Assembly: GCA_030268105.1 (NCBI GenBank)
Contig: BSDZ01000089.1
Span: forward strand, 2,542,001-2,606,000
Reading direction: 5' to 3'
Length of the DNA stretch: 64,000 nt
Source of the DNA: Volvox africanus
Taxonomy: Eukaryota; Chlorophyta; Chlorophyceae; Chlamydomonadales; Volvocaceae
Shown: positions 1-64,000 of the stretch, piece after piece
How positions within the stretch are numbered: the first letter of the stretch is position 1
Layout: every line of letters begins with the position of its first letter
Translations under genes and position numbers: made by a program
Notes under the pieces: model-generated
Database searches by the model: none
Told to the model about the DNA's origin: nothing
What the model saw: the letters and a program-made list of their open reading frames with translations, nothing else

Positions 1-3000
1 TTCACCATCTAGATCGCCCGGTGATGTGCGTTGCCCTTTGCACCCAGGCCCCACCAAACCCCCGAACCCACATATTCCTGCACGTGGCGATATAGAGGCT
101 TGAGCGAATATCCTCCAGCTTGAGCCAGCTGTACCAATCCATGGAGGTGCTGATGCACGTCCAGTCCAGCAGCGTACGAATCTCGTACAGAAACGGCACT
201 GCAGATGGACACGACCATGAGTGTGTTATATGAAATTGGGCACATGTTCGTTCCGGCCTCCGTTATCAAGTCTCTGTCGTCGAGCAACCCCTCCACGTCT
301 TTTCACGGGCGTTCATGCATCATGCCATTTACGTCAGGGCGCAAACTCCGGTCCCGAACTACTTTTGTGGCCGAATATGAGCTCGCCGCCTCCGGCCCAG
401 CTAACTTAGCAACATCGGGTGCGGATCAATCCACTCACGCGCATAGAAGATATTGAAGGCCAGCTGGTGCACCCAGTCAGCGCGGCGGTAGAAGAACGAC
501 GAGTGGCGACCGCCGCCCACTGGGCCGGGTGAGCTCAGCGGCGGGAAGCCGTCACGTAGCTGAAGCGCCCCCAACACCAGTCCGCAGCAGCGCAGCAACA
601 CAAACACGCGCAAGTGCCAACGCACCCCCGCCTCCGCTGCCGCTGCGGCAGCTGCGGCAGCGCCGCCGGCTAGGCCCTCCGTCGCCGCGACGGACACCCA
701 GAAGGCCCGCAGGCACCAGCCAAGCACCAGCACCATAGAGGCGATGTGCAGGGACATCTTGGCGGCAGGCCAGCCCAGCATGTACACAGCCCGCTCCGAA
801 ACCATGATGCCAAACAGCAACATGAGAGCGGCAAGGTAGTCGAGTGGAAGCCTGTTGAGGTGCCAAAATGAGATGTGGCTATATCAAGGACCGTGACTCA
901 GCCTACTTTCACAAGTTCATTACCACTCCCTAGGGTTGGAGGGGACTTACAAAACACGTGAAGGTGAAACGCAGCCAACACTCACGTACAAGGAAGGATG
1001 TACATCACTGGGAAACTGTTCACGAGAAGGGGTCAACCCTTGGGTAGCTATCGGAGGGAAAAAGGCGTCGGAAGTGCAACGGGAAGAAGCATCAGTAGCA
1101 GCAATAGTCGTCTGAAAGTTAAAACCCTAAGAACGTAATGAAGGGCGAAAAGAAGTTGCGGTGAAGACCAGTGCCTCGAAATGAAAGGTCTTAACACCAT
1201 TTTGCGTTTTAACACCATTTGCCACAACTGCATGTCTGACCCGTTGCTCACATTCCCTCCACACACAATATCGACACGATACCGACGCGTACCCTGCTGT
1301 CAGTCAAACACGGCCAGCAGTTACTCCGCCAACGCACCTTCGGTCACCGTCCGTGATGTCCGCCAGGCTGCGTGCGGAGAAGACCACAAATTGGTAAAAC
1401 ACAAGGGCATACATGAAGGAGATCAGATCGAGTACGGCCGTGGGCCCATACAGATCTTGCGGCGGCTTGCTGTAGCTCTCTACCGACAGGATGGTGGGCA
1501 GACCCGGCGGGTCCGGCAATTGAAGCTTAGGAGGCAACGGCGGCAGTGGCGGACTTCCAGCCGGGGCTGGTGGCGACAGCGGGGCGTCCGGATAAGCCAC
1601 TGTGGCTGAGCCCACGGCACTGACGCTGCGCTGACGACGGAGTGAGGGAACCGGGCCGCTACCCACGCTGCTGCCGCCGCCGGTAGCGTGGGTGACGACC
1701 GGAGATTGGACCCTTCGTTGGCGGAGTCCGCCGTCAGCTGACGTTGACGCCGCCGCGGAAGGGCCCCGTAGGAACAGATTTCCGGACCGCGGTTGATCGT
1801 TGTCCGTTACGGAGGAGGCGGTTGGCAGCGCGGCGGCCCCCTTTGGTGATGGGGCGAGCTCTGCCGGTGTGGTAGGAGGCGAGAGTCCCGGCAGCGGCGG
1901 CGGCAGCTGCGGCAGTGAACGGACACGACTTCCATGAGAAGCGCCGGCCCCCACACCACCGCCGCCCCGGCCGCTGCCCCGGCCACTTTCCGCGGCACCA
2001 CCGACAACAGCGCCGGCACCATTCACGAGGCGCTTAAACAGCGGCACAGGGGCGGGCTGCCGCTGCCTGTCGACGTGAAGATCCAAACATTTAGGCGATC
2101 CGGACCAAGTTGTGAGCAAAGTGGCAGGGAGCTAGCTCCAGTACACTCCATGATGATGTCGCGCAACACAAGGAAAAGAGTCCAAGAAACCCTAACAGCC
2201 CCAAACAGCTTTCCTCGCGGAGATGACAACTTCACGCCAACCTGTCAGCTGCAGCAGTGCACTCCCTAGCAGTCCTTCCTTTCCCCATCACAGATCTTCA
2301 CCCGTCCACTGCCCTTTGGGAAGCGTTACCCAAAGGGCTATCCACCAGGCAGGGAAAGCCCTCCAGGTAGAGGAGCAACAAACGAGGATGAGACCTGCCT
2401 CCTGAAGCCACCCACCCGTGTGCGATTGCCTCCGCTGGGCATCCCCACCAGCCCGCCACTGACAGCCAATCGAGACCTGTAGGGACCCCTCACCATCCCA
2501 TCCAACATCCTCTCGGCTTCATGGGCCTCGCCCCTCGCTCTCTCACTTTGGGTGCGACCTACCTCCTCAGGGTCTCAGAGGAGTACCTCAGCACCACCGC
2601 CACGTCATGCGCAGGTGTCGGACTGGCCTGGAGCGCGTCTGCGTCTCCTTCCGCCGCAGCCAGCGCCGGCGGCACTGGGGTCACAACCTCAAGGAGCACA
2701 TGGACAGCTGTGCGGGAGGGTAGGGGACCGTGCTGCAGCCGCAGCTGCGGCAAGCTGTAGTGCGCGAAGCGAGCGATGGCAGCGTCAGCCGTGGCGGAGG
2801 AAGTGGGGTAGGAAGTGGGGAAGGAAGTGGCTAGAGAGCCCGCATCGTCGCTGGTGGTCGGCGCCGCAGTGACAGTAGCCCCACCTTCACCACGTCCAGC
2901 ACCACTGTCGCCGACGCCGCTTCCGCTGGCGTGTGCGCTGCGCCACCTCTCCGCTGTGTTGTCCACCTCCTCCTGACCTCCCTCGTCGCCCTCTCCGTCC

Positions 3001-6000
3001 CCGCTGTCATCGCTGCCAACCTCCTCCGCCCATTCGGCGACCTGATGGACATAGGGCCCAATCAAGATGTGGGCAGTGAATGGGACACGGCAGAAGAGAG
3101 GCGGCATTGGGGTATCTAAATGACCAAAAGCTCCATGTGTGATAATGATACATGTTTGGGCAGATGCGCAGACGTGTGAAGGGTCAAGCCGCGGTGGACA
3201 CGAAGCTACCCGTGTTGCGCCTGATATGCATGGTTCGTCCTCATCCGTACAAAACTCCGTACCCCGTTTTCCTTACCTGCCATGTTGTCGACTGTTGCCT
3301 CTGCCGCCGCCGCTGCTGCCGCTGCAACATCGCCTCCTGATTCTTCCGATACGTCGTCAGTCGGCCGTACTCGTACACTGCCGTCAGCAGCTGCTGTATG
3401 GCGTCCACAATCTGCGGTCCTTGCGCTTGCACCGTATCCGCAAGCTGCCGCCCCAAAACCATACCACACGAAAAGGAGCCAGCAATCCCAGGCCGCGACG
3501 ACTGCATTTCTCCAGGTAACGTGGCCGACGTTCCCGCCGCCGCCGCCACATCTTCCCGTGGCGCCGCGACGCCCAGCTCTGCCTCAGGTAACGCCGAGGC
3601 CGCGCTATAGACGTGGGTACCCTCAGCGCCCTCCACCTCGGTCGCTGGTGTCGATTTTAACGATGCCGGCGCGGCCGCCACGTCTGGTTGCGGCCCCGTG
3701 CATGCTTGTTGCGCGATGCCTTTGCCGGTCCCAATTCCGGTGACGGCCAGCGCCATTGGCGGAGGCTGCGGACGCGGTGGCAGACCTGCGCTGCGCTCAG
3801 CTCGGACAGCAGCCGGCGCTGGCTCTTCCGTGGGCTGCGGCCCCGGCCGCTGCGGCTGCGGCTGCGGGCTCGGTTGCGGCAATGCCCGAGTTCGCTGATG
3901 CTGATGTGGTCCCGGCAGGGCCATATGGAGGTTGACCCAGTAGGGGCCCACCTCGTGCTGGGAAGTGGCCGTCCTGGGGGACAGGCGGGCCGCCGGTGAA
4001 GCCAAATGCTTAGCCAGCGGAAGATAACGGGAGTGAGCGATGGACACGTAATGATGTTCAGTGGGGGAGAAAATACCGGGGGAAGACGGAAGGCACAGAC
4101 ACGATGAACATGTAACATACATGTTCATGGATGCTACATAATCATGTAAGATATACATATACCGGAAAAAGCTCTTCTCAAAACATGCAGCTAGAGAGAC
4201 GGAAGGAAGGAGGTGCAAATCAGACGCCTTGTTGTGTCACTTGCGCATCACTTATCGTTTTCTGAGTCGTGGCTAGCTGCGTACGGCAAAGAGCGGGACC
4301 GTCCAAGTTAATTGAGGTCTGACTACAGCAGTGCAAGGCAGCGGCCTAAGATCGCACCCGTAGACGTGGGCCAGGTGGCGCACCAGCCGCTGAATCCTTC
4401 CCGCGCCACAACGCAGCCGCCATCGCAGCCAGCGGAACGACATCAGCGGTGGCGATGCAGACGCAGACAGCGCTTGTCCGATGCCGCCGGCGTCGTCAAT
4501 ACGACTGCGTGGCGCAGGTGCCATCGCTGCAACTGCTGCCTGCCGATCCTGCTGCACGGGCGGCGGTGCTACAGCCGCGTATACGGTGTCAAGGCTGTAG
4601 CTATGCATGAGGGTTGCCAGGTAGGTGATGAAAAGCAGGAGGCAGCGTGAGGGCTCCGAATGCAAACCCAACACCTACGAAAAAGATAGGGAGCAGACAG
4701 GGAACAACAGATATGGCGCAAGCCGGGATTAGCAAATTCGACGAGGGAGCATACCCACTTGCCTCCCACCGACAACATCCTTAAAGGCGCTTGGACGTCC
4801 TTTGCTGGCTGCGGCAACCCCTACCTGGACTCGGTACATGAAGTCCCGGCGGCCGAATATCCACATGCAGCTGGGGTCCCCCACCGCGCCCACGTCGGTG
4901 GCGCACAGGCAATTGCCCAGCACCAGGTAGGAGTACTGCAGGATTAGCACGCCCTCGGCGTACAGCAGGGCGGCCTGCAGCAGTGGATGTACGGCACAAA
5001 AACATGTACGCATGAGGACGTGCGTGGTGGTCCAGTCCCCGCCGGTAGGTGTGTTTGTGGCAACCGCGATGTCAAATAACCATTGGTGGGATTACGACGT
5101 GGTCATCGGACATCGGGAACAAGTGAGAAGGGGCGGGAGGCAATCATTCCGTCAATTCTTCCGTAAAATGCAAAAGCCGTGCAGGTGGCGGACAGAGCTG
5201 TAATGTGCCATTCAGATCCTAAATATTGGGACGGGAGAAGGGAAGGGCGACGTTACGTGGGCGTGGAGCGACAAGGAGGGGTGCGGGTGTCAAAGCGTCA
5301 AGGAGTGAGCGCCGCTGCCGCCACCGCTGCCACCATCACCTGACTACCACTACCCGGGAGTGATGAAAACCACTGAACACGATGGGGCGAGTGAGAGGCA
5401 ACCAGCCGACCAGCTTTCTCGAACCGCTCCCACAATGACCACAACTCTTGCTGCTTCCTGTTGCTGACCAACACCTTCTCCTTCCGGCTTCCCCCTTTTC
5501 TCTCTAACACAGACACAGACACATACACACGAGCAGCCAGTTCATTCCACTGACTCCGCTCCACCTCCCCCGTTCAACACAGGCAGCTAGGCAGCTAGCT
5601 CCCTCCCGCCCCTATAACCTGCGATGCGCATCTCCTGCTCAGGACCACAACGCCAACCGTTGCTCCGTCCCGACGCCCCGACGTCTTTGTCGTGCGTTTC
5701 CCACACACACATGCCGTTACGTCGCACCCAGCTGGAATCACACCCCAGAATCATACGGCCGTACCTGCCAGTACTGTCGGGGCTTCCGTTCCAATAGCAG
5801 ACTGTACAGCAGCATAGACAGCGGCATCACTGCCGCAAGCAAGGACATGTCCGCCAGGAACAATAACATGTACGACACGTAGCATGTGAACGAATCATCA
5901 TCGAGCCGCCGCCGTTGCGTCGCCGCCGCGAGCGGCGCCACAATCTTGCCGTACAACCAAACCAGGAATGGGGGCCATGACAGCCGCGGTGATGGCGGCC

Positions 6001-8791
6001 GGCGGTCCGCGCCGCCGCCGCCGCCACCGCCGCGGCCGCGGCTGCTTGACCCTTTGTAATCTGTGGGGCACGGTAGTGGCGCCGCCGCCGCTGCCGACAA
6101 CACGTCTAGTTTGGTCAACGCACCGCTTCCGTCGCTTTTCACCTGCCTGGAAGACTCCTCGTGCTCAGTGGGCGTGAGGATATCTGCCGACGCGAAACGG
6201 CGATGTACGGCACTCAGGCCGCCACTACGTTGCTGCGCATACTGCGAGATTTCAGCTGCGGGCGCACCAGGTAATCTCGCCGCTGACATTGGCGGCCCCG
6301 CCGCCGCCGCCGTCGCCACCGCCGCCGCAGCAGCCGCAGCAGCAGCCGCTCCAGCCGCGCGGTCCGGGTGACTAGTACAGGGGAAAGTCTCCGTATCATG
6401 GCCCACATTTTTAAGATCACCGTACGACTGTGTACGGCGCGGGGTGAGGCTATGGGCACCAGTGGACTCCGGCAAGCCCTGCGCCAGCAAATCCTAGGGC
6501 CGCAACCGTGCACCGCCCCGTGGCCCAAACACACACACATACACACACGTGCAGACAAAGCAAACCTTTCACGAGACCATGAAGAGAGAATCCGCCGGGT
6601 ATCAAATCCTGTCTGCAGTTTATCACAGACAGATGCGGTGTTCTCCGCTGCTACTTGGCCCTCCCCAGGCCGACATTCACTTCACCATACACTTCACCCT
6701 TAAACAGCTTCTTACCCGCCCCTCACCCGCCATTCGTATTTCACCGTTTCGTCACCTCCCTCCCTCCTCCCTCCCACCGGTTTGGCCGCCCCGAGCCCCC
6801 CCTCTCCCCTCCCGTACCATCAGCCGTGTACTCACATGCGACAAACTCGACGCCCTGCCAAAAGCACCGACGGAGCCACCACTCGGCTCCTGGCCCCTAC
6901 CTCCGAAACCGCCGCCACCTCCGAGACCATGGCCACGGCTGCGGAGCCCTCCGCTGCGGTGGCGCATTTCCGGATGCTGTCCTGGGAAATAGAACGGACG
7001 GTGTGAGGGACGACGCACGTTGCTGCGCTGATGACCCCCGGAATCTAAACCCGCGGCCCATGCCACTGCCACGTCAGACAAGTCGATGTCGTCGTCAAGC
7101 AGGTCTGCTAGGCCAGCCACCTGCGGGCCGCCACCGGTGGCTACAAGCAGGGGCCCCCCGCCGCCGCCGCCGCCGCTGCCGCCCCTGCTGCCGCCAACAG
7201 GCCCTGAACCGTGCAACGCGCGGTAGTACGCCACCAAGGCGGCGGCGCCGCCACCGTAGCCGTCATCATCACCGTCGCCGGCTCGAGCGGGACCATCGGT
7301 GGGTGCTGTGTCGCCTGCGGGGCATTTGTATGTACGGCAGCGTGATCATTACAAAGCCCCAAACGCGATGACGACCGTGTCGCGTTACCACGTTTAGTCA
7401 ATTGTTTGGTAGTTTCACTGCAATCCGTAATCCCACACCCACAATAGTCCCTATCGGCACTGCCCCAAACCCTAACCCCGGCCCCTTCCAAGGTCCCTCC
7501 TAATGACCATCTTAATTTACGGTATCAACCGGGCCTCACTTGGTGACAGCAGCAGCACCTTGAGCATCGCAATACGGCGCTTTCGCACCGCCCGCGCATG
7601 GCTCGCCGCCAGAGCGCCCCGCGCCGCCGCCTCCCGCGCGTGCTCCGCCTCCTGCCGCAGGGCAGCCACGTGCTGTTGCTGCGCTGCCGCCGCTACTGCC
7701 GCCACCCGCGCGAATAACCTAGAGCGCAGGACACGCACGTACAGCCGCAGTAGCAGCCATACCACCACGTCGGCTACCACTGGGGAGTCGGCCAACGCAG
7801 ACCAGGGACTCCACATCCCGTTTCCGGCGGCGGCGTTGAGCCTGCCAGGTTGCAGCCGGCAAAGGCCGACGAGACGGGGAAAGGTGCATGCAGGGGTTGC
7901 GGTGTCGCCACTGTCGTCGGGACTGGGTGCTGCCAGGCTGCAGGGCCGGGCCCAGGCGGCACCGAGAAGCAGCTCCCAGGGCGCCTGAGGATGTAATGCA
8001 CAGGCGGAGAGAATGGGAGAGGCGTGTGTTCTTATAACTGAGCCGTATGCATACACGCATGTGTGTGCGCGCGTGTGTGTGCGTATGTGTGTGCCTGTGT
8101 GCGTATGTGTGTATGTGTAGGATATTTGCACTGCGATCGCGATCCACACCCGTTACCCTTCGTTACCCACGCCCAGCCTCGCTTTTCCCCGTCTTCCCGA
8201 TTTGTCTTCCCCTGTCTCTCCCCTCCCCCTCTTAGGCGCCCGTTGGTTCATTAACATCCGTGTCTCCTACCTGAAAGACCCCCTCCAGCAGCAGCACCAG
8301 GAAGTTGAAGCCTACCAGTCGCCCGAACAGCGCCCCGCCGGCGCCCCCGGGAGCCGATAGCTCCGGCCGCCGCCTGAACAGTAGCAGGCAGTGCGCCAAG
8401 TATCCGGCCCTCAGCAGGTCCCGCTGCAGCGCCACCAGCCCCACCAGCGCCACCAGCAACACATCAGCGGCGTGCCGAACCTGGGGTGTTGGGTGTCGCA
8501 GAGGGGAATGAGGGAGAGAGAAAAAGGTACTGGGAACGGATGCCTTGTCACCGGCCCTATAGCGGGAGCTTATTGCCGGGACGAGAAAGAAATGGGAGTT
8601 TTGATGTGCGGGTTACGATGTGCGGACAGCCTCTGGATTTCCGAGATGGCCGGGGGGCCACTCGAGGCCGGACAAATGGAAGCTATAAAGTTGAGAGCAA
8701 AGGAACGGGAGATCAAGATTGCAGCATGAACGGCAGCATTGCAAACTTATCAGTGGGCATTCGAAGAGGTGCGGAGGAGGAGGAGGAGGAG

Positions 8792-8822
<31 letters not shown>

Positions 8823-11800
8823 GCCAGTTGGGATACACAAAATGACGACGGGTTTGGGGCCGCAATCAACGAACTCCCCTGCGTATTCTCCCAGTGTGGG
8901 TTACCACATTGATTTCAGATCATCACGCCCTCACACTCGAGTGCTACAGGTACCACTCCTACTAGTTCGTAGGAGGGAGAGATGAAGTGAACAGTGAAGT
9001 AATGGAGACATTGAGTAGGACACACAGGAGTCGTCGGCCCCATACTTCCTGTTGTTGGCCTTCCGACGTCATCCTAGTTTTCCTAGATGCGGACGGCCCC
9101 CTGGTGGACAACGAACCCACCAGGTAGTAGCGGCACCAGTCCAGCACACCCCAGTGCAGCTGCGCCCACGACGCCATCGGCGAAAACAGCCGGACGTCAC
9201 CAGCGCCTCCTCCATAGCTTCTGCCTCCCTTGTCCATCCGCTGTACCCTCCCCAAGCCCTGCCCCGGCTGCGGAATTTGGATAGGCTCTGGGCGCTGTCG
9301 TGCGCCATGTACGGCGCTCGCCATCGTGCACCAGCCACCGCCACCGCCACCGCCACCATCGCCTTCAGCCCCAGTGAAGGGTCTGCCTCCACCTCCAGAC
9401 CTTGGCGATGGCAGCGGCAGCAACGGCGGTGGCAGCGGCGGCGGCATTGCTGGCGGAAGCAGCGGTGCTTCCAGGTCGTTGCTGCCGATGGTCTCACCTT
9501 CCTCCTGCGGGGGTCGGGTCTCCACGGACCAAGACTTCCGACGAAATGGCAGGCACCACAAGCCACCTCGGTCACCGATAACCCATCCCCTTGACCGCCG
9601 ATTCAATGACTGTGAACCAGCGCTGTCGCCGAAGCCAACCGTCTCCAATCGCTGCTGAGGGTGCCTGTTTTGTTCCTGAAGCTTACCCAGATCCGTATTT
9701 ACCTGTTAGTGCGGGGTGGTTGAGTCTGTTGTTTGTCCGGGTTTAGGTCGGCTTTGTAGAAAACGCATATCACCTTGAGCTTCGAAACAAATATGAGCTG
9801 CCATGATTTACCCAGACGCAGGACCCTCACCTCCTGTGACGGAGATCTTCCAGGACGGGTAAGTAATGGCGGAGTTTCTACCTCTTTTACGACTGCCCGC
9901 TCACTCCTCTTGATCTGTTCAGTGACTTCCTCATACCCCTAGTACCTAAACCCATGTAGGGCAATGCCACCTGCATGAGGCACGCCGCCAGCGCGACGAA
10001 AAGCGCCCAGGGCACCAGCGGGCCCACATTCTGTAGCCCCAGCCAAGCCGCCAGCACAGGTGGCAGGTGAGCCGCGTCGGAGGGGACAGGGTACGGCGGC
10101 GGGCGACCCAGCCCAGGTAACACCAGCCGCGGAAGGCCCACCCAAGCGGCATACTGGTACAGAAGTACAGCGCCCAGCATGGGAAGCACGGCATGACGCC
10201 GGAGAGCCGCATAAAATGGCGGGCTGTGCGGACGACGCAAGCGGGCAGGGAAGGAGGAGGAAGGGCGCCTAAATAGTCGCCGTGGGCAGGGCTTTGCATT
10301 TTCTGCCTGGGCTATGCCATGCAATTGCGGCCAAGTAAGGCGAGATATGTTGGGTGGCACGACACTTAACCCAATGCCGCACACACCACCGTGTCTGGGC
10401 CCTCGAGCCCACTTGCCCCCTTGTACTTATACCCCTGTTTCGTCGAACGAGCTCTCACCATCCCCACCCCTCACAACCCAACGGGGAGGAGGTCGCAGAA
10501 CACTTTGGACATGACTGCCAGCGGAATCGGCTTGGCTCGCCAAAGCTCGCTTGCATACCGTCCCATTAAGTCACTCGCTGGAGCGTTAGTGTTGTATCAA
10601 TCATAAATTAGTAATCATTTATTAATTGTATAAATTCAGTAAAATACGGATCTCAGTTACTGCCCTCAGCTCCAGTCGCCCTGAACGCACCTCGCCGCCA
10701 TGCCAGACCCCAGCGCCGCCAGCAGCAGCAGAGACAAGACGCTGCAACAAGTAAACGCCGCCAGCAACAGCGACAATAGCGATACCTCACCGCCCCACTC
10801 CTCCCACATATGCTCGCAGGTCTCCATCAGGAAGTGTGCAAGCAGCTGAAGGTACACCAGCAAACGGCTAGGAATGTCATCTACGCGGCTGCTACGCGTA
10901 TGCCGCCGCCTGAAGCTGGCCCCGCCGCTAGGCCCGCCTCCGCACACCCCGCCATCGGCCGAAATCCGCGTTCCGAAGCTGATACCGCTCTTCGTGCCGT
11001 ACGGCTGCAAAGGTGACAAGCTGGCCATCTCACCGACGTCCCCAGCGGCAGCGGCCGCCGCTCCGCCGTCATCAGCTTCGGTGGCGGGGACAGCTCCTGG
11101 CTGCAATTCAGACACCCCCTCCTCCCGTTTGCCACGATTACTACCGGCAGCGGCGCTGCCAATAGCAGTGGCCGCCGCTGGCGGCGGCGGCGGCGGCGGC
11201 GGCTGTGGCGTCGGGCTGCGGGTCTGTTGGCTGGGCTCCTCGGTCTCGCTGCCAGCATTATCACCGACAGCAGCGGCGGTGCCACTGCTGATGACCAGTT
11301 GGTCTGCAGGAACGTCCATGGCCTGAGGAGTAATTCAGTGCCGTCACACCGCAGGGCGATCAAGACGACATTAAAACTCGGTTCGTCTGCGGTAGTGTAA
11401 CCAGGGCAGCTACCTGCCATAATTCCATGCGAGGCGCAGATTCCCGCAGGAAGCCGATTACCTCGGCAGGTAAGACCGGACACCACCTCGCGATGGGGAC
11501 GGACCGAAAGATGCGGCGACGCTGCCAGTTAACACGCTCGCATGCCGGACCCATCTGGGAGCTGCATTCTGCTTATTTGCGAAAAAGTGGCTCGCGAGAA
11601 ACGCCCACAGCGCAACACGCTCGCATGCACGATTGTGCAGCGCATTGGACGGAGAAGGCTGCTTTCAAAGAGACTTAGGTGGCACCTTTGCAAACAGCCC
11701 ACATCTCTTATCCCTTCGTATTCCCCACCCACAGCAGGATCTTTCTGGAGGACTTCGTTACTGGCCCGGTTGAGTTCAACCTCCCTGACGTCGAGGCGCG

Positions 11801-14800
11801 AAAGCACTTCGGATCACGCCACGAACAAAACTCGGACGCCGAAGCAAAGGATACTACTAATCACTACTCCAATGCAAATAGGATGGGCAGCTCCCGCACC
11901 TTCAACACGTCGTACGCTCCTCGCCCCAGCCGCGACAGAACCTGTAACGTGTGGGATCGGTGTCACGACCACAGCAGCACCCTTGCTAATCACGCATATT
12001 CATTCGCAGCTAGTGTACATCGTATTGAGAGGATTACGATTCCCAATCAATCTGTGATACAGACTTGCGGCGCTGGAGGTGCCAAGCGTACAAAGGTGTC
12101 GTTAAACGGGTCGCAGCCGTGTAAAATGTTCCACTACAGGTGGGGATCAGGATCTCGAGCAGAGCACTGCCGGTTCTAGCAGGCTTGGGTCTATGGGCTG
12201 GCAGTACACAGAAAGAATACATGAACATTACAAATGCATCTTAAGCACTACGTAAACCCATGCGGAGCTCCACGCACTTTGTCCCATACCCTCGCTCAGC
12301 ACCCTTATCGCAACGTACACCTCCAGCCATCTCTTCGTCACACAAGCCCGTCCATCAAGCCCACGTGCCTCCCGCTCACCTCTCCCATGGAATTCCTCCA
12401 AGCAGACATGTGCTCCTCCACAAAAGAGGTCAGAGCCTACCTGACTAGTCACCGATGCTACTGGCGCCAATGCCCGACGCACAGCCCGCTGCAGGGGCGC
12501 CCGGTGGCCCAGCCATGCCACAACTGCGGCGTTTGGTCGGCTGCTTGGGGGTGGCCAAAACAGGCAACATGGCTGGCCCGGCACTGCCGCTGCCACTAGC
12601 TCAGCGGGTAGCTTGGCTCGCCAGCTAGCAATGAACCAATGAATTATTGGACAAGGTTCGAAGGAAATAATGTCATTACCTTGGAATCTGGGTGCTATTG
12701 AAAGGCTATCTGTCATGACGTCCACCTGTTTTCATATGTGAAATAACAGGTTGACATGCGCTTCGGACATAGACGTTTCATGGAGGTATTGTTTCTTGTA
12801 TAATTCAAGGTCACGTTCCGACAGGCATGCACGACCTTGGGTTCAGCCTTCGCGCCCACCTGCCCCAATTCCACTGCATGACGCACCTGCGCGCCTTGCT
12901 CCTCAACGCCAGGGCCGCCAAGGCCAATAATCCCAACCCCAGCCGGAGCCGTAGATCCAAGCTTGGTGCACACCCGTCATCAAGTCCGCCATCCTCGTCA
13001 CTACCAGCAGCGAACACGACTGCAGCTGTTACCTGGCCCATCAGTCGCCGCCAAAGCTCTATCCTTGCGACGCCGCCGCCGGCGCCGCTGCCTTCTCCCG
13101 CTGGCGTGGACCATTGTGGCACCGGCGCCGGAGGCCGCCAAGGGGATGGTGGCAGCGCCGCCGTCGGCAACGGTGACGGCGGCGACGGCGACGGCGACGG
13201 CGACGGCGGCGGCGGGACCTCGCTGGATGAGCCACACAGCGGCAGCCCAAGCCAGTCCAGCACTGCGGCAGGGCTCCAGGGGAGGTATCCTTTGCCACCG
13301 GATGGGGCCGCCGACACGTCCTTGACCCATCGCGCCACGGGTGCCAGCTGAACGCTGTACAGCGCCAAAAGACCGGTGGCGAGGACCAGTTGCGCTAGTG
13401 CAAAGAAGCTGACGGCAATACCAGCCTCCCCAACCCGCACGATCTCAGCAGCCAGCGGCGCCGCCGGCCGCCGCACAGCCGCGGCAGTGACACGCCAGAC
13501 GGCGGCCTGCGCCGCCACAACGGCCGCTGCCAGCAGACTCAGCGACAGGACCCCCGGCGATGCCATTGCGGCCGCGAACAGCAGGGTGCCCGAGAAGAGG
13601 TCGACGTTGAGAATAATCCAGCGCTTGACGAACCAGGCAGCCGAGGCCTGTTTGGCCAGCCGCCGGGCTTGGGGCAGCGTCGCCGTGGCAGCGCCTCCGG
13701 ACACGCCCTCGCTCGAGACCAACGACTCTCCAAGCGCCGTCAGCCGCCTCTCGCCCTCGCTCTCGTTCCCGCTGGCCCCGGGGCAGCAGCCGTTGCGCCG
13801 CATCCAGTTCCGGACTGCGGACGCGGCAAATGCCCACCTGGAAACGTGTGAGGGTGCACGGCATACACAATACAACAACAGTGTTCAGGCACGACTGTTA
13901 TGGCACGACTAATATGCCCCTGGAGTTCCAGGATCTACCCCGACCGAGAGCGGGCCAAAGACCCAAAGTTGAGGCCAGGGTGCCCCCATGTCGATGGACG
14001 GTGACGACCCCAATTATAGTGACCTGCGAGCTGACCAGGAGCGGAGTTGACGCCTTAGTTGATTCGGCAGATTCCGTTGGATGCCGGTGGTGGGTGCTGA
14101 ACCCGGGAAAAGCACTGATTTCGGAGAAGTCGGCATGGGAGACCGGATGGGGGTGCCCCGAAATACCGGGGAAGGTAGGGACTGCCAGGTTAGTGGCCAC
14201 GGGTGATGTATCCCCCTATCCCACACACAACAATACAGCTGTATCTTCCCGTAAACACACAATGCATAGCAGTGGTGTCGCCGTGTGGATGTGCCCTCGC
14301 AAAGACAAATATGGGAAGAGATGAGACTGCAGATAAGAGATGCATCCGAGGACCACACCCGCGAACACACTGGCAAGGTTCAGAGGAGCGGAGCGAAAGA
14401 ATGACAGAGCGCAGGACAAATCGAGAATACGTCACATGGAACAGAACGAAAAATAGGTAATACACGAAGAGATGGACGCGCATGCAGGAACCCCTTTCAC
14501 GGACGACGGCACGATCGGGTGCGTCCACCCTTTCAAGACCAGCGACCAGGACCACTGCTTATGCCCCGTTGCGATCTCACTATCGTTAAATCAGCTGCCT
14601 TTCAGTCCCTAAGCGCCAAGTAGTCATGACCGTACCCATATCTTACCTATACAGCTGCATGGCCAGCAAGAGGCTCGAGGGCCGTGCCAGTGTCAGGACC
14701 AGCGGGGTGCCCGAAGCAGCGGGAGCCCCTCCGCCGTACAGCAACCCGACCAGCCGCCACCACCATTCCGCTATCTTCCCAGTCGACGAACCCGCGGCGC

Positions 14801-17800
14801 CCGTGTCCTGTCCTGACGACGGGCCGTACACCGCCAGCATAGCAGTGGCATATGATGTGCCCAAATCGAGCGCACAGTACAGCGCCAGAGCCGCGGGAGC
14901 AAGCCAGCGGATGCGCGCAGATAGTAAAGCTCGAGAATGCCATGTCGACAGGATGAGATGTTGGGGCTGTCCGGAGGCATGCTGTTGGCCGGATCTGTGG
15001 GATGGGTATCGTAAGGTTGGTATGTTATGCATCGCTTAGACCTGCTTGACGGTTTAACGATAGCCCATATGGTATGAGAGCATGCAATCCAACATACCGC
15101 ACAAGCTAACCGTGCATGGCTTCGAGCCAGAAGGTACGACCCTTACCGTGATACGCGATGCAATGTTCCAGACACATCCAAATGGGACCCAACTTGCAGG
15201 ATAGCTAAATCGACTGCACCTGTACACTTTCCCGAGCCGACCGGATATACTTCATGGGGAGTGCTGCTCTCTCCTCCACGAGGAGGTCAGGTTTCCGTTT
15301 TTTATCGCACTGAGACCTCCCTGACGCCCACCCCACCTGTGATCACTCAGCCGCAGCAATGCCACATACTGATCTCGCCGCGGCGGCATCAGCAGCAACG
15401 GAAGCCCCAGCGCCAGATAGCCGAGTCCCAGCAGTCCAATGCGCATGTCGTACAGGACAAGCACGTACAACAGTACGGAAATCAAGAGATTCCCCACCGA
15501 CGAGGCTTCACTGCCCAGACTCGCCCCAAGTGCCAGCATCCAATCCTGAATCGCTACAGGTGCTGTTATTGGCGGCGGTTGCGGCTGCAACTGCTGCAAC
15601 GGCCGTGCTGGTGCTGACAGCTGGCTTCCCCGGGTGACACCACCGGTGGCGGCTGTGGCGGTGAGAACCTTACCCGCCACAGCATGCGCCGTCGCCAGCA
15701 CCAGCGCCCCCAGCAGGGGTAGGCAGTTAGCTGCGCGTCTGGGAGCCCACAGGCCTACCAGGCGCAACACGTCAGCCCAGGCTTCCGGCTGCAGGAAGCC
15801 GAGTCCGGGCAGCTGCCCGCACATGGCTGCGTACAGGGCTAGTAAATGCATGGAGGCGTACAACCGCAGCAGCCGGTGGGCCGGCGGCGCCGCAGGCAGC
15901 GGCGGCGGTGCTGCAGCTCTAACTACGCCATTGCCGCTGCTGCCAGCGGTAATGGCGGCGGCAGCAGCGCTTGTGGTGACGCCATCCTCGACATCTTCGT
16001 CCACAACGTTCAAAATTCCGCCCTCATCGCCGATCGTTCGAAGGTCCGGCAAGATAGCGCCGACCCGTGGATGCGGAATCAGCCGTACAGCTGTGGCGCC
16101 GCAGTACAGCATTACGGCAAGTAGGTACACTCCGTGCAGGATGTCCACTTTATAAGATCCTAGCAGGATCCAGCTGCTCGGCACGAGCACGTGCAGAATG
16201 TGGTACAGCCCTAGTAAGAGCGTTAAACGTGCGGAATTGTCGCCAATGCCTGCGCATACTCCGCCGCCGCCGCTAGACCTGTTGCTGATCGAACTGACCG
16301 GCGAGTTGGCTCCGCAGGCGGCCCGCGCAAGACCCGCCATGGCTACGATGGCCAGGGCCTGCCCCGTAAGAGGCAGTACGACAGGCGGCGGGCTGACGTA
16401 CATGAAGAGCCCCAGAGAGTGCAGCACTGGCGGTAATAAGTGTGGATAGGACGCCGATAAGCACGTGACCACGTATACTGCCGTATTCCAGGTCAGCAAT
16501 AGCATCGTTAACGCGGGACTGACACGCAGTAACATCCTTCTTCCGTACCTGCGGCAGATGACAAGGTGGTATTTGGCATTGCGTTTGGCATCGCAGATAC
16601 TGCTACGATATGCATGGTAAGTTACAACCATTACCGTTCTGCCTCATTAAAGCGCCAGTTTTTCCTCAACCTCCACTTGATGCATCTCTTGGTAACCACA
16701 TCACAAAGCTTGAGGTTGTGTGGCTTAGGGCTTAGGGCTATGTATTGCCGTCCGCCGATATTGATTCTGTGGCTCTTGTGGGCTGTTCCCTTCTTTTCAT
16801 TACTCCCAAGATTGGTCCCAATGAATTCCCTTCTCCGCTAGCCTTATCCCCTTCTTCGCGCACCTTCCCGGTGCCAGCAGCGCCCACATGCCTACCGCCA
16901 GCAGCGCTCCGCCTAGCACCGATACCTCCACCATACTCAGCCCTGCCAGCGCTACTGCCGCCACGCTGGGATGGCTGGTCAATGCCTCCACCGCTGCCAC
17001 CACCCAGCCGGCCACATGTGCGACCAGAGCATGGCCACCACCACTAGGATTCTGATTGTCCTGGTGATGGCTATGGTGGTAACGAGAGCCCAGTGGGTGC
17101 TGCTGCTGCTGACCTTCCCCGAGCGACCTAGCTTCCAGTGGTGCCGCGCGGTCACTGCTCGCCCCGCTGGAACCCGCACCGGCTATGCCCTCCCGGATTG
17201 GCGCCTGAGCTGGGGGACTGGCACGGGTGAAGGCCGCGGCAGATGCACCGCATGCGGGCAAAATCGCCTGCAGAGGTGGGAGAAGCGGCTCCCGAAGTGC
17301 AGTCTTAGCCGGTGAGCGACCGACATGCGCCATCGCCGCTGCCGTGGCCGGCGAGGTGGCCAACCCACGGCTCACATGCCGCGACCTGCGGCGCCGCCAC
17401 GACTCCGATGCCGATCCCGCCGCAAAACCAAGAGCAGCATACAGCGATGTTAACGCGGCGGCGTGCAGCGTCTGCAAGATAAGATTGTACACGTGCGCCT
17501 CAACCGCTGTGTCATGGAAGCGGTAAAGCCCCAGCGCGCGGCCCCCATGCGCAATGCTTGGCGGCCAGGCGTCAGGAGTTCGAAGCTGCCAGACATACAG
17601 GGCCCCCAGCGCGGCGCCACAGTACAGCTGGGACAAGCGCAGCAGCGGCGCGTCCATGGATGGGCTAGAGGCTAATCGTAGGGCCCACATCGCCATGCTC
17701 AACGAGGCCAATAAGAGCCACGGCAGGTTGAAGACTGCCGGCCAGAGCAGCGCGGCGAGCAGAATCAGCATACAGGCGGCAGCGCTGTATCCAGACGGAC

Positions 17801-19064
17801 TGGCAGCAGGGGCAGATCCGGTGCCGCTGCCACCAGTGCCTACGACGCTGCCAGAGGAATGGACTACCCGGCTCACGGTCCGGTGGTCCATCAGACCCAT
17901 TCCCTCCGCAGGACTGCATTCTGGGGCGGGCTCGGCGACAGAGCTGCTTCCTTCCGCCTCTGCAGCCTGCTGTGGCGACAGGAACGCGGGTCGTGCCCCA
18001 GTGGTGCTTACCTCGTGGTCTGGCGCTGAGGCGTCCGTTGCGATAGCGGGTGCTCCTGAACTTCTTCCATCAGGCATTGCGACCCCATGGGAGCCGCCGC
18101 TGCTGCTGACAGTGGCGCCCCAACAGCAGGCTGTATATGCATCTTGAGCCTCTGCTAGCGCCATCAGTGCGCAGAGTAATGGCGGAGCGAAGATCTGAGG
18201 GTTGAGGAGGGACGCAGATTGCAGAGGCGTTGTTGTTTCCTAACAACCTTGACGGTGACGACATCACTATACATGGGCTATGTGAAAAATGGCGCCGTGA
18301 GGAAGGCTGTCCGGAGAAATCCTCAGGCTCAGATAGAGAGTGCGGATGGGTACGTGCGGAAGAATGAACTTAATACCCTCACCGTCAGCAGCTCCCATGC
18401 GCTGCAATGCCACAGGTCTCGTAACCCCAGCACCGCCCATAGCAACGAGCCCGGTCCATTGCCGCCGTAAGGCAGCAGCGGTAGCAACAGCTGTAGCAGC
18501 AATGCTACACAGGCCGCCGCAGAGGCGAAGGACCATAGCACCAGGTTGGCCCGTGCGCCTTCTCGTGGCGGTGCGAGACTGGAACGGGTGGCGAGCCCCC
18601 CCCAGACCAGGAAGAGTGCCAAGAAAATCGTCCCTGTCCTCGGTTCGAGCAGTGTGCAAAACAGGCAGTGGTGTACAGAAGATAAGGTGTTAAGTCTATT
18701 ACGGCACACCTGGACCGAGTTGCCATGGGCATGGTAACCATATTTCATTTGGGGGCTCAACTAGGTGTACGACGAGCAGCGACAGCACTGCAGGCAGGTG
18801 GGCTCAGCACCCAGAGAACTGCAGATACGCTGGTTAAAAAGCCGAAGGGGCGGACAGATGTAGCCATGGCTGTTGGTGCTCAAGGTGGGGAATACGGCGC
18901 GATCGGCAAAGGTGTCATCAAAGGTCGATGGGCGTGACATTCAAACGAAAGGGTCACCATTGACATGCTATGGAATCCCAGTTACCTGCTGGGCTAAGGC
19001 TGTTGTATGCCTCCGTCGCGAGTGCGGCGGCCGCGATGAGCGCTCGACCCGTGTACCGCTTCAT
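1..19064 (-). CDS. PIEZO-type mechanosensitive cation channel (3' end beyond window)
   Basis: Large multipass ion channel gated by membrane tension. Exons in gene order, all in consistent phase: 18986-19064, 18710-18787, 18383-18633, 16864-18194, 15332-16548, 14647-14929, 12860-13837, 12441-12624, 10691-11322, 9905-10223, 9774-9833, 9121-9702, 8271-8480, 7540-7984, 6836-7314, 5765-6493, 4825-4974, 4358-4674, 3277-3973, 2563-3041, 1338-2066, 439-851 and 1-198. They give about 3,613 residues. Most exons encode hydrophobic helices separated by Ala/Gly/Pro/Gln-rich loops. Family assignment rests on the C-terminal part: ITDGDRRLPLDYLAALM, then MVSERAVYML, and in the last exon FLYEIRTLLDW followed by LKLEDIRSSLYIATC. 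These follow the order of the PIEZO segment just before the outer helix and cap. Cap and pore helices are therefore off the left edge. The start MKRYTGRALIAAAALATEAY is inferred from phase and a hydrophobic first helix. Least certain are the 14929, 12624 and 9833 acceptors. Confidence 0.85.
8041..8128. repeat. TG/GTGTGC-rich simple repeat in a PIEZO intron
   Basis: An imperfect stretch of alternating purine and pyrimidine (TGTGTGCGCGTGTG pattern). It lies in the intron between the exons 8271-8480 and 7540-7984. Short reading frames across it are repeat artefacts. Confidence 0.85.
8772..8822. repeat. GAGGAGG purine tract in a PIEZO intron
   Basis: An uninterrupted G/A run of GAG and GAAGAG units on the plus strand. 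It lies in the intron between the exons 9121-9702 and 8271-8480. It produces poly-Glu or poly-Gly frames that I do not regard as coding. Confidence 0.85.
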
Positions 19065-20555
19065 CGAGTTGGGTTCGTTATCCGCCACTTAAGCAGCGCT
19101 GGAATTCATCTGTTACACTAAAAACCTCTCAAATGTGAGCCAGTCGAAGCGCACGTTCGCTGGACAAGGTTATTGAGCTCGTCGAGGCAAAGCACGTCGG
19201 TGACAGTTTGCTCCGAAAGAACATCATTGCAGCTGCTATATCAAGGGCTATAGGAGGCTGCTAACTAAGATAATTTGTGAGTCTAGGTAGGTTCTTATGG
19301 TGCTGTATGAAAGTGACACTAGAGCGCCATCTTCACCTTTTAGCGCTAAGTATGTGAAAATGTACATTTCATAATGACGGAAATATATCTTTCTGTCTTT
19401 GCAGTTCATGTAGTGACATGCATGGGTCCTTGGGACAATTTATCCGGCGTCGTGATCCGATATGAACCTGGATATACAGTAAGTATGGCAGAACTCTTAC
19501 ATACAGAACGGCAACTGAATATATCTATGCACATGGACATTGATGAAGCATGTATGCACGAGGAGAGAGTTAAGGGCAAGGACAAGTCCGTGGATGATGG
19601 ACAGGGGAGATGGTCGGATTTGAGATATGCTAAAGCACAACTGAACAAAGGCAGGAGTTTCCTACCATCTTCAGGATAGGTTGCCGGCATGTGCGGCAGC
19701 CAAGCTATCGTGTTCAGGCGATAATGTTGTCTCGCCTCGGTCCTTGTCACGATGTCGTACTACGCTGCCCGGCACCGCTTACGTTGAAGGGCAACGATTA
19801 AGGGCAATGGTTCGGGGAGGATGACTGCCATGGAACTGGTAGAGACATGCAAATCGATGCATAAGACAGACATTTTGGTGCTGGCTTCAATTTATAACTC
19901 GATTTTGGTTAATCTCGAGATGTCCGTATGATATATTTATATAGAATACGCAAAATATGCCACTAGCTCTACATAAATGTTGAGTATGCGCGGTGTGCAC
20001 GGCTCACTGATGACGAAGCAATACTATAAATTCCTTACAATTCAATTGGTCAATTTGTTTGAGTGGCCCCTGCCCTCTCCCGCATTTTCACATGGCTGAG
20101 AACCAACAGGCTTGAACAAATGAACTTGAAGCAGCCCGCACGTGTGACAAACGAACGGAATGACAGGAATCGGGGAGCTTCGCCCAACACAGTAGCAGCT
20201 GCCATAGCAGCAGTACTTGTGTTTTAAATAGATGTCACCTCTTCGCCTGTCGCGCACGGCACACCGTTAGGAGGTTCCCTGGCGTACTACCCGACAACCG
20301 GTCCGTGCACGATGCACTTGCCAATTTTGACATGTTGCCCCAATGGCGACTTGGTTAATAAGTCAGACGATGATTGATGTAACGAGACCTTGCACGCATC
20401 CATCATGTAGTAGCAGCCTCACCTGTCACCTCGTAAAATGGACGTTTCAACTAGATGTAGTTATACCGGTACTGAAATCGACGGTGGCACCTGCCTGCGT
20501 GATCATAGAATAATAGGCTCGATAAAGTGATCCCCTGACTATAACCTGGTGCGAA
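19065..20555. other. Divergent intergenic region between PIEZO and the TraB-like gene
   Basis: About 1.5 kb between two genes transcribed away from each other. It should hold both promoters and 5' UTRs. The base composition is more AT-rich than in the flanking exons. No convincing exon, RNA gene or repeat was seen. The frame at 19374-19679 has no flanking splice signals or family features that I recognise. Confidence 0.5.
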
Positions 20556-23497
20556 ATGCTCTACCAGGGGCAGTGCTCGCTGCAAATATGGTCGTCCCGA
20601 CGGCTGGTCTCTTGCAAGGCCAAGGCCAAAAGCGCAGGCCGCAAGACGACTGGCAAGGGCTTCGGACCAGCGGTAGCTTCCGCATCCCCAATACCGCAAA
20701 AGCAACGCAGCATCGAACTGCGAATACTCGACGACTTACCATCAGTACTTATAGACCCTGCGTCGGAGATTGACGATAACACATTTAACTCTTGCTTGTT
20801 TTACATGAACAAAACGGAAGAGCTTTGTGGGCGACTCCCGAAGCTGTTGGACCACGCCTGGACTCAGGCGACAACCTATCGCATTCAAGACTGCCTGACG
20901 CAGCCGGTCCTGCTAGCCTCCCCTTCTCACACAACTGCGCTGCACATCCTCAGCGTTAAGCATGACGACCCCTACAACCCAGCCATCGTCGCCGCCGTCT
21001 GGGACCGCATGAAGCCTGATGCCGTGGCCCTCGACGTGCAGCCTCTTTACCCCAAGTCCTTCACGCGGATGGCCAAGGCCATGGACTCTCATATCCTAGA
21101 TAAGCTCCTGGCTACACCCTTGACGTCGCTGGCAAAGGCCCTGGAGCATGCCGACGACATCGACCGGTACGCATCTTGTATGGGTTCCAACTTGAGACGC
21201 TCGAGCTGGTGCCCGCTGCAAGTCGGGGCGCTTGTTGACCTGGGTCAGTGGATGATTTGTGTGGCTACTAGGTCTGGCAGTTGGCTGGCGGCTTAGGAAT
21301 ACTTTTATTCCGGTGTTTTAGTCGTTCTGTTGAGTGTGTTCCGTTGGCTTGCTCGTGAAAGTCCTCAATATGTCACAAAAAACCGTCCTGTAACGGAACC
21401 AGGTCTATTGTTTTATTCAACTATTTACATTTCCCTCTGTCGGCACATTTAATTAATCATTGTATTACGGAACTAAAACCCGATAATAAACCCGATCCGG
21501 ACTCCAGGTTGCGCTGGCACCACGCCATCCTGCAGGTGGTGGGCCAGGGTGCCAGCCCCATCCTGGTGACCAAGGCAGCCCTCTTCAATGTTTTTGCTAA
21601 CCGAGACCTGTACCTCAGTGAGGCCATCACCGTGGCTCATCTTGCTACGAAGGGGGCAGTAGTAGCAGCAGCAACAGGAGGCACGAGTGGACGCAATGGC
21701 AGCGGTCCTATCCCTGTTCATGGGATAAGTGTGGAGGTGGGGCAACGTGGAAAACAACGGACTCGATCACATAGACCTACCGGCGGTGCATATGGACCAC
21801 GACCTGTAGATTACGCGTTACCTGACAGCTGGATAGCGCCCCACCAACATGCAACGAATATCTCATCTGGGCGTCATTCTTGACTTATCCTTTACAGCCA
21901 TGAGTAGGGGTAATGAAACCGGGTGATGCGCCGGGCTTAACCGGATTGCGGTGTTGGTCGGCCTCGAGTGGAAATTTGGGACTTCAAAACCTCCGCTCGC
22001 TATTGCTGGCTTTCGGCGGCATGATGCATGTCTTGTCTGTTGACTGCCACTGCTGCTGCGTTACGTCTGCTTTCACTTGACGTCGCTGCAAATGGCGCCG
22101 CTTAAGGGTTTCATTTGCTTCACGTCGCTCCTTTGTTTTGTGCCGGACCTCTCCCGTATCGTTGCAGGATCCCGTCATGTTGCAAGCTCTAGGCGAGGAT
22201 GATTTCTGGACAGAGCAGGACAGTACGGCATACAAGCAGATGCTTCTCAACGCCGCTGACCCGCAGCTGCGGTCCACGGTCAACACCTGGTTGCAGGTCC
22301 GCCATCGCCCGTACTTTGGAAGAGAAGTTATTTATTGGACTACGGGCGGAGCGCAGTGCAATGCTTGTCTTCTTGTGCTTTTGTGGTTTCAACTGTGTGT
22401 ATGTGTAAAAGGGCACCGTTTCTGCGTTCCTCGCAATGGTGGACGTGAGAGGTGTCGCGGAGGCGTTAAGCTTGCGTTTGTGACGTTGCCTGGGTTCATT
22501 CGTACTCATACTTTCCTGCTAGCTATTTAACAAATGTGTTCTGCGCTTCTGCTGCTGCGCTCACACAAAACTTCTCGCCTGTAGCCTCGCGTTATCCTAA
22601 TCTGAGGTGTTCATGTTGCCGCTGAACTCGTGGCCGTTAGTTGTATCCGGCGCCATCTGCTCTGTGGGTGGCAGTGCTCCCGCCCTTGCCAGGAACAGGG
22701 CACGTGATCTGCATTTATCCCGTGGGGGCAAACCCTGCCTCCCGTCAGTTCCTTTCTTAACACGCACGCATGTACATACGCACTTAACTTGCTCTGCCCC
22801 TACTTTAATCCTAGTGGACATTCCCGGTTCCGCCATCCCGTCTCCCGTATTGCACATGGAGACTTCAGGGCATTCCCGTCGGCACCTCGACCTCCGCCCC
22901 GCGCCAACGCTTCGTGCTCAGCCGGCTGGAGCAAGCGCTCAACCGCCAGCAGGAGGAGGATCACTTGGTGCGTTAATTGATTATGGATAGGTCTACCTGT
23001 ACGTGTTCCCGGACAGAATTTGGAAAGTTTGAAACATGTGGTTACAGGCCTCGTGCCATGCGTTTGCGTAAAGCGTGAGTGGCACACGTCTCCAATTTAA
23101 ATGGTTGCGCTGAGAGCGAATCCTTCCTGCGTCCACACGGCTTAGGACTTCATTGCTTTCGATAGCACGGCATAGCTAACCCTTGCCCAAGCCGCCGTGT
23201 CCGCGCCCATGCCTTGCGGTTCCACAGCTGGCATATGACGCCTACCGTTCCACTCATTCAGAGCTGCGCGTGCGAAAGCAATTGCAGCTGGAGCATGAGC
23301 AGGCAGAGCACCACCTTGCTCGATTGCGGGACATCGCTACTGGTCGGCTCGGCGGCCGGAGGTGCAGCCATCTACTGGCGGTGATGAGAGCCGAGCATGC
23401 GGCACGGGTACGGCGGCTGGCGAAGGTGTCAATGGACGCCGCTGTTGACATCGCTGGTGCTGGTGGCAGAAGTAATAGCAGCAGTGGCGGCAGATGA
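20556..23497 (+). CDS. TraB/pheromone-shutdown-like protein, probably organelle-targeted
   Basis: Exons 20556-21166, 21508 to about 21631, 22168 to about 22296, 22869-22967 and 23228-23497 join in phase to about 410 residues. The first 45 residues are rich in Arg, Lys, Ser and Ala without acids, as in an organellar transit peptide. Then comes ALHILSVKHDD followed by a proline-containing helix and WDRMKPDAVALDV. This resembles the TraB start, a strand ending in a His-containing turn and then a 'lkPdvValEl' strand. The end, RRCSHLLAVMRAEHAARVRRL, could match the family's 'VVGxGHxxGI' region, though the glycines are missing. The middle is charged and helical. The 3' ends of exons 2 and 3 are chosen by phase and use weak donors (GTGGCT, GTCCGC); a stronger donor at 21618 breaks the phase. 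The family call is tentative; the coding status is firmer. Confidence 0.5.
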
Positions 23498-24661
23498 AGA
23501 CCGAAGGGATTAGGCACCAGGGTGCTAGGAGAAGGAGACAGGGTAGACAAGGATATAAGGGTCGTGGAGGAGTGCCCAGGACCTATTAAACCCCACTCTC
23601 GCATTGATTGACCATTAGGGCTGATTTTACTAGCCGCATTTTGTTGGGGCTTCGTCATTCTGATATTAAATATTTAGCGAAGTTCTGGTGGTGGCTTTCG
23701 CGGATGGAAGTGCATGTGCGCGTGCTGTCGCGGGTACAAAGCTACGGACGACGAAGGGGGAAAGCAACGTGTTGTCGGGCTAAGGTTAAGCGACCATGAA
23801 AGTGTGGCGAAGCAGCTGTTAGGACCCACGCTTTTCTGACCATGAGATAGCTGTGGTTGCAACGGCGCTTCATCTCATTTATCGATAGCCAGCTTCCTGT
23901 GCAGAAATGGAGCATAGGCAGGCGAAAACTGGAGCAAGCTAAGAAGGTCAAGGCCTTACCCATGCGGCCATGTGTGACAGCCAGGGCCAGCCTGCACACA
24001 CTGCTGCACAGAATACTTGCATGCTCTGTATACAAGTTGGACAGGGTGGGACAGCCGGGGCACGATAAAACACATTAGGCTGCGACGACTTGAAAGTACG
24101 GGATGAAGTCAATATTTTCTAAATGATTTATTTGGTAGGCCACATCTCAAATCCCAGGGCAAGCAGAGCCCAACCTTAGCTGAAAGCGTCCCACGGGCAT
24201 GATAGCCGACAAATAGCGGCCGAAGGACGATTGGGAAATGGCAGCCAGAGACATGTGTAGAGAAGGCTTGGCTTGGGGGAAGTTGATACGGAGGTTGACA
24301 AGCAATTGGATGTCAGCATCCCACAGTACGCATACCATGAGCACTTCTAACCAATTGCAGGTCGTAAAAAAGTGGATCATGTTACCGGCCCCAAATCATA
24401 TCAACAAACCTAATTAGCTTAACATCCTCAGGATTCGTGGATCACCATCACGAGGGGCCTCCAGCCTTTCCAGTGTTAGGGGAATCCACACCCATGTGCG
24501 CTGCATGTTGTGGCTCCCGTTGATTTGATAACCTTGTTGGGACTGAAAGCAGCCTTGGCTGGTTTTGGCTCGTCAAAGATAAAGCATTCCCACCCACTGG
24601 TAGGTGGAATCAGGATAGCGTTCGCACAACATCTTCGTTTGCAAACACAATTTTGCCACCC
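23498..24661. other. Intergenic region without recognised gene
   Basis: Between the TraB-like stop and the tRNA I see only short unsupported frames. The 3' UTR of the TraB-like gene must lie at the left end, but no obvious TGTAA signal was found close to the stop. Confidence 0.4.
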
Positions 24662-24733
24662 GCTCGCGTGGTGTAGTGGTCATCACTGTGGACTTTGAAT
24701 CCACCAACCCGAGTTCGAGTCTCGGCGCGAGCT
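24662..24733 (+). tRNA. tRNA-Gln (anticodon TTG)
   Basis: A 72-nt cloverleaf without an intron. The acceptor arm GCTCGCG pairs with CGCGAGC. The D arm is GTG/CAC. The anticodon arm is GTGGA-CTTTGAA-TCCAC, which places TTG at the anticodon. The T arm is CCGAG-TTCGAGT-CTCGG. No CCA is encoded, as expected for a eukaryotic nuclear tRNA. It lies alone between two protein genes. Confidence 0.93.
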
Positions 24734-25142
24734 GTGCTATTCGTTATGGTTCTATTTGTCACCTCCACTGCATTAAGTGTTCAAGTTTACTCATCTAATA
24801 AAAATAAGCTGCCATTGTGCCAAGTTGGTCAAAGATGCTTTACGTGTTACGCCCTTACGCAGCTTCGGTAACTGAATCAGGGAGCTTATACATGCTATAA
24901 CCCCTAACGAACTGTGTATCCCAGTACGAGACCAGTAAAGCTTTGGCAAACGATTTAAACAATCCTTTAGCCGTATCCATACTGCGAAAAGCTCGAGCGC
25001 GCAGCCGGGCACAGTGCTGCACCATTGGTATTTATTAATAAACTCCGGCTGTCTTCCACCAAACACAAACGAAACTTCACGTAAACTGCATGTACAGTTT
25101 CTTAGTTTACATATCTTCAACTTAAGCGACAGCGCGTATAAA

Positions 25143-31593
<6,451 letters not shown>

Positions 31594-33893
31594 GTGCCAC
31601 ATATAACCTCAGCAGCGCTTTGGGTGGCCGCTGGAAGTGGTTGTGGATAGCGTGCTGGGTTCGTTCTCTTACAACAAGGACGATCGTGACTTAAGGACAA
31701 CCGTGAACGACTATCGTGCGTGGTGCCACGGCCCCAAAGAATATGCAGCTCTGAATGATGCTGGATGCAGTCGGTGCTGCTGCCAGTCAAGATACTTTGT
31801 CAGAAGTCTGCGATGAACATTAATGCGGGATTAGAATAGCTTAGGCACCGTTACGCTCGGGGATATCCCCTATTATGGCGGGCTCCAATCTTAATAACTC
31901 TCTGCGACAGCGAGAGTCTCGGCAGTCCGTCAGGCTGTTTCAAGGAGGTAAATTAGCCTGTACCCGCTGCGCTTACTTTTAATGGTGACAACATATGTTC
32001 ATGGGAGCGCATTAAAGGTCATCAGTATTCATCTCGCGAGCAACTAAGTAAAAATTCGATCTTATTCAGAACACTCCTCAACGACCGACGGATAGCTTCA
32101 GCTTCACCAGGCTCCTTTACCCTGACCACCGCACAATAGCAGTCGGAGGTGACCTCACAGAGCCGAGTTATACCTGACTAACCCGGACCCGGACCCACAT
32201 CTTCCCACACTAACGGCCAGCCCTTACCCATGTAATATGCAGCGGTCCTATAGGCCGATTTGCACTACATGGATACCGCAATTGACGCCATCCACAGCCA
32301 ACCGGTTTGTGGAAGTAAGCCGCCTCCGCCCGGGTACTGAAGGGACTCGCGTCAAGCCCACCGCCAGCTGGCCACGAGCCATCAGGGTTCACGTTCCCAA
32401 GTGCAATTCACACCACCCTGCCTGCCCGTCCCCTGATCCGTGGAGGCACCGTTCATACAGAACAGCTGGCTGTGATTAAGGCAACACCCGCTGTCCAACC
32501 CTATCGGAGATACCAGAGCGCGGCCTCACAGCCAAGAATGAAGATATCCATCCTCCTCGAAGAGTCCACAGTCCCAGATTCGCAGACCGTTGTTGTGACC
32601 ATACAAGTCAGCCGCGTAATACACAAGCGGATGTCTTGCAGTGAGACCGATGACTGACAACCTACCGATACCAACTTTACTTTGTACCTGAGCATTCGGG
32701 CTGCCGTGCATTACCTTCCGCACTTCATGGGGCACAACAAAAGCCCTTTGTGTTCCCCAATTTTTGCTGTAGCCAGGCAACTCATCCGAGACATAATTCC
32801 TATTCTTCATCCCAGCACTCAAGAGATTTGCGCCACCATTAGGTATTTCTCAATACTGCTTTCCCACTATGCTTCGCGGCAAGCTACACATGCAACCAGG
32901 TGGTGTAAAATCCCTCCCTGTTTGGAGATCAAGATGTGTGCCATGCTCATCGAAGGGACGGCCTCAACATATCTCTGCCGTGCAAGCCTTGCTATCCTTT
33001 TTTAAATATTCCCTCCTGTATACCTCCCCATCACAAGCACTCTTCTTGGCCAACACGAACAAACTCTCTGGAGCATCTCCCCGCGAGGAGCCATAACAAC
33101 TTAGCAACGAAAAACTGAAACAAGTCCGCATCACAAGCGAGGCAGGTTCTGCATCTAGTCTATACTCGCCATATCATGTCACTCCAAAATGCTTTTTGCC
33201 GCTACCTCCCTTGCTCTCTGCCCCAAGACAGCGGCGTTCCATGCCACAGTCGCGTATGAGGTTAAGCCCAAACACACCTAGCAGGTGCAAGGGTGGAGAG
33301 CCGCAACCTGCCAAATGACCAGAACAGCTTTTTCTGTTAGAAAAACACTCCCCCATGACCTCCTTAACGGATCCACTGGTGACTTCCAAGATGTAACACA
33401 GTGATGAGAGCACGCGCAGAGTGAACCATTAAGACGTAGGCCAGTGCATGCACACTATACTGTGGTTGTGTAACTACCGTTCTTGGTTCAGAATTCCATC
33501 CCATTCAGCCGAGGCACTTTATCGTGTCGGTGGTGTTGAAAAGGACTTATAATAAATAGCATTTCTTCCCCGATAACGTGTTTCACTTCAGCGCTGCTGT
33601 CAGTGTCACAAATCCCGACGCGGTGCACTTCCATACGATATCGATTAACCGCACAGGTAAAAATCTGGGCACGATGAGCCAATCCCGGTTTACAGCAGTC
33701 CTACTCCCGGACAAACCCTGAATTGCCGATTCCCACACCCTCTCTTTTGGCAGCTAGTGCGACCAGGCAGGGAACGAAGATACCGCACGCACCGGAAATG
33801 TACATGGAAAAGGCACATCAACGCAAAAATAAAAAGACCTAACTACCGGTATTCGATTCCCGCCGCACAGGGAGGCCGCCATGGGCCCTTGAG
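31594..33893. other. Convergent intergenic region, no recognised gene
   Basis: About 2.3 kb between the stop codons of ProRS (plus) and the CBS gene (minus). It contains the two 3' UTRs. The remaining frames are short, on both strands, and lack family features or paired splice sites. I see nothing else in it. Confidence 0.45.
33690..33694 (-). terminator. Candidate TGTAA polyadenylation signal of the CBS gene
   Basis: TTACA on the plus strand reads TGTAA on the gene strand, about 200 bases past the stop codon. TGTAA is the usual volvocine nuclear signal; its use here is inferred from position only. Confidence 0.45.
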
Positions 33894-36369
33894 TTAATTG
33901 TTAGCTGCCGCCGAAGCCCTTCGCGCCGCCAATGCCGCCTTGACGATGTTGCCACGGCTGATTAAACCCACCAGCTTGCCATCGGAATCCACGACAGGCA
34001 ACCGACGGATCTTCTTGATAATAAGAATGCTGCTCACCATCAAAAACAGATATGAAAAGAGCAGTAAAGCAGGGGAGTTCCTTTATCAGGGTATTCGCAA
34101 CGTGGGTGGGTGCTCTGAGAGGCGCTGCGAGTGGTCGGCTGGGTCGACATGGTCTTTCCCTAGAGCGCATGGTGACAAAACAGACACTTACTTGGTTGCA
34201 TCCTCCAGGTTAGTCTCGGGCCGAACCGTGATGGGCTGAACCGTCATCACATCTTTAATCCTGCATGACATACCCGCCATGCGCCAAAGGGTACCGTGGT
34301 TTGACATTCAAATTGTTTCACCGGCAGATGCGAGAAATATCAGCGACAGGCCGTGGACGGGCCAAGTAAGAACGTCTGAAAACTGCACACGACGAAGACC
34401 CCTTGCACACACGACATTACTTCACACAAACACTTGAAGGACTAATAACAAGATAAACGGACCCCGTGCATTCTTCCAAAAACGGCCGTCTGTTAAATAG
34501 CTGTCCCAAAATGTTAAGGAGCAAACGACTCCCCAATGGGTAGAGCCATATGCATCAACCGCAAACTATTGTACTAATCAGAAATTACTGATATGATTTG
34601 CTCGCCACATGCACTGGCCCTTTCCATTCACGTGTCCTTGCTCCACAGCCCTCATCAGCATCCCCTTCTCGGGCGCGGTCCGCGGAGGGAGCAACTAGCA
34701 TCTCCCCATGCAGATTTGAACCGGACTCAGTCAAACCTTATCCTTGGTCAATGCGTCCCTCCGCACTCACTTTTTGCCAGCGCTTTTGGCGAGCATTTTC
34801 TTGACCTCCTTGAACGCCTGCAGGATGGGGCAGATGTTCAAGGGTCGTGGAGTTGGCTAAAATGACTCTAGGGTTGTCACAAGCTACGCGTTAAGCCAAC
34901 CCTACGGAGATCTCGGGTGAAGGTGCCGCTGGATCCAACCATCCTAACAAACCAGTGCCAGTTTCGCAAAAATAATCTGCACTAAAACCCGTGCTGTTGG
35001 GGTGAGACGAAAAACAAGCACAAGATGTATGAGTGAACCAAAAGTTGCGCTGCGCAGTTCAAGGCAAACCCAGCAACAGAAGCCACTTCGTCATGTCGGT
35101 TCCCAGACTGACGTCCACGACTAGTCGATGTACACATCGGCAAATACTACCGCTTTAATAAAGTCCCGGTGCCAAATCAACTGTCCAGGATGGGCAGCTG
35201 CACATCCTCCTGTATGCATGCCGTCCTGCCGTCCCCACCATTCAGGTTCTTGGACTCGGATTCACCTGCCAGCTTTGATCGGCGGACGGGAAGAGGTTCT
35301 GGTCTTCATTCACCCGCCCCACCGCGTCCAGGGCAAGGAGGTCGAAGTCCGATACCACACCCACCTGCCGACAATCAAGATAGCGGTGAGAAGTGATACC
35401 TAAATACTCAACGCGAGTAACAACCATTTTACCAGTATGGTCGCGATGTCCGGGTTCCTGACCTGACGCAACAGGTGCAATGTAGTGTAGTGAGTTACAT
35501 GCCCCTTACCCATCACGTTTGAGCGCAGTAATTTCCCCGTGGCCAAATCCTACTCGGGGAGAACAAAGCATGCCTGCAGAGCCAAGGAGGTCCCTTTCCG
35601 CCACAGCAAACCACAACGCGGTGCCCAGCGACATCTTGGTGTTGACCAAGATGAATCAAGATTCCGAGTGGGTGTCCCAGCAGGAACACCCTTCTTGATC
35701 GCGCCTCTCGGGCCCATCCCCATCGTCTTAATCCACATACCCGTCTAGTCCCAGCCATTCCTGACAGCGACAGGTTCCCAATGGCTTACCACGCGACTCT
35801 CAGCGTCCACAACCGGCAGACCTGCAGGGAGCACCCCAGGGATAAAGCACAGTGAGGAGCAGTCGCGAGGAGACAATAATTGACATACAGGTAATAATAA
35901 TTCTCGGAGGTTACCAGAGCAGCTCCACGAAATAAGCCACGAAAGCGTGCTTGCCATACCCCTTCCAATGAAGGCATACCAAGGTCATAAACATCGACCA
36001 ACTAGAAGAACTCAAACACCACCGTCATGAATGAGTAAATAATTGGTGTCCCTGCAACGCTCAACGAATGGAACTCACCTGTAATTCGGTGTTGCACCAG
36101 CAATTCTAGAGCAGAATCAACGGTATCCTCCGGACCGCAGCTGAAAAGGTTACCACTCGTCATCACGTCCTTGACGAGATGGGCCGTCTCAATAGAAGCC
36201 TGCGGTGAAATCAGGTGGGAGTGTTTGTACCGCACACACCTACCCATTAAGCTGCCTCCAGGTGGGGGCGCACCTTCGCCCTTGCCATCACCAAACGACG
36301 GTTGTTTACACATATTTGTGTGCTCCGACCCGCAGCACGAAAGGTAGCTGGGCAAGACCTCAGAAGCAT
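33894..36369 (-). CDS. CBS-domain-pair protein (CBSX-like), organelle-targeted
   Basis: Exons in gene order 36274-36369, 36079-36199, 35790-35821, 35266-35364, 34771-34817, 34192-34260 and 33894-34029 join in phase to 199 residues. Residues 1-32 (MLLRSCPATFRAAGRSTQIC and an Arg-rich end) form a transit-type leader. CBS1 runs from KDVMTSGNLFSCGPEDTVDS through HRITGLPVVDAESRVVGVVS. A linker NLFPSADQSWQAFKEVKKML follows. CBS2 runs from KDVMTVQPITVRPETNLEDA through KKIRRLPVVDSDGKLVGLIS. The linker wording and length match land-plant CBSX proteins, which bind adenosine nucleotides and tune thioredoxin in plastids or mitochondria. That role is family knowledge, not shown here. Exon 1 is 73 bases upstream of exon 2, with a GTGCGC donor. 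The compartment cannot be decided from the leader alone. Confidence 0.9.
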
Positions 36370-36786
36370 TTTTTCCTGTCGTCCTGACGACGCAAGGTCT
36401 ATCCCAACGTTACTGAATCAAGGATAGTGGATTCCAGCTTGCTATTAATAATTGTGTCAAAGGCTAGCCTTTAGCGAAGGTTGTCGGATATGAGGAGGTG
36501 AATGCTAGGAGGTGCAACAGCTGTCCAACAAGCAACAAGCCTCTCAAGTTCAGGAAATTTCCTAAAGTGCGGCACTACTTGTGCAGTGGTAACACATGCT
36601 GCGCAATCGTGGTACTGTACGGCATCCCGACAACTTTGCCAAGGAATCGGAGCCCAAAAAACTGGTTGGTTATCCATGGATTAGGGTAGTGGCTGCAAGG
36701 CTTTGAGCATAGGTCTGAGACTAGTGTTTCCCGTAGCTACCCGGTGTTCAGCAATTTTGTAGTGCTTTCAAAGTGCATCGGCTATT
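36370..36786. promoter_or_regulatory. Shared divergent promoter region, CBS gene and NUO7
   Basis: Only 417 bases separate the start codons of two divergent nuclear genes for organelle proteins. Both promoters and 5' UTRs must fit here unless they have upstream non-coding exons. No clear TATA box or named operator was identified. Confidence 0.5.
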
Positions 36787-39664
36787 ATGAGGCGCCAAAC
36801 GATTAACTGTCTTCGTGGCTTATGGCAGGCACAGACTGGTGAGTTGCCAAGAGACTTTGCTACGCGATGGGGTTCCGAGGTGCGCAGAATACTCGTAATG
36901 CAGGTGCCAGCAGCCGTGAGGCGAATAGTCAGACTGCAGCCATTACGGTCGCGGCACAGGCCTTGCTTGGGCAGCAGGGGCGCAGTCTGCGGACGAGGTA
37001 CGTCGGCTTTGCATCCTGGCTCCGTTCGGCTTTTTGACATTGTCGTAAACAGTAATCTTATCTTGGCAGCTCTTTGGAGAAACCTTCGCGGATTGCGACG
37101 CTATCGGCTCTGCCCTGTTCTTTGCAAGCTGTCCGGACAGCGACGGTGGAGGCCCTTGTTCCCGCAAAGGTTAACAACTTCACCCTCAACTTCGGGCCGC
37201 AGCATCCCGCCGCCCACGGTGTGCTTCGTTTGGTGCTGGAGATGAACGGTGAAATTATTACACGCGCTGGTAGGAGCGTTAGAGCCTTGGTTTGGAAGCG
37301 CAGAAGCTAGCACATTTCACAAGCGCAACCCCTTTCCGCCGTGTGAACAGACCCCCACATCGGCCTGCTCCATCGTGGGACGGAGAAGCTGATTGAGTAC
37401 AAGACGTACCTGCAGGCTCTCCCATATTTCGATCGCCTGGATTATGTGTCTATGATGTGCATGGAGCACTCGTACGTGCTGGCTGTGGAGCAGCTGCTGA
37501 ACCTCGCTGTCCCGCTGCGTGGACAGTATATCCGCGTTCTATACAGCGAACTCACGCGCGTGTTGAATCACTTGTTGGCAATTACCTGCCACTCTATGGA
37601 CGTCGGGGCGTTGACGCCTTTCTTGTGGGCCTTCGAAGAGCGTGAAAAGCTTTTTGAATTTTATGAGCGCGTGTCGGGTGGGTATCGTGAAATTCTCATA
37701 GGAAGTGGCGACGGATGTGCCAAGAAGGTTCCAGAGACCCATGGGCCGGGGTTTCATAGTCGCGTTCTGTGCGCTGGGCAACAGGTGTGTCCCGTGCACA
37801 GGTGTATCCCACGCACATTAGAATGCCCTCACGGTGCATAGGCTGTTGTGAGCAACAAACACACATCAGCCCCATGCCTTCGGCATCACTGACGGACATT
37901 AGATTAACATCTGTGCGCGCATACGACACCCCAAAACGTTCTCATGCCTGCGGGGTCACGCTGTCATCTTGGACAGCTGAGCTGTTGTACGCAGTAATAG
38001 CTGCAAGCTAATTAGGCCTGTCAGTTCAAAGTTTTGGAAGTTGGAATACTCTTCTTAATATAGTACCATTCTCCTCCTCATTCGTGAATTCTCCTCTTGT
38101 GCCTTTCCCTCCGCAGGTGCTCGGATGCACGCAGCCTACTTCCGAGTAGGTGGTGTGGCACAGGACCTGCCAATTGGCCTGCTGCGCGACGTTTACGACT
38201 GGGCGCGCCAATTCAGCAGCCGCCTGGACGAAATTGAGGAACTGCTGACGGGCAACCGTATCTGGAAGGAGCGCACCATTGATGTGGGCACCATCACGGC
38301 GCAAATGGTGGGAATGGGAACGGGTCTTGGGATTGCGGTAGTGGCATTTGCGACTGAAAATGTCTCGGACTAAGTTGAACATAAAATATACAGTAAACTA
38401 CGTATTCTGTGGAGAGTTGCAGATTCGGAACCCCCAGATGTGAAAGTAGGCACTAAGGGGATTTTACGTGCAGTGGGGCCAGAGCGGGTTGGTTTTGGAG
38501 GGTTTTATATATGGGCCGGCCTGGGCGACTATGAAGTTACTTGGCCTAGGCGAGCTGGGGAAGGCTGTTACAAGGGTGGAGTTGATGGCACAAGCAACAG
38601 CTTCTGCTGTTCTTTTTGGAATGCTTGTGGGTGCACGGCTCAGCAAGGTGATTATCGGCCTCATGTTGTTTTAGACGGATACGAACCACGAACATCCCTC
38701 CCAGTGCTGCAGCCAACTAGATATAATGTATTCGTAAGCATGGGTCTCAATGCAAGATGAATGCATAAACTTGATATGGAGTTGAGATAGAGCTGAGATG
38801 GACTCGTGCGTTGTGGGCTCGCTTGCAACGCATAAGGTGAACTGTATAGGACACCTCGCGATTCGTTTTGATTTCCAATCGATTCGTCTTAGGTGGTCGA
38901 TAATCCAGGATGTACCCTTTCAATTAATTTCGGAACGCAGGCGTGGGACTGGGGCTGCTCGGGTCCTATCCTGCGCGCCAGTGGCATTGATTGGGACCTC
39001 CGCAAAACGCAGCCGTACGATGCGTATGGTCGCATGCAGTTCAACGTGCCCATTGCGGGCCACGGTGATTGCTACGATCGGTACTTGGTGCGGCTGCAGG
39101 AAATGCGTGAGAGCTTGCGCATCATATACCAGTGTCTCAACGAGATGCCGGACGGCCTGTACAAGAGTCCCGACGCTAAGGTTAGCGATTGTTAAGTGTG
39201 TACAGGAGTGTATGCCATGTAACAAACCAAAATTGCATAGCGTAAGTAGTACGACACAGCTGCAACCAGGTGAGGGCCGCCGCCTCACTTCCGAGGCATA
39301 GGGTTCGGGTTCATTAACCCAAGGATCGAGATTCATCCTGGACATGGCGTGTCCGCAGGTATGCCCTCCCAGCCGCTCGACCATGAAGCAGAGCATGGAG
39401 GCGCTTATCCACCACTTCAAGCTGTACACTGAGGGCTTCCACGTGCCGGCCGGTGAGACCTACCGCGCGGTGGAAGCGCCGAAGGGCGAGTTTGGCGTGT
39501 ACCTTGTGTCACGTGGCGGCAATCGACCATATCGGTGCAAGATCCGCTCGCCGGGTTACGCGCACCTGCAGATGATGGATGTCATTAGCAAGGGTGCGAT
39601 GCTTGCGGACGTGGTGACCATTATTGGAACCATGGATGTGGTGTTTGGAGAGATCGACAGGTAA
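36787..39664 (+). CDS. NUO7: NADH:ubiquinone oxidoreductase 49-kDa subunit (complex I, Nad7/NDUFS2)
   Basis: Subunit of the mitochondrial complex I peripheral arm that lines the quinone-binding cavity next to cluster N2. Exons 36787-36838, 36904-36997, 37070-37269, 37351-37677, 38117-38307, 38941-39180 and 39359-39664 join in phase to 469 residues. The first 60 residues ([18 protein letters not shown] and on) are a mitochondrial presequence. Family landmarks in order are [127 protein letters not shown] and the C-terminus [10 protein letters not shown]. The length fits a complete subunit. Nad7 is nuclear in Chlamydomonas but mitochondrial in land plants. Odd points are RVGGV where the family usually has RPGGV, and [12 protein letters not shown] where GTRGDCYDRY is usual. 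Confidence 0.96.
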
Positions 39665-41045
39665 AGGGGCCAAGACGAGACTGCGGCTTAATTGTCTTCT
39701 TGCCTAACTGGGGCGCCGATGGGGGCAAATGGAGGCATCTACTCCCGAGCCACCCTATACGGCTGCTTGAAGTCTCGGCGTTTTTCCTGGTGGCTAAGGC
39801 GCTAAGGATGACACTTGGAAGGGAAATTGGGGTCCTCCGAATAGGAAAGGTAAAGTGTAAGGATTTTAAAGGATGTTGCGTCCCATGATCTGCGTGGAAA
39901 GGTAAGCGTAAGGGGCAAGTTCTCGTGAACCGCAGTGGCTGTCGCGTCCTGTAGTGTGGTTTAAGTTTCCCACATCTTGGTGCAAACGCGAGGACGTGGA
40001 TGTACTTGGCACGGGCCTGCGGCCCTGGTCCCCTGGACGAAGGTCGCTGGTCTCGCTTTGTTTCCTATCTTGAAGAGAGAAGAAAGTCTTTTAATGGCCT
40101 CTTCCTTGTATGGGGGATGGATCTTGTTCCAATTGCGGTGTCTGGCTTGAAAACCTGACAGTTTTTGTGTAGACAGGCAGATGGTTTACAAAGTGTTGTT
40201 ACATGCCGATATTCTGATGGATTTAGGAGCTTTGATGATTGCTTATTTAGCGAACATAACAGGGACTTGCTGCTTGGTAGGTTCCAAGTGCGTTTGGCGA
40301 TGCAACTGCTCACTCATCTGTTACCCTGTGCTTCTTCGTATTGAAGTAGATCCGCTAACATTGTTGTATTGTAGTAAGCGCACTGCAATTCAGCACACGA
40401 AGGGTCAGCAAGCTCCAAAATGTTGCACGACATTGTGCACGACAAGCAAAACGACATTGCCAGAACGCAAGCACGAACGCTATATTCGTTTGACTCTCAA
40501 ATTTGCCCTGTCTTCATAGGGGTTAAAGGAAAGTAGAGCAGGCGTAGACACATTAAGCGTGAAGAAAACTTTATGAAATGCACGAATTAATCTCGCACTG
40601 ATGGCATATGCTCATAGCGCAGGCCTTAACTACGATAATTGCTGCGGTTTAATCGAGCGGCTTTGTCGACGCAGTGACCCTCCTCTAAATAGCTGCTTCC
40701 TCCGGCTGTTCTGTGACCCACGGACTGACAAAGGGTGCGGTGCTGTTTTTGGAAGGAAGTCATTGACAGCTTTTTGAGGAGTCCGAGGTTCATCAGCCTG
40801 TCGGCGCCCTGCCTTAGGGCTGCTGCACACGGGCTGCACACCTTGATATGGAGAATGTGGTGATATCAAACGACAGGATTTGTTGAAGGCACGTTTTGCC
40901 GAAGCCGGCTGAAGCATAAGCTGATGCCCAAGGTAGAGCCTGCAAAGCACTTTGGTTGGGCCATACGTTTACCCGGATATTGTTCGACTCAATAATAATG
41001 ATGTCTACGGCTTGATATTGTGTGTCAGGGCAGGGCATCTCCCGA
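39665..41045. other. Intergenic region between NUO7 and the kinase gene
   Basis: Holds the NUO7 3' UTR at its left end and probably the kinase promoter, perhaps with an upstream kinase exon, at its right end. Frames at 40181-40519 and 40630-41386 have no recognisable family features. I see no RNA gene. Confidence 0.4.
39856..39860 (+). terminator. NUO7: Candidate TGTAA polyadenylation signal of NUO7
   Basis: TGTAA lies 192 bases past the NUO7 stop codon, the spacing typical of volvocine nuclear genes. Confidence 0.5.
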
Positions 41046-44000
41046 ATGCAGCAGCAGAAAGATATGGTACCTGCCGCGGCCGATTCCTCGGCTGAGCACA
41101 GAGTAAGTAAAAGCTTTGTGTTGTGGTTTGTATGCCCACGTCGATGCTGGCGCGATGCTTTACGTACCATGGGTATGTGTGTGCGTGTGTGTTTTGCAGC
41201 TGGCTCCAGTGATAGCAGGTCAGGATTTGGCCTCAGCTGTGATTCAGGATACGGTGAAGTATCTGGGCATACAGGCGACGAGGATTTCCAACTTGAACGG
41301 CCCATATCTGCAAGTCCGTCCAGTAAGTTGTAACCCGAGGGAAAGAGAGCCAGGCGCGTTTGGGGACTATTGGCCCAGTGTTCCATTTCTCACGCGCTTC
41401 ATCGGATTTATGCAACGAGATTAAGAATGCCGATTTGGGTTGGCCGTCTGGGTCAAAGATGGGCTGCTGGTGGCTAGGACGTGCCCTCTGGGGCGCCATG
41501 AAGTGTCGTGCGTGTGATGACTACTTTGGACGTCTCCCTTGTCTGTGTTATTCAGGCTGGAATTAGCGCAACGGACATATTGCTGGTGGGCAGCTGGCGG
41601 ACGCACTTTCCGCCTGGAGGAAATGCCAGCGGGGCCGTGCTGCACAATTTGCAACCGGCATTGCCGAAGCCATTGCCGACGGCGATACTTTGGCAGGCCT
41701 CAGGAAGCGACTGTGTGCAGTCATTCGAGGGGACACCGGGCGCACCGGCTGTGACGTATACTCGCCTCCTAGCAACACCGAGCGCGGCAGCAGCATCTGC
41801 AGCTGGCTCTGGCGATCCTGAATTCGGCAAGCCTCAGAGCCCGCGGATCCAAGGATTGGGGGATAATCTAACAGCAGTACAATCTGGAGGCAGGATCCCA
41901 GATATGATGAACCTGGATTTCATTCCGCTTGATCATCCAGCGCCGGCGGGCGCAGTTACGGAGCTGCAAAGCGTCATCAGTACACGGCAGGGGCCCATAA
42001 TCGAGGAGTGCCACTCCGATTCGGAGGCCGCAAATATTGGAGCTTGCACCCGCAGTCATTACCAGCATACGCACAAAGATGAGCATCGTCATGATTGTGG
42101 TCAGCATTCCCAGCAGGACAAAGAAGCATCCATCAGGCAGATAGATTCACCTGTGGTGGCTGCAGCTGACCCAGATCGCATGATGGAGGAAGTGCTGGCA
42201 ACGGAGCGAATGCAGCCGGAGGCTGGATGTGGTCAACTAATATTGGACGCTGATCGTGAGCCTGGGGTTGGTAAGGCAGGCCTGCCTCACAGAGGGCTTG
42301 GACAAAATGGCCGCGACGGACAGTTGGAAGGTAAGGACATTACAAAGCTGATATCTCCCAGGTTACGTGTACTGAAAACTACACGTTATTATTGCTCGCC
42401 CAAAGGCGAGCAATAATGGTAGCTAATAAGGCAGGATTTTTTTAATTTTGTGTTACGTGTATCCAAGGCCCGTGTATGCAGAGGCAAATGACGATCGGGG
42501 TAGAAGTAGATGTCACATTAAGATGCTAACTGTGGATGTCGGGCTTGGGGTCGTTTGTACCTGATTGCTGAGCAGCAGCATGTGTTATAACTGCAAATTT
42601 TGAAACGTGATGTGGCGACATGTGCTTCAGCATTGACATATTTTTCTCCACTTGCGCGCAGGTCCAGGATTGGCTATGGCGGGGGCCCTAGCATTGACAG
42701 CTGCAGTGCAGGCGGGGGCTGCTGGCGTAGCCCATTCAACCGCCGTCGTTCCTGTCGTTAGCCCGCTGGTAGTAAGCCCCCGACCCCGATCCGAGTGGGA
42801 GCTAGATCCTGTCAAGATTGCTATTTTGCGGAGATTGGCCGTCGGCGGATTCGGGGAGGTCTTCCTTGCCAAATACGAAGGCACGCTGGTGGCAGTAAAG
42901 CGGCTTCTGGCAACCGATTCCGGTAGGTGGTTAACAAGTGTGGCCGACGGCAGGCGAGAGGATTGGTATGGTACACAGACTGAGCGGTAGGTACGGAGCG
43001 GATGCGAGTGTGATGGCTCGTACATGGCTTTTAGATCAGAGGGTCGCGCAGCATGGCTTCGTGCATGATAGTTTTGCGTGGCCCGCCACCCATTTGCCAG
43101 GGTTAATCCTGACCAGTTTTCTTACATGATAGAGATATGCTTGCCCGCGCCTTGAATTCAGACACGACGCAACGGTTCGTGGATGAGGTCCACATGCTGG
43201 CACGTCTTCGCCATCCTAACTTGCTACTGGTACGTGACAAGGACTTGATAGCGGCATGTCCTCTAGCTGTCAAGTTTTCTGGTGAAGATCCGTCCACCAA
43301 TTTCAGTTTTAATGACCTCACGAATCAGTTGTTATCAATACAAACGGGCAAGTTTTGATCTCTCTCTTCCTTGGCCCCACAGTTCATGGGTTACACGCTG
43401 ACGCCCGAGCCGTCGATCGTCACGGAGTTCATGGCGCGTGGCAGTCTTTTCCACATTCTGCGGCAAGCTGGGAACCTACCGCCGGACCCCAGGATGCAGC
43501 GTGCCGTAGCGGTAGCGGTGGCGCGCGGCATGGCCTATTTACACAGTCGGATGCCACCCATCCTGCACCTGGACCTGAAGAGTCCCAATGTGCTGGTGGA
43601 TGACCGGTGGAGGGTGAAGATTGCAGGTATCTTAAGTATCAAATGGAAATGCACTGGACCATACTGTGCATTTCATGCTAGTATTTCAAGTTGCTTGAAG
43701 GGAAGGGTCCGAGTGCAGATCTGCGCTTTGGCGACTTGTGGATGGGTGGATGAGCCTTCACATTGTAGGTCGCGGCGTAACGAGTTCTGCATCGCGCCAT
43801 CACTGGAAGTATACTTCTTGTGCTATGATAATAACCTCAAGCTCTGCCCCCATTACCAATGTTTTCGTACAGATTTTGGTCTGTCACGTGTCCGACAGCG
43901 GACCTATGTGTCATCAGGTGCTGCCGCTGGGTCACCAGAGTGGATGGCACCCGAGGTCCTCCGATGCGACCACTTCGCCGAGGCGGCGGACGTGTACAGG

Positions 44001-47000
44001 TCAGGACCGAATGGGCGAAGGAATAAGGTATTGAAACCCTCAATCCTTCAGTAGTGTTCGTTATGGATGGGCGCGTCCATTCAAATGGTGCAGAAACGTT
44101 CTTGGACGGGTATGTCCAGCTAATATGGCATGCGGTGTTTGCTCCCTTGATCAGGCAACTTTCATGTCACAAAATTCAGCTTTGATCAATTTAATGATTA
44201 GCGATGGTACCCTTTTGTACTTGACCGTTTGCAGTTATGGCGTAATCCTGTGGGAGCTGCTGACAGGACAACCGCCGTGGGCTGACTTAAATGCCATGCA
44301 GGTGAGCAGATCTTTGCGCAGCTCCTAACGCAGCCCCAGAACACGTCCTTGCCTGAATTATTATGTCATGCAGCTACCATGTCCAGGAAGGCCGTTTGGC
44401 TTGTGCACTTGGTATAACGCACTAGCGTTACCGGTTCACTTATCATATCATGTTCCATGAGACATAGGCAGAGCGACGCACCGGGTTTAATATCTCTTAT
44501 TGTGCTTACTCAGTCCCGCTCTGTGCTCTCTTCGTGTGTTCTCATCCATACTGTCCTATGCGTAGGTAGTTGGAGCTGTGGGCTATGCGAAACGCAGCCT
44601 GCCGGACCCTCCCGAAGGCGACGCCGTTCTGCTGCAGTTATGCAAAACGTGTCGCGCCTACGAGCCTACGCAGCGGCCAACATTTGCTCAGGTGGTGGAG
44701 TCACTGGAAAGCCACTTGAACCCCTCTTCAGCATTGCCCAGGAACGGCGCCATTTACGGAGGGGAGGCGACGGTCGTGCCTGCTGCATTGCAGCCAGCTG
44801 CCGCCGGGACAAGGAACATGCGTTTAGCAGCTCTCCCAGCTCCAGAGCAGCTAGCAGCTCCGCAAAGTGAGCGCACTTCGCTGCTCGCATCTGCAGCTGC
44901 GGGCGGCACCGCCATGGATCTTGGCGGGTTCGTTGGTGCATCAGCACCACTGGCTGTCTCCGCGACATCTGCTGCAACACGAATTACCCGCCGCCACAGC
45001 CTTGCTGCCAGTCCCGACGCGGCTGACTTCCTCGAATCTGCTGTCCCGACCAGTGCAGCACGCGATGGCGGCGGGAATAACGGCAGCTCCAGCATCGGCG
45101 GGGGTTCGACGCGTCTAGACGCGCAGTTTGTTTCTGTTCACGAGTCGCCGCGGTCGCGTCGCCGCTATCGCAGTCCCCGTGGAGAGGATATGATGGGTCC
45201 GCCGGCCATCACTGCGCGGCTGCAGGACGGCCGGAAGACTCCTTCTCCAAGGACGTCTGGAGGTTGGTCGTGGCAGGCCTTGTCAGAAGGCACCAGCGCG
45301 ACGTCTGATGGGAAGTCGGTTGCCCCGGTGCAGGAGCAGCGGACGGTGGCTCCCAGCGTGCGACTGGCGCATGCAGCTGCATCACCGTTTGCCGCCATAG
45401 CCGCCACAGACTTCGGACCGGATAGTGCGCGAAGCCTGCGCGTGCTGCGTGCGGATGTGGCTCGCACTGGACCTGTGGACAGCAACTGCGGCGGTACTGG
45501 CAGTGATACACGTGAAGTTGCTGGCAATATTATGTCGTCAGTGGAACCACACCCGAGAAATTCCGCTAGCCCTTTGGTGCTTACTACGCCGGAAACACTA
45601 CCTGCAGCAGGGACGCCAGGACCGCTGGCGTCGGTACCGGATCAGCCGCTGTGTAGGTCGGAGCTTTTATCCCAACCGTCGACATCAGTGAACGTGGAGG
45701 GGATCGCCCGGGATGAGGTTGCGACTGCGGTGCTGCAGCATAGCATCCAGCCTGACCCAGAGATCTGTGGTCGGCCCTTGGCTAATGGCCAGCATGGCTA
45801 TCTGCAGGATTTACCTCAGCATAGGCATCAGGAGTTGTTACCGCTACAATATAATAGACATCAGCCGCTATGGCAGGCGGAGCAGCAGCTGGACCAGCAA
45901 ACGGAGCAGCAGCCGACACAGCGGTCGATCAACCGTGAGCAGGATAATCAAATAGCACAGCAGCACCGACAAGAGCCGCGTCTGCAGCCTGAGCAGGTCA
46001 TTGGAAATACGTTCTTGACTCGACAAATGTTGTCGGGCCGCGAGGACAGGCGCCCGGGTCACCGCCGCGTTAGCAGTGACGAGGCGAGCCGCATGCAACA
46101 TCTTAACGCTACGATGCATGCGCCCACGGCAGCCACCGCACCTGGCACCTTTGTCACCGTGGCCGGGGTTATGCCGTTACATAACCAACACTCGCATCCT
46201 CAGCAAAGCCTCCTGGGCATTGCGGGGAATACAGGACCTGCTTCTACTGTTGGACATGCCGCGGGCGGCGCCGCAGGCAGTGGCAACATGCCACCGCTCC
46301 CAGGGCGACGGAGCCGCGGTCTTGCGCGCAACAGCGCACCAATGCGGTACACTTATGGTGGCGCGCCGTCAGGTGCTGCAGGCGCACAGCAGCCGCATCC
46401 GTTACAATCCCCGCCACGCCCCAGGTCATTTCACGGGCAGAACCTTACTCCAAACGTGCACCAGCATGTGCTGACAGCAAATGCAGAGGCGGCCACTGGG
46501 CCGGCAGGTTATGGCCGAAATCAGCCGTCGCATTTGGGCTCATTATCGCTCTCTACGCCTGGCGGATGTAGTAGTTTAACGTTCGGCGCCGCAGCAGTTT
46601 CAGCTCCGATGTCACTGAGCCCCATGTCCGAAGGCGGCATGTCTTCCTTTGAGGGCGTAGGATCACGGCCATTTTTTGCAGCAGGAGATATACGGGACAA
46701 GGATTTTATGGCTGCGGGTTCAGGTTCTTGTGGTGGTGGCGGTGGCGTAGACCCCTGGCCGGATACGCATAGCGAGTTGAGCTTTGCGTTCATCCTGCGG
46801 GACAACGTCAGCATTTGCTCGGATGATTATATGCAAAGCGCGTCGCTTGACAGGCTGCCACTGCTAGAAGAAAATGTGATGACGGTAAGCCCATGGGGCT
46901 TTTGGGCGTAGCTGGGGACCAAGCAGTTAGACGCAGGGCGGCTGGCGGGAATGCCTTCGAATCAGGTGTAGCTGACACCTTTTATGCAGTTATGGACTGA

Positions 47001-50000
47001 GCACATGCAGGTGGCGTTCAGATAAATTCATCAGGGAAAATATATACGTGCTGTCCGTGAAATGTAAATTACCTTCAATTACTTGCCACCTACCTCCTTC
47101 CTCGTGCTTGAGCACGAATAACTTGTGCACCTGCTTTGCCATGATTACATCATTGTAGGATCCTGCCGGTGAAGATTCGGATGGCGTCGTGGAAGGTGAC
47201 CCAACGGCTATACCTCAGCCGGAGGCAGACGCAGAGATTAGGGAGAGGCCCGCAGGAGGCTTTGAGAGCGCCGGAGCGAACACTGATAGCGACTTCGAAT
47301 TGCCGTGCCCTTTCCTGAAAGCTAACCAACCGGCAAACCCGCAGGATTGCGGCGCCATAACGTTGTCGCCCTTTGCGTTGGAATGCACGCCGTGGGCAAC
47401 GACTGTGAACAACCAAGACAACGTGCCAACATCGGAGGCGGGTCTTTGGGGCGCTCTGCTTGCGCGTAATTCGTCCGAGAATGGGCTTGGACCTGCAGAT
47501 AATCACCCCGGATTACAAGCCAATCGCGGGCCCGACTCATCTCGGCCTGATCAAGTTAACAATAGTGTTGCCAGCCCTTGTAATGACGGAGGAGATGTTC
47601 CGGCAAGATCTGGGATGCAGTCACAGGGCTCCTCCTTGCATCCACAACGGTTCGATGAGGACAGCCACGGTCAGGTGCAGCTGCAGTCAAAAGAGTGCTG
47701 CGATCAGGTAGCCGAGAAGCCGCAGCCGCGTCCGCACAGTGGAGGTGGACCCACCACATACCGCAGCGGCCGCTTCAAGGTGACAATCGAGCCCGCATGC
47801 TCAGAACCGCAGCCGTTGCACCATATCTCTTTGCTGCAGGCGAACCATGACTTACAGCAATCATCAGAGGGGCAGCCGCTGCAACATTTCCTCTCTCTTC
47901 CCCAAGGGCCCTGTTCCGCAGCGGTGGCACAGGCCGATCCTGGGTGCAAGACATGCAGGAGTCCTAGTAAAACGCTTGCTGCAGATCCTGTCGGAGGAGG
48001 AGCATCGGGAATGCCAGTAGAAAGCAGCAATATTACGCCGGTGTTGCAGTCCTTGTTCCCATCTGGCGGTTCACGCGAGGTCTCGCTGGGGAATAGAACG
48101 ACCACCACGGAAATGCCCGACAGCTTATGCGCACAGCTGCAGCGACAAACAGGGCTCACGCAGCCCATCGACAATCGCCCATCCTCAGGCGCAAGAGGAG
48201 CCAATGGAATCGGCAGCAACGAAGGTTGTGGTGCATCGCCCCAGGGCTGTGCAGCTTTAGCAGTTGTGAGTCCTTTGGGCGAATCGCCGTGTGGCGTAAC
48301 TGGCAGGTTGCGCAACGGTCACCATGGACACAACATGCATACTCATCATCCTCACGGAGAGCTGGCGGCGGGACCACCGGTAGCGCTCAACAGCGTTACC
48401 ATGTATCGGAAAGGCCGCTTTTTCGTCTCTCACGCTGCGGCCGGCACGCACTCACTCTCCGTAATCAACCCCAATGCAACGCCAACCCCAATGCAACATC
48501 TCAATGTCGGGTGCGGAGGCAGCAACGGCTGCAATGGCACAGGAGCCTCAGTAGGCTGCCCAGTGAATGAGTCCGTGGCGGAAGAGTCTGAGGACCACGA
48601 TGGAGCTTGCGTCCCCACCTCGCCATTTTCTTGCGGCGCCGTGATGACAGCGGCATGTGAGCGGCCTGGCAGTCAATCAGGCATGGAGGGGAGTGTATCT
48701 CAGCAACAGGGCATTGCAGCCAAGCATACGTTGTCCGTATTGGCGTCCCTGGTGACCGCGACTGATTTGACGCGCACGAACTCCAGTAGGCAGTACAGCA
48801 GAGGGCGGTTCACGGTCGCCGAGTCCATTGTGGCGGCGCCTATTGCAGAACCACGTCGGTCGTTATCCTGCAGCGCAGGTGGAGAGCCTCCGACAACCGC
48901 AGCCGACATGGTCTGGGCCATAAAACCGCCATGCTTGCCGGCGGCTGCTACGGGCCTTGGCGCCGCGACGTCTTCATCAATAGTTGTTCCCATCGTTGAC
49001 TCCTTGGACGGCCTTGGCAGGAGGGGTAGTACCTTTCTGAAGGCCGAGGCATCCATGTCGACGTGCTTGATCCCTATGCAGACACCTCTCCTGCAGGTAG
49101 CGCAGCTTCAGACCGCGCCTTCCTGTGAAGATACATCGAACGGGCAATTGGTGGCATCCGCTTCTCAGCCCGCCACAGGTGGAGTCGATATAGGGGCCAT
49201 GGGTAGTGGCAGCGGTGGTGGGGGCCCGGGTGGTGGCAGTGCTCTAAGCATGGCGCCTACAAGTCCCCGAACTGAAAACGTGGTCGTGCGGCGCATTGGA
49301 AGATTCACCGTTCGCGAGGTGGAGAGTGGCTCGAATGCATCAAGCCGGGGTCCGAGCAGCAGTGGAATCGTAGCCGACGCAGCTGTGCGTGGAGACCTGA
49401 ACCCAAATGCTTCAGGTGGGTTGGGATATGCCTGGATGCATGGTGAGTTGGTTTATAGCGCCCATGAGCAGGTGTAGGCAAGTAAGACGAGGCCGAACGT
49501 TGCCGTGACCGCGTGCTGGACACGTGGACCCAGGAAGGTTGCTGCTGGACGTAGGAAGCATTCCTAGCTACTTCATGAGGTCAGAACTTTGTGGTGTAAA
49601 TCCACCTGGCTTTACACTCGCCACTGTCTTGCAAAATATATTTTTGCTATTCGTCCGAAGCTTTGCTGTAGAGGTACCAAGTGTGTACAGCGCCTACCCG
49701 TTTGTGCTATCCGCCTTGTTTAAAGTGTTGTTTGGTACTGAATGGCATGATGCACAAAGCTTGGTGGTTAATTCGCGGTTTTCATATGGATTTCTAGCAG
49801 GGCAAGCTGCTGCGAGCACTGGGATATCTCTGGCGGGCAACAATGGCGATGGCTGTGCCGATGTCGTGCATGTACAAGGGCATGGGTCGCCACCCAACGA
49901 AATGGTGGTCCTAAGCAGCCATCACAGCAGCAGCAGCTTCGACTCAGCTTCTGGATGCAGTCGCACCAGCTCTGAGTCGCACGGCTTGAATGCCGACCTT

Positions 50001-51224
50001 CCAAAAATTCAATTAGTGCAGCCTCAAGTGCAGTCAGCGCGGGGATCAAAACAGCTCGAGGATGGTGGAGCTGCAATGCCGCAGCAGCAGCCAGCAGAGG
50101 GAACGGAGCAAGATGCACGTTCTACCGTTCATAATGCACTGAAGGTTATGCGCGTAAAGAGCAAGGGGCGGTTTACGGTGATTGATTACGAGGCCGCCCC
50201 AGCGCTGCAGCAGGAACAGGAGGAACAGCAGCAGCTCAGCGAAGACCGAGCAGGAGATCTGGCACCTCGTCCCATAGCTCGCCGCAATGACGTTCCTGGT
50301 TGTACCAACTTACGGCCTATAGCCGGCGAAGACTCGTCGATCCTCCAATGTCAAGCGGCACCTGCCGATTCCTGGTGGTCAAGAGAGTTTGTGAGAGAAC
50401 CGGTTCAGAGGCGGTGGATCGGTGGGCAAAGCACCGAAGGCGGCAGGACCCCGCACGGCGGCGTACTCCAACCGCCTCCTGGGATTTCGTTACCTGCTCA
50501 CTGCCAATGGGGTCGGGCAAGTGAGGAAGCTGAGGATAACGTTGTAAATGCTCCCCCGGTACAGGGACCCCGGTGCATATCCGATCTGCAGGCACCGGAG
50601 CAGCGCGCGCAATTTCTTGCGGATATGGAAAGATTGGTGCGAGAGCGCATGGAGCGCAATGCGTTGGAACATCAACGGCGGCAGGAGCCCGTCCAGCAAA
50701 TGCACCATCGACTTGGACAGCAGGCAGTTCATCAGGCGGGGTCATCGTTTCAGCAAGGGCGACAAGGGGCCAGGGCGGAAGGGAACGGCCTGGGTGAACG
50801 CTGCACGTACAAGGTCTCCTTCGGCGATGGGCTAACAATACATATCAGCCACGGTCTGGACGGCGACGGGGAGATGGCTGAGGAAGGGGCCGAGGATGAG
50901 ACCGAGAATGATGATGCAGTCATGGTGGACGTTGGCATTGTTCACGGGGACGTAGATGGTGACGATGGCAGTCAGAGCGGCGACCCTGCTGAAGGAGAAC
51001 AAGGGGAAGATGAAGTTGGCGCGGATTCTGATAATGAACTGCAGCCACTACAACCGCCAGATACTCCAGCCCACGAGCCTGTGCACGAGCGAGAGCGGAC
51101 AGCTTGGGGCTCTGCTGAGGAATGCCCGGGTGACAGGCGGTGGCGGCGGCGGCTGCACCGGCATGGCCTCGGTGGCCATGGGACAGGCGACAGCAGCGAT
51201 TACGAGGATTCAATGGAGGTTTAG
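41046..51224 (+). CDS. TKL/Raf-like protein kinase with giant RFxV-bearing tail
   Basis: Exons 41046-41102, 41200-41322, 41556-42330, 42662-42922, 43135-43229, 43383-43626, 43873-43999, 44235-44301, 44566-46884, 47159-49442 and 49801-51224 join in phase to about 2,591 residues. The kinase domain is at about 370-630: loop AVGGFGEVF, VAVK, helix C FVDEVHMLARLRHPNLL, HLDLKSPNVLV, DFGLSR, WMAPEVL, VILWELLTGQPPW and YEPTQRPTF. This pattern is TKL/Raf-like. Residues 319-350, just before the kinase, are Ala-rich and hydrophobic and could be one membrane helix; what precedes is unrecognised. The tail of about 1,960 residues is low-complexity (Gln-, Ser- and Gly-rich, acidic near the end) and holds five GRF[TKF]V motifs. 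The start ATG is uncertain, since the frame stays open upstream. The HRD Arg is Leu. The last three exons are linked by phase and strong donors; separate genes are possible but less likely. Confidence 0.8.
42388..42417 (+). other. Perfect 13-bp inverted repeat (hairpin) in kinase intron 3
   Basis: ATTATTGCTCGCC at 42388-42400 is followed by a CAAA loop and its exact reverse complement at 42405-42417. It lies in the intron 42331-42661, about 57 bases after the donor. In RNA it would form a stable short stem-loop. Confidence 0.85.
47768..50180 (+). other. Array of five dispersed GRFxV motifs in the kinase tail
   Basis: Motif codons are at 47768-47782 (GRFKV), 48413-48427 (GRFFV), 48803-48817 (GRFTV), 49298-49312 (GRFTV) and 50166-50180 (GRFTV). 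Most are preceded by basic or Tyr residues, as in TYRSGRFKV, MYRKGRFFV and KSKGRFTV. The surrounding sequence is not repeated, so the motifs look individually kept. In animals RFx[V/I] is the docking motif bound by the CCT domain of SPAK/OSR1 kinases and is found in WNKs. A docking role here is an inference. Confidence 0.75.
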
Positions 51225-52738
51225 TACCTTCTCTGGGAAGCTTAGTGAGCTTAGAAAGCAGCAGCACTGACGCAATAGGCATAGGTCTCGGCTTCGTGCT
51301 AGAGGATGGCAAATGGTGGAGTCGCCGCCGGCAGACCAATGAGGTATAGCCGCGTGTTAGCACCCGTGGCAGCATAGCTAGGCTTGTTAAACCATCTAGG
51401 ATTGACCAGAGCGCGGCAAAGGTAGCGAAGGGGAAACTGTTTATGTTGCGGAGGCTGTACCGCAAGTGTTGAAGCTGTGGTGGTGTCGGCCAGGTGCGGA
51501 GAGATGGCGACTGGATCCAGGTTGTACGTACTACTTCCGAGATTATGCACGCAATGATTGCAAAGCTCAACGATAGTTTTGGTTATCGCTGTGGTTCCCT
51601 AGTGAGCAGAACGGGGACATGTTGGTGATGGTGATTTCGGGCGACGCCTGCCTCGGACTTTCCCCACTGGTGCACTGAGACAAGTGGCCGGCTTTGCCAA
51701 CGAAGGTTTTTTGGACGTTCATCTGGAATCATCTTACAATTTTGGAATAGAACCTGAGTACGCCGGGGATTTCCTCGTATCCTGTTTGAGCTATATATAG
51801 TGGCATTGGCCACCAGGATATATCCGCACACTCTTGCAAATGCATGGGACAGGAGTGGAGGTGTGTATGCCAGATCCTGCCAGTTAGCGTCAGCACGACC
51901 CTGAGGCTGATGGTAATGAAACGCATTGCAAACCGGAAACATGTTCAACATATCAACCGGGATATGTCCGGACCTCATGTCCGTTTTGCGGTTATAGAAT
52001 ATCCCGCTTGATCCATAACACAGGCTATACCAGAGGTGCTTTCAAGGCACGAGACAACGTTTCTAGTCCCAGGCCTGAGCACTTTCCCTCCCGAGGGCTT
52101 ACCCATCACCTCTCAAGGCTGTCCTAGTCGGTGAACCTCGCAGTCATTGACACCCGCGTCAAAGCAGTCCTTTGTCACTACTCATATAAAATCTTAAGGC
52201 AAGTTTCCCTGAGACGCAGATGCAGCTTAGCCCCGCCCAAGTAAATCCTGTGCGGTCGTCACATGCCGCACATGCCACTCAGGTATGCGTCCCAATCCGA
52301 TAGCAAGGATACGCTCTTCAACACCACGCAATGCAAGCCTCGTTAAGCTCTCGTCTTCTTGTCGGCCTCGCAACGGGGAAATATCAACACCAGCGTCTGC
52401 ACGACTCCGCCTTCCACGGAAGTCCTAGACGATTCTTCGACCCCCGTTTTCAAGGAGTTCGCACCATTCCGAGACGTGCTCGGTAAACAATACTCTTACC
52501 GCAACTGGTTAAGGTCGTAGGTCAGATGCATGCCTTAGCCTTGTGCAATTCTACATAGTTGGTCATGAAGCCTCATCTGCACAGCCCTGAATTACCCCCG
52601 ATATACCAGTGCCAAGCCAGCTCGACCCGCCATCAGCTAGCAAGACCTATGCTGCGTGCGCGCTACCGTCCCTGCTCTCATGCCTCCATCCAGGACACAT
52701 TATTCGTCCTTCATCCTTCCCGGTGGTGCCATCGGGCG
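51225..52738. other. Convergent intergenic region, no recognised gene
   Basis: About 1.5 kb between the stop of the kinase (plus) and the stop of the next minus-strand gene. It should contain both 3' UTRs. Short frames on both strands show no family features. Confidence 0.4.
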
Positions 52739-54303
52739 TCACTGCTTGGCCTTAGCAATCAACATACGGTACAGCTTGCTGTATAAAGCATAGTACTGCG
52801 TCCGATTCGTGTACGACACGATACCGGTCTGCTCCATGTCATCAAGGATATTCGACAGGTTTAGCAGGTCGCGGAGTATGCTCATGTACTCTTCGTCGTT
52901 CAGGAATTGGCGGCCCCTGGGATACTGGTCCACCGGTTGCGTGTGCTCGGTCACGTTGCGGATGATCTCAGCACGGACGTCAGCTGCGTGGCAATGGGAA
53001 ATTTGGGAAACGAAATTCAAGTGACAAAGCAGCAACATTTCGTGGCAGGTAAGGTGCGGGCGAGAACGTGGTCACGCAGACACAGTCACCACGTCATTAG
53101 GACGGACGTTTCAAGAGAGGCGGCCAACTTCAGGAGGGGTCATGATCCACGCCCGTCCTCTTACGGCCCCCCTTGGCAGGAAAGCACAGGACGCCGCTCC
53201 CGGCACGACATGGATCCCATGCGCACCCAAGCGGCTTTGCAGAGCTCCCCATCACCCGATACCATCCAGAACAACGCGCAGAACCGAAACAGACGACCAA
53301 ACACCACGTGCTTTCAATCGGGCCCAAGCGTTCCCCGGGCACAACAACCGTATGCCTACACCCACCTAACCGAATATGAACCGCAATGGCGAAACATTCA
53401 CGAAGATTCTTACTCTCACAGTAACAATCCATCCACCCACTTAACAGCCTGCACTAACAAACGCATGCGGGGCCTCTAAACCCTTTATTCTGCCCATCAG
53501 CTTCCAGGTCACAGTTCTACTGCCGCTGCCGAACGTACCTCGCCCGCAATATCTAACTGACGTCGGAGCAGTAAACTTTAAACAGACAACATCCCTCATG
53601 GCGCGTTACCAGTGTGACCCGATCTGTAAGACCCACTCCCATAAAAACCTTGCAGCTAATTCCATGTAATGCCTAACATATGCCAAACAAACCTCGATGA
53701 CATAATTTATGCAACACCGTCCTTGGCCGATCCCTACACAGATCCCCGGGTCGCGCCACATGTTGACGAGGAATCTTCTCGTGCCATGTGGCAGCTCGGC
53801 TTTTGGGCTCCAAAACGATCTCAGCCTTAATGACCTCACCCTTAGCATGCATCATTCTTGCTGGAACCCTTCATGACGCGCATGCTTCGTCTTCTTGGGA
53901 CCGGGCTTCCCTCGCACGGACAAGTACGCTCCCAACGAAACGGTAATGTCCATTCTTCTGCCTCCATGCTCACCGCCCGAAGCAAGAGCAGGCGAGGCCC
54001 CAACTCACGGGTCACTCAACCAAAATAAGAGCCTAGGCCAACATCTACGCAAAGAAAAAAGCCACGTAGCTCGGAAGCAAAACTGAAGCACCGCACGTGA
54101 ATGCCTGCGTGCTCGCCGGAAGTCCGGGGTAGAAACGCAGCGCCCTTACCAGTAGTATTATGATACACGAGATGCTCCCGCCGCTGGCGCATGTAGGCGA
54201 CAAGTTCGCTGAGCTGCGGCTCCGGTATGTATCGGAAGTCGGGGACTTCGACAACCTCCTCTTTGGGCAAGTACTTCTTGCTGCTGCCCGCGCACATACA
54301 CAT
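52739..54303 (-). CDS. Unrecognised small soluble protein, three exons
   Basis: I do not recognise this gene. Exons in gene order 54150-54303, 53738-53860 and 52739-52983 join in phase (1, 1) to 173 residues. Codon use and GT-AG borders (GTAAGG and GTAGGG donors) support coding. The protein is charged and helical without membrane segments. It begins MCMCAGSSKKYLPKEE, continues with PDFRYIPEPQLSELVAYMRQ and HVARPGDLSDVRAEIIRNVT, and ends with NLSNILDDMEQTG and YYALYSKLYRMLIAKAKQ. The proposed ATG at 54303 directly follows CAG, so it may instead be an internal Met after a splice acceptor, with a first exon further right. A Met-Leu-Arg-Arg frame overlaps just upstream in another phase and could be a leader. 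No function is suggested. Confidence 0.6.
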
Positions 54304-57182
54304 CTGGAGCGCCTCAGCATCAAGTCGCCCGAAGAGGACCCGCCGAAGGGTTAGCTGTAGAGCACTGATATGACGTGCTTCTCCTGTGGCATGAATGGCA
54401 ACCTGGATAGAGTCACCTCCATGCCTGCGGAGCCCAAAACTTTCCTTTGCGCAAAACGGCGCCTGTGCACACCGTGCCTACGCCCTTCAGAACAGGATAT
54501 AAATAACTTGCCTTTACAACGACAATATCTTTGTATCTAACGTTGCGGCCCCTCCCCCACCAGCTGCTCCAGCCCCGGCTCAAGTGGGGGAGCCCTAGTA
54601 AGGAAAGCTTAGAATTCAAATAGTCCAGCCGAGAAACGAGCAACGAGAATACGTAAGCGGACTTAAGCTCCTGCCAGGATATTGAAGTGACTTGTCTGAT
54701 CAAGTGTCGGTGGCTTCAACGTTACCAGGATAGCAACTGACTCAGATGACGTGATGTCCTATATGTACATCATGTGATATGACTTGCCTCAGCCTAAGGC
54801 ACTCTCGGTCGACCAGCTCCAGGGTGGCAACGTGAGGTCACCGAGAAGAACCGCCATGCACTAGGTGCAGCTGGAACATAACAACTTACGCAACGGGTTT
54901 GTGCCTGGTCTTAGCCCTTTCAGGGCCAAAAAGATGTCCCTAGGAAGTGCTAGGGCCCCGTACTTCGGCCCCGTACAGCGGTAAAGGCGGTAAAGAAAAG
55001 TGTTCTATGCAACAGAAACTGATAATCACGAGTAGTCCTGAGGTTCTGAAAGGAAAATCATCGCCTATCGGTTGGCAAGCTTCCCGGTAGCAAAATAACA
55101 AAGACTTAAGCCGGATTGTAAATTTCAATTGCGTGTCAGCTTAAACTTGCTAAAGTCTATACTCAACCAAATATATGCATAAAGGGCCGGTGTAGTAATC
55201 GCAACTCATTTAACGGACAACTGCTCGGCGTACGAACACCTATACGCACAAACGACGTTAGGCAACAAACCCTTACAGTAACCCCCTTACCTATCATAAA
55301 TGCCTTCTTCGGTGCGAGTACACACGGCGTTGGACTGCCACATCCGCCATCTATGGTCCTGTGAAGTGAATAGGTACCCGCGCGCGCTCGCGAAGAGGGA
55401 AGGAAAATGGAACCAGAGTCTAGACGGCTACCGGCCTGATTACCAAAGGCGGATGTAACTATTAAATGCGCATCGCTCGCTACGGCCGCTGTGTAGGGGG
55501 CAATTGTGATGTTAATTCAGTGGAAGATTTAGGAAAGCCATCAACAACCAAACGGTGGAATAGCGATTGGTTATCCTCAAGTCCCCAACTTCCAGCTGAG
55601 AGACTCGTCTGGTATGACGTGGGATATTGAGCCACGTGGGAAGCACCAGAGGCCTTCCGTAGGGTGCGCCCAGACAGCACCTGCAGCTGCATCGACGTGC
55701 CTGGTGGGATATGGTGCCTAAGGGACAGGCTTGCTATTACAGATATTAAATGCATATTTGCATAGAGGGGTTGTGCGTGTGTTCCGTTGAAAAGAGGAAG
55801 AGTGAGCCGCCCTCTCATTTGCGCTGACCTTTAATCAGAAAGGAAGCACTTAATGAGTGTGAAGCCGAATTATCATATCATACTGAATAACGTTACAGAA
55901 TATTGCAGCTGCGTTCACTTTTGTCGCACATCGATCTGGGTACACAATCTCCAACACATCCAGCCACCCACCCCGGAAGGCGTGTTCATCCCAAACGCCG
56001 CTACCCACTAACTGGTCCCCTAAACCACGTACTTTATGACATGCATATGCAAGACCATGACCTCCTGTCTTGCGTTTTTCCCATTCAAGTCCAAGGAGCA
56101 TACAGCCGGGGAAGCATGGCCCAGCGCAAACCGATTGTGCACGGGGGCTCCTTCTGGACGTCTTCGAGTGTGTCCTCACATGAAAGCGAAACAAAATAGT
56201 GGTTTTATGATATCTTTAATGAAAAACAAATTATTGGTGCGAGTAGAATATCTGAGTGGGTTAGCAGTGAGGACGGAGGCAAACGCTGTAACATCGGATT
56301 CGTGCATTAGCTCGTGCTAGGCGATCCAACGCAGCCTCTTATGCAAACCAAACGCGATGCGTTAGGAATTCTGTATGGGACACACGAGTCTAACGCGCAA
56401 CAACGCAAGCTCTAACGTGCCCAGCTAGATCCTAAGGAACGTGTTAGGCCGAATGCTTCACTTGGATTAGCTTGCTGAAGTTCAAGCTCGTTACGGCTAT
56501 AGTACCCGAGTGACGTTATTTGGCGGGGTAAACCATCCTTCACCTACAGTCCAATCATTATAAAAACAGACACCATCCACAACTTTTCCAAACTCTCCAC
56601 CCAAATCCCATGATCCACAACGGATAGCCCGAGCCCTTACCGAGTCCTGCCTATACCTGAGCTGAGCACACTTAGCTCCCCGTTGACACCCTTCCTCCAG
56701 GGCCTCCATGAACGCAGAACTCGTCTCCTAGGCTCCCAAGATATAAATCCACTGGCTCCTCATAGGCTGGGTGAAACAGAATTCTGGAGGGCTTCGAAGC
56801 CCTCCTCACTCTTAAGCCCCTACGCGAGGCCCCCAATTACGGGTACTACCACCCTCCTCCACCTTCCACACACGATATAGAGAGCTTCCACCGTGTATCT
56901 AAGGGTTGATAGCTGCCGCCACCGCCCTTGCATCCGGACCCTGTCCGACCACGCACGGCCCCAGACAACCACACGCGCATTCAGACCATGTAAGGGCTTG
57001 GCGACCAAAAACCGTAAACACCACAGATCCACAGCATTAATGATCCGTTGATCCGTCAAGTAGGGAGGTAATAACTAACTAACAATCGTGGGCCACATCC
57101 CGACCATGGACCATTCACCCAGCAGAATAACGAGGCAAGAAGGATAGTCAGGCGGGCGGGAACTGCCCATACCAGACAGGCC
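54304..57182. other. Long stretch without a recognised gene
   Basis: Nearly 2.9 kb with only short frames on both strands. Candidates at 55480-55818 (minus), 55903-56199 (plus) and 56497-56709 (minus) lack splice partners and recognisable features. Part may be 5' sequence of the minus-strand gene at 52739-54303. No tRNA, repeat array or mobile-element end was seen. Confidence 0.35.
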
Positions 57183-57446
57183 TTATTCTATCGCACCTGT
57201 TGCTGTTCCTGTTGCTCGTCCAGATCCATGAAGTCCAGCAAGCAGCTCATGGTCAAAGTGCACGTTCACTTCGTCAATCGCCGGTAGCAAGTCCTCCAGC
57301 GCGCATGTTCTAAACATACGCTTCTTCGAAGCGCCGTTGACTGAACGTGGTAAGTCCCATATGACCTCGTCTTCGGTCTCCCGGCCCAGGCTGCTCTCAT
57401 CGCTCCCCGAGGTGGCCTTGCTGGATTTCCCCGCTGTCGGCAGCAT
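57183..57446 (-). CDS. Possible terminal exon of an unidentified minus-strand gene
   Basis: The frame ends at 57183 and encodes acidic, helical sequence (ETEDEVIWDLPRSVNG, then ALEDLLPAIDEVNVHFDHEL). Near its end a second minus frame, reading MSCLLDFMDLDEQQEQQQ, has more coding-like codons. The true frame across the last 60 bases is therefore undecided. No family is recognised and the upstream exon is not established. Confidence 0.25.
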   Translation of the reverse strand: MLPTAGKSSKATSGSDESSLGRETEDEVIWDLPRSVNGASKKRMFRTCALEDLLPAIDEVNVHFDHELLAGLHGSGRATGTATGAIE

Positions 57447-57999
57447 TTGACTGGAACCCGGCCAAGGGGCCGACGCCCGTCAGTCCAAGCGCCGCTGCAC
57501 GGTGCTGCCGCTGCATGTCGCTGCCGTCCGGCGTGTCGTGGCGACGAAGCCTGTATGTAAGCGAACAGCCAGGGCGATGCTGAGTGGGGAAAAGACGAAT
57601 GAAACGAATCCTGGTGTTGAAGGGACGAGGACTAGGGGGGGAAGAACTGCGGCCAATCATAGTGGCCGTCGAGAAGCCCTCCTAGACAACGCGTATACCC
57701 ATGGAAATTAGTAACTGCACATGGTAAGTAACTGCACACACCTTCCGTGCGCACTGGGTGGAATCAACCGCAGCGGGCAAAAGGGTGATGAAGGGCACGG
57801 TAAGTTCCACGAGCATGGGTATGCGATTCTAAACCAACCCACAAGCATGCAATCTATAGTATCACTTACTTCAGCCCTTCGACACTCCCCTCCTGCATTT
57901 CCCCCTTCCCACCCAATACCGTCAAACGCGTCCCGCAACCCACGTATCTATCCCCCTTTGACCCACAGCTGATCGACCTTTCCATTTCGATATCATCGA

Positions 58000-58823
58000 T
58001 ATCATCCTCTGTTTGCATTTGCTCTATATATCTGCAGGCGTCTCCATGGCTTGCATGACAGCCTCCGCCTCTCCTACTGCCCCCTCCGCCGCATGGAATG
58101 CTCCCCCGAGACGCCCATCGATGCGGTGCCCTTCGGATGCCTCCAGGTCTCCTTCACCCCGCGCTCCATATCTATCAATCCCTCGCTCGCCCCTTTTCAC
58201 TTCTGGACTGCTTCGGCTGCTGCCTCTGTTCCTCCCCCTCCCCTTCCTCCTCCGCAGCAACTCGTCCCTTGCTGTTGATGTTGTTCCTTGCGCTGCTGCG
58301 CGTCGTTGCCCCTTGCTCCAGAAGCCGTGGCCGCACGGGGGGCAGCGCTCTTCACCGTGCACAGCCGCTGCACCCGGCCGGCATCTAAGCATCGGACAAA
58401 ACAATACACCAATAGATCATGTATCCAGTGAGAGAGGATCGGGTGTCTTGGGCAGAACCCATCGACAGTCGTGCATGGGCTTTGGCGACTTATTTGCGGC
58501 TTAACGTGGGCAAGAGTCGTCAAGGTACGGCACCACAAAGGGGATTGTCATTGACTGAACCGGATTTCGAAAACAGGATGTGACGCACAGCGCGTACATC
58601 GGGCATCCAAACGCAATTAAAAAACGTCGATACGCGGCGCCGGCCGCAATGACACCATCCGCAAGCTGGCCTACATGCTAGCGCTACGGCAAACACGAAC
58701 TGCAAGCTCCGTCTTCTAGAAGGCCGATATCATGTATGAGGCACAAAGCATAAAATATAAGGTAGTGCACAACCAAAATATCCTTGGAGAGTTCCATAAT
58801 ACCACCAGACCCCAAACACCCAC
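58000..58823. other. Unresolved coding-like stretch
   Basis: Several overlapping frames on both strands look partly coding. On the plus strand an acceptor at 58038 is followed by a frame with MECSPETPIDAVPFGCLQ. On the minus strand, around 58600, a frame reads QLADGVIAAGAAYRRFLIAF after an AG at a plausible acceptor, and could continue the gene at 58824-59985 if that gene used an alternative donor. I cannot choose between them. Confidence 0.25.
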
Positions 58824-59985
58824 CCGGCTCTCCCACGGCAGCAGCTCGTCGCCTTGGCCACCGGGTGGCGACCCCATGTCATGCTGCTACCGTTCAACAT
58901 CGCCGCCGCTCCGTGCCTTACCGCATCGGACGCCGCGGCGACGTGGCCTGCCGCCAGCATCCCCGCCACTGCACCGCATATCATGGGCCCAGGGGTTCCG
59001 TCGTAGGGGGCGCTGGTGAAGCAACGGCCGTTGACAGGGTCCACGAAGGGGCCAGTGGCCGTTGTCCCTGATGCCCGGACCAGGCCGGGATTGTGACCCG
59101 GGTCACTGCCGCCGCTCGGGTCTGGCGCAACATTGATTCTGGACTTGAGAAGCACAGACGAGTCCAATGTCCATTCACGGTAGGTTCGACTCGCCACCTG
59201 GTCGCATGGGAAGGAGATGCGGGTTCTTGAACACCGCTTACAGGTCCCCTTGTTGCAGTACGCACCGGCTGACCGGCACCCCTACGCCTAAGACCTTAGT
59301 TCTCTCGGCATACGCCCCTAACCCCCGGGTTCCGCTACAGTATGTCACTTCACTTCACTCCAAAGTTACTGTTCGCCCTTTATATTCCGACATCCGTATC
59401 GTTGAGGGTATATCCATTCTGGCCATGTCCTTGTTTCACGGTGATTCGGCACTTAAGCTGCCCTTCATCCCTGCGCGAAGGTGTGGAGGCGAGAAGCTGC
59501 CCGAAATCCTAAAACCCAACCCAAAACCTAAGGCAGTCAAAGTACGCAGGTACAGCAACAACCGTTCGATGCGCTTCCGTGCGGCTCACCAGGGCCTCCC
59601 CCAGGTTGTCCAGGGTGACACGACCACCTGCGCGACGACGCCGACGTGGTCTCTCCGGCTCCCTCTGTTGCCGCTTCCGCTGCCCGGCTTCGCCAGTCGC
59701 ATTAGCGTCGTCTTGCGCGCATGCAGAGCTGTAATCCTTTTCGACGTTATTGTTATTGCTCGCGTCATCAGCTCCATCCGGCGCCGTCAGTTGCTCCCGC
59801 TGCTGATCGATCATCGCCAGCAGCGAACTGTTTGCCTCACTGGCGCTATCGTTGTCTTCATCAGGATACAGCCGCCGCTTGCGACCGAACATATCAGTGG
59901 GCGTTGCTGCGGCCGATGCGTCTCGGCCGGTCGACAACCGGGCAGCGCTGGCGGTGGCATCCGGCATTCGCATCCACTTCTTCAC
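58824..59985 (-). CDS. Unrecognised basic, possibly nuclear protein (internal exons)
   Basis: Two minus-strand exons, 59554-59985 and 58824-59197, are open throughout and join in phase 0 across a GTACCT donor and a CCAG acceptor. The first encodes GRKRRLYPDEDND, an Asn/Asp/Ala-rich linker, a basic block RKRQQREPERPRRRRRAGGR that could act as a nuclear localisation signal, and VTLDNLGEALVSRTEAHRTV. The second encodes REWTLDSSVLLKSRINVAPD and an Ala/Gly-rich segment ending at a GTGGGT donor. Start and end exons are not established. No domain is recognised. Confidence 0.4.
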
Positions 59986-60396
59986 CTGTCGCAGTTTCAC
60001 GGAAAGGTGCCATGTTAAGTGGACGGCGCGAGGTGGCCCCAAAGAAAGCACGCCTACTACAGGCGATATGGCTGCTGCAGCTCCGACGGCGGCGGCGGCG
60101 GCAGGAGCCACCGCGGCAGCAGCCACCACAGCCGACGGCGATCGCCGCCCCGGGTCGAGCAGCACGGCCGGCGCAGCCTCCTTGCTGGCGCGAAGCCCCC
60201 CCTGAGACTGGCGCTCCCGCCGCCGCAAACACCGCTGGCGGGACCGCGGCGGCGCACACGCTGGATCCGTTGAGCGAGATGCTCGAGATGGAAGACAGCG
60301 AGATGCATTTCGCCGAGGAGCTGCCCACCGACCTTCATTCACTTCCTGAGCGCAGCAGCAGTTGCGCTCGGAAGGGGCCCAACTGCGCGCCACTAC
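59986..60396. other. GC-rich region with competing frames on both strands
   Basis: A plus-strand frame ending at a TAA at 60408-60410 reads HTLDPLSEMLEMEDSEMHFA and then EELPTDLHSLPE, with coding-like codon use. Minus-strand frames here are Ala/Arg/Cys-rich compositional sequence. It may be an intron with a chance frame, or the end of a plus-strand gene overlapping the minus-strand exons. Confidence 0.3.
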
Positions 60397-60656
60397 CGCT
60401 GGCGGCGTAAGGTTTGTTCCTTTGAATGGTGGTGACCCGAATAGCCACGGCCACTGCCGCCGTCGCCGTGGTTGTGACCGCACCGTCCCCCCGACCCATG
60501 GCTCGCTGTGGCATTGGCATCAGCATCGGCGCCAATATCACTGTTTGCGTCCGAAGCTGGCGGTGGCCCTATCAGATACTTCCCCATGTCTTCTGATGCC
60601 AACTGTACGAGCGAGATGTACAGCAGCATGCCACCAGAGACGCCGTTTAGGCAACC
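60397..60656 (-). CDS. ZIP-family metal transporter exon (fragment)
   Basis: One minus-strand exon of 86 codons, with an acceptor TTCGCAG at its start and a GTAGTG donor at its end. It encodes NGVSGGMLLYISLVQLASED, which matches transmembrane helix 7 of plant/algal ZIP (ZRT/IRT-like) zinc and iron transporters. It continues into a Gly/Asp/His-rich loop (CGHNHGDG, GHHHS). The helices that should precede it (with the His-containing helices 4 and 5) and the final helix 8 were not found within about 1 kb on either side. This is therefore either an isolated fragment or part of a gene with long introns. Confidence 0.5.
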
Positions 60657-61615
60657 CTGCGAAGCACGCCCGCGGGTGCTGTCCGGGTCGTATGATGGGT
60701 ACGATGGGATGGTCGTACGATGGCGATTCCTGCCAGTGGTTTGTACGTACAATCAAAGAACGTATGAATCACGACAGTGAACTGACACGACAAAGATGGC
60801 GATGCTTTATAGGGAGTTCCAGAGGAACGCGGCAAGCCCTCGCACGGGGATAAAACGTTGCAACTTCCGATTTTCCGCAGCTAGCATTCCGGAAGTCCTC
60901 GAATTATGACATGAATGCGACGGCCTGAATGATGCGGAATTAGGTAGATGTCGTATCCACAGAGCCTGTCCAGCGCCACAACACTACATCTGTGCTGCAG
61001 TTGTCATATATTAATCTGTATTAATGCTCCTATTCCTTCTGAGCATGAGAGATATTATTTGACGTTGCTCGATTTGCCATGTATAGCTCGTGCTCCAAGC
61101 CATTTCTTCCTCATGCTGTACCTTTCACTTGTAACGGTGGTGCCCCTGGGGCCCTCCGCTGCTGGGCTGTGTGACGATGCCACCATGGTACCTGGGTGGG
61201 CCGATGTTGGATTCTGACCGTGCAATCTTAGGCCATGGCCTTATTTGGGTTTCATTAGGCTAAGATCCATGTATAAGCTAGAGGTGACAACTTACACTTA
61301 TAACGGTGGTCTAACCGTCTTCAAGCCATCTCTAACCATCACCTCTGCTGGGTGGTGCTGAGGTGGGTGTTTTCGGAGGGAGGGAGCCCATTCACATCCA
61401 CCGCATCTGTAATCTGTCAACAGCCCATCGGTCACCAGCGTGGTAACCCTCACAGCCATCGGGGGGGTCGTGGCAAACCAGTCTCTGTATGCTCTGCATA
61501 AGCTCAAAACACGGGCAATTTCAGGCATCGCGCGTTCCTAGGCCCTTCCCCTCGAGACCTCTCCTTATCCCGTATAACCTCCCATAACCCCTTGCCCAAT
61601 GCCCCCCCCACTCAC
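60657..61615. other. Gap between the ZIP exon and the arylsulfatase exons
   Basis: No further exon of either family was found here. The minus frame at 61298-61528 (DWFATTPPMAVRVTTLV) is unsupported by homology or splice phase. Confidence 0.35.
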
Positions 61616-62804
61616 CTGTGTATAGCGTGTTGTACCCCGCTTTCTGCAGCCATATGGGGAGCCACTCGCGATCCAAATCCAGCGCACGGAATGTTGCATA
61701 ACCTCCTGTATGTGAGGGAGGGGTTGTGGGTTCGCGGGCCAGGGCCTCGGGGATAACGAATGTGATTTGTGGGAAAATGGTTTCCGCGGCCAGACGGCGA
61801 ACCCCTTGGGGTGGCGAAAGAATGAATGGAAGAACGGAAGGACAGTACGAACTCGCTATGTAGACGGCCCAGAAAGGGGAGGGGTCTGCGGTGAAAACAG
61901 GAAGGTTGCATAGGATGATGAAGTGCCTAGAGGTGAAGGGATGCAGAGCCGCGGAGGGCGGAGGGCTGGCGGGTTTCAGTTGCTGTTGGGTCAAATGACA
62001 GTCATCCGTCCACCTCCGGGAGGGATTTTAGGGTTTCTTGGGGCAGCCTTTCCTTGTCTCCTGTCGCTCGTAAATGTAAATCTGTGCTTGAAAAAAGGTG
62101 GTAATGAGTTACTCTTAAAAATGTCTGGTTCCGGTGCATGACCTGCATCAAAACCCGGATCCATGTTCGGCCCGCCAATTAACCTAATTGACGGTAATGA
62201 CAAGGGGCCGCACGTAGCATTGTCGCTGAGGAAGCCACCCGTCCACCCAGGAATACTTCTTCCATCGGGGGAGATCGGGTATTACCGTCTGAGGCTTACG
62301 ACCGCAAGCAGGCTAGTCGGGGGCGGCAGGGTGGAAATTGTCATCTGAAACTTGGACGTACCGTGTGAGAAGCAGAGAACGTCTGTGAAATTGGTGTTGT
62401 GACCCAGCTGGCCGCGGAGAAGGCTGACCCTGGAAGGGCAGCAGATTGGAGTACTGACGAAATGTGTCGTAGACGTGACACCTGGTTTGCAGCAACATCG
62501 GAATATAACAGGATAAGGAACCGATGTCTGCATGAACTGAGAGGAAGATTACCAACTACCAAATACCAACTACTACTTACCACCTTAAAAATCTTGAACA
62601 AAATCTATGATTCAAGAATATTTCTGGACATTCCTGGTCGCGTCGTCGTGCACGAAATTCGCACGTCGCCAAAAGCCGTTTCGTCGCGAGCATCGCCAGC
62701 TCACCGCTGTCCTGAGTTTCATCTATATCATCTACAAGGATAACGATAAAGTTCGGATGCCGTGCTATAGACGCCGAAACTGTGATGATACCCAGACACA
62801 GCAT
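61616..62804 (-). CDS. Arylsulfatase, N-terminal exons only (fragment or broken gene)
   Basis: Secreted or periplasmic sulfate-ester hydrolase of the Chlamydomonas ARS type. Exons in gene order are 62705-62804, about 62362-62481 (or from 62527) and 61616-61705. The start MLCLGIITVSASIA is a signal peptide. RHPNFIVILVDDID carries the first metal-binding Asp pair. FVSTPICCPSR is the sulfatase signature whose first core Cys becomes formylglycine. GQLGHNTNFTDVL and GGYATFRALDLDREWLPIWL match the next conserved segments, ending AGYNTLYTG at a GTGAGT donor. About 130 residues are present, against some 640 in the family, and nothing downstream was found. A frame with YIPMLLQTR just upstream of the signature is offset by one base, suggesting a single-base indel if the exon starts at 62527. 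An in-frame model starting at 62481 omits that segment. Confidence 0.75.
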
Positions 62805-64000
62805 TACATCTAGAAATCGTTTTATTTGTTTTTTTAATTTCAACGATGTACTGGAAGGAAAATTTTACGTACCTCTACGATGGAAGAAAATTTTCAAGGT
62901 TTGCTCATTTAATGCAAAGCATGACGTTGGTTGGCCTGGGGTCTTTTGCCGTTATTGAACAAAAGGGTAGTACATATAACTTGGGGGTGCAATTTGAAAC
63001 CTTGCAACGGGGCACGGCGTTTGGCCAAGTACGTAAGATTTATGTAAGATGCTTAGTAGCAATTTCCATCAGACTGATGCAGCCCTGACTCGAGGGGTTG
63101 TGGATGTAGCCACTACGAAAAGAGCTTTATTGGTTCAGTTTAGCGGTTAACGGTCGGCCTTTATGTTTGGCTGGTGGGGAGGGATCGCACCCATTGACAT
63201 TATCTGAACCCTTTAAATTCACACCCCACACCACCCCGGCTCCGGTAATTATGGTCAAGCCCGTCGCTTACCTCATCGTTCATCTGTTTGTATATACTCA
63301 GTCCTCGTAAGGAAATAGGAAAAATCACTGGTTGTAACCACTGACCTTTATGCCTTTCAACCAGTGCGCGCAGATAGGCACCATACGCATAATCGGGGGT
63401 CTACGAAGTATTCGCTCATTGTTTTGCGTGACCCCGTTCGTCCGAAGGAAATGTTATTAATAGTAGCCCAATACTTTGCATACAATTGAACACGCAGAAC
63501 GGCGTTAAACACGGCTTTCACTCGTAATGCCGTTGCATCGCAGGTTGTGGATGGCAAGCAAACTTGATTTGCCGTTCAGCGGACAATAAACGTGCAGGAA
63601 AGCTTTATAGCTCCGCCTTGGGCCGTTTTGCCGCACGCCGGGCCTCCACCTACAAGGGGAAGGATCGTATTCATGCCCATAACATTTAAATAGATGCTGG
63701 GAAGGATGTTCCTTAAGTAGCACGGACAGCAAAGTCACTCATCATTAGCAGCTCTGCCCATGATATTTGGCTACCACCTACCCTTTCACGGTTATGTCCG
63801 ATGTATCTATTCCTCCATTCAGCGCTGTAATCCCATCGCATTTTGCCGCTACTGACTGGCAGGGGGCACTAGGTCCCGGCATAAAACCTGAGGTCTTGTA
63901 ATTCATGCGTCAACATTCTTCTTTATCATATTGTAATCCTATCCTGGTCCATCAATCGCAACCCACGCCAATGAAAGCTACCATCTCGTTGTACGCCCGT
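62805..64000. other. Right-edge region without recognised gene
   Basis: Upstream of the arylsulfatase start codon. Only short frames are present (62846-63088 plus, 63357-63738 minus), without splice partners or family features. It presumably contains the arylsulfatase promoter if that gene is expressed. Confidence 0.35.

Follow-up and report, generated by a model that had tools for sequence, protein, structure and literature searches.

A conserved array of five RFxV-type motifs in the tail of a volvocine Raf-type kinase as a candidate dock for WNK CCT domains

The long tail of a Raf-type kinase in Volvox africanus carries five short motifs of the GRFxV form, and these have been kept in related volvocine algae while the sequence around them has diverged. 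The gene lies in a window of 64,000 nucleotides (contig BSDZ01000089.1, positions 2,542,001 to 2,606,000 of the forward strand), which is the whole stretch of DNA that was analyzed. Animal RFxV peptides connect WNK kinases with SPAK/OSR1 and with ion transport. We propose that the algal tail is a multi-site dock for the CCT domains of WNK kinases, a reading to which we assign a probability of about 0.58 and in which we infer the binding, the partner, the signal and which of the kinases acts on the other.

The 11 exons of the gene (Table 1) translate into 2574 residues that are identical, letter for letter, to the deposited protein P0001 (VaNZ11_014968, Volvox africanus), and thus kinase and tail belong to one gene. 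This rules out a separate non-kinase gene as the source of the tail, and agrees with the preliminary description, which had attached the tail to the kinase. Among solved structures, the kinase domain is nearest to Arabidopsis CTR1 (3ppz, 240.7 bits, with 172.2 for the best chain not named CTR1), which places it beside the CTR1/EDR1-type Raf-like kinases. In contrast to these, the EDR1/CTR1 domain PF14381 is absent from P0001 and from two of its relatives, P0007 and P0069, in which the kinase is the only domain found (Pfam, E 0.1), and a long motif-bearing tail stands behind the kinase. PF14381 is annotated on plant relatives, for example P0008 and P0009. Because it was not found in P0001, we label the protein, from its sequence, as CTR1-like by kinase domain only. 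Matches in NCBIfam were limited to kinase models, all far under their cut-offs. Comparison of the tail with a phage collection returned no match, and no paralogue of the tail exon was found in the V. africanus genome (141 Mb).

Table 1. Positions of the kinase gene, its exons and the conserved elements of its tail within the window
Feature	Position	Strand	Details
TKL/Raf-type CTR1-like kinase gene with long tail	41046..51224	+	11 exons, GT..AG introns
Exons 1-6	41046-41102, 41200-41322, 41556-42330, 42662-42922, 43162-43229, 43383-43626	+	
Exons 7-11	43873-43999, 44235-44301, 44566-46884, 47159-49415, 49798-51224	+	
Kinase-domain exon stretch	42790..44730	+	about residues 362-629; PF07714 at 372-621, E 2.7e-55
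Five other conserved short tail blocks	45139..46803	+	HESPRSRRRYRSPRGEDM, LQDGRKTPSPRTSG, RRPGHRRVSSDEA, LARNSAPMRYTYGGAP, VDPWPDTHSELSFAFILRD
Docking motif 1, GRFKV (YRSGRFKVTIEP)	47768..47782	+	residue 1551
Docking motif 2, GRFFV (YRKGRFFVSH)	48413..48427	+	residue 1766
Docking motif 3, GRFTV (QYSRGRFTVAES)	48803..48817	+	residue 1896
Docking motif 4, GRFTV (VRRIGRFTVRE)	49298..49312	+	residue 2061
Docking motif 5, GRFTV (VKSKGRFTVI)	50166..50180	+	residue 2223; last exon

All five copies in P0001 have the core R-F-x-[V/I] of the CCT-binding motif. They were recovered with the same letters and at the same positions (47768-50180) as in the preliminary description, whose estimate of a span of about 680 residues also fits, the motif starts running from residue 1551 to 2223 of one protein, as does its remark on a basic or Tyr-rich local context, the left flank of each motif being basic or containing tyrosine. 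Scanned in six frames, the window has two more GRFxV, at 40276 (+), where the gene model does not reach, and at 21388 (-), between stops. An array of this kind could as a rival reading arise by chance in biased sequence of low complexity, and the tail of 1947 residues after the kinase domain is indeed compositionally biased, with 78% of it made up of the disorder-promoting residues A, G, P, S, Q, T, E, K, R, D, N and H. However, exons 9-11 encode 2008 residues, for which the expected number of GRFxV is 0.015, and none of 20000 shuffles reached five RFxV (maximum 3). Simulating the whole protein as first-order Markov chains gave a mean of 0.047 GRFxV and a maximum of 2, with 0 of 5000 chains reaching five.

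Conservation bears on the same question. The homologue search used residues 340-2590 of a preliminary 2593-residue gene model that differs from P0001 in two splice choices. This tail-containing query recovered P0002 (V. africanus, 87% identical), P0003 (V. reticuliferus), P0004 (Pleodorina starrii), P0005 (Astrephomene gubernaculifera), P0006 (Tetrabaena socialis, partial) and P0007; P0001 to P0006 have five GRFx[VI] each and P0007 has four. Querying with the kinase domain of P0007 added P0069 (3075 residues, five motifs), while no motif occurs in P0068, a shorter kinase relative (1296 residues). Among the 169 listed proteins, comprising all 61 matches of the first search and the best 120 of 316 of the second, five motifs are present in seven, four in one, one in seven and none in 154, giving eight array-bearing proteins (P0001-P0007 and P0069). 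Orthologues from Chlamydomonas, Gonium and Edaphochlamys were absent among the matches listed, in searches that took similar-length proteins only.

Six of the eight array-bearing proteins, all volvocine and two of them from one species, were aligned. Of the 50 positions in the five 10-residue motif windows, 40 are invariant, in comparison with 35 of 320 in the near flanks and 16.5% of the whole tail, and none of 100000 random sets of five tail windows was as conserved as the motif windows. This is the pattern of kept motifs and diverged flanks that the preliminary description had proposed to look for in orthologues; with rows that are related, two of them from a single species, it is to be read as conservation within one clade. 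The chance rival is refuted by this test, its remaining probability being practically nil, and a chance origin of the array is excluded. Outside the volvocine rows, P0007 and P0069 keep the motif core. In a peptide alignment of the motifs from five of the eight array-bearing proteins, G-R-F is invariant and is followed, after one variable residue, by V or I. The flanks are also site-specific, with the colinear pairing with V. africanus scoring best of 120 for both Astrephomene and Tetrabaena; for P0069, the colinear pairing is not the best, as eight of the 120, itself among them, reach its score or exceed it. Ten tail blocks have at least 8 of 10 positions invariant, five of them being the motifs. 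Among the other five blocks, RRPGHRRVSSDEA and GRKTPSPRT resemble phosphorylation or 14-3-3 sites.

A spread of the motif across other V. africanus proteins was considered and rejected, because pattern counts in the genome are not above those of reversed controls. Bare GRFxV occurs 2929 times in the whole genome versus 4498 times in the reversed control. The longer pattern YRxGRFx[VI] occurs at 10 genome places (15 in the control), with two of the 10 in frames longer than 100 residues, both of them belonging to the kinase gene. KGRFTV has five genome places (10 in the control), of which two are in such frames, one of 571 residues in the kinase gene and one of 103 residues elsewhere (L015). As a separate observation, the glycine-rich loop of the kinase domain reads GRFKV in five of the best 120 WNK homologues (P0238, P0240, P0245, P0251 and P0253), which is a chance likeness within a folded kinase domain.

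The preliminary description had proposed to search this genome for CCT-domain kinases, and the OSR1 CCT model PF12202 does score over its cut-off at two genome places (L001 and L002), with none in 14 control genomes. The partner that it had favored, a kinase of the SPAK/OSR1/Fray type, did not appear among the few candidates scored; both clear CCT places adjoin WNK-type kinase domains instead, which makes a WNK the likelier reader. At L002, the CCT domain follows the kinase domain in one open frame that corresponds to P0170 (VaNZ11_004586, 422 residues), and at L001 some 1.1 kb separate it from the end of the preceding kinase domain, in a longer WNK-type gene. A query with a WNK kinase recovers both CCT regions. 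No SPAK/OSR1-like STE20 kinase with a CCT domain was seen in a six-frame search in which few candidates were scored, and nothing in the genome exceeded the cut-off of PF24889. A weak CCT-like stretch (L020, G000:C8:2632381-2632518; PF24889 E 0.83, in a 97-residue frame) is located about 10 kb from the L001 CCT, and is perhaps a neighboring second long WNK or a remnant.

P0170 contains a kinase domain (PF00069) followed by a CCT domain (PF12202), both over cut-off, and its homologues (the best 120 of 1075) are found across chlorophytes, the top matches including sequences from Gonium, Pleodorina, Chlamydomonas reinhardtii and Edaphochlamys. Across the chlorophytes of this sampled set, P0170 to P0289, the common form is a compact WNK, some 420 residues long, whose single CCT domain stands at the end. 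In the sample, a simple expression matched the CCT core of 43; 14 segments were used for a CCT profile and 67 hand-picked proteins for an alignment of the groove. The 14-segment profile matches WNK2 (6elm/6fbk, 1.3e-4), WNK1 (0.0021) and WNK3 (0.014), then SPAK (0.015) and OSR1 (0.067), with an unrelated FliG chain at E 0.66. The matched 6FBK holds the CCT-like 1 domain of WNK2 with an RFXV peptide of WNK1 (PMC12266122). In the predicted structure of P0170, the domain spans residues 331-416 as strands followed by two helices, with a mean pLDDT of 69-90 by tens of residues. The first Foldseek match of this model is the WNK3 kinase-CCT1 didomain (5o2c), aligned over 421 columns at an rmsd of 14.1, a value at which the two domains are not superposed in one pose. 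A second structural comparison aligned the kinase part alone, leaving the CCT domain outside the alignment. P0170 resembles this WNK3 didomain in having a kinase followed by one CCT domain, yet differs in its length of 422 residues and in having a polar or small residue at the Leu473 position (OSR1 numbering) across the 67 aligned homologues.

In these 67 rows, the core near T-D-T-E-I-C-A-A-A-L is almost invariant. The positions of OSR1 F452, D459 and E467, which we take to contact the bound peptide, are Phe in 67, Asp in 67 and Glu in 66, respectively, while the F454 position is Phe or Tyr and Ile, Leu or Met occupies the L468 position. None of the 67 has Leu at the Leu473 position, which is mostly Asn or Ser, and the Phe before it and the Leu after it are present in all 67. 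In OSR1, replacement of Leu473 with Ala cuts binding over 100-fold, and the WNK4 peptide GRFQVT is seen bound in the OSR1 CCT domain in 2V3S (PMC4512625). The algal CCT domain, judged from these alignments, retains much of the groove with its floor changed, and the changed floor speaks against the OSR1 binding mode having simply been copied.

In the reading that we propose, each of the five RFxV peptides would occupy the groove of a CCT (PF2) domain, with the compact kinase-CCT WNK (422 residues) and the longer WNK-type gene as candidate readers. By avidity, the tail could gather several WNK molecules beside the Raf-type kinase, and one kinase may therefore regulate the other, or both may be brought to shared targets. 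The motif form supports docking, as it is that of the GRFQVT peptide bound by the OSR1 CCT domain, whereas the Leu473 position, never Leu in the 67 algal WNKs, stands against it, as do the motif-free relative P0068 and the lack of motif enrichment across the genome. WNK homologues are spread over many chlorophytes, while every array recovered belongs to a volvocine alga or to P0007 or P0069. Because the compact WNK is far more widespread than the array, its CCT domain should either bind other ligands as well or be tied less strongly to the array.

Three rival accounts concern what the motifs would bind. They might dock the CCT-like domain of a missed SPAK/OSR1-like STE20 kinase, as in animals. 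The PF12202 search ran exon by exon in six frames with three candidates scored, so an intron-split CCT domain could escape it; against this, PF12202, PF24889 and WNK CCT queries led to the two WNK places and the weak L020 (E 0.83), and we regard such a partner as improbable. Binding to an unrelated domain, for example an undescribed one, with the likeness to the animal peptide arising by convergence, is the strongest of the three, and still unlikely. An invariant G-R-F with V or I is already a tight motif in itself, and the floor of the algal groove is unlike that of OSR1, which both favor convergence; the form is nevertheless identical to that of a known CCT ligand, and the Phe, Asp and Glu positions are intact in the algal CCT domain. 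Very little weight falls on the idea that the kinase is a MAPKKK whose motifs serve as docking (D) sites for MAP kinases or MAPKKs, even though basic residues precede F-x-V and EDR1, a relative, interacts with MKK4/MKK5 in Arabidopsis (PMC4022593). A D-site expression matches one of the five motifs and nothing else in the tail. Moreover, D sites are not known to require an invariant G-R right before the hydrophobic residue.

Docking to WNK CCT domains would have both parallels and differences in animals. The RFxV motifs of animal WNKs, bound by the CCT domains of SPAK/OSR1, have the same core (PMC4512625), and mammalian WNKs, like the algal gene, often have several motifs in a long kinase tail (PMC10593226). 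Unlike in the animal system, the bearer in the algae is a CTR1-like TKL kinase and the likely reader a WNK instead of SPAK/OSR1. TSC22D proteins, which bind the CCT(-like) domains of NRBP1 and WNK4, offer a precedent for a protein other than SPAK/OSR1 being tied to WNK through CCT-like domains as proposed here; TSC22D2 binding is lower when the CCT-like domains of WNK4 are mutated, and such contacts bring WNK4, SPAK and TSC22D2 together in condensates in animal cells (PMC12266109). In vitro binding of motif peptides has also been shown for the WNK1 CCTL1 domain (PMC12266122). As adaptors, TSC22D proteins carry an RFxV plus RWxC set, in contrast to the algal kinase with its five GRFxV. The preliminary description had called the algal scaffold independently built, which holds for the array on a CTR1-like kinase and fails for the CCT reader, because animal WNKs bear CCT-like domains too. 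Tentatively, and with slightly more doubt than confidence, we suggest that the RFxV-CCT code either predates SPAK/OSR1 or does not depend on it, and that a green algal WNK CCT domain directly reads the five-site array of a CTR1-like Raf-type kinase, forming a WNK-Raf module with no STE20 go-between.

In the open-access literature, we found no paper on RFxV motifs in algae, and searches combining RFxV with plants or Arabidopsis, WNK and CCT listed animal papers. For WNK in Chlamydomonas or Volvox, or together with Raf-like kinases, kinome surveys and reviews were listed. In the available text of PMC12266109, the sole mention of Arabidopsis is a Cry2 tool, and that of PMC8415026 mentions none of SPAK, OSR1 and CCT. 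A conserved five-site array on a Raf-type kinase presents a concrete candidate ligand for the CCT domain of a plant-lineage WNK, in algae amenable to culture and transformation, would if true be the first ligand proposed for such a domain, and bears on the age of the RFxV-CCT docking code. Plant Raf-like kinases are reported to activate SnRK2 kinases under osmotic stress (PMC11897469).

Near the C-terminus of the kinase gene product, the block RCTYKVSFGDGLTIHISH (window 50799-50852) is alike among the aligned volvocine rows and has no family match. Upstream, at about 36900-39670 on the + strand of the window, a neighboring intron-split gene resembles, as we read it by eye, the NADH dehydrogenase 49 kDa subunit (ND7/NuoD).
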